Assembly (NCBI GenBank): GCA_013348845.1
Contig: CP054675.1
Span: forward strand, 310,001 to 374,000
Length of the DNA stretch: 64,000 nt
Direction of reading: 5' to 3'
Source of the DNA: Candidatus Tepidiaquacella proteinivora
GTDB taxonomy: Bacteria; Bacteroidota; Ignavibacteria; Tepidaquicellales; Tepidaquicellaceae
How positions within the stretch are numbered: the stretch's first letter is position 1; every line of letters starts with the position of its first letter. Positions 1 through 64,000 of the stretch are shown piece by piece. The position numbers were made by a program, and so were the translations under genes. The notes beneath the pieces are model-generated. The model was not told the DNA's origin. It was given only the letters and a program-made list of their open reading frames with translations, and ran no database searches.

Positions 1-549
1 AGCACCACCTTTATGAGTTAACACAATTCCTGTTCTTAAAACAACAGTTCTGATTCCTGCTTCTTTAGCTTTCATTGCTTCTTTTTCCCAGTTAATACAA
101 AGTTCAGGAATAAAACCTTTACCGGGAGGGGATTTTTCTGTAACCTTTTCTTTATAATCAAATCCATAATAGCCAATAGCAGACATATTAATGAATACCC
201 TTGGTTTATTCTTGCAGTCTTTCATTTGATTTACCAATTCTTTTGTAACATCGACTCTACTTGATATAAGAATTTTTTTATATTCGTCTGTCCATTTTCT
301 CTTTGAAATTGGGGCACCGGAAAAATTAATTACAGCGTATGAATCATCAAGTATATTTGAAATTGAATTTTTATTTTTTACTGGATAAAATTCATATATT
401 TCAATATTCTGATAATTGGATAATGTCTTTCTTGCGGTTTCCAAATTTCTCGTTAATAAATAAGGCTTATATCCCTTCTTTAAAACTTCATTCAGGAAAT
501 ATTTCCCTATTAAACCTGTCCCGCTGTTTATTATTATTTTTTTATTCAT
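1..549 (-). CDS. TIGR01777/SDR39U1-type NAD(P)-binding epimerase-like protein, C-terminus cut by window edge
   Basis: I translated the minus strand from the ATG at 547-549 and the frame stays open to base 1 (183 codons). The N-terminus is a Rossmann nucleotide-binding start with a degenerate glycine motif (NSGTGLIGKYF). It is followed by INFSGAPISKRKW and NMSAIGYYG, and VLRTGIVL lies near the window edge. These are the landmarks of the SDR39U1/YfcH (TIGR01777) family, which are atypical short-chain dehydrogenases of unknown substrate. Full-length members have about 300 residues, so roughly 115 residues lie outside the window. The gene is divergent from the activase gene at 730. Family assignment is firm; the function of the family is not known. 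Confidence 0.8.
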   Translation of the reverse strand, partial: MNKKIIINSGTGLIGKYFLNEVLKKGYKPYLLTRNLETARKTLSNYQNIEIYEFYPVKNKNSISNILDDSYAVINFSGAPISKRKWTDEYKKILISSRVDVTKELVNQMKDCKNKPRVFINMSAIGYYGFDYKEKVTEKSPPGKGFIPELCINWEKEAMKAKEAGIRTVVLRTGIVLTHKGGA

Positions 550-686
550 ATAATTAAAATACTCCTTTTTAATGCGATATTCAATAAATTCTGTTAATTT
601 TATATGTTGCGGGTAAATGATAAAATTTAAAAGTAATAAAAAGTTTAATTTAAATGATATTATGATGTATTAAATTAAGTTTTGAA

Positions 687-715
687 TTGAGTAGAAAATT
701 ATGATTACTTATAAT
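687..715 (+). promoter_or_regulatory. Sigma-70-like promoter for the acyl-CoA dehydratase activase gene
   Basis: TTGAGT at 687-692 and TATAAT at 710-715 are separated by exactly 17 nt. Transcription would start near 722, leaving only about 8 nt before the ATG at 730. The mRNA would therefore be nearly leaderless, and no Shine-Dalgarno sequence is visible. This is a by-eye prediction in AT-rich DNA. Confidence 0.45.
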
Positions 716-729
716 TATTTTTATATGAT

Positions 730-3700
730 ATGAACGAAAATGATATTATTATTGGAGTATGTATAGGAGCTTCTACAATTTCATTTGTGAAAGCAAAAAA
801 AGGGGGAAATTTAATAACAATAATTAATGTAGAATCTCTGGAACATCACGGAAATCCGAAAAAAGTTTTGAGTGATTATTTTAAGAAGTTGGAGACAGAG
901 AATTTTTCTGTTGTTTTTACGGGAAGAAAATTTAAGAATATAATTAATGGATTTAGTATCCCTGAACCAGAAGCAATAGAAACAGCTTTAAAATATCTTA
1001 AGTTAGATGGTAAATTTGATGTAATCGCAAGTCTTGGCGGAGAAAACTTTATAGTTTATACTTTGAATAAAAACGGCTCAATTCTCACTGTATTCACCGG
1101 TAATAAATGTGCATCTGGAACAGGGGAATTTTTTCTTCAACAGATTGGCAGGATGAATTTAAATGTCCAGCAGGCGATAAATCTATCTGAATCTGATAAA
1201 ATTTATAGGGTTTCCGGAAGGTGCAGTGTTTTTTGTAAAAGTGATTGTACACACGCTTTAAATAAGGGTATTCCCAAAGAGCAGGTTGTATCAGGGTTAA
1301 GTAAAATGATTGCTGATAAAGCACTTGAGCTTTTATCTAAACAAAAATCTAAAAATCTGCTTGTTATCGGTGGAGTATCTCAGAATAAAGGTGTCATAAA
1401 ATTTTTAAAAGAATCATATCCTGAATTATTTATACCGGCAGAAGCAACTTATTTTGAAGCACTTGGTGCTTGTGTGAAAGCAGCTGAAAAAGAATATAAA
1501 ATAGATATAAATAATTTATACAAGAAAGTTTCACACAATTTTACTTTTCTTACACCACTCGATAAAAACAGCATTAATGTAGTTTTTAAAGATATAAATA
1601 AATCCGAAGCAAAAGAAAATGATATATGTATTATTGGTTTAGATGTTGGATCTACGACAACGAAAGCTGTTTTATTAAGGGTTTCTGACAATGCAATTTT
1701 AGCATCAGAATATTTAAGAACAAATGGAAATCCTGTTGAAGCATCGATTGAATGTTATAAATCAATAAGGAATCAGGTAAAAGCCCCTGTAAAAATTATA
1801 GGGTTAGGTACGACTGGTTCTGGCAGATATATATCTGCATTACATGCTTTAACAGATGGGGTTATTAATGAAATAATTGCGCATGCAGTTGCTGCTGCAT
1901 ATTTTGATAAAGAAGTTGATACTATTTTCGAAATAGGTGGTCAGGATGCAAAATATACTTATCTGACAAATGGTATTGCAAGTGATTATGCAATGAATGA
2001 AGCGTGTTCTGCCGGTACTGGCTCTTTTCTTGAAGAAGCAGCTAAAGAATCTTTAAATATATATTATAAAGATATTGCTGATATTGCATTCACGGCTAAA
2101 AATCCAATTAATTTTAATGACCAATGTTCTGCTTTTATTTCAAGTGATATTAAAACTGCTACTCACGAAGGATTGCCTAAAGAAGATATTGTTGCCGGGT
2201 TGGTTTATTCTATTTGTATGAATTATACTAACAGGGTGAAGGGAAACAGAATAATCGGAAAAAAGATTTTTATGCAGGGTGGCGTATGTTATAATAAAGC
2301 TGTTCCTTATGCTATGGCAAATCTTATTGGTAAAGAAATAATTGTTCCGCCTGAACCCGGATTAATGGGTGCATTTGGTGTTGCACTTGAAGTAAAAAGG
2401 AGGATTGAGCTTAAGTTACTTGAGGCTAAGGAATTTAATCTTGATGAATTGATTAATAGAGAATTTAAATATTTAAATAATTTTGAATGTGCAGGTGGTG
2501 CAGAAAAATGTGATAGAAAATGTAAAATTTCTTTAATTGAGGTTGAAGGTAAGAAGTATCCTTTTGGAGGAGCATGTAGCAAGTATTATAATGAACGAAT
2601 GAATTTCCGAAGCAATCCTAATAAATATAATTTAGTCAAGTTAAGACAACAATATATATTCGAAAAATACTCAACGGATTTAATTTCAGTTGACACAGGC
2701 AAAAAAATTGGTATATCTAAAAGTTTTCTGACAAATACTTTATATCCTTTATATTATTTATTTTTTACTAAACTTGGCTTTAAAGTTATATTATCTGACA
2801 AAGTTGATAGCAAAGGGGCAGATAAAATCAGAACATCATATTGTTATCCGGTTGAAATAGCGCATGGATTATTTCAGGATTTACTTGAGAAAAAGGTTGA
2901 TTATATTTTTATCCCGCATATTACACAGATGGATTTAAAATCAGATGAGAAATACAGCAGACTTTGCGTTTTTGTTCAGGCAGAAAGTTATTATCTGAAA
3001 TCTACTTTTGGTGAAGAAATTAATGCAAAACTTCTTAGCCCCATTATAGATTTTTCATTATCAACAGATGAAATTAAAAAAACATTTATCAGGATAGGTT
3101 TAGAATTAAACAAGAAGAAAGACGAATCAACAGTAGCGTTTGAATTTGCTTATGAAAGATATAATGAAATGTTAAAAGATTTTAAGGAAATAGGTAAAGA
3201 GGTTATTTCTGAACTTGAAAAATCTCCTGACAGATTTGGGGTTGTATTATTCGGAAGGTCTTATAATGCTTATGCAAATGAAGCTAATCTAAATGTTCCA
3301 CATAAATTTGCTTCAAGAAATATTCTGATTATTCCAAATGATTTTCTCCCTTCTGATGATTATCCATCGTATGAAAATATGTATTGGGCAAGTGGTCATC
3401 AAATTCTTCGCTCTGCAAGGTATGTAAGAAATCATAAACAACTCTTCGGTTTATATATTACCAATTTTTCCTGTGGTCCTGATTCGTTTATTATTCCTTA
3501 TTTCAGACGAATTATGGGTAAAAAACCTTCGTTAACACTTGAACTTGACAGCCATTCTGCAGATGTCGGAATTGATACAAGGATTGAAGCAGCCCTTGAT
3601 ATTATTAGAAATTATATAGAATTAACTAAAACTGAAGTTAAAGTTAAAGAAGCAGAACATAAGTCAGAAGTAAAAATAATAAATGATTTAGGGAAATTAT

Positions 3701-5010
3701 TTGTAAGTGATAAGGATGGTAATTTGCATAGCATCAACTCAAAAAATATTGAAGTTATCATTCCTTCTATGGGTAGATTTTCTTCAAGTGCATTTGCTGC
3801 AATTTTCAATTCTTTGGGTATTCGTAGTAAATCTTTGCCAGTCCCGACTTTCAATACTTTGAAATTAGGTAGAAATGTTACTACCTGTAAAGAATGTCTG
3901 CCTTTTATTCTTACAACGGGTTCTATGTTAGAGTATGTGAACAGCAGAAAGAATGGTGATATTAGTCTATTCTTTATGCCGCACGGTTTTGGTCCTTGCA
4001 GGCAGGGGCAATATTTTATTATGCTCAAGGATATTATTAAAAATTTAGGCTTGAATAATGTTGCTATTTTAACTATGAATGATGAAGAAGCATTTACTGA
4101 TTTTGGTGAAAACTTCTTCCTGAAAGGGTGGATTGCTTTACTCATATCAGATGTTGTTCACGATATAGAAAGCACGATTAATACACTTGCTTATAATAAA
4201 GAGGAATCTTTGAAATTATTAAATCAGGAGTGGGAAAAGATATTAGAGGTTATAAGTAAGGGAAATCAGAAAGAACTTTTTAAACAACTCGAAAAGACAG
4301 CTCAAAATTTATCTTCAGTCAAAATAAAGACCCCACTTGAAGAAGCAAAATTTATTTCTTTAATAGGGGAAATTTATGTGCGGAGAGAAGAGTTTTCAAG
4401 ATTTGATTTAATTAAGTTGCTTACGGAAAAAGAGTTTGTAATTAAAACAGCACCTGTTTCTGAATATATTTATTATAGTAATTATTTGATCAGAAAGAAA
4501 ATTATAAATAACTTATCTGTTAAGGAAAGATTTAGAATTATATTGAAAGATAAATATCAAAGATATCTTGAATGGAAAATAAAAAATATTTTTTCTAAGT
4601 CCGGATTATATAAATATGAACTGGTTGATATTGATAAGACAATGGAATATGGAAAAAGTATAATCTCTGATAAACTGATAGGGGAGACTATATTAACAAC
4701 AGGTCTTGGATTGCGTGAAATTATTGATGATTCCTGCGGTGTTATTTCTATTGGTCCTTTTAATTGTATCCCGAGTAGAGTATCAGATGCTTTGCTAAAT
4801 AAGGAAATGACAATTGAAAATAAATACAGATTAGGGAAGATTAAGCATAATGGTCTGGATAATAGTATTTACTATTTACCATTTCTTTATGTTGAAACAG
4901 ACGGAAATCCATATCCGCAAATAACACAATCGAAAATTGAGATTTTTATTATGCAGGCAGAAAAACTGCATAAAGAATTATTATTGAAAAAGAAAAAGTT
5001 AAAATCTTAA
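730..5010 (+). CDS. Giant BadF/HgdC-type acyl-CoA dehydratase activase fused to a dehydratase-like (DUF2229) region
   Basis: The 1426-aa protein has two ASKHA ATPase domains in tandem. The first (about residues 5-265) has a weak phosphate loop (IGASTIS). The second (about 300-575) has a canonical one (IGLDVGSTTTK, near 302-313). Each carries the CxxGTG-type cysteine loop (CASGTG near 127, CSAGTG near 426) and a second cysteine motif (RCSVFCKSDC, QCSAFISSD), as in the [4Fe-4S] site of 2-hydroxyglutaryl-CoA dehydratase activators. A DUF2229-like region starts near 660, and a cysteine-bearing C-terminal part includes TCKECLPF near 1052. Related activases use ATP to send one electron to a 2-hydroxyacyl-CoA dehydratase or benzoyl-CoA reductase. 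No separate dehydratase subunit is in the window, so the true substrate is unknown. The gene is single and convergent with secA, with 8 bp between stops. Confidence 0.85.
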   Translation: MNENDIIIGVCIGASTISFVKAKKGGNLITIINVESLEHHGNPKKVLSDYFKKLETENFSVVFTGRKFKNIINGFSIPEPEAIETALKYLKLDGKFDVIASLGGENFIVYTLNKNGSILTVFTGNKCASGTGEFFLQQIGRMNLNVQQAINLSESDKIYRVSGRCSVFCKSDCTHALNKGIPKEQVVSGLSKMIADKALELLSKQKSKNLLVIGGVSQNKGVIKFLKESYPELFIPAEATYFEALGACVKAAEKEYKIDINNLYKKVSHNFTFLTPLDKNSINVVFKDINKSEAKENDICIIGLDVGSTTTKAVLLRVSDNAILASEYLRTNGNPVEASIECYKSIRNQVKAPVKIIGLGTTGSGRYISALHALTDGVINEIIAHAVAAAYFDKEVDTIFEIGGQDAKYTYLTNGIASDYAMNEACSAGTGSFLEEAAKESLNIYYKDIADIAFTAKNPINFNDQCSAFISSDIKTATHEGLPKEDIVAGLVYSICMNYTNRVKGNRIIGKKIFMQGGVCYNKAVPYAMANLIGKEIIVPPEPGLMGAFGVALEVKRRIELKLLEAKEFNLDELINREFKYLNNFECAGGAEKCDRKCKISLIEVEGKKYPFGGACSKYYNERMNFRSNPNKYNLVKLRQQYIFEKYSTDLISVDTGKKIGISKSFLTNTLYPLYYLFFTKLGFKVILSDKVDSKGADKIRTSYCYPVEIAHGLFQDLLEKKVDYIFIPHITQMDLKSDEKYSRLCVFVQAESYYLKSTFGEEINAKLLSPIIDFSLSTDEIKKTFIRIGLELNKKKDESTVAFEFAYERYNEMLKDFKEIGKEVISELEKSPDRFGVVLFGRSYNAYANEANLNVPHKFASRNILIIPNDFLPSDDYPSYENMYWASGHQILRSARYVRNHKQLFGLYITNFSCGPDSFIIPYFRRIMGKKPSLTLELDSHSADVGIDTRIEAALDIIRNYIELTKTEVKVKEAEHKSEVKIINDLGKLFVSDKDGNLHSINSKNIEVIIPSMGRFSSSAFAAIFNSLGIRSKSLPVPTFNTLKLGRNVTTCKECLPFILTTGSMLEYVNSRKNGDISLFFMPHGFGPCRQGQYFIMLKDIIKNLGLNNVAILTMNDEEAFTDFGENFFLKGWIALLISDVVHDIESTINTLAYNKEESLKLLNQEWEKILEVISKGNQKELFKQLEKTAQNLSSVKIKTPLEEAKFISLIGEIYVRREEFSRFDLIKLLTEKEFVIKTAPVSEYIYYSNYLIRKKIINNLSVKERFRIILKDKYQRYLEWKIKNIFSKSGLYKYELVDIDKTMEYGKSIISDKLIGETILTTGLGLREIIDDSCGVISIGPFNCIPSRVSDALLNKEMTIENKYRLGKIKHNGLDNSIYYLPFLYVETDGNPYPQITQSKIEIFIMQAEKLHKELLLKKKKLKS

Positions 5011-5018
5011 AATATATA

Positions 5019-8000
5019 TTATCCTAATTTCCCGTGACAATTTTTATACTTTTTCCCGCTACCACAGGGGCAGGGGTCATTTCTTCCAACTTTCGGACCG
5101 ACTTTTATTGGTTGCCTTTTACCTGTTCTCGCAGCTTCACTTTCTACCGGTTGTAGATTGTCAACAAAACCCATTCCATCAGCAGTTTCGTGTTGTGTTC
5201 TTAAAGCAGAACGGTTTACTTCTTTTGGTCCTCTCTTTGCTATTTCTTCTGGTGTTTGAACTGTGAATTTAAATATAAAGTTAATTACTTCTGTTGATAT
5301 AGAATCTAACATTTCATCAAATAACCTGAATCCATCTATCTTATATTCTATTAATGGGTCTTTTTGTCCATAAGCGCGGAAGTTTATCCCTTCTTTTAAG
5401 TCATCCATCTCTCTGAGATGTTCTTTCCATTTCTCATCAATAACTGATAACATCGCGAATCTTTCTAACCTTGCCATTAATTCACTTCCATACCTTTTTT
5501 CCTTTCGCTCATAGAATGCCCTTGCTTCTTTCAAAATCAATGTTATTAATCCTTCTTCTCCTTGTTTCTGAAATTCTTCTTTTGTAAGATTCAGTCTAAC
5601 TAAAAACATTCTTTGCACTTCATTCTTAAGCCCCTCATAATCAAGGTCTTTATAATAACTTCTTACCAGCTTTTCAACTTCTTTTTCAACCATTTCAAAT
5701 ATCTGGTCTTTTAATCTTTCACCCATTAATGCTTGTCTTCGCCTTGTATAAATAATCTCTCTTTGTTGATTCATAACATTGTCATATTCAAGCAATCTTT
5801 TCCTTATTGCAAAATTGTTTTCCTCAACTTTTTTCTGTGCTCTTTCAACTGATTTAGTAATCCATTTATGCTCAATAGGTTTACCTTCTTCCATTCCGAG
5901 TTTTTGCATTACGCCCGTAATTCTTTCGCTACCAAATAAACGCATTAAATCATCTTCAAGAGAAATATAAAACCTTGAAGAACCAGGGTCGCCCTGTCTT
6001 CCGGCGCGACCCCTCAATTGTCTGTCAATTCTTCTTGATTCATGCCGCTCAGTTCCAATTATATGTAATCCACCCACATCTGCTACGCCTGGTCCGAGTT
6101 TGATATCTGTTCCTCTTCCAGCCATATTAGTTGCTATTGTAACTGCACCCGGCAAACCAGCATTTGCAATAATTTGTGCTTCCCTTTGATGTTGTTTTGC
6201 GTTTAATACTTCATGAGGAATACCCCTTCTTTTTAACATCCTTGAAATGGTTTCTGAAACTTCCACAGATGTAGTTCCAACCAGCACAGGCCTTTTTATA
6301 CGCCTCATTTCTTCTATTTCATTGATAACTGCATTATACTTTTCTCGTTTAGTTCGGTAAATCTGGTCTTCAAAATCAGTTCTGATACAAGGTTTATTTG
6401 TTGGAATAACTACTACATCAAGTTTATATATTTCAAAAAATTCTGTTGCTTCAGTTTCTGCTGTACCAGTCATCCCGGCAAGTTTCTTATATAATCTAAA
6501 GTAATTCTGCAATGTAATTGTTGCAAGTGTTTGAGTATCCTTTTCTACTTTAACTCCTTCTTTAGCTTCAATCGCTTGATGTAATCCTTCTGAATATCTT
6601 CTTCCGTGTAGAATTCTACCTGTAAATTCATCGACAATCATAATTTTACCATCCTGAACGACATATTCTACATCCTTTTCGTAAAGAGCATAGGCTTTTA
6701 ACAGTTGATGAACTGTATGCAATCTATCGCTTTTTTCTGAATAAACTTTGTAAAGTTCTTCCTTCTTTGCTTCTTTCTCACTTTCAGTAAAAGATTCATT
6801 ATTTTCAATTGCAGCAATTTCAGTACCTAAATCCGGTAATACAAAGAAATCTTTTTCTGTGGTTGATGGAGCTAAGAATTCCCTTCCTTTTTCAGTTAAA
6901 TCAGTAACATGATTTTTTTCATCAATAATGAAATATAATTCGTCATCAACAATATGCATTTCTCTGGCTTTATCTCTGCTGTAATAAGTCTCTGCATCTT
7001 GCATTATTTTTTTAAGATTAGGATCTGATATAAGTTTTTGTAATTTTTTATGCTTTGGTAAACCGTGATATGCTCTTAATAAATATAATCCGATTTTGTC
7101 GATTTCTTCTTTTGTTAATTCTGATTCAGGTTTTTCCAGTATTTTTTCAACCTGTGAAGTTATCGAATTTATTAATGATTTTTGTGCTTCAACTAATCGT
7201 TTTATTCTCGGGTTCATTTCATCATATTTGTGTGTTGGTGCGTCAACAGGACCCGAGATTATAAGAGGTGTTCTGGCTTCATCAATTAAAACAGAATCCA
7301 CTTCATCAACAATTGCATAATAGTGTTTTCTTTGCACCATATGTTCCGCATCTACAACCATATTATCGCGTAGGTAATCAAAACCAAATTCATTATTTGT
7401 TCCATAAGTTATATCACAATTATACATCTTTTTTCTTTCCTCTGAATCCATATCATTTAAAATAACGCCAACTGTCAGACCATGAAACTTGAAAATTTCA
7501 CCCATCCATTCACTATCTCTTTTAGCAAGATAATCGTTTACTGTAACAAGATGAACGCCTCTGCCGGATAATGCATTAAGGAAAAGTGGTAGTGTTGCGA
7601 CTAATGTTTTTCCTTCACCAGTTGCCATTTCAGCAATTTTTCCCTGATGCAATACCACACCACCAATGAGCTGAACATCAAATGGAACCATATCCCACCT
7701 GACTTTTATACCAGCAGCTGTCCATTCTTTACCAAGTAAGCGTCTGCATGTATCTTTTACGATAGCAAATGCTTCAGGTAAAAGTTCATCTAATATTTCC
7801 GCAAGCTCTTCTTCATATTGTTTTTCAAGGTCTTCAATCTCATCATATATTTTATTCCTATCTTCATAATGTATATCTTCTTTGAGTTTATCTTTCCTGA
7901 CAGCAATTTCATTCTCAATATCGCCAACTCTTTCTTTAATACGATTTTTTAATTCCTGTGTTTTATTTCTTAATTCTTCATCAGTTAGATCTTTGAAACC

Positions 8001-8096
8001 TTCGTAAATACGATTAATCTCATCGATGATTGGTTGAATTTCTTTTACATCTTTCTCGTGTTTTGTAGGAAAAAGTTTATATAATAATTTTAACAT
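5019..8096 (-). CDS. secA: Preprotein translocase ATPase SecA
   Basis: This is the SecA motor that drives Sec-dependent export through SecYEG. The 1025-aa product shows the nucleotide-binding motifs MATGEGKTL and [16 protein letters not shown], the second motor-domain motifs [11 protein letters not shown] and [12 protein letters not shown], and a C-terminal zinc-binding tail [13 protein letters not shown]. It is about 120 residues longer than the E. coli protein. The extra length is a charged helical insertion near residues 50-95 and another after [13 protein letters not shown]; long SecA proteins of this kind are usual in the Bacteroidota/Chlorobiota/Ignavibacteriota group. The signal-peptide proteins and type IX cargo in this window depend on it. 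It is divergent from rpsU across 297 bp that hold no gene. Confidence 0.98.
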
Positions 8097-8393
8097 ATTT
8101 AAATCTATATTAAATCAATGAAATATTTTATAAAATATTATTCAATTTAATCATTTAATTATTTATAAAGTATGCATAAAGAATTAATATTTTTAGAATT
8201 ATGTAATAAATATATTTCAAAATGAATATTTTAAAACAATATTTTTATTAAGTTGCATATAACAATAAGTTTTTATTTTAGCAGGAAATTTCTTTGAAAG
8301 ATGTGATAAAATCATACATTGAAATATTTAAATAAAATTAGTAATTTTAGTAATAATTTTATTAAAAATTAAAAAAGAAAGAGGTAATACCTA

Positions 8394-8591
8394 TTGATTA
8401 AAGTGGTAATTCAGGATAATGAGTCTATTGACAGAGCTCTAAAAAGATTCAAAAAGAAATATGAGAAGTCCGGAATTTTAAAAGAGGTAAGAAAACGAAT
8501 GCATTATGTAAAACCATCTGTTGAAAGAAAAATGAAAAGAGATAGAGCTGTCAGAAAAGCAAGAAGACTCATCGATGAAGAAAACATTTAA
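8394..8591 (+). CDS. rpsU: Small ribosomal subunit protein bS21
   Basis: This 65-aa basic protein is a typical bS21, starting IKVVIQDNESIDRALKRFKK and ending in a lysine/arginine-rich tail. bS21 binds the 30S subunit near the anti-Shine-Dalgarno region and helps initiation. The start is TTG at 8394, preceded by a good ribosome-binding site (AGAGGT at 8381-8386); no ATG fits the family N-terminus. It is followed by an intrinsic terminator, so it is probably transcribed alone. A possible promoter (TTGAAA at 8319, TAATTT at 8342, 17-nt spacer) is weak. Confidence 0.96.
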   Translation: MIKVVIQDNESIDRALKRFKKKYEKSGILKEVRKRMHYVKPSVERKMKRDRAVRKARRLIDEENI

Positions 8592-8612
8592 TTATTGATT
8601 TTTTGTATTAAC

Positions 8613-8658
8613 ACCCACTTGAGATTTATGAAAACTCCTGTGGGTTTTTTATTTTTTT
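8613..8658 (+). terminator. Intrinsic terminator after rpsU
   Basis: ACCCAC at 8613-8618 pairs with GTGGGT at 8640-8645. An inner GAG/CTC pairing lies across a 2-nt internal mismatch, and the stem runs straight into a T-rich tract (TTTTTTATTTTTTT). Stem plus U-tract directly downstream of a stop codon is the standard form. Confidence 0.88.
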
Positions 8659-8700
8659 AAAAATTAGTAATTTAAGTTATTCGATTATATAAGATTTATT

Positions 8701-9243
8701 ATGAAAGTTGATAATAAAAACAGAGGCAAAGATTATCAGTTATATATACCTTATAGTAAAGTTAAGAAAAAAGTTAAGGAAATTGCAAACAAAATTAATA
8801 AGCAATATAAAGGTAAGACCCCGATTTTTATAGGTGTGCTTAATGGTGCTTTTATGTTTATGGCTGATTTATTGAAAGAAATAAAAATTGACTGTGAAGT
8901 AGATTTTTATAAACTTTCAAGTTATGGAGATGATAAAATAAGCTCTGGTCAGGTTAAATCACTAAAAGAATTAAACTGTGAAGTGCATAACCGACATATT
9001 ATTATAGTTGAAGATATAATTGATTCCGGATTATCTATTCAATATATCAGGAATGATATTTCGAAGGAAAAGCCGAAATCTTTAAAAGTGGTAGCATTAC
9101 TTTTTAAGAACGGTGTCTCAAAACTTGATTTCAAAGTTGATTATGTTGGATTCAGAATACCTAATAAATTTGTTGTTGGATATGGATTAGATTATGCACA
9201 GAAGTATAGAAATTTAAAGGGTATTTATGTTTTAAAAAATTAA
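8701..9243 (+). CDS. hpt: Hypoxanthine phosphoribosyltransferase
   Basis: The 180-aa protein has the type I phosphoribosyltransferase fold. It shows FIGVLNGAFMF near residue 43 and the PRPP-binding loop VEDIIDSGLS near 101-110, then VDYVGFRIPNKFVVGYGLDY at the purine-binding C-terminal end. It salvages hypoxanthine and guanine to IMP and GMP using PRPP, in the cytoplasm. It sits 13 bp upstream of ftsH, the same hpt(-tilS)-ftsH order found in many bacteria, though tilS is absent here. The length is normal for the family. Confidence 0.95.
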   Translation: MKVDNKNRGKDYQLYIPYSKVKKKVKEIANKINKQYKGKTPIFIGVLNGAFMFMADLLKEIKIDCEVDFYKLSSYGDDKISSGQVKSLKELNCEVHNRHIIIVEDIIDSGLSIQYIRNDISKEKPKSLKVVALLFKNGVSKLDFKVDYVGFRIPNKFVVGYGLDYAQKYRNLKGIYVLKN

Positions 9244-9256
9244 AGTTTTCAAATAA

Positions 9257-11239
9257 ATGACAAATCAGGATAAAAATAATAAAGAACAAATACCAAAAAA
9301 GAATAGTGATTTCAATTGGAATAGAGTGGCTCGAATTGTATTAATTTGGACATTCGTTCTGATTGGTTTATATTTTCTTGTTATATATACGAAAGGAACG
9401 GATTCCAAATCCACTTCAATATCTTATGACCAATTTCTGAAATTACTTGATAGTAATAAAATTCAATCGGCGGAAATCAGAATACAGGCAGATAAGAGTT
9501 ATGAATTCATTGGCAAATTAAAAAAGCCCGAAGCTATTGAAGGTAAAAATGTGATGATAGAAAGGATTAGTGTTTTATTACCAAACGATGAAACTCTTAT
9601 AAGGAACATTAGGGAAAAAGGTATCAGTCCATTAGAATTTAAATCTGAAGAATCTGGCTGGTTTAACGTTGTTATGAATATTCTGCCATGGGTTCTTATA
9701 ATAGGATTTTGGATTTTTCTTATGAGAAGAATGAATGCAAGTGCTGGTAATGCTAAAGGAATATTTTCTTTTGGTAAGTCAAGAGCAAAATTAATGAGCG
9801 AATCTTCAGTCAAAGTAACTTTTGAAGATGTCGCAGGTGCAGATGAAGCAAAACAGGAATTACAGGAAATTATAGAGTTCTTAAAAAATCCTTCTAAATT
9901 TCAAAAGTTAGGTGGAAAAATTCCAAGAGGGGTGCTTTTATTAGGACCGCCCGGCACTGGAAAAACATTACTTGCAAGAGCTGTTGCTGGTGAAGCTGGT
10001 GTACCTTTCTTTTCAATCAGTGGTGCTGATTTTGTTGAAATGTTTGTTGGAGTGGGTGCATCAAGAGTTAGGGATTTATTTGACCAGGGTAAGAAAAATG
10101 CTCCTTGTATTATTTTTATTGATGAAATTGATGCTGTCGGAAGACATAGAGGTGCAGGTTTAGGGGGTGGCCACGATGAAAGAGAGCAGACTTTAAATCA
10201 GTTATTGATTGAAATGGATGGCTTCGAGCAAAATAGTGGTGTTATAATTATAGCAGCGACTAACAGACCAGATATACTTGATCCTGCTTTATTAAGACCT
10301 GGTAGATTTGATAGACAGGTTGTTGTAGATTTTCCTGATGTTAAAGGCAGAGAAGGTATTCTTAAAGTACATACAAGAAAAATTCCTTTAGCTCCTGATG
10401 TAAGATTGGATATTATTGCGAAAGGTACCCCCGGTTTCTCAGGAGCAGATTTAGCAAATCTTGTTAATGAAGCTGCATTAATGGCAGCCCGGAATAATTC
10501 CGATGTTGTAACGATGAGAGATTTAGAAAATGCCAAAGATAAAGTTTTGATGGGAACAGAAAGAAGAAGTTTAATAATTTCTGAAAAGGAAAAAAAGACA
10601 ACAGCTTATCACGAAGCCGGTCATGTTTTAGTAGCTAAGATGATTCCTGAAGCAGACCCGGTTCATAAAGTAACAATAATACCAAGAGGAAGAGCATTAG
10701 GAATTACAACTTACCTTCCGATGGATGAAAAACATACTTACTCAAAAGAATATCTTGAAGCTATGATTGCTTACGCGATGGGTGGTAGAGCAGCAGAAAA
10801 ACTTGTATTTAATGAATATACTACGGGTGCGAAAAATGATATTGATAGAGCTACAGCGCTTGCGAGAAAAATGGTATGTGATTATGGTATGAGTGAGAAA
10901 TTAGGACCTATTGCTTATGGAAACAAGGAGGAAGAAGTATTTTTAGGGAAAGAAATATATCAACATAAGAATTATAGTGAAGCGACACAAATAGTAATTG
11001 ATGAAGAGGTTAAAAAGACAGTACAGGCAGGAATGGATAGGGCATATAATATATTAAAGAACAATATAGATAAACTTCACGCTTTAGTTGATGCATTAAT
11101 GGAACGGGAAATTCTTGATTCTGAAGAAATTGATAAAGTTCTGAAAGGGGAAAAGTTACCACCCCCAAAACCTGATAATGACATATATTCTGGAATTGAA
11201 GAAAAATCTGAACCTGAAAAGGAAAATAAAAATCAATAA
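9257..11239 (+). CDS. ftsH: ATP-dependent zinc metalloprotease FtsH
   Basis: This membrane-anchored AAA+ protease degrades misassembled membrane proteins and regulatory factors. The first membrane segment lies near residues 24-44 and the second near 138-157, with a periplasmic domain between them. The AAA domain shows Walker A GPPGTGKT near 230, Walker [12 protein letters not shown], and the second region of homology ending RPGRFDRQ. The zinc site is HEAGH at 452-456, with an acidic third ligand in [13 protein letters not shown]. The acidic, proline-rich C-terminal tail is variable in the family. It is co-oriented with hpt and probably co-transcribed. Confidence 0.98.
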
Positions 11240-11247
11240 TTGTAAAG

Positions 11248-11874
11248 TTGGAAGACAAGCAAAAAATCCCATTAAAAAACGAAATTTACAGAAAACTTAT
11301 TCATCTTTTCGCTATAGTTATACCGATTATTTATTTATTTATTAGTAAGCCACTGATGATTTTATTATCGGGTTTGTTTATGCTTTCAATGATTGAACTT
11401 GATGTTTTAAAACAGAAGTATAAAGGTGTAGCAAATATTTATAATAAATATCTCGGAGATGTTTTACGATATAGTGAAAAGGATTTCAAAAAAAGAAAAT
11501 TTACAGGCGGAACTTATTTATCCATTGGTGCCTTTATTACTGTATTATTTTTTGAAAAGAATATTGCAATTTCAGCAATGATTATTATGATTGTTTCCGA
11601 TTCATTTTCTGCTATTGTGGGAAAGTCTATTGGTAAAATTAAGATTTTTCAGAAAACTCTTGAAGGTACTTTAGTATTTTTTATTGCAGGATTGCTCTTA
11701 ATATTGTTTGTTACTCCAAAAATGACCCCATTTCCAGAAGAGGTATATTCTGCGATTATTGCTTTAGCAATATGCACCGTTCTTGATGTTATTCCGTTTA
11801 ATTTAGATGATAATGTTCTTATCCCGGTTTCATTTGCATTTTTCTATTCATTATTTTTTTCTTTATTAACCTAA
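11248..11874 (+). CDS. Integral membrane CTP-dependent lipid kinase of the SEC59/DGK1/VTE5 type
   Basis: The 208-aa, very hydrophobic protein has about six membrane segments. It opens with the family motif E-x-x-RK-x-x-H (EIYRKLIHLF). A central VSDSFSAIVGKSIGK is followed by TLEGTLVFF, matching the S/D-x-x-A-x-x-x-G and EG motifs of dolichol kinase, diacylglycerol kinase DGK1 and phytol kinase. Bacterial members are often labelled phosphatidate cytidylyltransferase-like. The likely reaction is CTP-dependent phosphorylation of a lipid alcohol; the substrate is unknown. The start is TTG at 11248, 8 bp after ftsH; no ATG lies close by in frame. It is probably part of the hpt-ftsH-ychF run. Confidence 0.75.
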   Translation: MEDKQKIPLKNEIYRKLIHLFAIVIPIIYLFISKPLMILLSGLFMLSMIELDVLKQKYKGVANIYNKYLGDVLRYSEKDFKKRKFTGGTYLSIGAFITVLFFEKNIAISAMIIMIVSDSFSAIVGKSIGKIKIFQKTLEGTLVFFIAGLLLILFVTPKMTPFPEEVYSAIIALAICTVLDVIPFNLDDNVLIPVSFAFFYSLFFSLLT

Positions 11875-11884
11875 ACCTGTATAA

Positions 11885-12988
11885 ATGGGTTTACATTGCG
11901 GGATAGTTGGACTTCCGAATGTGGGAAAATCTACCTTATTTAATGCTCTCACTTCATCGCAAACAGCACTTGCTTCGAATTATCCTTTTTGTACAATAGA
12001 GCCAAACAAGGGGACAGTTTTTGTACCTGATTCGAGACTTGATTTCCTACACCAAATCTTTAAATCTAATAAAGTAACTCCATCTACGATTGATTTTATT
12101 GATATTGCTGGCCTTGTTAGAGGTTCTTCAAAAGGGGAGGGACTTGGTAATCAGTTCCTTTCACATATTAGAGAAGTTGATGCGATTATTCATATTGTCA
12201 GATGCTTTGATGATGATAATGTAGCTCATATAGAAGGTAGAATTGAGCCGGAGAATGATATCAGGATTGTGGAAACAGAATTAATATTAAAGGATATAGA
12301 AACAATATCAAAAAGACTGGAAAAATCTGTTAGAGCAGCGAAATCAGGTGATAAGAATGCAAAGTATGAAGTTGATTTGCTCAACAGAGTTAAGGAATAT
12401 TTAGACTCCGGAAAATTAGCAAAAAATATAATTGAAAATTTAAATCAAAAAGATTTAAGTATTATTAATGAATTGCACCTGTTGACTACAAAACCGGTAC
12501 TGTATGTTGCGAATGTTTCAGATACAGAAATTGATGGCAATAAATATTCAGAACAGGTTTTTGAATATGCGAAAAAAGAAAATGCAGGCGCTATAATACT
12601 TTCAGCTAAGATTGAATCTGATATTGCATTACTTGACTCTGAAGAAGAAAAAAATGAATTCATAATGAGTTTAGGTTTAGAAGAATCCGGTTTGAATAAA
12701 TTAATTCGGGAGTCTTTTAAATTACTTGGTTTAATTACTTTTTTTACGGCGAATGAGAAAGAATTGCATTCGTGGAATATAAAGAAAGGGACAAAAGCCC
12801 CTGAAGCAGGAGGAAAGATTCATACTGATTTTGAAAAAGGTTTTATACGAGTTGAAGTAATAAAATTTACAGATTTACAAAAATACAACTCATTACATAC
12901 AATAAAAGAAAAAGGATTATTACACCTTCACGGTCATGATTATATTGTTGAAGATGGGGATGTGCTTTTTTATCGTTTTAATGTATAA
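11885..12988 (+). CDS. ychF: Redox-regulated ATPase YchF (OLA1 family)
   Basis: This 367-aa Obg-related P-loop protein hydrolyses ATP rather than GTP and binds ribosomes. It has the G1 loop GLPNVGKST near residues 8-16 and switch II DIAGLVRGSSKGEGLGNQFL. The linker HSWNIKKGTKAPEAGGKIHTD leads into the C-terminal TGS domain ending HDYIVEDGDVLFYRFNV. All family landmarks are intact and the length is normal (E. coli 363). It starts 10 bp after the lipid-kinase gene and is convergent with the aminotransferase at 12997. Confidence 0.97.
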   Translation: MGLHCGIVGLPNVGKSTLFNALTSSQTALASNYPFCTIEPNKGTVFVPDSRLDFLHQIFKSNKVTPSTIDFIDIAGLVRGSSKGEGLGNQFLSHIREVDAIIHIVRCFDDDNVAHIEGRIEPENDIRIVETELILKDIETISKRLEKSVRAAKSGDKNAKYEVDLLNRVKEYLDSGKLAKNIIENLNQKDLSIINELHLLTTKPVLYVANVSDTEIDGNKYSEQVFEYAKKENAGAIILSAKIESDIALLDSEEEKNEFIMSLGLEESGLNKLIRESFKLLGLITFFTANEKELHSWNIKKGTKAPEAGGKIHTDFEKGFIRVEVIKFTDLQKYNSLHTIKEKGLLHLHGHDYIVEDGDVLFYRFNV

Positions 12989-12996
12989 TATTTATA

Positions 12997-14340
12997 CTAC
13001 AGGTTTTTAATTACATTATCAATAATTTCAATTCCTTTATCAATTTCTTGCGGAGTAATTGTCAGGGAAGGTCTGAATCTTATGGATTTTACTCCACAAC
13101 CTAAAATCATTAATCCGTTATTTAAGCATTCAGATATAATCTTATTTCTTGTTTCCGGAGTGTCACAGTCAAAAGCACAAAATAGACCAAGACCTCTGCC
13201 ATTTGAGATTATCGATGGGTATTTTGCCTGTAATTCATATATTCTGTTTAGTAAATGACTTCCTGAAGTCCTTGCATTTTCAATTAAATTATCTTCATTA
13301 ATTACTTCGATAATTCTCTTAAATCTTACCATATCCACGATGTTTCCACCCCAGGTTGAATTAATTCTCGATGGAACTTTGAACACATTTGTTTCAATTT
13401 CATCAATTCTATCAGTTGAAAGAATTCCGCATACCTGCGTCTTTTTCCCGAATGAAATGATGTCTGGTTTTACAAAATGCATGTGTCCCCACCATTCACC
13501 TGTAATACCAATTCCTGTTTGAACTTCGTCAAAAATAAGCATAATCTCATTTTCATCGCAAATATCTCTTAAAGATTGTAAAAATTCTTTTCTGAAATGG
13601 TTATCTCCACCTTCTCCCTGTATAACTTCGATGATAATTGCAGCGATATCATCAGGGTTGTTAAGAATTGCATCTTTAATTTGTTTAATAGCAAGTTCTT
13701 CTGTTTTTCTTACTTCTTCTAAATTTTTTTCGTTTAAAGGGAAAGTAATTTTTGGATTTATGATTCTGGGCCAGTCAAATTTTGGGAAATATTTTATTTT
13801 CATTGGGTCAGTGTTTGTCATTGAAAGACAATAGCCAGAACGACCGTGGAATGCGTCTTTAAAATGAATTACTTTGCTCCCTTTCTCTGCTTTTAGTCCT
13901 TTCTGAAAATTTTTTTGCACTTTCCAGTCGAAAGCTGCTTTAATAGCATTTTCTACTGCAAGTGTTCCTCCCTCAATAAAAAAGGCATATTTGAAATATT
14001 TGGGTACTGCAATTTTGAAAAATGTATCTACAAATTCTGCCTGCTCTTTTAGATAAACATCTGATAAAGATGGTTTTGATATGGCAATTTCTCCTATATG
14101 TCTTATGAATTCATCGTTGTAAAGTTTTGGATGATTCATTCCAATTGGGTTAGATGATACAAAAGTAAAAAAATCAAGTAAGTTTCTTTTATGCTTTGAG
14201 TCATAAAGGTAAACTCCTCTTGACTTTTGTAATTCAAGAGTAATATCAAAACCATCAACTAACATATATTGTTTTAATACATCCTGAACATTTTCAGGAT
14301 TTATAAATACTCCACCATTTTGTTTTATTTGTTTATTCAT
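12997..14340 (-). CDS. lat: L-lysine 6-transaminase (lysine epsilon-aminotransferase)
   Basis: The 447-aa class III PLP-dependent aminotransferase matches lysine 6-transaminases over its full length. It starts with the VLKQYMLVDGFDI-type N-terminus and contains EVIQGEGGDNHF, FDEVQTGIGITGEWWGH, and the PLP lysine in SFGKKTQVCG. The reaction is L-lysine plus 2-oxoglutarate to 2-aminoadipate 6-semialdehyde plus glutamate. It may serve lysine breakdown or an osmolyte/redox role. No semialdehyde dehydrogenase is nearby to confirm the pathway. It lies 10 bp downstream of purM on the same strand, so the two may share a transcript. The substrate call rests on overall resemblance and is somewhat less certain than the fold. 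Confidence 0.88.
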   Translation of the reverse strand: MNKQIKQNGGVFINPENVQDVLKQYMLVDGFDITLELQKSRGVYLYDSKHKRNLLDFFTFVSSNPIGMNHPKLYNDEFIRHIGEIAISKPSLSDVYLKEQAEFVDTFFKIAVPKYFKYAFFIEGGTLAVENAIKAAFDWKVQKNFQKGLKAEKGSKVIHFKDAFHGRSGYCLSMTNTDPMKIKYFPKFDWPRIINPKITFPLNEKNLEEVRKTEELAIKQIKDAILNNPDDIAAIIIEVIQGEGGDNHFRKEFLQSLRDICDENEIMLIFDEVQTGIGITGEWWGHMHFVKPDIISFGKKTQVCGILSTDRIDEIETNVFKVPSRINSTWGGNIVDMVRFKRIIEVINEDNLIENARTSGSHLLNRIYELQAKYPSIISNGRGLGLFCAFDCDTPETRNKIISECLNNGLMILGCGVKSIRFRPSLTITPQEIDKGIEIIDNVIKNL

Positions 14341-14350
14341 AGTCTTTAAG

Positions 14351-15346
14351 TTAATTAATTTCTCCTATAATATAATATTTTTCTTTATTCATTTTTAAAA
14401 AGGAAGTGAATTTATCAAGAATATTTTTGGAAATAATAAATATAACTCCGATACCAAGATTGAATGTCCTCCGCATATCACTGTTGGATACATTACCAGC
14501 ATTTTTGATTATATTAAATATCTCAGGAATCTCCCAGGAATTCCAATCGATTTTTATTTTTAAATTGTCTGGTACAACTCTTTTAGTATTTCCAATAATA
14601 CCACCACCAGTTATATGTGAAATTGATTTTATTTTAAATTTGTTTAATGATTTTTGAATAATCGAAAGATAACTTTTATGGGTTTTCAGCAGTTCATCAA
14701 TTAATTTTGAGTGTATAGAATTATAGTACTTAAATAGTTTAGTCTTTGTATCAAAAATTTTTCTAACGAGAGAATATCCATTTGTATGGAGTCCGTTTGA
14801 AGGTAATGCTATTAATATATCTCCTTGCTTAACATCATTCTTATTCAATATTTTATCTCTTTCTACTATTCCTACTATTACTCCTGCTAAGTCAAAATCT
14901 TTATTTGAATATATTCCGGGCATTTCAGCTGTTTCACCTCCAATTAAGGAAATGTTGTTTTTACGGCAACCACGGATTAATCCTGAAAAAATATCTTTTG
15001 CTATAGTTGGATTTAATTTCCCCGTTGCGAAATAATCAAGAAAAAAGAGTGGATTTGATCCACATACAGCAATATCATTTACGCAATGGTTTACTAAATC
15101 TTCACCAATTGTATCATATCTGTTTGCAATAATTGCAAGTTTAATTTTTGTCCCAACTCCATCAATACTCGAAATAATAACAGGGTTCTTATACTTTTTG
15201 AAATTTATTTTATAGAATGCACCGAAATTCCCAATCCCTTGAACAACTGATTTATTAAATGTTTGATATATTGATGACTTTATATTGCTAATAAAATCAT
15301 CAGCCTTTTTAATATCAACCCCGGCAGATTTATATGAGAATTTCAT
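14351..15346 (-). CDS. purM: Phosphoribosylformylglycinamidine cyclo-ligase (AIR synthetase)
   Basis: This is the fifth step of purine synthesis, closing FGAM to AIR with ATP. The 331-aa protein starts FSYKSAGVDIKKAD and shows SSIDGVGTKIKLA, HCVNDIAVCGSNPLFFLDYF, GGETAEMPG and ALPSNGLHTNGYSLVRK, all characteristic of the PurM half of the PurM/PurL ATPase superfamily. PurL is encoded about 18 kb away at 33393. The length is close to the usual 345 residues. It is transcribed ahead of lat; the 88-bp gap before rsmI suggests a separate promoter. Confidence 0.96.
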   Translation of the reverse strand: MKFSYKSAGVDIKKADDFISNIKSSIYQTFNKSVVQGIGNFGAFYKINFKKYKNPVIISSIDGVGTKIKLAIIANRYDTIGEDLVNHCVNDIAVCGSNPLFFLDYFATGKLNPTIAKDIFSGLIRGCRKNNISLIGGETAEMPGIYSNKDFDLAGVIVGIVERDKILNKNDVKQGDILIALPSNGLHTNGYSLVRKIFDTKTKLFKYYNSIHSKLIDELLKTHKSYLSIIQKSLNKFKIKSISHITGGGIIGNTKRVVPDNLKIKIDWNSWEIPEIFNIIKNAGNVSNSDMRRTFNLGIGVIFIISKNILDKFTSFLKMNKEKYYIIGEIN

Positions 15347-15434
15347 TTATAAATTTATCAATTGTAAACTGCAAATTCAATTTAAAATGATAGGGCTAAA
15401 ATGGTAGATTTTTTATTAATATTATTTAATAAAC

Positions 15435-16148
15435 CTATGGTTTATCAATAATTAAAATGAATTCTCCTTTTATTTTTTTCTCCCCGAATTCATTTACCAA
15501 TTGTTTTATAATTTCTTCGGCAGTTCCGCGGTAACCTTTCTCATTTTTTTGAGTCAGGTTTAATCCTATGAAGATTCTTCTTGTTGGTATAGCAGTTTTC
15601 AGATCTGAAAGTAAAGTTAATAATCTGTATGGGGTGTCCATTAAAATTATTGCTCTATCTAATTTAGATAACTCCATTAACTCTTTTCTACGGATATTTG
15701 TTTTTGGAGAAAGGAAGCCTAAAAAATAAAATCTACTTATATCAAAACCGCACATAACCAGAGCAGCGAGAACTGAATTAGCACCAGCAATAAATTCTAC
15801 TTTTATATTGTAATCAATGCACTTATTTATTAAATATCTACCTGGGTCTGAAAATGCTGGTGTTCCTGAATCTGAAATTAACGATACATTATTGCCCTCC
15901 AATAATAATTTTACAATTTCATCAGTTGCAGAAAGTTCGTTATGTTCGTTAAGCAGAATTGGCTCTTTATTTATATTAAGAAATTTAGCTAATTTATTAT
16001 ACTCCTTTATTTCCTCACAAACAATTATTTCTGTATTTTTTAAAGTATCAACTGCTCTGATTGTAATATCAAAATAATTACCTATTGGAGTTGATACAAT
16101 AAATAATATTCCATTTTTATTATTATAATCCAGTGCTGCCATATCCAC
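15435..16148 (-). CDS. rsmI: 16S rRNA (cytidine-1402-2'-O)-methyltransferase RsmI
   Basis: The 237-aa protein of the tetrapyrrole-methylase fold carries LFIVSTPIGNYFDITIRAVD, IVCEEIKEYNKL, the SAM-site motif SDSGTPAFSDPG and GANSVLAALV. It 2'-O-methylates C1402 of 16S rRNA. It is about 50 residues shorter than E. coli RsmI and lacks the small C-terminal domain, a form I believe is common in related phyla. The frame starts with GTG at 16148, inside the end of dut (26-bp overlap); an ATG two codons later at 16142 is an equally good start. Translational coupling with dut is likely. Confidence 0.92.
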   Translation of the reverse strand: MDMAALDYNNKNGILFIVSTPIGNYFDITIRAVDTLKNTEIIVCEEIKEYNKLAKFLNINKEPILLNEHNELSATDEIVKLLLEGNNVSLISDSGTPAFSDPGRYLINKCIDYNIKVEFIAGANSVLAALVMCGFDISRFYFLGFLSPKTNIRRKELMELSKLDRAIILMDTPYRLLTLLSDLKTAIPTRRIFIGLNLTQKNEKGYRGTAEEIIKQLVNEFGEKKIKGEFILIIDKP

Positions 16149-16563
16149 CTTTTCCTCTTGTTGTTTTACTTAGTTTCTTTGAAGGTTTTAAAACAGCTTT
16201 TTCGTGTTTTGAAATTATTAATTGAGCAATCCTATCTCCGAATTTAACAATAAAGTCCTTAGTCCCTAAATTATAAAGTAATACTTTTATTTCACCTCTG
16301 TAATCAGAATCTATTGTCCCAGGTGAATTTAGTATTGTAATATTGTGGTTTAGTGCTAACCCGCTTCTTGGTCTAATTTGCCCCTCATATCCGTTAGGTA
16401 TTTCAAGAATTAAATTTGTAGGAATTAATCTTGCCTGAAAAGGTGGTATAACGATTTTAGATTTAGATGAAGAACATATATCCATACCTGCTGAATGTTT
16501 ACTTTGATATTTCGGTAATTTGATTTTTAAGTTTTCATCAACGAGTTTAAATTTTATCTCCAT
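16123..16563 (-). CDS. dut: Deoxyuridine 5'-triphosphate nucleotidohydrolase (dUTPase)
   Basis: The trimeric dUTPase cleaves dUTP to dUMP and pyrophosphate, keeping uracil out of DNA. All five family motifs are present in 146 aa: HSAGMD, RPRSGLALNH, GTIDSDYRGEIKVLL with the catalytic aspartate, GDRIAQLII, and the C-terminal phosphate-capping arm RGKGGYGSTG. The codons for the last motif overlap the start of rsmI. The start is ATG at 16563. It is divergent from the lipoprotein gene at 16677. Confidence 0.97.
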   Translation of the reverse strand: MEIKFKLVDENLKIKLPKYQSKHSAGMDICSSSKSKIVIPPFQARLIPTNLILEIPNGYEGQIRPRSGLALNHNITILNSPGTIDSDYRGEIKVLLYNLGTKDFIVKFGDRIAQLIISKHEKAVLKPSKKLSKTTRGKGGYGSTGL

Positions 16564-16676
16564 ATTATTCTAATCATTAAAATTTTCATTAAATTAATTA
16601 ATTGAAACATAAAAAAGTATATAATTGCATTTATTCTATTTTGATAATTTATTATGTTAAAAAAAAAATATTATTT

Positions 16677-18347
16677 ATGAAAAAATTATTTATTCATAAC
16701 ATAATTGTTGCAATTATTGCAATTTTTGTGTTTGTAGGATGTTCAAAAAATCCTGATGTAGTTTATTACAATGGAAAGATTTATACGCTTGACGATAAAA
16801 ATACAATTGCCGAAGCCATTGCTGTTAAGGATGGGAAAATATTATCCGTAGGAACAAACAAGGAAATAAAAGATAATTATTCCGATGTAAAATCAATAGA
16901 TTTAGAAGGGAAATGTGTATTACCAGGTTTTATTGATGCAGAAGGTTCTATAACTCATTATGCAGAAAATTTATCCACTATTTTATTGGAAAAGTATAAT
17001 TCAACAGAAGAACTTGGGAAAATCATTGAAGAATATTGTAAGAAATTTAATAAAGATGTATGGATTAAAGTTTATTTCTTCGGGAAATATGAATCAAATG
17101 ATGATAGCATTGCTAATTTAGATAAAAGCAAACTTGATGTGTTTGCTCCAGACCATAATGTTTATGTTATGAATAGGGAAGGGAGTATGGCTGTTTTAAA
17201 TTCCAAAGCTTTAAACACTTTAAAACTCAAACCGGATTTATTACCGGATGGAATTGAAGCCGGATTAGATGAAAATGACGAACTCGACGGATGGATTACA
17301 GGTGACGTAAGAGATTATTTTAGTAAGAGAATAAATAGTTATTCAAGAGAGACTATGGCTTCACTTCTTGAAATTGCATCAAAAGAAATTTTAAAATGGG
17401 GTATTGTTGAAGTAAGGGATAGAAATTTAACTAAGGAATCAATTAACATTATTAGAAATTTAATAGATAGTAATAAATTTACAATTAAAATATATGCAAT
17501 AATAAGTTATGAATATGATTTAATAAATGAATTTTTAGCAAAAGGAATAGAAAAAGATTATAAAGGGAAACTTTCAGTTAGAGCAGTATCAATTGATGTA
17601 GATGGTGCTTTTGAATTTAAACTTGCGGAAATGTTTGATAAATACAAAGATTCACCCAACTTTGCACCTGCCTTTAAAACCGAAGAGGATGTTGATGACC
17701 TTTTAAATAAAGCATTTAAATCAGAATTTCAGGTAAACATTAAAGCCGTAGGTGACAAAGCAGTTAATATGTCACTTAATTCACTTGAAAAACATTTGAA
17801 ACAACAAAATTATGAAAATCATAGAACAGTTTTAGAAAATGTTCAATTCATAAAACAAAATGATTTGAAAAGAATAAAAGAATTAAAGGTAATACCATCT
17901 ATAAGGCCTGAAGTTTGTATTGATGATGCTTATATTCTTTCCAGATTAATTGATTCATCTTTGATTAATAATTTAGGATTATGGAAATCTTTATTAAACA
18001 ATTCGGGTTATATTGTAGCAGGTTCGGATTTCCCCTTCGAAAACAGAACTATCAATCCATTAATACAGATATTTTATCTTACAATGCGTAAAGATATCGA
18101 TGATAAAAGCAATGAAAGAATTAATCCTTCGGAATGTTTATCTATTGAAGAAGCAATTAAAGCATATACTATATGGGCAGCTTATGCTTGTTTTGATGAA
18201 GAATACAGGGGTAGTTTAGAAAAAGGGAAATATGCTGATTTTATTGTCCTTTCAGATGATATTTTTAATATCAAACCAGAAAGTCTGTTAAATGTTAAAG
18301 TACTGAAAACTATAATAAATGGAACAGTAATGTTTGAGAGTAAATAA
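16677..18347 (+). CDS. Lipoprotein with an amidohydrolase (YtcJ-like) fold and a decayed metal site
   Basis: From the ATG at 16677 the product has 556 aa. It begins with a lipoprotein signal (MKKLFIHN, hydrophobic stretch, FVGC lipobox). A TTG 75 bp upstream would bury this signal, and a TATAAT at 16620-16625 sits inside that extension, so I prefer 16677. The body matches YtcJ-like exo-amidohydrolases: VVYYNGKIYTLD, AVKDGKILSVG, LPGFIDA, GSDFPF and the closing KYADFIVL. Metal-ligand positions are changed, however. After PGFID the usual HxH is AEGS (E89, S91), the HAIGD motif reads KAVGD (K356), and the later EHxQ-type motif reads ENVQ (N388). Only D451 is kept. I infer a non-catalytic or reassigned periplasmic protein. 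It lies 8 bp before prmC. Confidence 0.82.
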   Translation: MKKLFIHNIIVAIIAIFVFVGCSKNPDVVYYNGKIYTLDDKNTIAEAIAVKDGKILSVGTNKEIKDNYSDVKSIDLEGKCVLPGFIDAEGSITHYAENLSTILLEKYNSTEELGKIIEEYCKKFNKDVWIKVYFFGKYESNDDSIANLDKSKLDVFAPDHNVYVMNREGSMAVLNSKALNTLKLKPDLLPDGIEAGLDENDELDGWITGDVRDYFSKRINSYSRETMASLLEIASKEILKWGIVEVRDRNLTKESINIIRNLIDSNKFTIKIYAIISYEYDLINEFLAKGIEKDYKGKLSVRAVSIDVDGAFEFKLAEMFDKYKDSPNFAPAFKTEEDVDDLLNKAFKSEFQVNIKAVGDKAVNMSLNSLEKHLKQQNYENHRTVLENVQFIKQNDLKRIKELKVIPSIRPEVCIDDAYILSRLIDSSLINNLGLWKSLLNNSGYIVAGSDFPFENRTINPLIQIFYLTMRKDIDDKSNERINPSECLSIEEAIKAYTIWAAYACFDEEYRGSLEKGKYADFIVLSDDIFNIKPESLLNVKVLKTIINGTVMFESK

Positions 18348-18355
18348 ATTTCAAT

Positions 18356-19237
18356 ATGAATGGTGAAAAAGCCGATAAATTACTTGATATTCTTAAAGTT
18401 ACTGTTGATTTTCTCAAAAGAAAAGGTGTTGAGGAACCCCGTCTTAATGCGGAATTAATGCTTTGTGAGGTTTTAAACTATGATAGATTAAGTTTGTACA
18501 TTAATTTCGACAGACCATTAACTAATAGAGAAAAGGAAAAATATAAAGAATTAATTATAAGAAGAATTAATAAAGAGCCGCTCCAATACATATTGGGGAA
18601 AGTAAATTTTTTCGGTTATAATTTTATAGTAAATAAAAATGTATTAATTCCGCGTCCGGAAACTGAATATTTAATCGAAAAGTCCCTTTCAGAAATCAAA
18701 AATGATAAATTAAATAAATTTGACATTTTAGAAATAGGTACCGGCAGTGGTTGTATAAGCATTTCATTATCAAAAGAGATGGATAAAAGTAATTTAAATT
18801 ATAAAATAACAGCGATTGATTCATCAAAAAGTGCAGTTGAACTTGCATTAAAAAACTCAGAATTAAACAATATCAAAGATGATAAAGTAATTTTTCAGGT
18901 AAAAGATATTTTTGATGATGATATTAATTTTGACTCTTATAATATTATTATAAGCAATCCCCCTTATGTTTCTTATCAGGAATACAGATGTTTACCGGAG
19001 GAAATCAGATTGTTTGAACCGCCAAATGCATTAACGGATTTTGAGGATGGTTTGAAATATTACAGAAGAATTCTCAATCTGTTATCTCAAAATGATAGAA
19101 AGTGTATTTGTTTGTTAGAGATAGGATATAATCAGAAAACCGAACTTGAGAAACTTTTATCTTTATATCGTTTACAAAATTATAAATTTGAGTTAGATTT
19201 AAATAAACAATTCCGTTATTTAATAATTCACAAATGA
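18356..19237 (+). CDS. prmC: Release factor glutamine methyltransferase PrmC
   Basis: The 293-aa protein has the N-terminal helical domain of PrmC followed by a class I methyltransferase. It shows LIPRPETEYLIE, the SAM loop EIGTGSGCISISL, and the amide-binding NPPYVSYQE. It methylates the GGQ glutamine of release factors RF1 and RF2. Its stop overlaps the start of dtd by 4 bp (ATGA), so the two are translationally coupled. Confidence 0.96.
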   Translation: MNGEKADKLLDILKVTVDFLKRKGVEEPRLNAELMLCEVLNYDRLSLYINFDRPLTNREKEKYKELIIRRINKEPLQYILGKVNFFGYNFIVNKNVLIPRPETEYLIEKSLSEIKNDKLNKFDILEIGTGSGCISISLSKEMDKSNLNYKITAIDSSKSAVELALKNSELNNIKDDKVIFQVKDIFDDDINFDSYNIIISNPPYVSYQEYRCLPEEIRLFEPPNALTDFEDGLKYYRRILNLLSQNDRKCICLLEIGYNQKTELEKLLSLYRLQNYKFELDLNKQFRYLIIHK

Positions 19238-19692
19238 TAATTGTAGTTCAGAGAGTTGAAAGTGCAAATGTAGTAATAGAAAATAAAATCCATGAACAAA
19301 TAAAGAAAGGATTATTAGTTTTTTTAGGAATAGAAAAGGGAGATAGTGATAAAGAAATTGAATATTTATCCAAAAAGATAGTAGATTTAAGAATATTTAA
19401 TGATGATAATAATAAAATGAATTTAAGTGTGAAAGATATAAATGGTGAGATACTAATTATATCGCAATTTACTTTATGTACTGAAAACCAAAAAAGTGGT
19501 AACAGACCAAGTTTTTTCAATGCTGAAGAAGGTCAAAGGGCTGAAGCTCTTTATTCAACTTTTATTGAAAAGACTAAAATATATTATGATAAAAATAAGG
19601 TTAAATCAGGAATATTTGCCGCTATGATGAAAATTAATCTTGTTAATGATGGACCAGTAACGATAATATTAAAGAAAAAATTCGATGTATAA
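19234..19692 (+). CDS. dtd: D-aminoacyl-tRNA deacylase
   Basis: The 152-aa protein starts MIIVVQRVESANV and carries both active-site motifs in family form: ISQFTLCTENQKSGNRPSF (the SQFTL motif) and LVNDGPVTIIL (the NxGP-type motif, here NDGP). DTD removes D-amino acids and glycine wrongly attached to tRNA. The start overlaps prmC by 4 bp and the end overlaps the next gene by 8 bp, so this is one tight operon. Confidence 0.96.
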   Translation: MIIVVQRVESANVVIENKIHEQIKKGLLVFLGIEKGDSDKEIEYLSKKIVDLRIFNDDNNKMNLSVKDINGEILIISQFTLCTENQKSGNRPSFFNAEEGQRAEALYSTFIEKTKIYYDKNKVKSGIFAAMMKINLVNDGPVTIILKKKFDV

Positions 19693-20581
19693 AATCAGGG
19701 AAAAGAAAATATCAATCATTGGATTAGGTAAAGTTGGGTATGCATTACTTAATAGACTGCTTGAAAGTAAATATAATATTTATTCAGCAATAGAAATTTC
19801 GAAAAATATTTTCTTAAAAGTTAAGAAAGAACAGAGAAAATTATTTTTAAAAAGTGAAATAACAAGTGAAGTTATAAATAATTCTGACGTAATTATAATT
19901 TCTGTAAAAGATGATGAAATAGAAAGTATATGTGAAAAAATCAAGAGTTTAAATATTAATGTGAATGGGAAAATAATATTTCATACCAGCGGAGTATTAT
20001 CATCAAAAATTATATCTAAATATTTTAAAAACTCAAAATATTCTGGAAGTTTTCAACCAATACAGACGTTCAACAAACACAGTAGAGAATTAAAAAATAA
20101 ATTTAATAATATTTATATTTTGATTGAGGGCGGCACTAATTATTTAGAATATGCTAAACAGATTTGCAGGGATATAAAATGTATGCCTGTTATCGTTAAT
20201 GAAAATCAAAAGAAACTTTTTCATATAACTTCTGTGTTTGCTTCAAACTATTTAATAGCATATATAGAATTTATTTGTGATAATTATTTAAAAAAGAATT
20301 ATAAATCTAAAATGATTTTTAAGATTGTTAAACCTCTGATTATATCAACAATTGATAATATCGATAAAAGTAAAGAATTTTATGATGCATTGTCGGGACC
20401 GATAGAAAGAGGTGATATAAATACAATTAAGAAACATTTAGAAGAACTGAAAAATTTAAATACAGAATTATATTCATTTTACAAATTTTTAGGCATGCGT
20501 ACAATTAATCTTGCGCTTAAAAAGAAATCTATTGATAATAAAACAGCTCTTAAAATTAAGAAATTATTTAAATATGATTGA
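19685..20581 (+). CDS. Rossmann-like/DUF2520 NAD(P)-binding protein
   Basis: The 298-aa protein has an N-terminal Rossmann domain (ISIIGLGKVGYALLNRLLES, residues about 9-28; then SDVIIISVKDDEI, and IIFHTSGVLSS as in the F420/NADP oxidoreductase superfamily). A helical C-terminal domain of the DUF2520 type follows. The SGSFQPIQTF stretch is typical of these proteins. They resemble pyrroline-5-carboxylate and ketopantoate reductases but have no proven reaction. It overlaps dtd by 8 bp and the following gene by 8 bp. Confidence 0.82.
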   Translation: MYKIREKKISIIGLGKVGYALLNRLLESKYNIYSAIEISKNIFLKVKKEQRKLFLKSEITSEVINNSDVIIISVKDDEIESICEKIKSLNINVNGKIIFHTSGVLSSKIISKYFKNSKYSGSFQPIQTFNKHSRELKNKFNNIYILIEGGTNYLEYAKQICRDIKCMPVIVNENQKKLFHITSVFASNYLIAYIEFICDNYLKKNYKSKMIFKIVKPLIISTIDNIDKSKEFYDALSGPIERGDINTIKKHLEELKNLNTELYSFYKFLGMRTINLALKKKSIDNKTALKIKKLFKYD

Positions 20582-21221
20582 TAAGAAAATTATCGCAATT
20601 ATAATTATTACTTTCCTGATATTATTTACTAATATACCAGGTTTAAGTGTGACTGTCATAAATGATAATATCTCTAAGGACACTATCATAAAGCAGGAAA
20701 TTCCCCAAAAGGTTAATCCCGGGGGATTATTTATATCACCTACCATTGGGGTAGAAGTACCATTTTCAGAGTTTGCCGGCAATTCTAATATGGCACTTTC
20801 ATTGGGGGGTAGAATAGAATATTCTACATTTAAACTTTCTCCGTTTGTCTTTGCTGTATCTTATTATTATCAAAATCATTCTGGCTCTGATGAATATAAG
20901 ACTGAAAATCTTTTAAATAGTCTCAAAACAAAAATTCATAATGTGGGATTTGGTTGTGATATAATACTGAATAAATATATAAAACAGACTTTCACAATAA
21001 TTTTTGCTACTTTTGAAGTAAAATATTTGAAAGTTCAGAGAGAGTTTTCGCCTGAAGAGGCAATTCTTAATATAAAGAAAGAAGATAATGTATTTGGTGT
21101 TTCGGGTGGAATTGGTTTTACATTATATATATTTGATATATATGGAACATATAATTATGCAAAAGAGTATTCAAGTTTCTCAATTAAAACACGATTTAGA
21201 GTTCCGCTGATAAGATTTTAA
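20574..21221 (+). CDS. Small secreted outer-membrane beta-barrel protein
   Basis: I start this at ATG 20574, which overlaps the previous gene by 8 bp; the frame is open further upstream but only the 20574 start gives a clean signal peptide (MIDKKIIAIIIITFLILF). The mature part has alternating hydrophobic and polar strands (FISPTIGVEVPFSEFAG, FGVSGGIGFTLYIFDIYG, SIKTRFRVPLIRF) and a C-terminal aromatic residue. This matches an 8-stranded OmpA/OmpX-like barrel of about 195 residues. No named family is recognised; its role is unknown. It is convergent with the glycosyltransferase, with stop codons overlapping by 4 bp. Confidence 0.7.
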   Translation: MIDKKIIAIIIITFLILFTNIPGLSVTVINDNISKDTIIKQEIPQKVNPGGLFISPTIGVEVPFSEFAGNSNMALSLGGRIEYSTFKLSPFVFAVSYYYQNHSGSDEYKTENLLNSLKTKIHNVGFGCDIILNKYIKQTFTIIFATFEVKYLKVQREFSPEEAILNIKKEDNVFGVSGGIGFTLYIFDIYGTYNYAKEYSSFSIKTRFRVPLIRF

Positions 21222-22318
21222 AACTTTCTATCCTTCCACTTTATTTTATACCCCCAAATAAAAGTAAATGGGAGCAATAGCCCGTATATCATAAAATAAA
21301 ACTGAAAAGGAATAAAATATTTATATATATGTAATACCTTCAAAGATTTTGCAACGGGAAAAGAAATTATAAAATCTGAAAATATTTTCAAAAATACCAA
21401 AGGGAAATAATAAGTTAACGGTAAAAGTAAATAACCACATAACATTAATACATTAACATTTAACATAAAAAATCCCACTGCATATCCAAGTATATTTATA
21501 CCCGTTCCGCCTCTGAACCATCTTTTTTTTTGTCGGTATAATTCCTTTAAATTTGCACATGCGCTTGACATCACATAACCAGAAGGTATGATAGGATATT
21601 TAATTTTATATTTCTTTTCTTTTTTAATTGTGTTTAATAAGGTTAAATCTTCAGTAACAGAAAATTTTAATTTTTCGTATCCACCTACTGAATCATAAAT
21701 ATCTTTATTCATTGCAAGGTTGTTACCCAGACAACTTAATGCATTATTTATTCCTGCACTTGAAGAAGATATTGATTCCAGATAGAGCCAATCCATTGCT
21801 TGTAGTTTTGTAAATATATTTTTACCTTCAAGCATCGTAAAACCACAAACGAATGCTGTATCTTTATCAAAATATTTAACTGCATTTCTGATCCATCCGG
21901 TTGGAACCGCACAATCTGCATCAGTTGTCATTATTATTTCACCTTTTGCTTCTTTAATCCCGTTTGATAAAGCAAATGCTTTACCATTTATATTTGGATT
22001 ATTATATTCCTCAATTGTTATTATTTTAAAATTTTTTAAGCCTTCGATTTCTTCTTCTATAATACCTTTTGTTGAATCAGTTGACCTATCATTTACTATT
22101 ATAACTTCAAACTTATCGTCCGGATAATCAATGTTTTTTAATGAATTAACACATTTTCTTATATTTCTTTCTTCGTTTCTTGCAGCTACAATAACAGAAA
22201 CGAAAGGTAGGTTATGATTACAGATTTTTATTTTTTTTATATTTCTATACCCCCATATATATAGAAATAAATATAACAAAAAATAAAGTGAAGTTGTTAT
22301 TATAAAGTATAAAATCAT
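21218..22318 (-). CDS. Membrane family 2 glycosyltransferase
   Basis: The 366-aa protein has an N-terminal membrane segment and a GT-A domain, followed by two or three C-terminal membrane segments. GT-A landmarks are VSVIVAARNEERNIRKCV, IIVNDRSTDST, the metal-binding TTDADC, and the QKKRWFRGG motif of processive GT2 enzymes. It probably transfers sugars for a surface polysaccharide or glycolipid at the inner membrane. It is similar in layout to polysaccharide synthases of the IcaA/ceramide glucosyltransferase type, but the substrate cannot be read from sequence. It lies 20 bp downstream of the M6-type gene on the same strand. Confidence 0.85.
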   Translation of the reverse strand: MILYFIITTSLYFLLYLFLYIWGYRNIKKIKICNHNLPFVSVIVAARNEERNIRKCVNSLKNIDYPDDKFEVIIVNDRSTDSTKGIIEEEIEGLKNFKIITIEEYNNPNINGKAFALSNGIKEAKGEIIMTTDADCAVPTGWIRNAVKYFDKDTAFVCGFTMLEGKNIFTKLQAMDWLYLESISSSSAGINNALSCLGNNLAMNKDIYDSVGGYEKLKFSVTEDLTLLNTIKKEKKYKIKYPIIPSGYVMSSACANLKELYRQKKRWFRGGTGINILGYAVGFFMLNVNVLMLCGYLLLPLTYYFPLVFLKIFSDFIISFPVAKSLKVLHIYKYFIPFQFYFMIYGLLLPFTFIWGYKIKWKDRKF

Positions 22319-22338
22319 TTAATTCTAATAATATCGTA

Positions 22339-25300
22339 TCATTTTACCACAGCAATTTTAATAATTTTTGTTTCAGTGGTGCCATCAATTTCAGCTTCTA
22401 CAACGCCATAATAAATACCTGTTTGGACATTTGTAACATCCCACACTACTTCATTATCACTATTTGAATATTTAGTACCGATTATTTTTGCAACTAATTC
22501 TCCGGATAAATCTAAAATTTTTATTGTTACATTAGTCGCATTTCCATTAATGTAATATCTTATAAAAGTTTTATTATCATATACTGGATTAGGCCAATTA
22601 TATACTCTGTCAGATGGTAATTTTTCGTTGTAGGGTATAATTGAAGTTAAGGATTTAAAATTACTATTGGAAAAATATTTATCATTATGAATGTTTTTCC
22701 AGAGAATATTATTTTGTATATATGGATATCCTGTTTTATAAGCATATAAATAACCATCATTACTGAATACAAGAATTCCGAGTGTATCAGAAATATTAAA
22801 GAAAGCAGGGGATGTTAAATTTGATTTACCTGTTTTAATTGGAAATCCATCTAAAACCCTGCCATTTATACCATAGGCAAATAAATCTCCGTCTTTTGTA
22901 ATAAATAGTAAATCAATATAACCATCATTATTAATATCAGCAACAATAATTCCAGAATTTATTTCAGATTTTATTCTTACAGGGAAGTAATCAATCATAA
23001 CTTCATTGCCACTAAAAGCTTTAACTTTACCATTATCATTAATTATGATTTCCTGTTTTGTATCTTTATTAATATCAGATAGAATCGGAGGTAAGGTTAA
23101 ATTATTAATACTGTATTTTTCTAATATTGATTTTCCATTGAGATAGATATATTGATTGTATGATATTATTGAATCTATAGAATTCTTGTTAATAATATTT
23201 CCGGATGTGATATATTTATTATCGGTTGAGTATATAAAACTATTAAATGAAATTTTAGACAGCTGAGTTATTGTATTAGTATTTGAATCAATAATTGATG
23301 ACGGATTTCCGTCTAATTGGTATGAGAATAATTTTTGATTAACAGGAAGAATAATTCTTATAGAATCAAAGACAAGGGGTAAACCAGTAAAGTTCATCCC
23401 TTGAATGGGGTTGTAAATTACTGAATCTGTTATTTGATAATTAGGATTAAATTTAAATAAACCTATGCTTCCACCAGTTATTGAATTAGATAGTGCAATT
23501 AATCTAAATGAATTTAAATTTGGTGAATATGCAATTGATGGAGGAGAGAATCCATAATTCGGAATGATTAAACTATTTGTATCATTTGTAATAGAAGAGC
23601 CATCATTTTTGAATATATGTATTCCCTGAGCTGAATTTACTAAAATTTCATCAATATTGTCATTATTAATATCAAAACTAATTGGATTTGAATATTGATT
23701 AGGCGTACCTAAGTATTTTGGAAATCCGCTGAGAGGTTTTATAATATCTGAACCGATCCTAATTTTAAATGTCATTACCGGTGATATAGTATCAAAATCT
23801 GTAATATATATATTATTATTAGCAAGTGAATAACTCAAAGAGTTAGGTATAGAAAACGGTGTAAATTTATTTTGATATATATTTGATGGCACATAATGAT
23901 TACCATTGTACCAGAAATCAACAAAGCTGCCATCTCCCGTAATTGCTCCAAACGGAGTATTAATCGTTATTCCAATTTCCTGTGCACCCTTAGCTTCTTC
24001 AAGATCAACTCCTTTATGTTCTATATCATTATTAATTGTGTTCGTTGCAATTTTTGCTTTAATAATTTCTTCATCAATATGCCATATCAATATTCCACCC
24101 CTGAAATTGGCAGTGTCATTTATAACACCTGGTAAACTCCAGTCTAAGTATGAAACATCAATTACATTTCCGTCAACTTTTGTAATGTCATAATTAATAA
24201 ATCCATTCTGGTCTTTTGTGTATAAAGTTGAATCAAGGAAGTTTCTATTTCTTGTATATACTTTTTGTCCGGTGTTGAAAGGATTTCTATTTCTATTTTC
24301 TATTAGGAAATATTCCTGAGAATTAATTAATACTTTAAAGATAGTTGAATCTTGCGGATATGGAAGAGATGAAGTATTTATTCTGAATACATCACTGCCA
24401 CTGGAAATAGTAATCGGAGATATCCAACCAAGATAAATTTTTTCCCAGGCAGAAGGTTCTGGTGGAAAAATTCCATTAAAACTAAATATTGATTGTCCGT
24501 CCATAAGTCCAAATCTACCAATAGCAGTTTTTCCTGTGCTTGTGTTAAATAAATCAGGCAAACCAAGAAAACTTCCGAAACTTCCAACCAGAATTCCGTT
24601 CATACCAAGCTCGATAAGATATTTCCCGGAGATTAAATCCAATTCCCTAAGTTCTGCAGATGGAATAACAAGTGAATTCTTTATTGTAAATCCCTCCTGG
24701 GTTTGAAATCCATTATAATTATTTCCGAAGAATTCTTTCAAAGTTTTCAAATCAAGGTATATAGAAGGTATATCGTATGGGGTTGGATCATATCCATATA
24801 TTGATGTAAGATCTACGTCTCTACCAATACCAGCATGAAAAATAATAAACGCACATTTATTTGAATCAATATTTGAAAAATTTATTATGCTATCGGCTCT
24901 TGCCCAGCTATCCTGAAATAAGTACCCTAATTTTATAAAGCTTTCATTTTTTAAAGGTGAATATTCCCTCATTTTTTTTGGGAGATTTATTACCTGCCCA
25001 TAAAGTCTGAAGTTAATTATTAGTTTTCCTTTGGAAGCTTTATAATAGTAGTTTTTTAGAAATTTTAAATGGTCTAAAAAATATAGGCTGTCGTATGGTG
25101 GAGCGTCAACAACTGTATCTCTCTGTTTTGAGGGGTCGAAGTATTTATTAGATAAATCAAATCTTCCGTTACCTGTTGTTAAAGGGTCATTATCTTCCTG
25201 AAACTGGACAAGTATAGCAATTACCTGGAAAGTATCGGCATTTGTTTTATAAGGTTGTGGATTATGTTTCTGATTATAGTTTGAAATTCTGATTGGGTGA

Positions 25301-25389
25301 GAAAGTTCAAAATTTCTTTTAATATTCTCTTGTCCGTAACCTAAGTTAATGATTATAAGAATGAAGAAAAATATTTTTAGTATTTTCAC
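22339..25389 (-). CDS. Secreted M6-metalloprotease-like protein with lost zinc motif, FG-GAP repeats and type IX sorting domain
   Basis: The 1016-aa protein starts at GTG 25389 behind a TAGGAA ribosome-binding site and has a Sec signal peptide (KILKIFFFILIIINLGYG). Residues about 50-550 follow the M6 (immune inhibitor A) domain, with VIAILVQFQEDND, HAGIGRDVD, SAELRELDL and SFLGLPDLFNTSTG then FGLMDGQS. The catalytic HExxH, expected just before LGLPDL, reads GSFGS (G269, S270, S273), so both histidines and the glutamate are gone. Residues about 560-920 hold FG-GAP/VCBS-like repeats with calcium-type loops (DINNDNIDEI, DINKDTKQEI, DINNDGYIDL). The C-terminus is a type IX sorting domain (NWPNPVYDN, KILDLSGELV, GIYYGVVEAEIDG). 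I infer a secreted, non-proteolytic surface protein handled by the adjacent PorV and PorU. Confidence 0.88.
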   Translation of the reverse strand: MKILKIFFFILIIINLGYGQENIKRNFELSHPIRISNYNQKHNPQPYKTNADTFQVIAILVQFQEDNDPLTTGNGRFDLSNKYFDPSKQRDTVVDAPPYDSLYFLDHLKFLKNYYYKASKGKLIINFRLYGQVINLPKKMREYSPLKNESFIKLGYLFQDSWARADSIINFSNIDSNKCAFIIFHAGIGRDVDLTSIYGYDPTPYDIPSIYLDLKTLKEFFGNNYNGFQTQEGFTIKNSLVIPSAELRELDLISGKYLIELGMNGILVGSFGSFLGLPDLFNTSTGKTAIGRFGLMDGQSIFSFNGIFPPEPSAWEKIYLGWISPITISSGSDVFRINTSSLPYPQDSTIFKVLINSQEYFLIENRNRNPFNTGQKVYTRNRNFLDSTLYTKDQNGFINYDITKVDGNVIDVSYLDWSLPGVINDTANFRGGILIWHIDEEIIKAKIATNTINNDIEHKGVDLEEAKGAQEIGITINTPFGAITGDGSFVDFWYNGNHYVPSNIYQNKFTPFSIPNSLSYSLANNNIYITDFDTISPVMTFKIRIGSDIIKPLSGFPKYLGTPNQYSNPISFDINNDNIDEILVNSAQGIHIFKNDGSSITNDTNSLIIPNYGFSPPSIAYSPNLNSFRLIALSNSITGGSIGLFKFNPNYQITDSVIYNPIQGMNFTGLPLVFDSIRIILPVNQKLFSYQLDGNPSSIIDSNTNTITQLSKISFNSFIYSTDNKYITSGNIINKNSIDSIISYNQYIYLNGKSILEKYSINNLTLPPILSDINKDTKQEIIINDNGKVKAFSGNEVMIDYFPVRIKSEINSGIIVADINNDGYIDLLFITKDGDLFAYGINGRVLDGFPIKTGKSNLTSPAFFNISDTLGILVFSNDGYLYAYKTGYPYIQNNILWKNIHNDKYFSNSNFKSLTSIIPYNEKLPSDRVYNWPNPVYDNKTFIRYYINGNATNVTIKILDLSGELVAKIIGTKYSNSDNEVVWDVTNVQTGIYYGVVEAEIDGTTETKIIKIAVVK

Positions 25390-25473
25390 AATTCCTAAAA
25401 TTTCTTTTTTAATACAAAACTATTTCAATAATGTTTACTATATATTATCTTTATATTACTAAATGTTAATATA

Positions 25474-26586
25474 TTAGAAATTGATAATAAACCCAAATCT
25501 TAGAGTATTTGCTAATGGATGAGTTTCATCAATTGTATTAATATAACTGAAATCAAATCCATATAAACTGTACCTTATACCTGCGCCGAGAGTTATAAAT
25601 TTTCTATTTCCATATTGAGGGTCTTCATAAAAGTATCCGGCTCTCAATGCAATTAGCTTAGGATTTCCATACCAATATTCTGCTCCGACAGAAGACTGAA
25701 TCGATGCTGCAATTTCTTTTATTCCACCTTTCCAGGATGTAAACAATGCCTTGTAAAAAGGATCTGGTTTGTTCACAAGTAATTTTGCAAAATCTGCTGT
25801 AAGGGTTAAATCGTTTCCTTCATTTTTAAATAATTTGTAGGCAACACCAATTCTCAATTGAGTGGGGATTGGGTCTGCCTGAGCTGCATCAACATATTGA
25901 ATCTTCGGACCAAGGTTGGATAGATTTATTCCAAGTGATATTTTGTCTTTAAATATCTTTAAACCTGAAGAGGGTCTGTATAAAGCTGATATATCAAAAC
26001 TGGTAGTAAAAGCAGTACCAGTTCCTTGTTCATTTCCAACTTTAACGCTTGAAAGATTACTGTATATAAAACGTGTAACTACGCCGACACCTAAATCTTT
26101 TGAAACTTTTGTTGAGTAGCCGAATGCTATTGCAAATTCGTATGCTTTGTAATCTCCAATCCTATTGCCAAATTCATCAGTTTGTATAATTGTCCCAATA
26201 TTTAAATATGTTAAACTTACGCCTAAAGTTCCTCTCAATGATGGAAAATGTCTCTTAGCTGCTAAATAGTCATAGAATAAATCAGAAATATTAAGGTTTG
26301 CAAGCCAGGGAGAGTGAGTAAAATTTATTTCTGTATTTTCTTCCTGAAAGGCTAAGCCGGATGGGTTCCAATGCATAGCAGTTGCATCATCAGCAATAGC
26401 AGTTCCAGTTTCTCCCATTGCAGCAAATCTCGAATTAGGTCCTATAAGTAAAAAGGGAACACCAGTCGATATTGTTTTCTGTGCAAATAAATCAGTCACA
26501 TTTATACTAAATGTCATAAGGACTAACATTAGACTGATTAGCAATAGATTCTTTGATTTTGGTTTCATTTTTGAGATTTCCTCCAA
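25474..26586 (-). CDS. porV: PorV/PorQ-family outer-membrane barrel of the type IX secretion system
   Basis: The 370-aa protein has a long signal sequence (LLLISLMLVLMTFSINVTDLFA) and a FadL-like barrel. The N-terminus after cleavage has the PorV hallmark: GVPFLLIGPNSRFAAMGETG then AIADDATAMHWNPSGLAF. The barrel closes with LANTLRFGFIINF. PorV shuttles type IX cargo from the translocon to the PorU sortase. It is encoded 10 bp downstream of porU, the same pairing seen in Porphyromonas and Flavobacterium. PorQ and other family members look alike, so the symbol rests partly on context. Confidence 0.85.
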   Translation of the reverse strand: MEEISKMKPKSKNLLLISLMLVLMTFSINVTDLFAQKTISTGVPFLLIGPNSRFAAMGETGTAIADDATAMHWNPSGLAFQEENTEINFTHSPWLANLNISDLFYDYLAAKRHFPSLRGTLGVSLTYLNIGTIIQTDEFGNRIGDYKAYEFAIAFGYSTKVSKDLGVGVVTRFIYSNLSSVKVGNEQGTGTAFTTSFDISALYRPSSGLKIFKDKISLGINLSNLGPKIQYVDAAQADPIPTQLRIGVAYKLFKNEGNDLTLTADFAKLLVNKPDPFYKALFTSWKGGIKEIAASIQSSVGAEYWYGNPKLIALRAGYFYEDPQYGNRKFITLGAGIRYSLYGFDFSYINTIDETHPLANTLRFGFIINF

Positions 26587-26596
26587 ATATATTTAA

Positions 26597-29500
26597 TTAT
26601 TTTAATTTTGCTAATTTATGAATAGAACTATTTGTAAAATTACCATCTACAGTCTTAACAATCAATTTATATAAGTAAACTCCATTTGCAATAGCATCAC
26701 CATCCGAATCTTTTCCATCCCAATCTATTTGTACAAATTTTTCATTTATATTATTTCTTTTAACTTCTTTAATCAGTTTACCGCTAACAGTGTATATTTT
26801 TATTTCTACATCAATAGGGGAGTCCAGGTTATGTTTAAAAATGAAACTTGTGTTGTCTTTAAAAGGATTAGGATAATTATATATATCAGCAATATATAAT
26901 GAAGAGGTTCCCTTAACGACAAATTCTACCTCAGCAGTATTTGGATTATTATAGGTATCCCAGGCTTTAACTCTTAGTGTGTATTTACCCTCAGTAAGAT
27001 TTTCCAGCGGGTATTCTAAAGTTCCATATTGGAATCCGGAGACTGAATTATAGTATTGGGTTAAATCAATTTTTTTACTTTCATCATTATTAAATATAGC
27101 CTCAATTTTATGCCCGATTGTACCGGTTAAATTAATTCCACTTTCATCAAAGAAATCTGCAATGATTTTGCTATTTTGATTTATTATATCACCGCTTCTA
27201 AAATTGCGTGAGTCTAAAAATACCTTAATCTCTGGTCCGGTTGTATCTACTACTGCGGTACTATCTATACCATCAATTACAAACATATTAGAAAATCCGG
27301 AACCTTCATTTATATTATCATAAAAGTAAGTCAGAATTTTACCTGTTCCTTTTTTATATGAAATATCTTTAGGGACAATAAATTCGACAGACCATTTACC
27401 ATTTACAACCTGAGTTCTTCCAGTAAATATTATACCACCATCAAGTTTAAACCGGAAATGATATATTACAAAATCGACAACATCCATATCCCTATCAACA
27501 TCAAATATTTTAACATGTATAGACCCATTGAAATCATTCCAGAAAGTAGAATCAGGTCTTAAAATACTACCTGTGACTTTTACTCTTTGTAAAGCCTTTA
27601 TGTGAGCAGTGTCGTTTGTTGAAGTATTATTAATTGAATCAATTCTTGTGAAATATTGCGGAATACTTATTCTCATAGCAGGGTCACCAATTATGCAGAA
27701 TTTCATATCATTATCACTGATAAATGGGAGTTGATTTTTAGTAATATATAATGATTTACCATATCTTAATGGAAGATTTAAGGTATCTTTGGTGAACATA
27801 AAAGTATTCCATAATGTATTGTTTAATATCGCATTAGGGGTGCTAAATACAGGGCGGACAGAACCTACAGATGAAATAACACCTTTGTTTGCAATATAGA
27901 CTAATTGTTCTCCCATACTAATCAGGTAGGGGTCATCCCATCTTGATATATCACAACTCGCAATTGTCATTATGGGGTATTTGCCTTTATTTTTTAATTG
28001 TGCAACGGCTTCATCTCTTACAAAAATATGCTCATGTGCCCATAAATCTGTACTACCATGCCCGACATAATTTATTAGTAATCTTCCCTCATTCCAGCTT
28101 TTTATTATATCAACATTTGCACCTGGCTTTCTTCTGCCTTGTGGAGTTATTACTGCCGGGTATGTAACAATATAGATTTTATCTTTTTCAAAATCCTTTG
28201 CAGTATATACTTGTGCTATTAATTCACACTGATCTGTGTGAATGCTGCCTTCTTCTCCTTGTGTACTTCTCGTTGTCCAGCCATCGTCAGCAACATACAT
28301 AATTTTCTTCTTCCAGATACCGTTTGTTTGTGGAGACTCATATTCAATTATTTTATCGACAACTGAGTTTGCTTCTGTAAGTGAATTCACACACAATCTT
28401 GCATGAGAAAAATCAGGTCTGCAAGGAGCAGGGTATTCAAAATTTTCATTTATATCTGTTAGAAAATCATCACTTGGATAACTTGTAATTTCATTTTGTT
28501 CAGGGTCATCTTTTTCAAGAGGTGGTAAATAATTTTTTGTTGTAAGATTATAAATATTTTTATAATCATAACTGCCATCACCAAAGAATAAAACATAAAC
28601 CGGTCTTTCTACCCAGTTAATGAAAGCATATTTTAGAAAATTTCTTATGGCAAGGGGATCAGTTAAACCACCGGAAAATTCATTATAGATTTGGTTTATG
28701 TCTACGACAAGTGTATTAATTTTATTTTTCCCTTCTTTTTCTCTCTGTTCTTTTAATCTGTTAGCTACAGAAAGAAATTCTGTTGGAGTTATAATAATAT
28801 TACTGGCACCGTTTGATATTCCATGTAAATTCTGGTTTGGTATTTTAGAAGAGATTGAATGTGGAGTCTTATAACTATTATCTCCAACTATGAAAAATCT
28901 TTTTGGAAATCCTTCAAACAATTCCTGTTGAAATTTTACCACCCCATTATTATATGATATCGGTGATATAATTTTAACATTTGTAAAATCAGAAACATCA
29001 AATATTTTTACTGAGGATGTATTAAATGGCGAAACATTATATTCCACTAATTGATTTGTATCAGGCGTGAATATTTGTATATAATTATTCTGAGCGCTAT
29101 TCAGATATCTCTTGTAATGAATTTCATAATAATCATAATTACCTCTAACACCCTGAGTGTTATATTGTGCAGGAAGACATAGTTTTAAACTTATTGAGTT
29201 ATAACCCGGAAGTAATGAATATACTTCATCGATTTGTTTCGAAACGAAATGAGAAAATTCACTGAAAATACCGGGTACTTCATAAATCTGGTTGAAGTTA
29301 GAATTTTCATCTTTAAGATTAAAATATGAAACGATAGAAGAAGAGTTCCCAAATCTCATTCTAAGTCTGATAAAAGAACCATCAACATATCCTACTAAAT
29401 TTTTTACAAATGAAAAACATTCATTATAACTTATATTTTGACTAACCCATTGAGTACCTGTATGACCTAAGTTTATTACTTCTGCTTTTTCAAAAAATCT

Positions 29501-30625
29501 ATTATAAGCATAAGATACCTGTTCAGCGGTCGGGATATTTGGAGAATTTATTATTTGCATTCTCTTACCGTTTGCACCACCATAAGTGAGCCAGTAAATA
29601 TTTGAATTTGTAAATCTATGTACATAACTTTTGTATAACTTCTCAATTGAATCATAAACCCAGTCAAATGTAGAGATACCGTAAAAGAGTAAATATTCAA
29701 ATTTACCGTTGGCATCGGTTTGGACATAAATATTTACTTCATTTAAATCGTTTATAGTAGAAACTGAATTATTGTATGGGAGTTCCTTTCCACCGTTGTT
29801 ATAAATTTTAATTGTCTGGGGGTTTATATTATCAGTATTAATACCTGCATTTTGCAGATAAGCTTTATCAATTTTATATATACCGGTTTCTTTAACTTCA
29901 ATTTTATAAAAATCTCCGCTGGAGAGAACACTGTTTTGAATTTGTGTTCTGACTGATTGGTTGAATTCTTTAGTTGACCATTTAATTGCAATGTTTGAAT
30001 TAATTGCTAAACCAGAGAATATATCCTTTTCTTCTTTTGAAAGAGTTTTATTCATCAATACAGGATAACCGCCAAAGCTAATCCTGATTCTAATGAAATC
30101 AAGTTTTTTAATAATTTTTAAGGAAGGATTATATAATACCGGGTATATTTTTATGTGACCGAGGTATTTATTTCTTAAAATTCCACCTTGAGAAAATTCA
30201 GCAAAACTTTTGGGATAAAAGTCATTTGAATTATAAACAGAAGCATCTTTCATATAATCATAATCGTATAAACCTTCTTTAGTCTTTTTTAAATTTGGTA
30301 TAGGGGCGATGTCAATATTATTAATTTCCGAATATTTAAAATCAATTATTTCTAATCGGTTGTTTTCAAAGGATGGTAAAAAAACCGGGATTGAACGAAT
30401 GGGTATATCAGGATAACCGGGTTTAATAATTTCAGAGAAAGTATTTTCAGCAATATAGTTGTTTATGTATTTTGGGTAATAAATAAATTCTACAGATGAT
30501 TGATTAATTGAAATAATTTCTATATCATTTCCAAAATTGTTTTTTGGGTTTCTGTTTTGTGGAAAAGCAATACTAATCATTAGAATGAAAAGTATTAAAT
30601 TAGAAACTATTACTTTTTTCTTCAT
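26597..30625 (-). CDS. porU: Type IX secretion sortase PorU, gingipain-like C25 cysteine peptidase
   Basis: The 1342-aa protein has a signal peptide (KKVIVSNLILFILMISIAFP), a long N-terminal beta region, and a C25 peptidase domain with the histidine in NYVGHGSTDLWAHE near residue 850 and the cysteine in MTIASCDISRWDD near 890. A beta-rich C-terminal half follows. It ends in a FlgD/type IX-like Ig domain (YNYPNPFKDN, KIYTVSGKLI, WDGKDSDGDAIANGVYLYKL). PorU removes the C-terminal signal of type IX cargo and joins the cargo to lipopolysaccharide at the surface. It is transcribed with porV from a strong promoter at 30738-30766. Other type IX C25 proteins look similar, but length and porV linkage favour PorU. 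Confidence 0.88.
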   Translation of the reverse strand: MKKKVIVSNLILFILMISIAFPQNRNPKNNFGNDIEIISINQSSVEFIYYPKYINNYIAENTFSEIIKPGYPDIPIRSIPVFLPSFENNRLEIIDFKYSEINNIDIAPIPNLKKTKEGLYDYDYMKDASVYNSNDFYPKSFAEFSQGGILRNKYLGHIKIYPVLYNPSLKIIKKLDFIRIRISFGGYPVLMNKTLSKEEKDIFSGLAINSNIAIKWSTKEFNQSVRTQIQNSVLSSGDFYKIEVKETGIYKIDKAYLQNAGINTDNINPQTIKIYNNGGKELPYNNSVSTINDLNEVNIYVQTDANGKFEYLLFYGISTFDWVYDSIEKLYKSYVHRFTNSNIYWLTYGGANGKRMQIINSPNIPTAEQVSYAYNRFFEKAEVINLGHTGTQWVSQNISYNECFSFVKNLVGYVDGSFIRLRMRFGNSSSIVSYFNLKDENSNFNQIYEVPGIFSEFSHFVSKQIDEVYSLLPGYNSISLKLCLPAQYNTQGVRGNYDYYEIHYKRYLNSAQNNYIQIFTPDTNQLVEYNVSPFNTSSVKIFDVSDFTNVKIISPISYNNGVVKFQQELFEGFPKRFFIVGDNSYKTPHSISSKIPNQNLHGISNGASNIIITPTEFLSVANRLKEQREKEGKNKINTLVVDINQIYNEFSGGLTDPLAIRNFLKYAFINWVERPVYVLFFGDGSYDYKNIYNLTTKNYLPPLEKDDPEQNEITSYPSDDFLTDINENFEYPAPCRPDFSHARLCVNSLTEANSVVDKIIEYESPQTNGIWKKKIMYVADDGWTTRSTQGEEGSIHTDQCELIAQVYTAKDFEKDKIYIVTYPAVITPQGRRKPGANVDIIKSWNEGRLLINYVGHGSTDLWAHEHIFVRDEAVAQLKNKGKYPIMTIASCDISRWDDPYLISMGEQLVYIANKGVISSVGSVRPVFSTPNAILNNTLWNTFMFTKDTLNLPLRYGKSLYITKNQLPFISDNDMKFCIIGDPAMRISIPQYFTRIDSINNTSTNDTAHIKALQRVKVTGSILRPDSTFWNDFNGSIHVKIFDVDRDMDVVDFVIYHFRFKLDGGIIFTGRTQVVNGKWSVEFIVPKDISYKKGTGKILTYFYDNINEGSGFSNMFVIDGIDSTAVVDTTGPEIKVFLDSRNFRSGDIINQNSKIIADFFDESGINLTGTIGHKIEAIFNNDESKKIDLTQYYNSVSGFQYGTLEYPLENLTEGKYTLRVKAWDTYNNPNTAEVEFVVKGTSSLYIADIYNYPNPFKDNTSFIFKHNLDSPIDVEIKIYTVSGKLIKEVKRNNINEKFVQIDWDGKDSDGDAIANGVYLYKLIVKTVDGNFTNSSIHKLAKLK

Positions 30626-30650
30626 AATTGTCCTTTATATATAAAATAAA

Positions 30651-30700
30651 ATACCATTTATTAAAGTTTCATTTAAAGACTCAAATTTAATAAATGGTAT
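30651..30700 (-). promoter_or_regulatory. 15-bp perfect hairpin in the porU leader (possible attenuator or rnc terminator)
   Basis: ATACCATTTATTAAA at 30651-30665 is the exact inverse complement of TTTAATAAATGGTAT at 30686-30700, with a 20-nt loop. On the minus strand the stem is followed by a U-rich run (TTTATTTTATATAT) and then AAAGGA and the porU ATG. It lies inside the untranslated leader of porU, downstream of the predicted promoter. Only two G-C pairs are present, so its strength as a terminator is uncertain. Confidence 0.6.
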
Positions 30701-30737
30701 AAAATTATTCTATATAGATTTCGATTATTTATTTACA

Positions 30738-30766
30738 AATATATGTTTATATGAAGTTATTGTCAA
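30738..30766 (-). promoter_or_regulatory. Strong sigma-70-like promoter for porU-porV
   Basis: On the minus strand, TTGACA (30766-30761) and TATATT (30743-30738) are separated by 17 nt. The -35 matches consensus fully and the -10 at five of six positions. The start of transcription would be near 30731, giving a leader of about 105 nt. The -10 also reads TATATTTG, which fits the Bacteroidota TAnnTTTG form. Confidence 0.65.
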
Positions 30767-30802
30767 TACTGAAAGGGTTAATTTATTATTATCTTTTATA
30801 TA

Positions 30803-31618
30803 CTATTTTTTCTTAATCAGGTTTAATTTTTCTATTAAATCTATATTTTGAAGGGCGTTTTTCGCTGCTTCCTGTTCTGCCTGTTTTTTTGATTTTCCTT
30901 TTCCAATACCTAAACAGTGTTCAGCAAGATATACTTCTACCGTGAATAATTTATGATGCTCCGGACCTTCTTCTTTAATCAATTTGTATTCAGGGATATA
31001 ATCTGTATGTGCTTGTGCAAATTCAAGTAATTTGCTTTTATGATTCTCATCAAACTGATTAAGCCACTTTATGTCAAGTTTTGAAAATATTTCATTATTT
31101 ATAAATTTCTTTGCAGCTTCATATCCTGAATCCAAAAATATTGCTCCGATTAATGCTTCGTAAGTATCAGCTAATATTGTATCGTATCCTTCATTAATCG
31201 ATTTTATCGCCGCACTTGATGCTAAAATAAAATTTTGTAATTTTATATTCCTTGCTCTTTCAGCAAGAAATCTCTTATTTACTAATATAGAACGGAACTT
31301 AGTTAAATCTCCTTCTTCATTAAGTGGAAAATTTCTATACAAAAATTCGGCAACTATTAAATCAAGAACAGCATCTCCTAAAAACTCTAACCTTTCATTT
31401 GATAAAAAATAATTGTTTGTAGAATTTTTTTTCCCTTTTAAAAAGGACCTGTGTGTTAAAGCAGTAACAAAATATCTGAAATCAATTATTTTATAGTTAA
31501 TGTTTTCCTGAAATTTTTCAAAATCGATTTTTTTTATTATTTTATTTAAAGAAAAAACAGGCTTTTTTTCCTTTGTGAATATAGAAAAAAGCCTGAATTT
31601 CTTTAATAATTTTAACAT
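30803..31618 (-). CDS. rnc: Ribonuclease III
   Basis: The 271-aa protein has the RNase III signature ERLEFLGDAVLDLIVAEF and the second acidic motif TYEALIGAIFLDSGYEAAKKF. A C-terminal double-stranded-RNA-binding domain follows (SKLLEFAQ, IPEYKL, GIGKGKSKKQAEQEAAKNAL). It cuts double-stranded RNA in rRNA precursors and in structured mRNAs. It is about 45 residues longer than E. coli RNase III at the N-terminus. It sits downstream of fabF and acpP, an order conserved in many bacteria. Confidence 0.97.
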   Translation of the reverse strand: MLKLLKKFRLFSIFTKEKKPVFSLNKIIKKIDFEKFQENINYKIIDFRYFVTALTHRSFLKGKKNSTNNYFLSNERLEFLGDAVLDLIVAEFLYRNFPLNEEGDLTKFRSILVNKRFLAERARNIKLQNFILASSAAIKSINEGYDTILADTYEALIGAIFLDSGYEAAKKFINNEIFSKLDIKWLNQFDENHKSKLLEFAQAHTDYIPEYKLIKEEGPEHHKLFTVEVYLAEHCLGIGKGKSKKQAEQEAAKNALQNIDLIEKLNLIKKK

Positions 31619-31640
31619 ATAGCAGATCCCTTAAGGAATA

Positions 31641-32885
31641 TTACTCCACTTTCTTAAAAATAATAGCTGTGTTATGTCCACCAAAACCGGAGTTTGTTGA
31701 TAGGACTGTTTTTACGTCTTTTTTTATGTGAACATTAGGAACATAAAATAAATCACATTCCTCATCTTTTTCTTTATAATTGATTGTAGGTGGAATAATG
31801 CCATCTCTTATTGTTAATATTGCAGCAATTGCTTCAATTGCACCAGCAGCGCCTAATAAATGACCTGTCATTGATTTAATTGAGTGAACAGGAATTTCGT
31901 ATGCTCTTTCTCCAAATACTGTTTTAATTGCTGCGGTTTCGTTTTTGTCATTTAGCGGGGTCGAAGTACCGTGTGCATTTATCACATCAATATCATTAAT
32001 TGTTAATCCACTATCTTTTATGCACAAATCAATTGCACGCGCTACCCCATCACCATTTGGGGCAGGTTCTGTTATGTGATAAGCATCCCCGGTTAAAGAG
32101 AAGCCCGCAATTTCAGCATAGATTTTGGCGCCTCTATTTAAAGCGTGTTGATACTCTTCAAGTATAAGAATAGCTGCACCTTCTCCCATTACGAAACCAT
32201 CTCTTGTCTTATCAAATGGTCGGGACGCTCCCTTTGGATCATCGTTTCGTGTTGAAAGAGCTTTCATTGCATTAAAACCGCCAACTCCTAATGGAGTAAT
32301 TGCTGCTTCTGAACCCCCGGTAATCATCACATCTGCATAATCGTGTTGGATTAGAAATGTGGAATCAATGATACTGTTAGCCGATGTTGAACAGGCAGAA
32401 ACTGTTGCATAATTTGGTCCACGAAATCCGTAAATCATTGATAACCTTCCAGGTACAATATCAGAAATCATCATTGGAATAAAAAATGGGCTTAACCTGT
32501 CAGGGTTTCCATTTCGATTCTTGATAATTTCTGCTTGATTTGCAAATGTAATTAATCCCCCAATTCCCGAACCAGTTACAACTCCTGCTCTATCAAGGTT
32601 GATTTTCTCGGGATTAATACCAGAATCTTTGATAGCTTCTTCTGCAGCTACCAATGCATATTGGCAAAATGGGTCTGTTCTTTGAGCAGTCTTTCTATCC
32701 AGATAATTTAATGGATTAAATCCTTTAAGCTCACCGGCAAATTTTGTTGGGAATAATTCTGTATCGAAATAAGTTATATAATCAATTCCACTTTTACCCT
32801 CAATCATAGAATTCCAGAAATCAGGGACATTTAATCCACAGGGTGTAACAGCACCCATGCCGGTTACGACTACTCTTCTTTTCAT
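31641..32885 (-). CDS. fabF: Beta-ketoacyl-ACP synthase II
   Basis: The 414-aa condensing enzyme elongates fatty acids by joining malonyl-ACP to acyl-ACP. The catalytic triad is intact: the cysteine in TVSACSTSAN, then the histidines in NAHGTSTPLND and KSMTGHLLGAAGAIEA. The start RRVVVTGMGAVTPCG and the end NSGFGGHNTAI are standard. It lies between acpP (21 bp upstream) and rnc (22 bp downstream), one operon. Confidence 0.97.
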   Translation of the reverse strand: MKRRVVVTGMGAVTPCGLNVPDFWNSMIEGKSGIDYITYFDTELFPTKFAGELKGFNPLNYLDRKTAQRTDPFCQYALVAAEEAIKDSGINPEKINLDRAGVVTGSGIGGLITFANQAEIIKNRNGNPDRLSPFFIPMMISDIVPGRLSMIYGFRGPNYATVSACSTSANSIIDSTFLIQHDYADVMITGGSEAAITPLGVGGFNAMKALSTRNDDPKGASRPFDKTRDGFVMGEGAAILILEEYQHALNRGAKIYAEIAGFSLTGDAYHITEPAPNGDGVARAIDLCIKDSGLTINDIDVINAHGTSTPLNDKNETAAIKTVFGERAYEIPVHSIKSMTGHLLGAAGAIEAIAAILTIRDGIIPPTINYKEKDEECDLFYVPNVHIKKDVKTVLSTNSGFGGHNTAIIFKKVE

Positions 32886-32906
32886 ATAAAATAAATTTGT
32901 TAAATA

Positions 32907-33149
32907 TTAACCTAACTTTTGTTTAATGTATTCTACTGCTTCACCTACTTTTGTAATCTTTTCTGCTTCTTCATCAGGAATTTTTATTCCAAATTCTTCT
33001 TCGAATTTCATCACTAATTCAACTGTATCAAGTGAATCTGCACCTAAATCATTCATAAATGAAGCTTCAGGAGTTACTTTACTTTCTTCAACTCCTAATT
33101 TGTCAACGATTGCTTTAACTACTTTGGCTTCAATTTCTTGGGGTGTCAT
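32907..33149 (-). CDS. acpP: Acyl carrier protein
   Basis: The 80-aa acidic protein carries acyl chains on a 4'-phosphopantetheine group attached to the serine in [13 protein letters not shown]. The rest matches ACP helices II and III ([17 protein letters not shown]). A strong ribosome-binding site (AAGGAG) precedes the ATG. First gene of the acpP-fabF-rnc group; the 243-bp gap upstream should contain its promoter, which I could not assign with confidence. Confidence 0.98.
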
Positions 33150-33221
33150 TTCATTTCTCCTTTTTTATTTTATTAAATTTTTTATAGAGACTAATATAAA
33201 TATTAATTTTTATATTTAAAA

Positions 33222-33250
33222 GTGAAAAAATCAAGTTCTTGTTTTTTCAC
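33222..33250 (-). terminator. Possible terminator or leader hairpin between purL and acpP
   Basis: GTGAAAAAA at 33222-33230 pairs with TTTTTTCAC at 33242-33250, with further CAAG/CTTG pairing inside after one bulged base. On the minus strand it is followed by TTTTAAATAT. It could end the purL transcript or lie in the acpP leader. Confidence 0.45.
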
Positions 33251-33392
33251 ATCTATTCTCCGTTTTCAAGGTTAGTTTCATAAATGAAATGCATACTTTG
33301 AAAAATAATGTTGGCGTGAGTTTATTTACATTTCTTAAATAGAAAAAAAGATGTTAAAATCTTCTGTTTTTAATTTTACAAATAACATAAAA

Positions 33393-35630
33393 TCACTTTA
33401 ACACATCTTCAAGAGCATTATAATAATTTTTGTATGCAAGATTCAAAGGAAGATTTATTTCTTCATTAATCTTGATGAACTCTCCCTTAACTTTTCCTAA
33501 TATTTCACAATCTATCCCATATTTTTTTGATATATTAAAAATATTATCAACTTTATTTTCTGCTGAAGAAATGATCATTCTTCCTTGCGATTCTCCAAAG
33601 AGTTCAAAATCTTTTCTGTATTTATAGTTGAAATTAATTTCGCATCCAATCGCTTTTTTTCTGTTTATTATACAGGATTCGATAAGAGCGGTTGCTAAAC
33701 CACCTTCTGAGATATCATGTGCTGAGTTTATTAATCGATTTTTTGTTAATTCCAGTAAAAGATTTTGAAGATTCAATTCATAATCTAAATCTATATCAGG
33801 TGCATCACCGGCAACTATGTTTTCTTTAATTTTTAAATATTCAGAGCCGCCAATATGATTGCATCGTTTACCAAGTAGTATAATTGTGTCATTTTCATTT
33901 TTAAAATGTGAAGTCATTATATAATTTAAATCCTCTATTAAACCCAGCATTCCAATTACAGGTGTGGGATAAACTGAATAATCTTTAGACTCATTATAAA
34001 AACTTACATTACCACCAGTTACAGGTGTGTTGAATTTCCTGCAGGCATCACCAATTCCTCTTACTGCTTCTGCAAACTGGAAATAATTTTCAGGATTATA
34101 TGGATTTCCAAAATTTAAACAATTAGTTATTGCAAGTGGTTTTGCACCAGTGCATACTATATTTCTTGCACATTCACTGACAGCAATCATACCACCTTTA
34201 TATGGATTTAAATATACATATCTTGAATTCCCGTCAACTTTTAATGATATTGCTTTATTTGTTTTCTTTATCCTAATTACTGAAGCATCTCCTCCCGGTA
34301 GAACAACCGTGTTCGTTCTGACTTGCGTATCATATTGTTCGTAAATCCATTTTTTATTGGCTATATTTGGAGAAGAGAGCAGTTTTATTACTATACTGTT
34401 GTAATCTTTTGGTTCTTTAACTTCGTTTTGATTAAATGATTTTGTTTTAGATAAATAGGAAGGTTCTTTTACTTCTCTTTTATAAACTGGGGCACCACCA
34501 CCTAATACAAGTGAAGATGCAGGAACATCAGCAACAATTTTCCCTTTGAAGTAAATCAATAATCTATCTTCAGGAATAATTTCTCCAATCTGAACACAAT
34601 TTAAGTCCCACTTCTTAAAAATTTCTTTTACTACTTCTTGTTTATTTTTGTCGCAAACAACAAGCATTCTTTCTTGTGATTCAGATAACATTATATCATA
34701 GGAAGTCATATCTTTATCTCGCAAAGGAACTAAGTCAAGGTTTAATTTCATACCACATTTACCTTTAGCGCTCATTTCACTTGATGAGCAAGTTAAACCT
34801 GCTGCACCCATATCTTGAATACCAATAACAGCGCCGGAACGGATAATTTCAAGCGTGGCTTCTAATAATAATTTTTCAGTAAATGGGTCTCCAACCTGAA
34901 CATTTGGTCTTTTAGATTCAGATTTTTCATCTAACTCTACAGAAGCAAAGGTTGCCCCGTGGATACCATCTTTTCCGGTAGAAGAACCTACAATAAATAC
35001 TGGATTACCAGCCCCGGATGCTTTTGCAGTAGCAGTTTCATTGTGTTTCACAATTCCAACTGCCATTGCATTTACCAAAGGGTTATCCTGATAACATTCT
35101 TCAAAATAAACTTCACCACTTATTGTCGGAACTCCGAAGCAATTTCCATAATCACCAATACCTTTAACAACATTTTCAAATAAGTATTTTGTTCTTGTTG
35201 ATTTTTCTTTATCTTCGCTATTAATTAAGCCAAATCTTAAGGAATCCAAAGCGGCAATGGGTCTTGCTCCCATAGTAAATATATCTCTCAATATTCCACC
35301 AACTCCGGTTGCCGCACCCTGATATGGTTCAATAGCAGACGGATGGTTATGTGATTCAATTTTGAAAGCTATTGCAAAGTTATCACCTATATCAACAAGA
35401 CCAGCATTTTCCTCACCAGCAGCGACTAATAATCTTCCTCCACTTCTTGGGAGTTTTTTAATTTGCAGAATGGAATTTTTATAAGAACAATGTTCACTCC
35501 ACATTACGGAATAAATTCCAATTTCTGTATAAGTAGGAGTTCTGCCGAGTATTTCCAATATTTTATTGAATTCTTCGTCATTTAATCCCAGTTCTTTTGC
35601 AAGCTCAAGATTAACTTCTGGTTCGTTCAT
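33393..35630 (-). CDS. purL: Phosphoribosylformylglycinamidine synthase, small-type PurL subunit
   Basis: The 745-aa protein is the PurL of the three-part FGAM synthase (PurL with PurQ and PurS), the fourth step of purine synthesis. It starts with the typical LGLNDEEFNKI and TPTYTEIGIYSVMWSEHCSYKNS region. It has the conserved EESHNHPSAIEPYQGAATG-like segment (here KIESHNHPSAIEPYQG), IQDMGAAGLTCSSSEM, and the second half with GGNVSFYNES and SAHDISEGGLATAL. purQ and purS are not in the window. It is 11 bp upstream-adjacent to none of the purine genes; the next gene upstream is the EI24-type membrane protein. Confidence 0.97.
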   Translation of the reverse strand: MNEPEVNLELAKELGLNDEEFNKILEILGRTPTYTEIGIYSVMWSEHCSYKNSILQIKKLPRSGGRLLVAAGEENAGLVDIGDNFAIAFKIESHNHPSAIEPYQGAATGVGGILRDIFTMGARPIAALDSLRFGLINSEDKEKSTRTKYLFENVVKGIGDYGNCFGVPTISGEVYFEECYQDNPLVNAMAVGIVKHNETATAKASGAGNPVFIVGSSTGKDGIHGATFASVELDEKSESKRPNVQVGDPFTEKLLLEATLEIIRSGAVIGIQDMGAAGLTCSSSEMSAKGKCGMKLNLDLVPLRDKDMTSYDIMLSESQERMLVVCDKNKQEVVKEIFKKWDLNCVQIGEIIPEDRLLIYFKGKIVADVPASSLVLGGGAPVYKREVKEPSYLSKTKSFNQNEVKEPKDYNSIVIKLLSSPNIANKKWIYEQYDTQVRTNTVVLPGGDASVIRIKKTNKAISLKVDGNSRYVYLNPYKGGMIAVSECARNIVCTGAKPLAITNCLNFGNPYNPENYFQFAEAVRGIGDACRKFNTPVTGGNVSFYNESKDYSVYPTPVIGMLGLIEDLNYIMTSHFKNENDTIILLGKRCNHIGGSEYLKIKENIVAGDAPDIDLDYELNLQNLLLELTKNRLINSAHDISEGGLATALIESCIINRKKAIGCEINFNYKYRKDFELFGESQGRMIISSAENKVDNIFNISKKYGIDCEILGKVKGEFIKINEEINLPLNLAYKNYYNALEDVLK

Positions 35631-35641
35631 TTTAAAATAAT

Positions 35642-36376
35642 TTATTTGTAATTTTCTTTAAAATAAAGTAAAGTACCGGATACAACAAATATAGGTTTAA
35701 GTAATACATTAATAAATGGAATTACTAATATCAATGAAGCAATAAATCCAAACCCAAAAGATAAAGATGGTTTTGATTTAATAGATTTTATCTTTTGTTT
35801 TAGTTTATAATTTTTTCTTGCCATAGGGTAGTCAAGAAAATCAAGTGCTGAATAAAAGCAATTGAATAAGAATAAAAATAAAAGACTAAATATTACTCCG
35901 ATAATTGGAATGAAACCGATAATAAAAAGAATAATAATAACTATAAGATAAAAAATAATTTTTGATATTTCTGATTTTAAGCTAATAAAAATATCTTTTA
36001 AAAATCCATGCTGTACAACTATAATTTGATTTGTAATTTTTTCTTCAATATATTGAGAAATATGTTCATTAAAAGGCCCGGTTATAATACCGCTTAATAT
36101 TGAGAAAACTATGTAACATATAATTATTAGGATTAGAAAAACTATAATTGATAGAAATATGTAAAAAAAGTAATTGAGTATATTGGGATCGTTATTTAAA
36201 CCTGATAGAGAAACTAACCTTGGCTTAACGAAATATAAAGATGATAAAAGTATTATAGTATAAAGCAAAAGATTAATAAGAAAAGGAATTATTGACAAAG
36301 AAATTAGTTTCGGATATTTAAAAAAATAAGTGATAGAAATAAATGGATAGCTAATTCCTTTAAATAAATTTTTCAA
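35642..36376 (-). CDS. EI24/CysZ-like integral membrane protein
   Basis: The 244-aa, highly hydrophobic protein starts LFKGISYPFISITYFFKYPKL and contains about four long membrane segments. It has the central SIISGIITGPFNEHISQYIEE-like segment, the region FYSALDFLDYPMARKNYKLK, and the ending FGFGFIASLILVIPFINVLLKPIFVVSGTL region. These are features of the EI24 family, which includes the sulfate transporter CysZ. The YPMARKNY segment is typical. Substrate unknown; no sulfate genes are nearby. It is 15 bp downstream of metK. Confidence 0.8.
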   Translation of the reverse strand: MKNLFKGISYPFISITYFFKYPKLISLSIIPFLINLLLYTIILLSSLYFVKPRLVSLSGLNNDPNILNYFFYIFLSIIVFLILIIICYIVFSILSGIITGPFNEHISQYIEEKITNQIIVVQHGFLKDIFISLKSEISKIIFYLIVIIILFIIGFIPIIGVIFSLLFLFLFNCFYSALDFLDYPMARKNYKLKQKIKSIKSKPSLSFGFGFIASLILVIPFINVLLKPIFVVSGTLLYFKENYK

Positions 36377-36391
36377 TAAATGATAATTAAA

Positions 36392-37537
36392 TTATTTTAT
36401 TGCTTTTAATATAGTTTCTTTAATATCCAGTTTTTCCCATGTGAATTCGGGTTCATTCCTGCCGAAATGTCCATACGCAGCAGTTTTTCTGTAAATAGGT
36501 TTTCTTAAATCTAATCTTTCAATTATGCCCTTAGGGGTTAGGTCAAATTCTCTTTTTATTATTTCCGATAATTTCTCTTCTTCAATTTTTCCTGTTCCGA
36601 ATGTTCGTACTAAAATAGAAACTGGTTCAGGGATACCAATTGCATAAGATAGTTGTATTAGACATTCATCAGCAAGATTTGCTGCAACGATGTTTTTTGC
36701 TAAATGTCTGGCAGCATAAGCAGCACTTCTGTCGACTTTGGTTGGGTCTTTCCCTGAAAAAGCACCACCACCATGCGGTGCTTTTCCACCATAAGTATCA
36801 ACAATAATTTTTCTTCCAGTTAATCCTGTATCACCATGAGGACCACCGATGACAAACCTTCCGGTTGGATTTATAAGATATTTTGTATTTGAATCAATAT
36901 ATTCCTCAGGTATGACTTTCTTTATTATGTATTCTATAACATCTTGTTCAATTTTTTCTTTTGATACATCAGGGTCATGTTGAGTTGATATAACTATTGT
37001 ATCGATTCTTTTTACTTTAATGTTATTTTCATATTCAACTGTAACCTGTGATTTTGCATCTGGTCTCAGATATGGCATAATATTATTTTGATTTTTTCTG
37101 ACATCTGCTAACCTCTTAACTAACTTGTGTGCCAAAATTATTGGCATAGGCATATATTCTTCGGTTTCCTTTGTTGCATATCCGAACATCATTCCCTGAT
37201 CCCCAGCACCTCCGGTATCAACTCCCAATGCTATATCCGGTGATTGCCTGTTTATACAGTTCATTACATTTACTGATTTCGAATCAAAATGATATTCACC
37301 ACGGGTATAACCAATCTCACTGATTGTATTCCTTACAATATCCTGAATATTGGAATAATGCGTTGTTGTAATTTCACCAGCAACTAAAACTAATCCGGTT
37401 GCAGTTAATGTTTCACAAGCTACCCTTGCATTTAAATCATTTTTTATTATATCATCAAGAATAGCATCTGATATCTGGTCACATATTTTATCCGGGTGAC
37501 CTTCACTTACTGATTCTGACGTGAATAGAAAAGACAT
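36392..37537 (-). CDS. metK: S-adenosylmethionine synthetase
   Basis: The 381-aa protein makes SAM from methionine and ATP. It has [20 protein letters not shown] at the N-terminus, the [12 protein letters not shown] motif, and the P-loop-like [22 protein letters not shown]. It ends [16 protein letters not shown]. All catalytic motifs are intact and the length is normal. No SAM riboswitch fits upstream because the neighbouring stop is only 16 bp away. Confidence 0.98.
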
Positions 37538-37553
37538 ATTTACTCCTTTTAAA

Positions 37554-39530
37554 TTATTTTATATTTTCTAATAAAACTTCAGCAATATCTTTAATTTGAA
37601 TTTTTTCATTTGTTAATTTTATCCCTTCGTTAAGCATTGAAAGACAGAAGGGACAGGAAGAAATAACATAATTAAAATCTTCCTTAATGAACTCCTGAAT
37701 TCTTTCTTCATTTATTCTTTTGCCTTTGCTTTCTTCAATAAACATTCTTCCACCCCCTGCACCGCAGCAGAAGCTTCTGTTTTTATTCCTTTCAGTTTCA
37801 TAAAAATTAAACATTGAATTTAAAATAGTTCGCACTTCTTTATATTTATTATTGTATCTTCCTAAATAGCAAGGGTCGTGGTAAGTTACTTTTTTATTTT
37901 TTTTATTAATAGTTGCTTTTTTTAATTTTAATAGCTTGTAAATATATTCAGTATGATGATATACTTCAAGTTCAATCCCGAATTTCAAATATTCGTTTTT
38001 AAATATATTGTAACAATGGGGACAGGTTGTAACAATTTTTTTTACATTATGTTTTTTAAAAGTATCAATGTTGCTATTTATTAATTCCTGTGCAAGATAT
38101 TCATTCCCCAGTCTTCTTGCTAAATCGCCATTACACTTTTCTTCAATCCCTAAAACACCGAATTTCACATCGAAAAAGTTTAATAATTTAGCAAATGATT
38201 TAGTTACTTCCTTGTTTCTTGAATCAAATGCACCAAGACAGCCAACCCAGTATAATATATCGTAATCTTTATTTTCTTTTTTATCGTATAATTTAATCAA
38301 ATTATCATAACCTGTTTTTGTTTCTTCTGTTAATTCATTTATCCAGTTGTTTCTTGTTTCCGGATTAATTTGCCAGGGGGAATAATATTTCTCTAAATTT
38401 CTAAATACTGAATATAACTCTGTTGGAAATTCTGATTCTGACATTACAAGGTATCGTCGTGTATTTATGATACTGATTAAATGTTCAATCATTACCGGGC
38501 ATTCTTCCATACATGCAGCGCAGGTAGTACAATCCCATATTTCTTCTTTTGTAATGTAATCGTCGATTAAATTTTTGTTTACTGTGCTTTCTGAAATTGA
38601 AATATTTTTTAAACTTTCTTTTATTTTTGCAATTATATTTTTAGGATTGAGAGTCTTCCCGCTTATATATGCCGGGCAAGAAATTGTGCATCTGCCACAT
38701 TCGGTGCAAGTATAGCTGTCTAAAAGTTGTTTCCATGATAAATCTGTTACATCTCTGACGCCAAAATACTCTGTTGAAATATTGTCAAAATCTAATTGCT
38801 CAGTAACATTAAATTTACTATTAATTTTATAATTAGAAAAGTAAACATTTGGAATTGATGTGATAATATGAAAATGTTTGGAATAAGGAAGAAAATTTAA
38901 GAAAATTAAAATAATGATATTATGTAACCACCAGAATATTTCGTATGTAGTCTTTGAATTATGAGTTTTATAAAATGAAGCAATAAATTCTGAAACCGGC
39001 CGATATACGGCTGAATTGTATATTAAAATTTTATGAGAATTAACCCCAAACATAGTTATCATAACAAGTATAATCAAAATCAGTATTATTATTGCTTCGA
39101 TGCCTGAACGATTATTATTCTGTAATCTTTTTGGTTTAAAGAAAATACGACGAGTTAAAAAAATCAAAGAAGATATTATTACAACTATTCCAAAGAAATC
39201 CTGCAGGAGTGTTAAGATTGGATATAAGTTACCCAAAAAAGCAAACGAGAAATTCTTAATAAAACCCTCTAAGAATCCCTCAATTATAAATAAAAACAAA
39301 ATTATAAATCCCCAAAAAATAGTTAAGTGTAATAACCCTGAAAATTTATACTTTAAAATTTTTGATTGAAAAAAGCCTATGCTAATTGTATTAAAAATCC
39401 TGCGGAATATTTTATTATTGCGATTTTCAGATTTCCCGAGTTTAATTTTTTTTAGAATTCTAAATGATGAAAAAAGAAAAGCGGAAAATGCAACAAGTAT
39501 GAGTGAAGCGAATATGATAGTCTTTAGCAT
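37554..39530 (-). CDS. Membrane Fe-S/cytochrome b oxidoreductase of the ETF:quinone (EMO) type
   Basis: The 658-aa protein has about six N-terminal membrane segments of a NarI-like heme b domain (residues 1-225), including [15 protein letters not shown] and [22 protein letters not shown], whose histidines could bind heme. A ferredoxin domain with two 4Fe-4S motifs follows ([12 protein letters not shown] and [12 protein letters not shown]). Then come two CCG domains of the heterodisulfide-reductase type, with [19 protein letters not shown] and [11 protein letters not shown]. This layout matches membrane oxidoreductases that take electrons from ETF and reduce menaquinone. etfA and etfB lie about 5 kb away on the same strand, which supports that role. 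Partner identity is inferred. Confidence 0.85.
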
Positions 39531-39568
39531 AATAATTGGTTAATCAGTCATCAATGAAATAATATATC

Positions 39569-41032
39569 TCAATCCTTCTTAAATACTTTTATACTTAAAT
39601 CTTCCCAACAATTTTGTTCCTGCATCATATAAGCAATAAAGTCTTTTAAAAAGTCGGGAAGCATTTGTCTGTATTTTTCAATAGGGAAATCCCAATCATG
39701 ATTTATAACCGTATCAATTGAATAAATCAATTCAAGTTCTTTCATATTTTCAAGGTATGGTAAACTCGCATCATATTCTCCAAATGGTGTTCCTTCGTAA
39801 TATCTGTTCCAAACCACAAGGTATTTGTCTAATTCTTTTAAATTCTTTTTTGTTAAGGGTTTGAAAATTTTTCCTTTTGATTTATGTTCGTCCAGAACAT
39901 TTGCCATATCTTCCATCTCGGTTAATATATAATAATCCGGATATTTTTCATCTCTTAATTGTTTTATATACTCTGATATTTTAGTTGATTCGTGTTTGAC
40001 ATGGAAAGGTGTTGAAAAAGGACCAAGAATAAACATGATAATTAAACTGAAAATTACAAAGGGAAGCATTAATATTTTATTCTTAATCCTGTCTAAGATA
40101 ATGCTGAATCCAACCGTTGATACAATACCAAAACAACTACCTAAAGTCCCTATATATCTAAGTTGACCGACACTGCAAGTTGTACTTAAACCTTCAAGTG
40201 ATGCAAGTGTATAAACTGTAATTCCCAGAACGAAGAAAATTAACAGCAAAGAATATTCTTTAATTTTTTTAGAGATTATTAATGAAATTATCGCAATAAT
40301 GAAAGTGAAACTTTGAAGAATCCCGAAAGATTTTGGAATCATAATGATATAATGATACCATTTAATGCCTTCAGAAGTCCTCGGTAGATTTAAATGTAAA
40401 GTCATCTCATTGAAGAAGGCTTTTATATTTCCTGTAAATATCCATGCAAGAAGAAACCAGAGGATTGGTCCGGCTAAACAGAATGGTAAAACCTTCCAGT
40501 TCCTTTTAAAAAGATAAATCAGAATGAAAATTCCACAAACAAAAAATAATTCTGTACGAAAAGTAAAAATCATTGATGAAGTTATTATACATAAATAAGG
40601 TCTGTTTTTCAGATAGAAATAATAACTTAATGTTATTAACATCATGGCAGGTACTTCAGCAAGAACGGTATATGAGATATTAAATAGCAGAGGTTGAAAC
40701 CCCATAATAGGTATTATCCATTCAGCATATTTGATATTTTTGGATTTTAATATCAGATACGCAATATGAATACTGAAAATAAAGATTAATGCCCCAAATA
40801 TCTGAACGCCTCTTAATCCTAATTGAGCGGGAAGAAAAAAGAGTAATACTCTTCCTACTCTTGACCAGGCATTAATTGAGGATTCAGGACTGTCAAGGAA
40901 ATGTCGGTTAAAATTAAAGTGGCATCTATCATCAATGTAATAAAAACCATCAGAATTAATAATCCAGATAAATAAAGAAAGAATTACTAAAAAATAAAAA
41001 ATTATAAGTCGTAAATTTTTATTTTTTTCCAT
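39569..41032 (-). CDS. Multi-pass membrane protein, GT-C (family 39-like) glycosyltransferase candidate
   Basis: The 487-aa protein has about ten membrane segments and a soluble C-terminal domain of about 130 residues. The first loop holds an acidic pair (FYYIDDRCHFNFNRHF), in the position where GT-C enzymes of the PMT/ArnT type have their catalytic acid. The C-terminal domain has a Rossmann-like stretch (DYYILTEMEDMANVLDEHK), as in dolichyl-phosphate-mannose-type transferases. I infer transfer of a sugar from a polyprenyl carrier on the periplasmic side. No close family is recognised. Confidence 0.6.
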   Translation of the reverse strand: MEKNKNLRLIIFYFLVILSLFIWIINSDGFYYIDDRCHFNFNRHFLDSPESSINAWSRVGRVLLFFLPAQLGLRGVQIFGALIFIFSIHIAYLILKSKNIKYAEWIIPIMGFQPLLFNISYTVLAEVPAMMLITLSYYFYLKNRPYLCIITSSMIFTFRTELFFVCGIFILIYLFKRNWKVLPFCLAGPILWFLLAWIFTGNIKAFFNEMTLHLNLPRTSEGIKWYHYIIMIPKSFGILQSFTFIIAIISLIISKKIKEYSLLLIFFVLGITVYTLASLEGLSTTCSVGQLRYIGTLGSCFGIVSTVGFSIILDRIKNKILMLPFVIFSLIIMFILGPFSTPFHVKHESTKISEYIKQLRDEKYPDYYILTEMEDMANVLDEHKSKGKIFKPLTKKNLKELDKYLVVWNRYYEGTPFGEYDASLPYLENMKELELIYSIDTVINHDWDFPIEKYRQMLPDFLKDFIAYMMQEQNCWEDLSIKVFKKD

Positions 41033-41041
41033 TTTTTCATT

Positions 41042-41461
41042 TTATATTCCTAAGAATTGAACAATAATTTTTCTTTTTCTTTTTCTGTTATCAAAATCAA
41101 TGAGAACAATTTGTTGCCAGGTACCAAGAGTTAAATTTCCTTCTACAATGGGAATAGTAAGTGATGTTTTTAATAATGCAGACCTTAAATGAGCGTGACC
41201 ATTTCCATCGTGCCAGGTATAATCATGATTATAGTTAACATCGGAAGGAATTATTTTTTCAAATAAATCAGGTAAATCTTTTAGTAAACCTGGTTCATAT
41301 TCTATTGTAGTTATTCCTGCCGTTGACCCCATCGAAAATACAGTACACTGTCCATTCACAATCTTATGTTTCCTTAATAAATTTTCCACATTATCAGTGA
41401 TATCTATTATATCGCAATTCCCGTTTGTAGAGATATTTATTTCTTCTGATATACAAATCAT
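41042..41461 (-). CDS. YjbQ/UPF0047 family protein (secondary thiamine-phosphate synthase fold)
   Basis: The 139-aa protein is a full-length YjbQ family member: GQCTVFSMGSTAGITTIEYEPG, YTWHDGNGHAHLRSALL and GTWQQIVLIDFDNRKRKRK. The conserved histidines and acidic residues of the metal-binding barrel are present. YjbQ proteins have weak thiamine-phosphate synthase activity; their true role is unknown. It begins 4 bp after the propeller-like gene and ends 9 bp before the membrane protein gene, so it is operonic. Confidence 0.93.
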   Translation of the reverse strand: MICISEEINISTNGNCDIIDITDNVENLLRKHKIVNGQCTVFSMGSTAGITTIEYEPGLLKDLPDLFEKIIPSDVNYNHDYTWHDGNGHAHLRSALLKTSLTIPIVEGNLTLGTWQQIVLIDFDNRKRKRKIIVQFLGI

Positions 41462-41465
41462 AATT

Positions 41466-42299
41466 TTAAAGATTTAAATTGATTGCGACAATTTCTTTCT
41501 TTTCTTTTATAAAGTATAGAAAGTTATCCATTATAAAAAAGTTATCAGGGAATACAAGAGGCGCTTGTTTATATATTGTTTCTTTAAAGAGTCTTTTTTT
41601 ATCAGATAAATTGTATATGCATATAAAAACCTGATAACAATTATCTGCAAGAGCCTTATGGTAAGTAAATATTAACAATTTATCTTTCTCAATAAATTCT
41701 ATTTGATAATTTCCCGTGTCTATATTAATTTCTCTGTTAAATATATCTTTTGCATCTTCTGATGAATATTCGATATTGTAAACAGGGAAGTCTTTTTCAT
41801 TTTCATAATTTTCTTCAATCAATTGCCTCCTCAATTCGAATAATGTTGCTGTATCATTTTCAGAATAATTTTTTATAAGATTTCCGGAATTGATATCTAA
41901 CTTTTGATATTCAAAATTCTCAAATTTAGTAATTTTAGTGTACACCGCGTCATTTGTATGGAACATATATTCATACTCTTCATTTTTCCAGATGATTTCT
42001 CCGGAGTGAATATCAACAGCTATTATGCCTCTATGGATTGGCAATTCAGGGTTTATTAATCTATGGAGAAAAAGGTATTTGTCAGAAGAAGCAATTGATG
42101 ATATCAAAGCATTTTCTTCATTTAGTTGATAATCCCTTAATATTACCTCACCGGTTTTAGCATTAACAGTAAAGAATAGAGGTAATTTTTTCTTTTCTTC
42201 TCTTGTTTCTCCTGTGATAAAATTTTTCCCTGCGTTATATATACTCCATAAGTTACCGTGTTGAGAAAATCTCCATGCTGGTTTTAAAATATTTCCCAT
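41466..42299 (-). CDS. Cytoplasmic beta-propeller-like protein, possibly DUF4905
   Basis: The 277-aa protein has no signal peptide. It contains repeated beta motifs of the PQQ/WD-like sort: KTGEVILRDYQLNEENAL, GIIAVDIHSGEIIWKNEEY and KLDINSGNLIKNY. I recall a Bacteroidota family of this size and kind, DUF4905, but this match is from memory and uncertain. It starts MGNILKPAWRFSQHGNLW and is encoded 1 bp from coaX and 4 bp from yjbQ, so it is transcribed with them. Function unknown. Confidence 0.5.
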   Translation of the reverse strand: MGNILKPAWRFSQHGNLWSIYNAGKNFITGETREEKKKLPLFFTVNAKTGEVILRDYQLNEENALISSIASSDKYLFLHRLINPELPIHRGIIAVDIHSGEIIWKNEEYEYMFHTNDAVYTKITKFENFEYQKLDINSGNLIKNYSENDTATLFELRRQLIEENYENEKDFPVYNIEYSSEDAKDIFNREINIDTGNYQIEFIEKDKLLIFTYHKALADNCYQVFICIYNLSDKKRLFKETIYKQAPLVFPDNFFIMDNFLYFIKEKKEIVAINLNL

Positions 42300-42300
42300 T

Positions 42301-43065
42301 TTACTTTATTATGTTTATCTTCAATATTTCATTTATACCTTCAAGAACTAATAAAGGATGATACTTCCTGATTTGTTTTATTTTCTGAGAGAAGATTTTA
42401 CCTAATCCGCCTGTGCATATAATCATTAAACCTTTATATCTTTTTTGTAATTCTGTAATTACAAAGTTTGTAAGTCCAATAGTCTGATAAATGACGCCGG
42501 AAATAATTGCAGAATCTGTATTTTTACTAATTAGATTTATCCTTTTTGCTTTTTCAATTATTGGAAGTGGTAAACTTGTATTTTGTATTAAAGAATTTAA
42601 ACCGGTTTGTACACCCGGGCAAATTAATCCACCTGTAAAAGTTTTGTTTATTATTATATTAAAAGTAGTAGCAGTTCCATAATCTATTACAAGAATATTT
42701 TTAAAATTCTTATATCTATTAACAGCAGCAACTGAAGAACAAATCCTATCAACTCCTAAAGTCTTTGGATAATCAATTCTTATTGATAATTTAGAGTTGT
42801 ATGTAATATAGTAGGGGAGTGTTGCAAAATGTTTTTTAATAGTATCAGAACAAGAGGGTTTATATTTAGGGTCACATAATGATATACCGATTGAACAGAT
42901 ATCATCCTTATAAAATCTAAAGTGTTTTTTTATAAATTTATTAAAATCACTCTGAAAATTACTTTTTTTATAAGGTGTTTTAGCAAAAGTTTCTATAATG
43001 ACTTTGTCTTTCCCGAGTGCAGCTTTTATATTTGAATTTCCTATATCAATTAATAACCTTTGCAT
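42301..43065 (-). CDS. coaX: Type III pantothenate kinase
   Basis: The 254-aa ASKHA-fold kinase catalyses the first step of coenzyme A synthesis. Landmarks are the phosphate loop LLIDIGNSNIKAALG, LGVDRICSSVAAVNRY, the catalytic VIDYGTATTFNII, and GGLICPGVQTGLNSL. The length is normal for CoaX. Type III enzymes are insensitive to CoA feedback and need a monovalent cation. It heads a tight coaX, propeller, yjbQ group. Confidence 0.95.
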   Translation of the reverse strand: MQRLLIDIGNSNIKAALGKDKVIIETFAKTPYKKSNFQSDFNKFIKKHFRFYKDDICSIGISLCDPKYKPSCSDTIKKHFATLPYYITYNSKLSIRIDYPKTLGVDRICSSVAAVNRYKNFKNILVIDYGTATTFNIIINKTFTGGLICPGVQTGLNSLIQNTSLPLPIIEKAKRINLISKNTDSAIISGVIYQTIGLTNFVITELQKRYKGLMIICTGGLGKIFSQKIKQIRKYHPLLVLEGINEILKINIIK

Positions 43066-43115
43066 TTAAAAACTTTTTATGCCCCTGAACATAGTTAAAG
43101 AAATGTAGAGAAAAT

Positions 43116-43658
43116 TTAAAGTGGGAATTTTATTCCGAATATCAAGGTATATCCATATTTATTGCCAGTATCACTTATTATTATTTTATATTTGCCGTCA
43201 ACGAATATTATATTCTTTTCAAATATACCTTCAAAATTTATCCCGGCGCCCACATCAACACCAAGTTTTGTAAAACTTTCTTTTTTATCTTTATCATCAT
43301 AGAAATTAACTCCTATTCCTCCATCTACATAGGGTTTAATTGATGTGGTTTGGAAATTTATTCTTGCTAAACCAGCCATTTCAAAATTTGAAATATTATC
43401 TATTTTCCAGTAATTTGCCTGAGGTACTATTGAAAAACTTTCAAGCTTGATTTCAGAAAACATACCTACTGCATAACCAGTCTTATTGTTGAAAAAAGAA
43501 AAACCAGCACCTATTCCCAAATCCACTCTTGATGCCGGTGCTGTTAAATTTTTCAAGGAAAGTTTAGTGTCTTGATAATTGTTTCCGATATACTGTGCAT
43601 TACTTAAAAAGTTAACAAGGTATAATAATGCGATAACAAGAAAAATTTTCTTATTCAT
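43116..43658 (-). CDS. Small secreted outer-membrane beta-barrel protein
   Basis: The 180-aa protein has a signal peptide (KKIFLVIALLYLVNFLSNA) followed by amphipathic beta strands (LGIGAGFSFFNNKTGYAVG, PYVDGGIGVNFYDD, VGAGINFEG), ending YTLIFGIKFPL with the C-terminal aromatic pattern of outer-membrane barrels. It probably has eight strands. No named family is recognised and the role is unknown. It lies 11 bp downstream of the bifunctional nuclease gene. Confidence 0.7.
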   Translation of the reverse strand: MNKKIFLVIALLYLVNFLSNAQYIGNNYQDTKLSLKNLTAPASRVDLGIGAGFSFFNNKTGYAVGMFSEIKLESFSIVPQANYWKIDNISNFEMAGLARINFQTTSIKPYVDGGIGVNFYDDKDKKESFTKLGVDVGAGINFEGIFEKNIIFVDGKYKIIISDTGNKYGYTLIFGIKFPL

Positions 43659-43669
43659 TAAATTATATT

Positions 43670-44287
43670 TTAATTGAAATTATAGTTTTCAAGTTTCTTT
43701 ATTTCATCCCTTAATGCTGCAGCGCGTTCATATTCTTCTTTTGCAACTGCATCCTCAAGGTCTTTTTTAAGTTTATTTAACTTTCTCTGTTTTTGTTCCT
43801 GTAAATCTTCTTTTGAATCTTTCCTTTTTGTTTCTTTCTCATAATTTCCTTCTGTTGTCTCCTGTGGCTCAGGAGTAAAGCCAATTTCATCAAGTATATT
43901 TGCAGCAACAAATATGGGAGCGTTAAACTTCAAAGCTAATGCAATAGCATCTGATGGTCTTGCATCTATATCTTCCATTGTATCGGAGTCAAATTTTATT
44001 CTCGCATAAAATGTAGAATCTTTTAACTCGTTTATTACTATATATTCAATTGAAAATCCAAAAGATTCAATTATATTTTTCATTAAATCATGTGTCAATG
44101 GTCGAGGTGGAGTAATATTTTCTAATTGAAGCGCAATTGCCTGTGCTTCATACTGTCCTATTATAATTGGAAGTCTTCTTTCTCCGTCAATTTCTTTTAA
44201 AATAATTGCATAGCCACCGCCACTAAGGGATGAAGATAAAGATAAACCATAAATTTCAACTTGTACTATGTCACTATCACCATTCAT
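43670..44287 (-). CDS. Bifunctional nuclease family protein (DUF151) with UVR motif
   Basis: The 205-aa protein has an N-terminal bifunctional-nuclease (BFN, DUF151) domain with RRLPIIIGQYEAQAIALQLE, PRPLTHDLMKNIIE and DARPSDAIALALKFNAPIFV. A charged linker leads to a C-terminal UvrB/UvrC-type helical hairpin (LEDAVAKEEYERAAALRDEI). This fusion is common in Bacteroidota and relatives. BFN domains have been reported to act on DNA and RNA in plants; the bacterial role is unclear. Confidence 0.9.
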   Translation of the reverse strand: MNGDSDIVQVEIYGLSLSSSLSGGGYAIILKEIDGERRLPIIIGQYEAQAIALQLENITPPRPLTHDLMKNIIESFGFSIEYIVINELKDSTFYARIKFDSDTMEDIDARPSDAIALALKFNAPIFVAANILDEIGFTPEPQETTEGNYEKETKRKDSKEDLQEQKQRKLNKLKKDLEDAVAKEEYERAAALRDEIKKLENYNFN

Positions 44288-44389
44288 TTATGTACCATTT
44301 TATAATTTTATACAATTAATGTATTATTAAAGTTTCAATTTAATTTATTATAAATTTATATTATTTCAAGTAAATATTAAAGTATAAAA

Positions 44390-45394
44390 TTACTTATTTT
44401 TTTTAATCTCTTTAATCAATACAGGTAATATTTCCATTGCATCGCCCACTATTCCATAATCTGCAATTTTAAAAATAGGTGCGTTTTTATCATTATTAAT
44501 TGCTATAATGTATTTTGATTTGGAAATGCCAGCCAAATGCTGCAGAGAGCCACTAATCCCACAGGCAATATACAACAAAGGAGCAACGGTTTTTCCTGTT
44601 TGTCCAATTTGTTCTGAGTGTGGACGCCACCCGTTATCTACTACTGCTCTTGATGCACCCACTGAGCCGTTCAGTACTTCTGCAAGTTCTGAGATTAGGA
44701 AAAAATTTTCTGCTTTTTGCATACCAAGGCCACCTGAGACAATAATATTTGCTTCCGTTAAATCTGTTTTACCTGTGTTTGGTATAAATTCTTTTACAAT
44801 ATCTGTAAAGTCATTTTCAGTAATTTCTAATGATTTTACATCAATCTTTTTAAAATTGGTATTTTGGCTTTTGTTTATTTCAGGAGTGTAACTATTCGGT
44901 CTTATAGATATAATTGTTCTTTTCTGATTGATGGAATAAAAAGCATCTATTTTACTTGAAAAAATTTGCTTTTTTATCTTTAAATTTCCTTCATCGGGAA
45001 TTATTTCTGTGCAATTTGACATATAAGCAGAATCTGTCTGAACAGCAATTTTAGGTGCAATCTCTAACCCTAATGATGTTGCAGATAGTAAAATAATATT
45101 ATAATTATTTTGATGTATAATATTTGATATCGCTTTTGCTATTGCTGAATGTGAAAATAAGATTTGCTTCACATTTGAAAGTGAATTCAATTCATTTAAG
45201 CTAAGAATAAGAACATTACCCGCTCCATAATTCTGGATATCTTTTATGATTTCATCTGTTTCACTATTGATAACTAAAAAATCTATTTCTGCATTTATAT
45301 AATCAGATAATTTTATCCCAATGGTTACAATTTCCAATGATGATTTTTTATATCCGTTTTCTTTTGTCTCAATAATAGCAAGTATTTTATCCAT
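44390..45394 (-). CDS. etfA: Electron transfer flavoprotein alpha subunit
   Basis: The 334-aa protein has an N-terminal nucleotide-binding-like domain and the C-terminal FAD domain. The latter shows IIVSGGLGMQKAENF, GASRAVVDNGWRPHSEQIGQTGK, YIACGISGSLQHLAGI and IFKIADYGIVGDA, all standard. With EtfB it carries electrons from acyl-CoA and other flavin dehydrogenases to a membrane quinone reductase. It is 3 bp downstream of etfB. A matching EMO-type oxidoreductase is encoded at 37554-39530. Confidence 0.97.
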   Translation of the reverse strand: MDKILAIIETKENGYKKSSLEIVTIGIKLSDYINAEIDFLVINSETDEIIKDIQNYGAGNVLILSLNELNSLSNVKQILFSHSAIAKAISNIIHQNNYNIILLSATSLGLEIAPKIAVQTDSAYMSNCTEIIPDEGNLKIKKQIFSSKIDAFYSINQKRTIISIRPNSYTPEINKSQNTNFKKIDVKSLEITENDFTDIVKEFIPNTGKTDLTEANIIVSGGLGMQKAENFFLISELAEVLNGSVGASRAVVDNGWRPHSEQIGQTGKTVAPLLYIACGISGSLQHLAGISKSKYIIAINNDKNAPIFKIADYGIVGDAMEILPVLIKEIKKNK

Positions 45395-45397
45395 AAA

Positions 45398-46147
45398 TTA
45401 AATAATTTTTACTTTTTCCTTTAGGAATCTTATTATTTCTAAAATGCTATCAGAATTGTTATTCAGTATTATTCCACTTTCTTTTTTTGGAGGAAGTTTT
45501 AGTTCTGAAAATTCAATTTTATTATCACTGAAATAAGGTTCTTTAATTTCAATTGGTTTGGATTTTGATTTTAATACATCTTTCAGTTTTGGATACCTTG
45601 GAATATTTAATGTCCGTTCTACTCCTATCAAAACCGGTAATTTCACTGTAATTAGTTCTTTACCTCTTTCCGTTGTCTTTTCTAAAGTAATGTGTTTTTC
45701 ATCATAATTAATCTTTGATATAAAATTTAAAGAAGGTAAATTCAATAACTGACCAACCGTATTCTGAACACTTACACTTTCATAATCAATGGACTGTTTA
45801 CCAAAGAAAATTAAATCAGGGTGTTTTTCCTTTATAAATTCAGCCAGATTTTTAGCAACCGTAAAAGAGTCGTAATTATCAGTATTACTTCTGATTAAGA
45901 CTCCCTCATCTATTCCATAACTATATGCTTTCCTGATAACCTCTTTATATAGATCGGGACCATAGGTTACTGCGAGAGTTTCAGCATTGAATTTTTCTTT
46001 TAATTGAACGGTTTCTTCAATTGCATGTTCATCAAAGGGGTTTATAATATATGTTAAATTTTCATTACAGACAGATTTCTTATCGGAAGAAATTTTTATC
46101 TCATTTGTTATATCCGGCACATAAGAAATGCAAACAATAACTTTCAT
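45398..46147 (-). CDS. etfB: Electron transfer flavoprotein beta subunit
   Basis: The 249-aa protein binds AMP and completes the ETF heterodimer. It shows the family features VCISYVPD, YIINPFDEHAIEETVQLKE, FGKQSIDYESVSVQNTVGQL and VKLPVLIGVERTLNIPRYPKL. It is the first gene of the etfB-etfA pair and is divergent from the initiator tRNA. The absence of a ferredoxin-type or bifurcating partner next to it fits a simple electron-carrier role rather than bifurcation. Confidence 0.96.
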   Translation of the reverse strand: MKVIVCISYVPDITNEIKISSDKKSVCNENLTYIINPFDEHAIEETVQLKEKFNAETLAVTYGPDLYKEVIRKAYSYGIDEGVLIRSNTDNYDSFTVAKNLAEFIKEKHPDLIFFGKQSIDYESVSVQNTVGQLLNLPSLNFISKINYDEKHITLEKTTERGKELITVKLPVLIGVERTLNIPRYPKLKDVLKSKSKPIEIKEPYFSDNKIEFSELKLPPKKESGIILNNNSDSILEIIRFLKEKVKII

Positions 46148-46234
46148 TTCGATTTTTTTAATACAAGTTATTTATAAAGAAAAATCTAATCAATCCACAA
46201 AATAAAAATTACTTAAGATACTTCAAATACTTCA

Positions 46235-46263
46235 TTGAAAGAAAGTAAAAAATTGGGTATATT
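46235..46263 (+). promoter_or_regulatory. Promoter of the initiator tRNA gene
   Basis: TTGAAA at 46235-46240 and TATATT at 46258-46263 are separated by 17 nt. Transcription would start about 3-4 nt before the first base of the tRNA. The -10 extends to TATATTTG, which also fits the Bacteroidota form. Confidence 0.65.
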
Positions 46264-46272
46264 TGAACAAAC

Positions 46273-46345
<73 letters not shown>

Positions 46346-46420
46346 CAAGGGAATTCAGGAATATTTAAGGGATAATCAAATTAAATTTTATTTTTTGTTT
46401 TTTGTTATATATTTTATCCT

Positions 46421-46426
46421 TATAAT
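46421..46426 (+). promoter_or_regulatory. Possible -10 element ahead of the amidase gene
   Basis: A consensus TATAAT lies 29 bp before the proposed amidase start codon. No good -35 sits at the usual spacing (TTTTGT at 46399-46404 gives 16 nt). If used, transcription would begin near 46433, consistent with translation starting close to 46456 and not at the later GTG at 46783. Confidence 0.3.
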
Positions 46427-46455
46427 ATAAAAAGTTATTTTATATATTTTATTAA

Positions 46456-47262
46456 TTAAAAAGATACTTTACGAAACATATATTTCTAATATTACTTTTA
46501 TCTCTTTTTATTCTTGTAAATTCATTTGCTGAGAATACACAGTTATATTCAGGCAAATTTACTGTTATTATTGATGCAGGACATGGTGGTAAAGATCCGG
46601 GAACAACCGGAACTACGGGTGTTCAGGAAAAAACGCTTAATCTTTCAATTGCTTTAAAATTAAAGGACCTTCTCACTGAGAAATATGATGATATCAATGT
46701 CATTCTGACAAGAGATAAAGATGAGTATATTGAACTAAAAGACAGGGGAAGGATAGCAAATGAAAACAATGGAAATCTGTTTGTGAGCATACATTGTAAT
46801 TATAAGAAAAAAGAAGAACACGATAAAAACGGTTTTGAAATTTATATCTCTGATCTGACAAGAACTTCGGAAGCAGAAGGATATACAAAAGCAGAAAATA
46901 AATTTTTTTATCAGGGAAAGACAGATACAGCCTCAATTACATGGAAGGAATATGTAAGTATTGCTGTTCCACTCCTGCAAAATATATATTTCAGGATGTC
47001 TGAATATTTCGCTACAATTTTAGAACTGGAGCTAACCAAAGGAACAGTTTTGGAAAGCAGGGGAATACAACAGGAGGGTTATTTTGTATTAATTGGAGCT
47101 TCTATGCCGGTTGTTCTTATTGAGTGTGGATTTCTTTCAAATGTTGGTGATGAAAGATATATAAAATCACAAAGAGGCCAAAACGATATTGCAAAAGCTA
47201 TTTACAAATCTATAATTCTTTATAAAATGGACTATGATTATATGAAAACTATTTTGAGATGA
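46456..47262 (+). CDS. N-acetylmuramoyl-L-alanine amidase with non-standard start codon
   Basis: The frame gives an Amidase_3 zinc enzyme that cuts the amide between muramic acid and the stem peptide. Zinc ligands and catalytic residues are intact: IIDAGHGGKDPGTTG, the glutamate in QEKTLNLS, SIHCN, and VLIECGFLSN. Ahead of it is an ideal signal peptide (KRYFTKHIFLILLLSLFIL then VNSFA). There is no ATG, GTG or TTG between the stop at 46453-46455 and a GTG at 46783 that lies beyond the first zinc motif. The most natural start is TTA at 46456, where one base change would give TTG. I therefore annotate 268 aa from there. Either a rare start codon, a recent mutation or a sequencing error explains it. 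It lies 110 bp after the tRNA. Confidence 0.85.
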   Translation, partial: LKRYFTKHIFLILLLSLFILVNSFAENTQLYSGKFTVIIDAGHGGKDPGTTGTTGVQEKTLNLSIALKLKDLLTEKYDDINVILTRDKDEYIELKDRGRIANENNGNLFVSIHCNYKKKEEHDKNGFEIYISDLTRTSEAEGYTKAENKFFYQGKTDTASITWKEYVSIAVPLLQNIYFRMSEYFATILELELTKGTVLESRGIQQEGYFVLIGASMPVVLIECGFLSNVGDERYIKSQRGQNDIAKAIYKSIILYKMDYDYMKTILR

Positions 47263-47283
47263 GATTTTAAATAAATATATAAA

Positions 47284-47310
47284 AAAAAAGCCGCTTTAAG
47301 CGGCTTTTTT
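47284..47310. terminator. Bidirectional terminator between amidase and rlpA
   Basis: GCCGCT at 47290-47295 pairs with AGCGGC at 47099+200 to 47304 (47299-47304). The stem is flanked by A-runs on the left and T-runs on the right, so it works on both strands. It separates the convergent amidase and rlpA genes. Confidence 0.9.
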
Positions 47311-47312
47311 AA

Positions 47313-48182
47313 TTAACTTCTGAATTTGCAGAGTTTAACAGTAAATCCTTCTTTCTCCAATCTATTTATATCGGTTTTAGCATCATTTTCGGTTGGATAT
47401 ATTCCTGTGAGTACAAAGAAAATTGAGGAATCTTTTTTGGGAATGACCTGAACAAAAATATGGTTATATCCCATTTCCTCAAGTTTCTCTATTAGTGCTT
47501 TTGTGTCGTAATCACCCTTTGTTTTAAGAATTTTTATTATGTAACCAGATGTTAAATTAATGTTTGGTTCAGAACTATTGAAATAGTCCTCTTCTTCATT
47601 TTTCATATATATTTGGGCAATAGCCTCGTCAGTGTTAGGAGAAAGAAGTTTTATATCTATCTTTTTGAAGGTGTAGACCTTATTTAAACTATTGTATTTT
47701 TTGAGTATAACATCTTCAAAAAGATTAGAAGGTGAAAATCCTTCTACTTCGGTTTCTTCTTCTTGTAATTCTTCCTCTTCATTATAAATTTCTAACCTGA
47801 CTCTTGCTAATCCTCCCATCCCGAGTTCTTCTTTTGCGGCAAATGAGAGGTCAATTATTCTTCCGAATACATACGGTCCTCTGTCATTAATTTTAACTAT
47901 TGTACTTCTTCCGTTTTCCAGATTGGTAACTTTTAAATATGTACCAAACGGAAGCGTTCTGTGCGCAGCGGTAAAATCATAAGTATTGAAATATTCACCA
48001 CTTGCAGTTTTTCTGCCATGAAATCCCGGACCGTACCAGGAAGCAATACCTTCTTCAACATAGGAAGGGGATTTCTTTTTTAGATTAGTAAAAGGGGTGT
48101 TTAGTGAAGCACTAACAGGATTTATACAACTAATAATGATGCTAAATGTTAAAACATAATACCAAAGGTTCTTTCTTAACAA
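47313..48182 (-). CDS. rlpA: RlpA-like lytic transglycosylase with SPOR domain
   Basis: The 289-aa protein has a signal peptide with a cysteine (FSIIISCINPVSA), then a double-psi barrel of the RlpA type: GIASWYGPGFHGRKTASGEYF, AAHRTLPFGTYLKV, and VKINDRGPYVFGRIIDLSFAA. The conserved histidine and aspartate of the active site are present. A linker leads to a SPOR domain at about residues 210-287, which binds denuded peptidoglycan at division sites. RlpA cuts glycan strands lacking stem peptides; these are made by amidases such as the convergent neighbour, so the two genes fit one process. Confidence 0.92.
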   Translation of the reverse strand: MLRKNLWYYVLTFSIIISCINPVSASLNTPFTNLKKKSPSYVEEGIASWYGPGFHGRKTASGEYFNTYDFTAAHRTLPFGTYLKVTNLENGRSTIVKINDRGPYVFGRIIDLSFAAKEELGMGGLARVRLEIYNEEEELQEEETEVEGFSPSNLFEDVILKKYNSLNKVYTFKKIDIKLLSPNTDEAIAQIYMKNEEEDYFNSSEPNINLTSGYIIKILKTKGDYDTKALIEKLEEMGYNHIFVQVIPKKDSSIFFVLTGIYPTENDAKTDINRLEKEGFTVKLCKFRS

Positions 48183-48210
48183 ATTATCTCCTTTTTAATT
48201 TCATAATAAA

Positions 48211-48252
48211 TAAAAAAAAATCACTTAATAGTTTATAAACCATATTAGTGAT
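48211..48252 (-). terminator. Intrinsic terminator of the receiver-PEP protein gene
   Basis: ATCACT at 48220-48225 pairs with AGTGAT at 48247-48252, and AATA/TATT extends the stem past one bulged T. On the minus strand the stem is followed by nine T residues. It lies 190 bp downstream of the gene ending at 48444; nothing else is seen in this gap. Confidence 0.75.
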
Positions 48253-48443
48253 GATTATAAAGTATTAAAATATGTATAATCGATTTATTTGTCAATAGAA
48301 AAATTAAAAATTATTTTTAGATTTCAGCTTATAATTTTGTCTAAAAATATTGATTTGAACTCATTATAAATATATGTTAAAATAATAAATTAATTGATGG
48401 TTATTCATATGGTAAAATTAGAAAATAATATCTAAATTACTGA

Positions 48444-51419
48444 TTATTTAGGTTTTATAATTACACCTAATTTCTGATAAGTATTCATTTTTATGGTTAG
48501 AGGTTTTTCTAATCTGATGTGTTTAACATATTTTTTTTCCTCAATGGGTTGAATGGAAGATAACCAGTCCCAATCTATAAAATTGTCCTTAATTTTTGAA
48601 TTTATAGTAAAATAGTGAATCATAAATGAAGTTATATTATGGAAAAAGTGAGAGCCCTGAGAAGGTTCTACATCCATATCTTTCATACCCGCTTCAACAA
48701 TAACTTTTGCACCCGAAATATTAGACCAGGTAACAGGTATCCCAAGCCATGGGTCTAAAGTACCCCATCTACCCAATCCTATCAATATATATGGTGTTTT
48801 TTCGTTAAGTAATTTTGAATTAAACTGATTTACCTCTAATGCGATGTCTCTTGTTTTAGACCTTTCAAACTTATGGATGTCAACAAAAACTATATCTCTG
48901 ATATAATCAATAGTACCGTTTCCAAGAACTTCAGTACTCTTACAAATTAAATTTTCTCTGTTAATACTATTAATTGTATGGTCAGAAGTATCTTCCGAAA
49001 TAACCACAGGTCTCATTTGCAGGATTCCGAATTCTTTTGGTTCTCCTTTCGGTACAGACATTCTGACGGCAAACTCTATTTCAACGGGGGTCCCTAAACC
49101 AGAAGAGCCGATATTCAGAAGTAATTGTATAATTGATGGCAGCGGAAAAATATTGTTTTTAAGAATTGGAGAAAAAGTTACCAGTCTGGAGCCGTGTCTT
49201 GATAGCCCATCATAGATAGCATTATTTTCATGTGAATATGTCGAACCGACATAATGTAAAGTTCCATCTTCCTCAGCGGAATGTATATCATAAAGTTTGG
49301 TATAATTATCAATATAATTATAATCAGAGTCATTGTAATCTGCTTCAAGGTCAAGGGCATAAAAATATTTCTGATTATTAGATAATGCTTCTTTAGGATT
49401 ATAGAACTGTATTAGTTTGGTTGGATATTTTGGACAAAATCTGACACAATTTCCACCTTCAACAATTGTTTTACCAAGTCCTAATGCAACAAGTACAACA
49501 CCATCTTTTGAGCTCATAGGTGGTAAGGGATAGTAATTATAAGATTTAGCAACTCCTGAAAAGTCGGGGTAAAATCTGTTTTTATGTATAGTACCCATCA
49601 TTCTCTGAATAATTACAGCCATTTTCTCTTCTTCCATTCTGTAAGAAGTAATCTTAATGTAATTTTTTGCATTAGGAGAGAAAGTTGAAGCATAAACTAA
49701 TTTGATTGCATTTAACAAATCCCTCAATCTTTTTTCAAGGTCGGGGTGATTGTTTGGAATCATATAAGTATCATAGACGCCTGCAAAAGGATGATATTGT
49801 GAGTCTTCGAGCAGGCTTGAAGACCTGACTGAAAGAGGAAATTGTACAAGGTCAAGAAAATCACTTAAGTTTGAAACAATATCAGCAGGGAACTTATTAG
49901 CTTCAAAGAATCTTCTTTTTATTTCGTCGTAATCTTCAGATTTTAAAGCAAAACTTCTAAGATTATTCTCGTCTAAAAACTGGTCGAAAGCATCTGTTCC
50001 AATAACAACAGCAGAGGGAACATCAATTTTGACACCAGAGAAATTATTAGTAATATTATAGAAATTTACAAGTGTATTCAGAAAACTTAATCCGCGCGCT
50101 TTTCCTCCTATTGAACCACCGCCAATTCTGGCAAAATTATAATTTGGGTCAAAAGTTGTTTTTTTAAAGTCAGTTATAATACCCCGTGTTCTTACTTTTC
50201 TGTATTGTTTCAGTGCTGCAATTAAATAGCTTCTTAAATCTTCTATTGATTTATAATCTTCTACCTTTTTAGGTCTCAACTTATCAGCCAGCCAAAATTC
50301 TGTTCTTGCTTTAAGCCAGTTGGAAAAATGGTTCCTTTCTCCGTGATATCTGATTGATTCAGCTGGTAATTTTTTCAGTACTTTCTCAAGAGATATTAAA
50401 TCAGTGGCTCTGCCAACTTCTTTTCCATCTGGTGTTTTGAAAATAAAATCACCGAAACCAAAGTGTTGAGTAATGAATTCCCTTAACTCTTGTAAAAATA
50501 ATGGTGATTGTTTTAGCAGAAAGCTCAGCTTGTGTTCCTCAGCTTTTATTTTATTTGAAGGGTCTGAAGATTGTAATAAAATCGGAATATCTGAATAGTG
50601 TTTCCTGACTTCATTGGCAAAAATAAATCCCGCATCTTTATTGTGTATCCCATCTTTACTAAACTCTACATCTGAAATTATACCAAGTATATATTCCTGA
50701 TATTTATTAAAGTAATCAAAAGCTTCCTCATAACTTGTGCATAGAATAATTTTCGGTCTTGCACGCATTCTTAAGGATTTATGGTATATATTGATACCCT
50801 CTAAAATAAGTCTTTGCGATTGTTTTATAATTTCAGTATAAATAACAGGTAAAAAAGTAGAATAACTTCTTATATCATCTTCTATTAAAATAATAGACTG
50901 AACCCCAATAAGTTTGGTATCATTTTCAATATTCATTTTGTCTTCAAGGCATTTTATGACACCAATTATTAGTTTATAATCTCCTGTCCAGATAAAGATT
51001 TTTTCATAAACATTAATATCAGGTCTTTGTAATAAATTCTTTATTTCTAAATTATCAAATGAAAGTAATACAATCGGAATATCGGGATATAAATTTTTAA
51101 TTTTATGTGCAAATTCTATAGGCGACATTTCGTCTATGTGCAAAGTCGTAACAACTAAATCAATTCTTTTTTCCTCCAGTAATTTTAAAGCATCTTTAAC
51201 ACTATTAGTTCGGGTAATTTCCGGAGCGTGGGTTAACTGCAATCCCTGATATTCATTTCTGATTAATTCATATAATCTTCCATCTTCTTCAAACAGATAT
51301 AAATCATAAAGACTTGAAACAAGCAGAACATCCCTGATTCGTTTTTTCATTAGATTGTTGAATTCCTGAAACAAACTAATAAAATTCAGGTCTAACAACT
51401 TTAAATCTGATTGTACCAT
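48444..51419 (-). CDS. Two-receiver protein with PEP/pyruvate-binding (PPDK N-terminal) domain and unknown C-terminal domain
   Basis: The 991-aa protein has four parts. Residues about 30-150 resemble a receiver domain but the acceptor aspartate position reads VVTTL. Residues about 172-320 are a second receiver with IILIEDD, acceptor-like IISDVEF near 248, LLQSSDPS and a lysine in FLLKQ. Residues about 425-830 match the ATP-grasp PEP/pyruvate-binding domain: RIGGGSIGGKARGLSFLN, PLSVRSSSLLEDSQ, PFAGVYDTY, and IEFAVR...LQMRPV. Residues about 880-985 form a domain with GLGRWGTLDPWLGIPVTW and SHFFHNITSFMIHYF. The mobile phosphohistidine domain (TSHxA) and the PEP-forming TIM barrel of PEP synthase and PPDK are absent. 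So it cannot run the full reaction alone. I infer a signalling or regulatory ATP-binding protein. It has its own terminator. Confidence 0.8.
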   Translation of the reverse strand: MVQSDLKLLDLNFISLFQEFNNLMKKRIRDVLLVSSLYDLYLFEEDGRLYELIRNEYQGLQLTHAPEITRTNSVKDALKLLEEKRIDLVVTTLHIDEMSPIEFAHKIKNLYPDIPIVLLSFDNLEIKNLLQRPDINVYEKIFIWTGDYKLIIGVIKCLEDKMNIENDTKLIGVQSIILIEDDIRSYSTFLPVIYTEIIKQSQRLILEGINIYHKSLRMRARPKIILCTSYEEAFDYFNKYQEYILGIISDVEFSKDGIHNKDAGFIFANEVRKHYSDIPILLQSSDPSNKIKAEEHKLSFLLKQSPLFLQELREFITQHFGFGDFIFKTPDGKEVGRATDLISLEKVLKKLPAESIRYHGERNHFSNWLKARTEFWLADKLRPKKVEDYKSIEDLRSYLIAALKQYRKVRTRGIITDFKKTTFDPNYNFARIGGGSIGGKARGLSFLNTLVNFYNITNNFSGVKIDVPSAVVIGTDAFDQFLDENNLRSFALKSEDYDEIKRRFFEANKFPADIVSNLSDFLDLVQFPLSVRSSSLLEDSQYHPFAGVYDTYMIPNNHPDLEKRLRDLLNAIKLVYASTFSPNAKNYIKITSYRMEEEKMAVIIQRMMGTIHKNRFYPDFSGVAKSYNYYPLPPMSSKDGVVLVALGLGKTIVEGGNCVRFCPKYPTKLIQFYNPKEALSNNQKYFYALDLEADYNDSDYNYIDNYTKLYDIHSAEEDGTLHYVGSTYSHENNAIYDGLSRHGSRLVTFSPILKNNIFPLPSIIQLLLNIGSSGLGTPVEIEFAVRMSVPKGEPKEFGILQMRPVVISEDTSDHTINSINRENLICKSTEVLGNGTIDYIRDIVFVDIHKFERSKTRDIALEVNQFNSKLLNEKTPYILIGLGRWGTLDPWLGIPVTWSNISGAKVIVEAGMKDMDVEPSQGSHFFHNITSFMIHYFTINSKIKDNFIDWDWLSSIQPIEEKKYVKHIRLEKPLTIKMNTYQKLGVIIKPK

Positions 51420-51443
51420 AACATAATAATTAGTACTCTAATA

Positions 51444-51476
51444 TAAAAAAAAGGAGCGAATATTAAAATTCGCTCC
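51444..51476 (-). terminator. Intrinsic terminator of gdhA
   Basis: GGAGCGAAT at 51453-51461 is the exact inverse complement of ATTCGCTCC at 51468-51476, with a 6-nt loop. On the minus strand the stem runs into eight T residues. Confidence 0.92.
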
Positions 51477-51508
51477 GTAATATAAAAAATGTGTTATTGA
51501 ATTTCCTT

Positions 51509-52912
<1,404 letters not shown>

Positions 52913-52917
52913 TTATG

Positions 52918-52945
52918 AATATATTTATTGTATAGAAAAGAACAA
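52918..52945 (-). promoter_or_regulatory. Probable promoter of gdhA
   Basis: On the minus strand TTGTTC (52945-52940) and TATATT (52923-52918) are 16 nt apart. Transcription would start near 52911, about 45 nt before the ATG. The -35 matches consensus weakly. The rest of the 215-bp gap to 53082 shows nothing further. Confidence 0.4.
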
Positions 52946-53082
52946 TAAATTGCTATTTACAGGAATTAGGAATAATTTATTAATAAAATACCAGCGGTAT
53001 CAGTATTATTTTCTATCAAGTTTTGGTAGTTATTATATTACAAATATAAAATAAAAATTTTTAAAAAAATATCAATTATTTA

Positions 53083-54216
53083 TTATATATATTTGTCGTA
53101 AATCCTGTATATCTTATATAGTTCTGCGTCAAGATTTACAGCAGTTTGCACCATTGGTATGTTGTCTTCAAGTACCCATGAGATTTCAGCGTTACTTATT
53201 CCTTTCTTGTGGCAGGTTTCTATTGTATCTTTAATAAATACTGCTTCTATACCTTTCTTCTGATACTCGTGTATAATCCCCATTGTTATAAGCCTAATAC
53301 CATTTATTTTTTTTCTGTTTATTAACATTTTAAATATACCAAATGGAAATAATCTGCCATTCATTTTCTTAAATACCTGATTGTAATCCGGTAATGCCAT
53401 AGAGAACCCAACCGGCTTACCATCTACTTCAGCAAAATAAACAAGGTCCGGGTCTGCAAGGGGTCGTAAGATATGTGCTACAAAATCGAATTCTTCATCA
53501 GTCATAGGAACAAAACCCCAGTTATATTTCCATGCATTGTTATAAACTTCTTTAATTAGACTTAACTCTTTCTTAATTTCTTTTATTCTTAAAATGCGAA
53601 ATGAAATATTATCCCGCTTGCGTACAATTTCGCTTACTCTTTTTAATTTATTCAATACTTCAGTATTGGATAAAATACTTTCTCCAACATGATAAGCATA
53701 TAAATCCTTTGCTTTTGTAAATCCAAAATTATGTATTAATTCTATATAGTAAGGTGGGTTATATGTCATAAGTATTACAGGGGGAGAGTCAAATCCCTCG
53801 ATTAGCAATCCTACTTCATCATTAGTTGACAGATTAACAGGACCGCGTATAACCTCCATTCCTTTTGATTTAAGGAAATCAACAGCAGCTTCAAATAGTT
53901 TATCAGAGACATCGTAATCATCAATGCATTCAAAATATCCGAAAAATCCAACTTTATCATTATGGAATTTATTGTGATTCTCATTTACTATCGCTGCTAT
54001 TCTTCCGGAAAGTTCCCCGTTTTTATAAGCAAGGAAAAGAGCAATATCAGCGTGTTTGAAGAATGGGTTTATGGTTTTAGTTAGATTTCTTCTCACATCA
54101 AAAATAAGTGGTGGAACCCAGTTTTTATCATTTTTGTATATACGCCATGGAAATTTAATAAATCGATATTTATCATCTTCCGTTAAGACTCTTTTAATTT
54201 CTACGTTGGCTTTCAT
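53083..54216 (-). CDS. GNAT-like N-acetyltransferase of unknown substrate
   Basis: From ATG 54216 the product has 377 aa; a TTG at 54240 would overlap bcp, so I prefer the ATG, 10 bp after the bcp stop. It begins VEIKRVLTEDDKYRFIKFPW and WRIYKNDKNWVPPLIFDVRR, then has RGPVNLSTNDEVGLLIEGFD and a C-terminal acetyl-CoA-fold region (FAEVDGKPVGFSMALPDY, TMGIIHEYQKKGIEAVFIK). This is the pattern of a family of large GNAT-like proteins in Bacteroidota and Proteobacteria with no proven substrate. Placed with bcp and ftsX in a probable operon. Confidence 0.75.
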   Translation of the reverse strand: MKANVEIKRVLTEDDKYRFIKFPWRIYKNDKNWVPPLIFDVRRNLTKTINPFFKHADIALFLAYKNGELSGRIAAIVNENHNKFHNDKVGFFGYFECIDDYDVSDKLFEAAVDFLKSKGMEVIRGPVNLSTNDEVGLLIEGFDSPPVILMTYNPPYYIELIHNFGFTKAKDLYAYHVGESILSNTEVLNKLKRVSEIVRKRDNISFRILRIKEIKKELSLIKEVYNNAWKYNWGFVPMTDEEFDFVAHILRPLADPDLVYFAEVDGKPVGFSMALPDYNQVFKKMNGRLFPFGIFKMLINRKKINGIRLITMGIIHEYQKKGIEAVFIKDTIETCHKKGISNAEISWVLEDNIPMVQTAVNLDAELYKIYRIYDKYI

Positions 54217-54226
54217 TTTATATTGT

Positions 54227-54667
54227 TTAAAATTCTTCAATATGTCCTTTAACTTTAACCTTACTGAAGATTTTTTCGATTATCCCTTCTTCATTAATTA
54301 TGAATGTAGTTCTTTCTATACCCATATATTTCTTGCCATAAAGACTTTTTTCTTTCCAGACATTATATTTTTTCAGTACTTCTATATTTTCATCAGAAAG
54401 TAAAAGGAAGGGAAGTTTATATTTTGATTTAAATTTTTTATGTGATTCAATACTGTCTTTACTAATACCAATAATAACCGCATTCTTTTTTTCGAATACT
54501 TTAATATTGTCTCTGAAGTCACATGCTTCAGCGGTACAACCGGAAGTATTGTCCTTTGGATAAAAATAAAGAATAATTTTTTTGCCCCTGAAATTTTTTA
54601 GTGAAATTTTTTCTCCTGTATCGGCTATTAAAGTAAAGTCAGGAGCTTTATCACCTTCTTTAAGCAT
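54227..54667 (-). CDS. bcp: Thioredoxin-dependent thiol peroxidase (Bcp/PrxQ)
   Basis: The 146-aa peroxiredoxin reduces hydrogen peroxide and organic peroxides. It shows LKEGDKAPDFTLIADTGE, LYFYPKDNTSGCTAEACDFRD with both the peroxidatic and nearby resolving cysteines of the PrxQ type, and IGISKDSIESHKKF. It sits between ftsX (5 bp upstream) and the acetyltransferase gene. Confidence 0.95.
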   Translation of the reverse strand: MLKEGDKAPDFTLIADTGEKISLKNFRGKKIILYFYPKDNTSGCTAEACDFRDNIKVFEKKNAVIIGISKDSIESHKKFKSKYKLPFLLLSDENIEVLKKYNVWKEKSLYGKKYMGIERTTFIINEEGIIEKIFSKVKVKGHIEEF

Positions 54668-54672
54668 AGTTT

Positions 54673-55551
54673 TTATGTTGTTTCCTTTTTAAGAAATCTT
54701 TTTACAGAAATAACACTGCCAAATACACCTAAAAATAAACCTATCAAAACTATATATATTATGAAATCGTATGATATAAGAGTAATTTTAAGTTCATTTT
54801 TGAAAAACGGAGATGAAAGGTATATATTAAATAAAAAGAGAATTGTAAGTGCGAAAATAACTCCGAAAAGTCCGATGATAAAACCTTCAATCACAAAAGG
54901 GGAAACAATGAAAGATGTTTTTGCACCAAGAAGTTTCAACAATTCAATTAATTTTCTTCTTGAAGAAATAACAAGACGCACTGTATTTGAAACAAGAAAT
55001 ATAGAAGAAAGTGAAATCAGAACAAGGGAAACAAGATTTATTGTTAGAATTAAAGATGAATTCTTTTCTATTATCTCAAGATATTTTTCAGGAAATTTAA
55101 TATCGTCAACTTTCGGTAATGCGGAAATTTGTTGTTTGATTTTATTCAGCCTGTCTGTAGATTTATATTCATCATATAAATTAATCTTTATGGATGCAGG
55201 AAGTGGATTATATTCCAGTATTTCCAGCATTTCCTTCCCGAATTCTTTTTCGAAAATTTTTAGTGCGTCTTCTTTGGAAACATAAGTTATATTCTTCACT
55301 CCGCCTATTGTCCTGATTTTTTCTTTTAAATCATTCAGTTCTTCTGAACTTATATCATCTGCGAGAAATACCTCTATCTCTACTTTATCTTTTATTGCTT
55401 TAATTAATCTGTTAGAATAAAGGGATAGGGATATGAAAATAGAAATCAGAATTAAAGAAAGTGTAATTGTAAATATAGCGGTAGTAGTAGAAAGTTTTGC
55501 CTTATTTAATCCTCTGAATGCTTCTTTTGTTAAGTAATCTAACTTAATCAA
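54673..55551 (-). CDS. ftsX: Cell-division ABC transporter permease FtsX
   Basis: The 292-aa protein has four membrane segments, one at residues about 20-45 and three in the C-terminal half, with a periplasmic domain (IEVFLADDISSEELNDLKEKI, VSKEDALKIFEKEFG) between the first and second. These are FtsX hallmarks. FtsX works with the ATPase FtsE to control cell-wall hydrolases at the division site. ftsE is not in the window. Wall-hydrolysis genes (amidase, rlpA) lie 7-9 kb away. It overlaps the symporter gene by 4 bp. Confidence 0.92.
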   Translation of the reverse strand: MIKLDYLTKEAFRGLNKAKLSTTTAIFTITLSLILISIFISLSLYSNRLIKAIKDKVEIEVFLADDISSEELNDLKEKIRTIGGVKNITYVSKEDALKIFEKEFGKEMLEILEYNPLPASIKINLYDEYKSTDRLNKIKQQISALPKVDDIKFPEKYLEIIEKNSSLILTINLVSLVLISLSSIFLVSNTVRLVISSRRKLIELLKLLGAKTSFIVSPFVIEGFIIGLFGVIFALTILFLFNIYLSSPFFKNELKITLISYDFIIYIVLIGLFLGVFGSVISVKRFLKKETT

Positions 55552-57353
55552 TTAGTGTTATTACTTTTATTATTAAAATTAAAATAAATTATTATACCAC
55601 AAACCAAACCAATAACAAAATAAACAAGAGCAATACCATAATATCCAAAAATAAGTTTTCCAATTCCAAATAGAAACATATAAACTAATACTATACCCGC
55701 AATCCAGTCTATGAATAGTTTGTAGTATCCTTTATCACTTTTAATATCCGGATATGCAACTGAAAATTTTTTCCATCCAATTCCACCCGGATGAACTATC
55801 CTGTAAAAACTAATTAATTTTTCATTTTGTACAGGAGAAGTAACGAAAGTAAATATTAGCCAGATAATTGTTGTCAAAGGAACAATTATATATAAAGTAT
55901 CAGGAAAGCCTTTGTTTATATCTATAATAAAACTACCCCATTTAAAAACAGGGAACGTAATATATTTAGTCAGAATTTTTATTAAGCCGACAAGAACAAA
56001 CGGTGCAATAGTAGCTGCAATCTCACTAATTGCATTAATTCGCCACCAGTACCATCTTAATATCAGAACAAGACCAAGTCCCGCTCCGCATTCAATAACA
56101 AATTCCCAGACCCCTGAAATCGTATTCATTTGTGTCGTAATCAGAACCGAAAGTATCATAAGCAAAATTGTAATCAACCTTGAAATAATTACATAGTGTT
56201 TTTCCTGCTTATCTTTTTTCAAAAACCTTTTATAAAAATCATTTACCAGATATGATGTACCCCAGTTTAAATGAGTTGCTATTGTTGACATATACGCAGC
56301 AAAAAATGCTGCCAGCATTAACCCTTTAAGACCAACGGGCAAAAATTCATTCATTGAATAAACATATCCCAATCCTTTATCCTTTAAATCCGGATAAAGA
56401 ACTAATGTACAAAGCCCGACAATTATCCAGGGCCAGGGTCTTATGCAATAATGAGCAACCTGAAAAAATAAAGTTGCAAAAACAGAATTTTTTTCATCTT
56501 TTGCGCTCATCATCCTTTGCGCTACATATCCGCCACCGCCAGGTTCTGCGCCCGGATACCATGATGCCCACCACTGAATACCAATAAAAGCAAGAAAAGT
56601 AGAAATTGAAATTGCAAAAGCGCCAGAATAAGAAACTGATTCTGTATTTGATGATATTACAGGAAGAAAATTGAAAGCCCATTCAGGTAATTTTGCCTGC
56701 AACCCACTTACACCACCAATTTGCTGACTATTAACTACAAGAATAGCAAGAACAATACAACCAGTCATAGCAAGTACGAATTGAAAAGCATCAGTTACAG
56801 CAACTCCCCACAATCCGCTTAATGCAGAATAAATCGCAGTAATCAGCATTGCAAGACCGATATAGATCATAACATTGGACTCATTCACATATTCAGGGAA
56901 AATACCAATTAATATTTTCATCATAGCCAGATTAACCCAACCCATAATAATAACATTCATAAACAAACCTAAATATATGCTTTTGAAACCGCGCAGAAAT
57001 GCAGATGCTTTACCGGAATACCTTAATTCAATAAACTCAACATCAGTAAGAATATTTGCCCTTCTCCACAGCCTTGCATAGAAAAAAACAGTAAGCATTC
57101 CGCCAATCAGCATATTCCACCACAACCAGTTACCCGCAATGCCGTTTTTATTTACCAGCTCTGTTACCGCCAGCGGAGTATCAGCAGCAAAAGTTGTAGC
57201 AACCATAGATAATCCAGCCAGCCACCAAGGTAATTTTCTCCCTGATAAAAAAAACGATTCTGTATTTTTACTTGCTCTTTTATAGTAATAAGCCCCGATA
57301 AGTAACGAAAATATAAAATACAATAAAATAATTATCCAATCTAAAAGATGCAT
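55548..57353 (-). CDS. Sodium:solute symporter family transporter
   Basis: The 601-aa protein has about 13 membrane segments of the SSS family. It starts LDWIIILLYFIFSLLIGAYY and has YKRASKNTESFFLSGRKLPW, then WWLAGLSMVATTFAADTPLAV, which is typical of the sodium-site region. AAFFAAYMSTIATHLNWGTSYLVNDFY is the conserved segment of the eighth-to-ninth helix region. Substrate could be a sugar, amino acid or carboxylate and cannot be read. It is first in a probable symporter-ftsX-bcp-acetyltransferase transcript. A TATAAT lies just before the start on the minus strand. Confidence 0.9.
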   Translation of the reverse strand: MHLLDWIIILLYFIFSLLIGAYYYKRASKNTESFFLSGRKLPWWLAGLSMVATTFAADTPLAVTELVNKNGIAGNWLWWNMLIGGMLTVFFYARLWRRANILTDVEFIELRYSGKASAFLRGFKSIYLGLFMNVIIMGWVNLAMMKILIGIFPEYVNESNVMIYIGLAMLITAIYSALSGLWGVAVTDAFQFVLAMTGCIVLAILVVNSQQIGGVSGLQAKLPEWAFNFLPVISSNTESVSYSGAFAISISTFLAFIGIQWWASWYPGAEPGGGGYVAQRMMSAKDEKNSVFATLFFQVAHYCIRPWPWIIVGLCTLVLYPDLKDKGLGYVYSMNEFLPVGLKGLMLAAFFAAYMSTIATHLNWGTSYLVNDFYKRFLKKDKQEKHYVIISRLITILLMILSVLITTQMNTISGVWEFVIECGAGLGLVLILRWYWWRINAISEIAATIAPFVLVGLIKILTKYITFPVFKWGSFIIDINKGFPDTLYIIVPLTTIIWLIFTFVTSPVQNEKLISFYRIVHPGGIGWKKFSVAYPDIKSDKGYYKLFIDWIAGIVLVYMFLFGIGKLIFGYYGIALVYFVIGLVCGIIIYFNFNNKSNNTN

Positions 57354-57561
57354 ATCATAATTTTATTATACAAAATAAAATAAATTGATTTATAAAGAAA
57401 TTAAAAATATTGGTATTTTATTTTAAGATTAATTCATTTGACGGACGAATAAATGAGTATATATAACTTTTTAAAAAAATCTTTCTTGAAAATTCAATTC
57501 CTTTAAAGATAACTAAATAATAACTTTTACCTTATTGTATGTTTTGGATTTTTTTTCTATT

Positions 57562-57605
57562 TTGACAAGAAAAAATTTTAAATTTTATAGTACAAAATAT
57601 CGGAG
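57562..57605 (+). promoter_or_regulatory. Promoter and ribosome-binding site of the secreted repeat protein gene
   Basis: TTGACA at 57562-57567 and TATAGT at 57586-57591 are 18 nt apart. The ribosome-binding site CGGAG at 57601-57605 lies 5 nt before the ATG. The -35 is full consensus. The leader would be very short, about 13 nt. Confidence 0.55.
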
Positions 57606-57610
57606 AAAAT

Positions 57611-58507
57611 ATGCATCCGTTAAAAATTAAAGGACAATATCTTATACTACTGATTATTATTTCTCTATTGAATTCCTTTTCTTTATTTGCTCATGAAGAA
57701 CCTTCCAAAACTCTTAAAGAAAAAGAAGATAAAGAAGAGAAAAGAATGTTTATATTAAAAAATAAAATTAACTCTGTTACTGTCTGGAAAAATAAATTAG
57801 AAAGCGGCGTTCCCGACATTCAGAGCAGAACTAAATATTATACGATGTTTTATGATGAGAAGGGGAATCTGTCTTCAATTTATGTTTTCACCCCGACGGG
57901 TCTCTTGGAGTACAGAACAGAATATACTTATGATAACGATAATAATATGATAAGCGATACGGATTATGATATAGACGGTAACATTATAGAAAAGAGTGAA
58001 TTTAAATATGATTCAGAAGGAAGAGTTACGGAACAATTTAATTACGATAGTACAGGTGCTCTGGATTCAAGATTTACTTATACAATTGACAATGAAAACC
58101 ATCAGATAATATTCATTAAATACAAACCGCTTGACAATATTGAATACAAAATTATTTATAAATATTCCGGTTCTGTTGACAGCGGAAACAATATAGAAAT
58201 TATAAAACAAAAGCCCGGCGGTGAATTAATTATGCGGGTACAAAATGTATTTGATAGCAATAACTTCAGACTTAAAAAAATAATTTATGATGAGAACAAC
58301 CGGATAATGTATTATTTCCAGTATGAATACTATAAAGACACAAAAAATTTCTCTTCAATAACAAAAAAATCAGAGCAGAATAAAATATTAATGAAATCAG
58401 TTTACGATTATAACGAAAATGGATTAATAAATAATGTAGTTAATTACGACGAAAATAATGCAATAATTACTTATATGAGCTATACTTACGATTACAAAGA
58501 AGAATGA
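57611..58507 (+). CDS. Secreted protein with RHS/YD-like beta repeats
   Basis: The 298-aa protein has a signal peptide (YLILLIIISLLNSFSLFA) and a charged segment. Then come five or more copies of a short repeat of the form Y-x-Y-D-x-x-N/G-x-hydrophobic: YTYDNDNNMISDTDYDIDGN, KYDSEGRVTEQFNYDSTG, VYDYNENGLINNVVNYDENN. This resembles RHS/YD or MORN-like beta-hairpin repeats of cell-surface proteins. There is no toxin domain and no type IX sorting domain. Function unknown. It has its own promoter and a Shine-Dalgarno sequence. Confidence 0.7.
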   Translation: MHPLKIKGQYLILLIIISLLNSFSLFAHEEPSKTLKEKEDKEEKRMFILKNKINSVTVWKNKLESGVPDIQSRTKYYTMFYDEKGNLSSIYVFTPTGLLEYRTEYTYDNDNNMISDTDYDIDGNIIEKSEFKYDSEGRVTEQFNYDSTGALDSRFTYTIDNENHQIIFIKYKPLDNIEYKIIYKYSGSVDSGNNIEIIKQKPGGELIMRVQNVFDSNNFRLKKIIYDENNRIMYYFQYEYYKDTKNFSSITKKSEQNKILMKSVYDYNENGLINNVVNYDENNAIITYMSYTYDYKEE

Positions 58508-58587
58508 ATAAATTATTATTAATAAAGTTGATATCTATTATAAAAGGAAAAGTTTATTTTATGATAAATTAATTAAAGGAAAATAAA

Positions 58588-59361
58588 ATGAGTGAGAAAG
58601 AGTATAATATTCATGATTTTGATGTTGCGTTAATTTGTGAATATTTTTCGGGTATGGATCGCCAGGGTCCGGGTAGTAGGGAAGCGACAATAAAGGCATT
58701 GGGTTTCATTGATAATATAGATGTGAAATCAAAAATTGTTGATCTGGGATGTGGTACCGGCGCTCAAACAATAGTTTTAGCAGAAAACACTCCTTGTAGT
58801 ATAACAGCAATTGATATTTATCCGGGTTTTATTGCAAAGCTAAATGAAAATGTACGAAAATTAAATCTTCAAAGCAGAGTTAAAGGGATTATAGGTTCAA
58901 TGGACAAGCTTGAATTTGAAAATAACGAATTGGATCTTATCTGGAGTGAGGGCGCTATATATAATATTGGTTTTGAAAAAGGTCTGAAATATTGGAATAA
59001 GTTTTTGAAAAAAGGGGGGTATGTTGCTGTTACAGAGGCATCATGGTTTAGAGATGAGCAGCCAGAGGAAATATATGATTTTTGGAGTGAAGCATATCCG
59101 GAAATAGATACCATTCCAAATAAAATTGCTCAAATGCAAAATGCAGGATATATTGTTGTAGCATCATTCATATTGCCTGAGGTATGCTGGAATGAAAATT
59201 TTTTTAAGCCGGCGGTAAAATTGCAGGAAGAATTCCTGAATAAATACAAAGGTAATAAATCAGCGGAAGAATTTATAAAATACGAAAAGTATCATGCATA
59301 TCTTTATGATAAGTATAAAGATTATTATGGATATGTATTTTACATCGGAAAGAAAATATAA
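58588..59361 (+). CDS. Class I SAM-dependent methyltransferase (small-molecule type)
   Basis: The 257-aa protein has the SAM loop [18 protein letters not shown] near residues 50-65, acidic motif [30 protein letters not shown] and [12 protein letters not shown]. It matches UbiE/arsenite-methyltransferase-like enzymes that act on small molecules. Cysteines typical of arsenite methyltransferase are not present in the right pattern. AAAGGA lies ahead of the ATG. It stands alone between accessory genes. Confidence 0.85.
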
Positions 59362-59574
59362 AACTCAGCCTGCATAAACTAAATAATTAATAAATTAACG
59401 GAGTAAAATTAATAATTTTTTATTTTAACTTTTTTTCATTATTTTAAACCCTTACGATATTAATACAAATATGATCAAATATTTATATCGATGATTTAAT
59501 GAATAAAAAAGGAGTATAATAGAACTAATTTTTAAAATATCGCTGATTGGCAGTTATACGCCATTAAAACGACA

Positions 59575-60422
59575 AATAGCCGTTGGATGTAAAGTGCAAT
59601 ATTATTCGATATGCCAATTTAAGAAATATTAATAAAGTTCTAAAAATTAATATCTATTATGAAAGACGAAATTTTATCATACCAAAAGATGTGTAAAAAA
59701 ATCGGTGTAGAAAGAATTCAAAAAGGAATGAGTTTCCATATCAAAGAAGGTATTTCTGTCGTTTTAATGTCTGTAAGACCTGATGCTCCTTATGATGATG
59801 AAATAGATTATGTTAATAATTTATTGATCTATGAAGGTCATGATGTTCGCAAGTTTAAACAAAATCGAAACCCAAAAATTATTGATCAGCCAATATATAC
59901 TGCTAAAAGAACATTAACAGAGAACGGCAAATTTATAAATGCTGTTGAAAATTATAAAAAGGGATTTATTTCCCCTGAAAAAATACTTGTCTTCGAAAAG
60001 TTAAAGCCAGGGATTTGGTCAGAAAAGGGATTGTTTTCCTTAATTGATTATGAAACAAGAATTTCTAATGGCAGAAAAGTTTTTAAATTCATACTTAAAT
60101 ACATTGACGAAGATATTAAAATACCAAAAGGAAAAGACGAAGAAGAACACAATAAACTTATTCCTAAAAGTGTTAAAGTCGCAGTCTGGAAAAGAGACAA
60201 TGGTAAATGTGTTCTTTGTGGCACTACCGAAAATTTATATTTTGATCATGATCTGCCATTTTCTAAAAGTGGAAGCAGTATCACTGAGAAGAATGTTAGA
60301 ATTCTTTGTAATAAATGTATTTTAAAAAAGCATGATAAAATCAAATAGGGGATGTGCTTGCGTTATACTATCTATCGCTATCGCTCACTCGTTCACCTTT
60401 CAAGCTATCCCAATAACGGCTA
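59575..60422. repeat. 10-bp inverted repeat flanking the HNH gene
   Basis: AATAGCCGTT, near 59571-59581, reappears inverted as AACGGCTATT near 60413-60422. It brackets the HNH gene, in flanks that are visibly less AT-rich than the neighbourhood. Only 10 bp match, so chance is possible. I found no integron attC pairing or transposase. Confidence 0.3.
59659..60348 (+). CDS. HNH endonuclease with N-terminal SRA/YDG-like region
   Basis: The 229-aa protein has an N-terminal region (about 1-150) with LIYEGHDVRK, IDQPIYTAK, LTENGKF and KPGIWSEKGLFSLIDYE, resembling YDG/SRA-like domains of modification-dependent restriction proteins. The C-terminus is a McrA-type HNH domain with a zinc knuckle: C184, C187, DHD with H197, N212, C217 and C220. 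After the last cysteine the usual asparagine (CN) is isoleucine (I221), which may weaken catalysis. No Shine-Dalgarno is visible. It is likely an acquired defence or mobile gene; role inferred. Confidence 0.75.
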   Translation: MKDEILSYQKMCKKIGVERIQKGMSFHIKEGISVVLMSVRPDAPYDDEIDYVNNLLIYEGHDVRKFKQNRNPKIIDQPIYTAKRTLTENGKFINAVENYKKGFISPEKILVFEKLKPGIWSEKGLFSLIDYETRISNGRKVFKFILKYIDEDIKIPKGKDEEEHNKLIPKSVKVAVWKRDNGKCVLCGTTENLYFDHDLPFSKSGSSITEKNVRILCNKCILKKHDKIK

Positions 60423-60501
60423 TTAAGAGGAAAAGTCTTACAGATTTTTCTCAAATTCCACATTGAAAATCCATTAACTTTAAATTATTAGGAGGTATTT
60501 T

Positions 60502-61662
60502 ATGATTAATTTGAATTTATTGCAGAAAAAAATCTTTTTAGTTCTTTCAGTTTTGGTTCTATTTTGCATTGGGTATGAAAATTCCTATTCTATTGAACCG
60601 AAGGATAATGAGAATCAGATTTTGATTTCAAAGATGAAAGCTGCTGTTGATTCTGTGTTGAAGGCAGCTGCTGATTCTATGCTCAACAATACAAAGGTCC
60701 CAGGTTTAGTAGCATTGGTATTTGACCGAAATAAAGGGATTGAATGGATTTATGAAGCTGGTTATAGTAATATACCTGAAAAACTTCCTATGAACAGAGA
60801 TTATACATTCAGAATTGGAAGCAATACCAAGACTATTGTTGTAACTGTATTATTACAACTGGTTGATGAAGGGAAAGTTTCGCTATATGATAAACTATCA
60901 AAATATTTTCCGGAATATCCCAAAGCTGATCAGGTTACAGTTGAAATGCTTGCAAATATGACTTCGGGTATTTTTAATTACACAAACGATGAAGAATTCT
61001 GGAATGAGATGATGGCGAATCCTACTAAAGTATTGACACCGGATGAATTAATTGAAATTGGATTATTCAAACATGGATATAATTTTGAGCCTGGTGAAAA
61101 GTTTGAGTATTCTAACACGAACACAATTATTATAGGAAAGATAATTGAAAAAGTTACCGGTAACAGTCTGGAAAATGAGATTAATAATAGAATAATTCAG
61201 CTGCTTCAACTCACTAAAACGGGGTTTTTAACTTCAGGGCTTGATTTTCCGGGACCTCATCCCAGAGGTTATTATGCGGGTGAATATGAACCTGATTTTG
61301 ATGTTACAACACTTTGTGATATCAGTTGGGCTTGGGCTGCGGGTTCTGCGTATTCCACACCATTTGAATTGCAAAAGTATGTGCAGACATTAGTAGGTGG
61401 AGGATTTATTTCAGATTCTTTGCAACAGAAACGATTAAATGATGTAAGAATGATTAACGATATATCTGGTTATGGTATTGGTATTTTAAAACGGGGTAGC
61501 TTTTACGGGCACAACGGCGGTTTACCCGGTTTTACTTCAAGTATGTACCATAGTAATTTAAGAAATACAACCATAATAATTTATTTCAATTCACAGCTTC
61601 CCGAAATACCAGATGTGTTGTTCTTTAAAATTGCAGAGATACTATATGGTAAAGATTTTTAA
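60502..61662 (+). CDS. Secreted beta-lactamase-fold serine hydrolase (D-alanyl-D-alanine carboxypeptidase-like)
   Basis: The 386-aa protein has a signal peptide (IFLVLSVLVLFCIG) and a class C beta-lactamase-like fold. The catalytic SxxK is SNTK (S107, K110), the YxN is YSN (Y203) and the third motif is HNGG (H337) in place of KTG. HxG at this point is normal for this family, which includes D-Ala-D-Ala carboxypeptidase R61-like enzymes and esterases. A strong AGGAGG lies ahead of the ATG. The next gene is more than 800 bp away. Confidence 0.88.
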   Translation: MINLNLLQKKIFLVLSVLVLFCIGYENSYSIEPKDNENQILISKMKAAVDSVLKAAADSMLNNTKVPGLVALVFDRNKGIEWIYEAGYSNIPEKLPMNRDYTFRIGSNTKTIVVTVLLQLVDEGKVSLYDKLSKYFPEYPKADQVTVEMLANMTSGIFNYTNDEEFWNEMMANPTKVLTPDELIEIGLFKHGYNFEPGEKFEYSNTNTIIIGKIIEKVTGNSLENEINNRIIQLLQLTKTGFLTSGLDFPGPHPRGYYAGEYEPDFDVTTLCDISWAWAAGSAYSTPFELQKYVQTLVGGGFISDSLQQKRLNDVRMINDISGYGIGILKRGSFYGHNGGLPGFTSSMYHSNLRNTTIIIYFNSQLPEIPDVLFFKIAEILYGKDF

Positions 61663-62491
61663 AAGAAGTGCAAGTTTATCCCCTGTACACAGGGTGCCCC
61701 GAAACCCGACTCTACATGAAGCCGAAAATGTTATGCTCCATTCTAAAACGACAGAATGTAAAAGAAAGGTCTAGGAAAAATTTGTAATTGACATTGATAC
61801 CGGAAGAATATATTCGACATATTAGAAATAGAAAGAAATAAACCGACTATTATGGGGATTAAATTTTCGGACTTGAAAACTTTAAAAAAACATTGCGTAT
61901 GATTTAGAAATCAATATGTTTGAAGGTGTTAAGCCAACACCAAAGGGAATTAAAATTATCAGAGGTTATGTGAGAGGAATAATTTCATTAAATGAATTGG
62001 TGGAATTAACCAAAAAAAACGTATGTCTAAATCATACAAATACATAGACACTAAGCTATACTTATAAAGACCCAAAGATTGGATTTTAAGAAATTTTACA
62101 AGATATTACAGACCCAAAAGTTTCTCTTTTCGTTTAAATTATTGCCGTAACTAAACGATTTAATGAACTATATAAAAAACCAAATCGTAACAGGATGTAG
62201 TTATGATAATAGCAGTGTTTATTTTGGGGTTTCCTGAAAAATAGTGAAAGGTCGTCTGGTTAATTCCTCAGGGGCGTTATTCTGAAAGAAACAACAGTGT
62301 TAAGCAGCAAAACTTTTTGTGCATTCTCAAAAATATTTTTTTACTTAGAATTAGAAATTATAGGCTTTAAAGAACAGATAAATTTGATATTTTGTTTATA
62401 ATAGAATAAATAGAAGTTTTCTCCAGTTTGTTCTATGAACGATTTTAATATTGGCAGAAAAGTAAACTATTAATTTATAAAATAGATTATT
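61663..62491. other. 829-bp stretch of decayed coding sequence and unassigned DNA
   Basis: No intact gene is present. The first 230 bp hold a short GC-rich hairpin (CCCTGT/ACAGGG at 61681-61694) without a U-tract. A decayed reading frame is at 61898-62200 (entered separately). On the minus strand around 62220-62280 a short protein-like run (NAPEELTRRPFTIFQETPK) ends in a stop, another possible remnant. The rest is AT-rich and featureless to my eye. Confidence 0.5.
61898..62200 (+). pseudogene. Decayed reading frame of unknown family
   Basis: In one frame the translation is protein-like for about 100 codons: YDLEINMFEGVKPTPKGIKI, RGYVRGIISLNELVELTKKN, then TLSYTYKDPKIGF and EILQDITDPKVSLF. 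It is broken by in-frame stops at 62045, 62087 and 62135. A frameshift upstream near the A-run at 61884-61890 would join GIKFSDLKTLKK to it. I do not recognise the family. It may be a remnant of an acquired gene. Confidence 0.4.
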
Positions 62492-62780
62492 ATGATAGAA
62501 TTTCAATACGTTAATGGTTGTCAAAATGCTGGTGAAACATTAAATAATTTAAAAGAATTAATTTTAGACGGAATAATTATTGAGAATGAAATTAAAATAA
62601 CTGAAGTTCTTGATATTGATTCTGCGGAAAGATTAAATTTTTAAGGGTTCACTAACAATTTTAATTAACGGACAAGATATGTGTACATAGGAAAAACCAA
62701 AATCTTTCAATTACGGTAGTAGAATATATGGGATAAATGAAGTTAAAACTGGTGTTCTTCTGAAAGATTACATTAAATAA
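62492..62780 (+). pseudogene. Broken thioredoxin-fold small protein (FxGCP-type, mercury-resistance-associated family)
   Basis: The first 50 codons read MIEFQYVNGCQNAGETLNNL then KELIL and LDIDSAERLNF, matching small thioredoxin-fold proteins with an IEFLYFDGCP start and a later FxGSPTIxINGxD strand. The frame is lost at a run of five T (62637-62641). Removing one T restores KGSLTILINGQDM, followed by an in-frame TAG at 62688-62690, then YGSRIYGINEVKTGVLLKDY to a natural stop at 62778-62780. Two lesions make it a pseudogene. The diagnostic proline after the cysteine is also lost. Confidence 0.75.
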
Positions 62781-62876
62781 AGAAAAATAAAAAAAGTTCA
62801 GGGATAAAATTTCTAAAAATAAATAATTTAAAATAATATATAAATTATGGTAAATTTAAATTATATTTAGGATTTT

Positions 62877-64000
62877 ATGAGTGTGAAAGTACTTTTAACT
62901 GGAGCAACAGGATATATCGGTAAACGCCTCTTACCTGCATTGATAGAAAAAGGTTATCAGGTTATCTGTTGTGTAAGAGATGCGAAAAGATTTAATCCCC
63001 CCGATTCACTTAAAAAAAATATTTCAATTATTGAAATAGACCTTTTGGACATTTCGTCACTTACAAAAATTCCTGTAGATATTGATGGAGCTTATTATCT
63101 TGTTCATTCTATGTCAACATCAGATGATTATAAAAAACTTGAAGAGCAGTCTGCTATAAATTTCAGGGAAGTATTAAATAATAAGAAGGTAAAACATTTA
63201 ATTTATTTAGGCGGAATTGTTAATGAATCCAATTTATCAAAGCATTTAGCTTCAAGAAAAAATGTTGAAGAAATTTTAAGCAAAGGTAATTATAATTTTA
63301 CTTCTTTAAGAGCGGGGATAATTATCGGTTCCGGAAGTGCTTCATTTGAAATAATAAGAGATTTGGTAGAAAAACTTCCAGTAATGATTGCGCCAAAATG
63401 GTTAAATACCAAAAGCCAGCCTATAAGTATAACAGATGTAATAACAATTTTATCTCAATCTTTATTCAATAAAGAAACATACAATAAAGTATTTGATATA
63501 GGTGGTAGTGATATATTAACATACAAAGAAATGTTATTAGGATATGCAAAAATAAGAAACCTTAGACGTATAATACTAACCGTCCCTGTTATGACACCGA
63601 GATTATCGTCATACTGGTTATATTTCGTTACATCAACCTCATATAAATTAGCAAAAGCTCTTGTAGATAGTATGAAAGTGGAAGTAATTTGCAGGGATAA
63701 CAGTATAAATAAAATTTTATCAATATCAACTATTGGATACAAAGAAGCTTTGAGGAAGGCACTTGAAGGAATAGAGAGTCATAAAATTGAATCAAGCTGG
63801 AAAGATTCAAATATCAGTAGTGATTTGAATATCAAAATATCAGATTTAATAAATGTTCCTGAACACGGCTGCTATATCGACAGACGAATTAAAAAATTCA
63901 GTAATCGTGAAAAATGTATTGAGAAAATTTGGTCAATAGGTGGAGAAAACGGCTGGTATTATGGAAACTGGCTTTGGGGAATAAGGGGATTTATAGATAA
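62877..64000 (+). CDS. SDR-family NAD(P)-binding protein with C-terminal DUF2867, cut by window edge
   Basis: The frame is open from ATG 62877 to the end of the window (374 codons, no stop). The N-terminus has the extended-SDR nucleotide-binding motif LLTGATGYIGKRLLPAL. Then come YYLVHSMS, HLIYLGGIVN and LRAGIIIGSGSASFEIIRDL. The far end, WSIGGENGWYYGNWLWGIRG, is the start of the DUF2867 domain found in proteins of about 480 residues. Their reaction is not established. A promoter was not identified. Confidence 0.88.
   Translation, partial: MSVKVLLTGATGYIGKRLLPALIEKGYQVICCVRDAKRFNPPDSLKKNISIIEIDLLDISSLTKIPVDIDGAYYLVHSMSTSDDYKKLEEQSAINFREVLNNKKVKHLIYLGGIVNESNLSKHLASRKNVEEILSKGNYNFTSLRAGIIIGSGSASFEIIRDLVEKLPVMIAPKWLNTKSQPISITDVITILSQSLFNKETYNKVFDIGGSDILTYKEMLLGYAKIRNLRRIILTVPVMTPRLSSYWLYFVTSTSYKLAKALVDSMKVEVICRDNSINKILSISTIGYKEALRKALEGIESHKIESSWKDSNISSDLNIKISDLINVPEHGCYIDRRIKKFSNREKCIEKIWSIGGENGWYYGNWLWGIRGFID

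Follow-up and report, generated by a model that had tools for sequence, protein, structure and literature searches.

The window, by which we mean the whole 64,000-nucleotide stretch of DNA analysed, contains on its minus strand an open reading frame whose 991-aa product joins two receivers to an ATP-grasp domain and a C-terminal domain, and the question is what such a protein acts upon. The architecture is conserved at 70 homologous places, and the protein is most probably a regulator of glutamate dehydrogenase (GDH) that has so far gone undescribed. The features of the locus are as follows.

48444..51419, minus strand: ORF of the receiver-receiver-PPDK_N-C-terminal-domain protein, 991 aa; stop codon 48444-48446
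50931..51341, minus strand: receiver 1, aa 27-163, degenerate (Pfam Response_reg E 1.5e-7; VIA-align; conservation)
50445..50903, minus strand: receiver 2, aa 173-325, intact, acceptor D250 (VIA-align; conservation)
50670-50672, minus strand: codon of D250, the receiver 2 acceptor
50136..50444, minus strand: linker domain, aa 326-428, weakly DUF5752-like (PF19027 E 0.0043, under the cut-off)
49002..50135, minus strand: ATP-grasp domain of PPDK_N/PEPS type, aa 429-806 (PF01326 E 1.3e-37)
48447..49001, minus strand: C-terminal domain, aa 807-991, probable divergent phosphohistidine swivelling domain (AF2 model, VIA-align)
48648..48650, minus strand: codon of H924, candidate phospho-histidine in QGSHFFHN (invariance; helix start in the model)
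51453..51476, minus strand: hairpin resembling an intrinsic terminator, with 8 T after it, in the gap from gdhA to the regulator gene
51509..52867, minus strand: gdhA-like glutamate dehydrogenase, 452 aa, partner gene (Pfam ELFV_dehydrog and ELFV_dehydrog_N; linkage; co-occurrence)

Receivers and ATP-grasp domain

The original prediction described one receiver as degenerate, with VVTTL at the acceptor site, and the other, with IISDVEF, as apparently functional, and both descriptions hold. Receiver 1 aligns to receiver domains with a Z of about 12.5 in VIA-align and its Pfam match, over aa 60-122, is weak; VVTTL begins at aa 89, placing T92 at the phospho-Asp position, and the acid pocket is replaced by S35/S36. 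Receiver 2, with IISDVEF at aa 247, reaches Z values up to 13.9, and E180, D250, S/T284 and K303 are each kept in all 73 aligned homologues, position 181 being D or N. The two-component signature (acceptor Asp, acid pocket, T/S and K) is thus complete in receiver 2, whereas receiver 1 does not carry it. A complete receiver is shared with response regulators, but Pfam finds neither a DNA-binding nor any other known response-regulator output domain, the output being a dikinase-like core. The linker domain is strongly conserved, with the motifs FGFGDFVF and YHxxRNHFSNWLKAR. No kinase gene adjoins the gene, as had been stated for this locus.

The ATP-grasp domain is of the PPDK/PEP-synthase type, as predicted. 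PF01326 matches aa 436-822, hhalign of the protein against PEP synthases gives an E of 1.6e-22, and the domain aligns to PEP synthase 2ols with a Z of 22. Loss of the ATP-binding residues, which would have spoken against the prediction, was looked for, and K440, R532, E538, D539, Q605, E780, E782 and Q801 were all found in 73/73 homologues; their roles are those that we take over from PPDK and PEPS. By sequence the closest solved ATP-grasp is that of RPH, in which the roles of Lys22 and Arg117 are the basis for the equivalents in the window protein (PMC4844700). Of the marks of a PEP synthase or PPDK, the PPDK_N domain and the ATP-site residues (K, R, E/D-x-E, Q) are present.

With these residues intact, the protein might be a metabolic dikinase switched by its receivers, whose substrate would be a small molecule tied to the GDH reaction (e.g. 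an amino acid or a 2-oxo acid), and the characterised dikinases with this ATP-grasp all act on small molecules, pyruvate being one. Rifampin is another (PMC4844700). We consider this unlikely, since the substrate has a domain to itself in PEPS, PPDK and RPH, whereas a third, substrate-binding domain is absent here, and a 578-aa paralogue, PP578, is made up of the ATP-grasp and the C-terminal domain only.

The C-terminal domain

It had been proposed that the chain lacks both the TIM barrel and the mobile histidine domain of the dikinases. The PEP/pyruvate TIM barrel is indeed absent, judging by Pfam and by the end of the ORF, since the chain ends after the C-terminal domain, but the histidine domain is probably present. 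In the sequence databases the C-terminal domain has no assignment by Pfam, NCBIfam or PADLOC, in line with the prediction, and PF00391 (GGxTSHxA) does not match it; two other loci in the same genome do match. When the domain alone was compared with phosphohistidine domains by hhalign the result was not significant, and Foldseek gave no significant match for the domain.

The structure models were built from 11-14 sequences, with the paralogues from the same genome left out of the input. The full-length AlphaFold2 model, which has a mean pLDDT of 76, was compared with solved structures and shows two receiver folds and an ATP-grasp domain of the PEP synthase/RPH type. The C-terminal domain was also folded alone, with a confident model as the result (AF2 pLDDT 88.1, pTM 0.87). 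Phosphohistidine swivelling domains make up 12 of the 14 best structural neighbours of this domain in VIA-align, for which the Foldseek candidates were the input, with Z values of 5-6.6 that are middling and in a range where chance arrangements occur. The best are the extra C-terminal domains of the pyruvate kinases 3t05 (Z 6.6) and 2e28 (6.3), and the others are from RPH (5fbu, 5hv2, 5fbs), PPDK (5jvj, 5lu4, 5jvl, 2x0s) and Enzyme I-type proteins (5t1o, 2eza, 2ezb). Many lower matches are to what we take to be other swivelling beta/beta/alpha domains, e.g. those of aconitase and the apical domains of chaperonins.

Since the Z values are middling, the case also rests on the domain order, the profile alignment and an invariant histidine. 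In the full-length model aa 413-991 align with PPDK 9-509 and PEP synthase 10-467, the order being ATP-grasp and then His domain as in PPDK. The hhalign alignment to PEP synthases can be trusted into the first beta-hairpin of the phosphohistidine domain of PEPS, beyond which confidence is lost, and it does not set H924 on the PEPS histidine. A pairing of GRWG, not GSHFF, with GGRTCH in the long-profile alignment was rejected, as it has very low confidence and a spacing too short for the helix. All 132 non-redundant members have H924, in SQGSHFFHN, and S920 and G922 are likewise completely conserved. In the AF2 model the helix that links strands 4 and 5 starts with H924, in the position that the phospho-His occupies in PPDK (TSH motif).

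Taken on the fold neighbours, the domain order, the alignment of the first hairpin and the invariance and position of H924, the C-terminal domain is probably a divergent phosphohistidine swivelling domain, and the claim that the mobile histidine domain is missing is probably wrong. The evidence is moderate; what turned up, where a TSHxA-type domain might have been overlooked, is a GSHFF-type histidine in a predicted swivelling beta/beta/alpha fold. When searched as a separate family, the domain is found nearly always in open frames of at least 550 aa; no stand-alone copy was seen among the matches, and those in shorter frames (134-450 aa) appear to be pieces, either broken or cut off at contig ends.

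Glutamate dehydrogenase as probable partner

A gene for a hexameric-type GDH of 452 aa lies directly upstream on the same strand with a gap of 90 bp. This neighbour, unmentioned in the original prediction, proves to be the key context. Counted in the fetched loci whose flanks reach 1 kb or more on each side, GDH is found within 500 bp of the window-type protein in 39/58 members, of the 578-aa type in 8/8 and of a 1052-aa type in 17/23. Same-strand, divergent and convergent arrangements all occur. The hairpin between gdhA and the regulator gene is strong, and hairpins of differing sequence with T tails are present at the same site in most of the relatives examined, which probably means that GDH and the regulator are made in different amounts; with a terminator-like hairpin between the genes, the conserved neighbourhood is more than a simple operon. 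In L160 (8622-10570) a window-type protein has no adjoining GDH; its neighbours are a STAS domain protein, a receiver-SpoIIE phosphatase and a 147-aa ORF, by resemblance a putative anti-sigma kinase.

GDH and the protein are tied more closely by co-occurrence than by adjacency. Of 59 related genomes, 32 have both the window-type protein and its GDH orthologues and 27 have neither, with no discordant genome (Fisher 2e-17), and the two genes are often far apart, e.g. by about 46 kb in genome G055. For the 578/1052-aa type and a 428-aa GDH the same genomes give 24/1/0/34, with one discordant (Fisher 1e-15), while the crossed pairs are far weaker (P 2e-5 and 1e-5) and so give a measure of the phylogenetic background. 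These P values assume independent genomes, an assumption that does not hold, and the lack of exceptions and the specificity of pairing weigh more than the P values. Within the phylum (395 genomes), each of the 55 carriers of the window-type protein has its GDH, whereas 78 of the 133 genomes with the GDH are without the protein, 76 of these outside the class, indicating that the GDH can work without the regulator. In a second phylum, that of an Eisenbacteria record, 18 genomes have both, one the protein only, nine the GDH only and 19 neither, i.e. 18/19 carriers have the GDH (P 1.6e-5). The dependence is hence mainly one-way, the protein needing its GDH and not the reverse, and GDH is the only partner to which the genomes point.

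A mirror-tree comparison of GDH and regulator, uncontrolled for the species tree, gives an r of 0.75, and double-copy loci yield no clear picture. Distant carriers within the phylum (L146, L148, L149 and L151-L153) have two GDH genes of the same type, and in L151-L153 the GDH nearest to the regulator falls in a separate, more diverged GDH clade with 54-56% identity. No GDH residue cleanly separates the regulator-linked GDHs from the others, E41 and Y370 differing weakly, and no phospho-acceptor site is therefore indicated.

This last result fits a serious alternative, a non-catalytic allosteric regulator in which the core senses adenylates, the receiver state shifts the conformation, and GDH is bound and thereby tuned without phosphotransfer. 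Such a regulator would show GDH linkage and co-occurrence equally well, and the C-terminal domain is far diverged from the catalytic phosphohistidine domains; against it, the catalytic ATP-site residues never vary, nor do H924, S920 and G922, and this exceeds what adenylate binding alone needs. We hold such a regulator to be rather improbable, though it has to be reckoned with.

The genome to which the window belongs carries two paralogues elsewhere, both behind a second GDH, of 428 aa.

G000:C1:1120676-1126454 (L065 6209-12455): cluster of the 428-aa GDH and the 578-aa and 1052-aa proteins

PP578 is without receivers and without an internal acceptor domain, and since it consists of only the ATP-grasp and the C-terminal domain, the acceptor should be another molecule. 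In the 1052-aa paralogue the same two domains are joined to a nucleotidyltransferase domain, and the cluster is possibly a module that modifies GDH by two chemistries. In some relatives the 428-aa GDH cluster is adjoined by a HisKA_3 histidine kinase and a receiver-LuxR protein, as in L072 (12023-13827) and, similarly, in L071 and L073.

PP578 also bears on the idea of a self-contained phosphorelay, in which phosphate would pass from ATP via H924 to D250 of the same chain, the dikinase core replacing a histidine kinase. The histidine and a complete receiver active site are both invariant in one chain and there is no adjoining kinase gene, as this would lead one to expect, but the receiver-less PP578 keeps the same C-terminal domain, so that the basic job needs no receiver, and we regard the relay as very unlikely.

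Proposed function and known systems

We give about even credence to a dedicated GDH regulator in which a receiver-controlled ATP-grasp/phosphohistidine core passes phosphate via H924 to an acceptor, likely GDH. An unlinked histidine kinase would switch the intact receiver 2, which in turn would control the dikinase-type core of ATP-grasp and divergent swivelling domain. By analogy with the chemistry of PEPS, PPDK and RPH, the ATP-grasp would most likely phosphorylate H924, and the mobile His domain would hand the phosphate on to an acceptor that is not part of the chain, GDH being the likeliest. Transfer would then set GDH activity, in a direction that we can only infer. The regulator probably acts by phosphotransfer, with GDH as the candidate acceptor, and what bears on its putative effect on GDH activity is linkage and co-occurrence. 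The phosphorelay-controlled, ATP-dependent phosphotransfer of the original prediction fits this anatomy, and GDH is now a candidate partner for it, but its premise that no phosphohistidine domain is present is probably wrong. A more specific reading, that of a two-component-controlled dikinase-type protein kinase which phosphorylates GDH, with the receiver-less and nucleotidyltransferase-fused paralogues serving the second GDH, is put forward tentatively.

PEP synthase (pyruvate, water dikinase, TIGR01418) and PPDK resemble the window protein in the nucleotide-binding residues of the ATP-grasp and in the domain right after it, modelled here as of the swivelling beta/beta/alpha kind, with its conserved His. 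The probable His domain of the window protein is, however, unrecognisable by sequence, there is no PEP/pyruvate TIM barrel, and two N-terminal receivers and the tie to GDH genes are added. RPH has, as is probable for the window protein, an ATP-grasp and a His swivel domain without the PEP barrel (PMC4844700), but a large rifampin-binding domain lies between the two; the window protein has nothing there, its C-terminal domain coming directly after the ATP-grasp. HpeI of Rhodococcus (9goj) also has a PPDK_N-type ATP-grasp in a chain without the barrel, but as a stand-alone subunit, whereas the window chain adds the C-terminal domain and the receivers.

The core belongs to the dikinase superfamily. 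Neither the window protein nor the GDH pairing is described in the papers searched, which took in a minority of subscription papers, and the combination of receivers, this C-terminal domain and a GDH partner did not turn up there either. To our knowledge there is no earlier case of a PEP-synthase/PPDK core used for signalling. Bacterial GDH control is usually seen as transcription and simple allostery. Dedicated covalent control of a central nitrogen enzyme is known from the glutamine synthetase adenylyltransferase GlnE / GlnD. The comparison is an analogy only: these enzymes have no sequence or fold relation to the window protein, and another chemistry is expected, although the 1052-aa paralogue beside the second GDH does carry a nucleotidyltransferase domain. 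A family always found with particular GDH types, in three architectures and at least two phyla, would add a post-translational control point, new in itself, where carbon, energy and nitrogen metabolism meet. If the protein kinase reading is true, protein phosphotransferases would gain a new kind and nitrogen regulation a new layer. With GDH assigned as the partner, the function can be tested directly with two proteins.

At 46783-47262 of the window, on the plus strand, an ORF of 159 aa encodes an N-acetylmuramoyl-L-alanine amidase that matches the second half of the Pfam profile only. The amidase ORFs at the same position in the relatives L045 and L049 are 269-278 aa long, and from its sequence the window ORF looks frameshifted or truncated.
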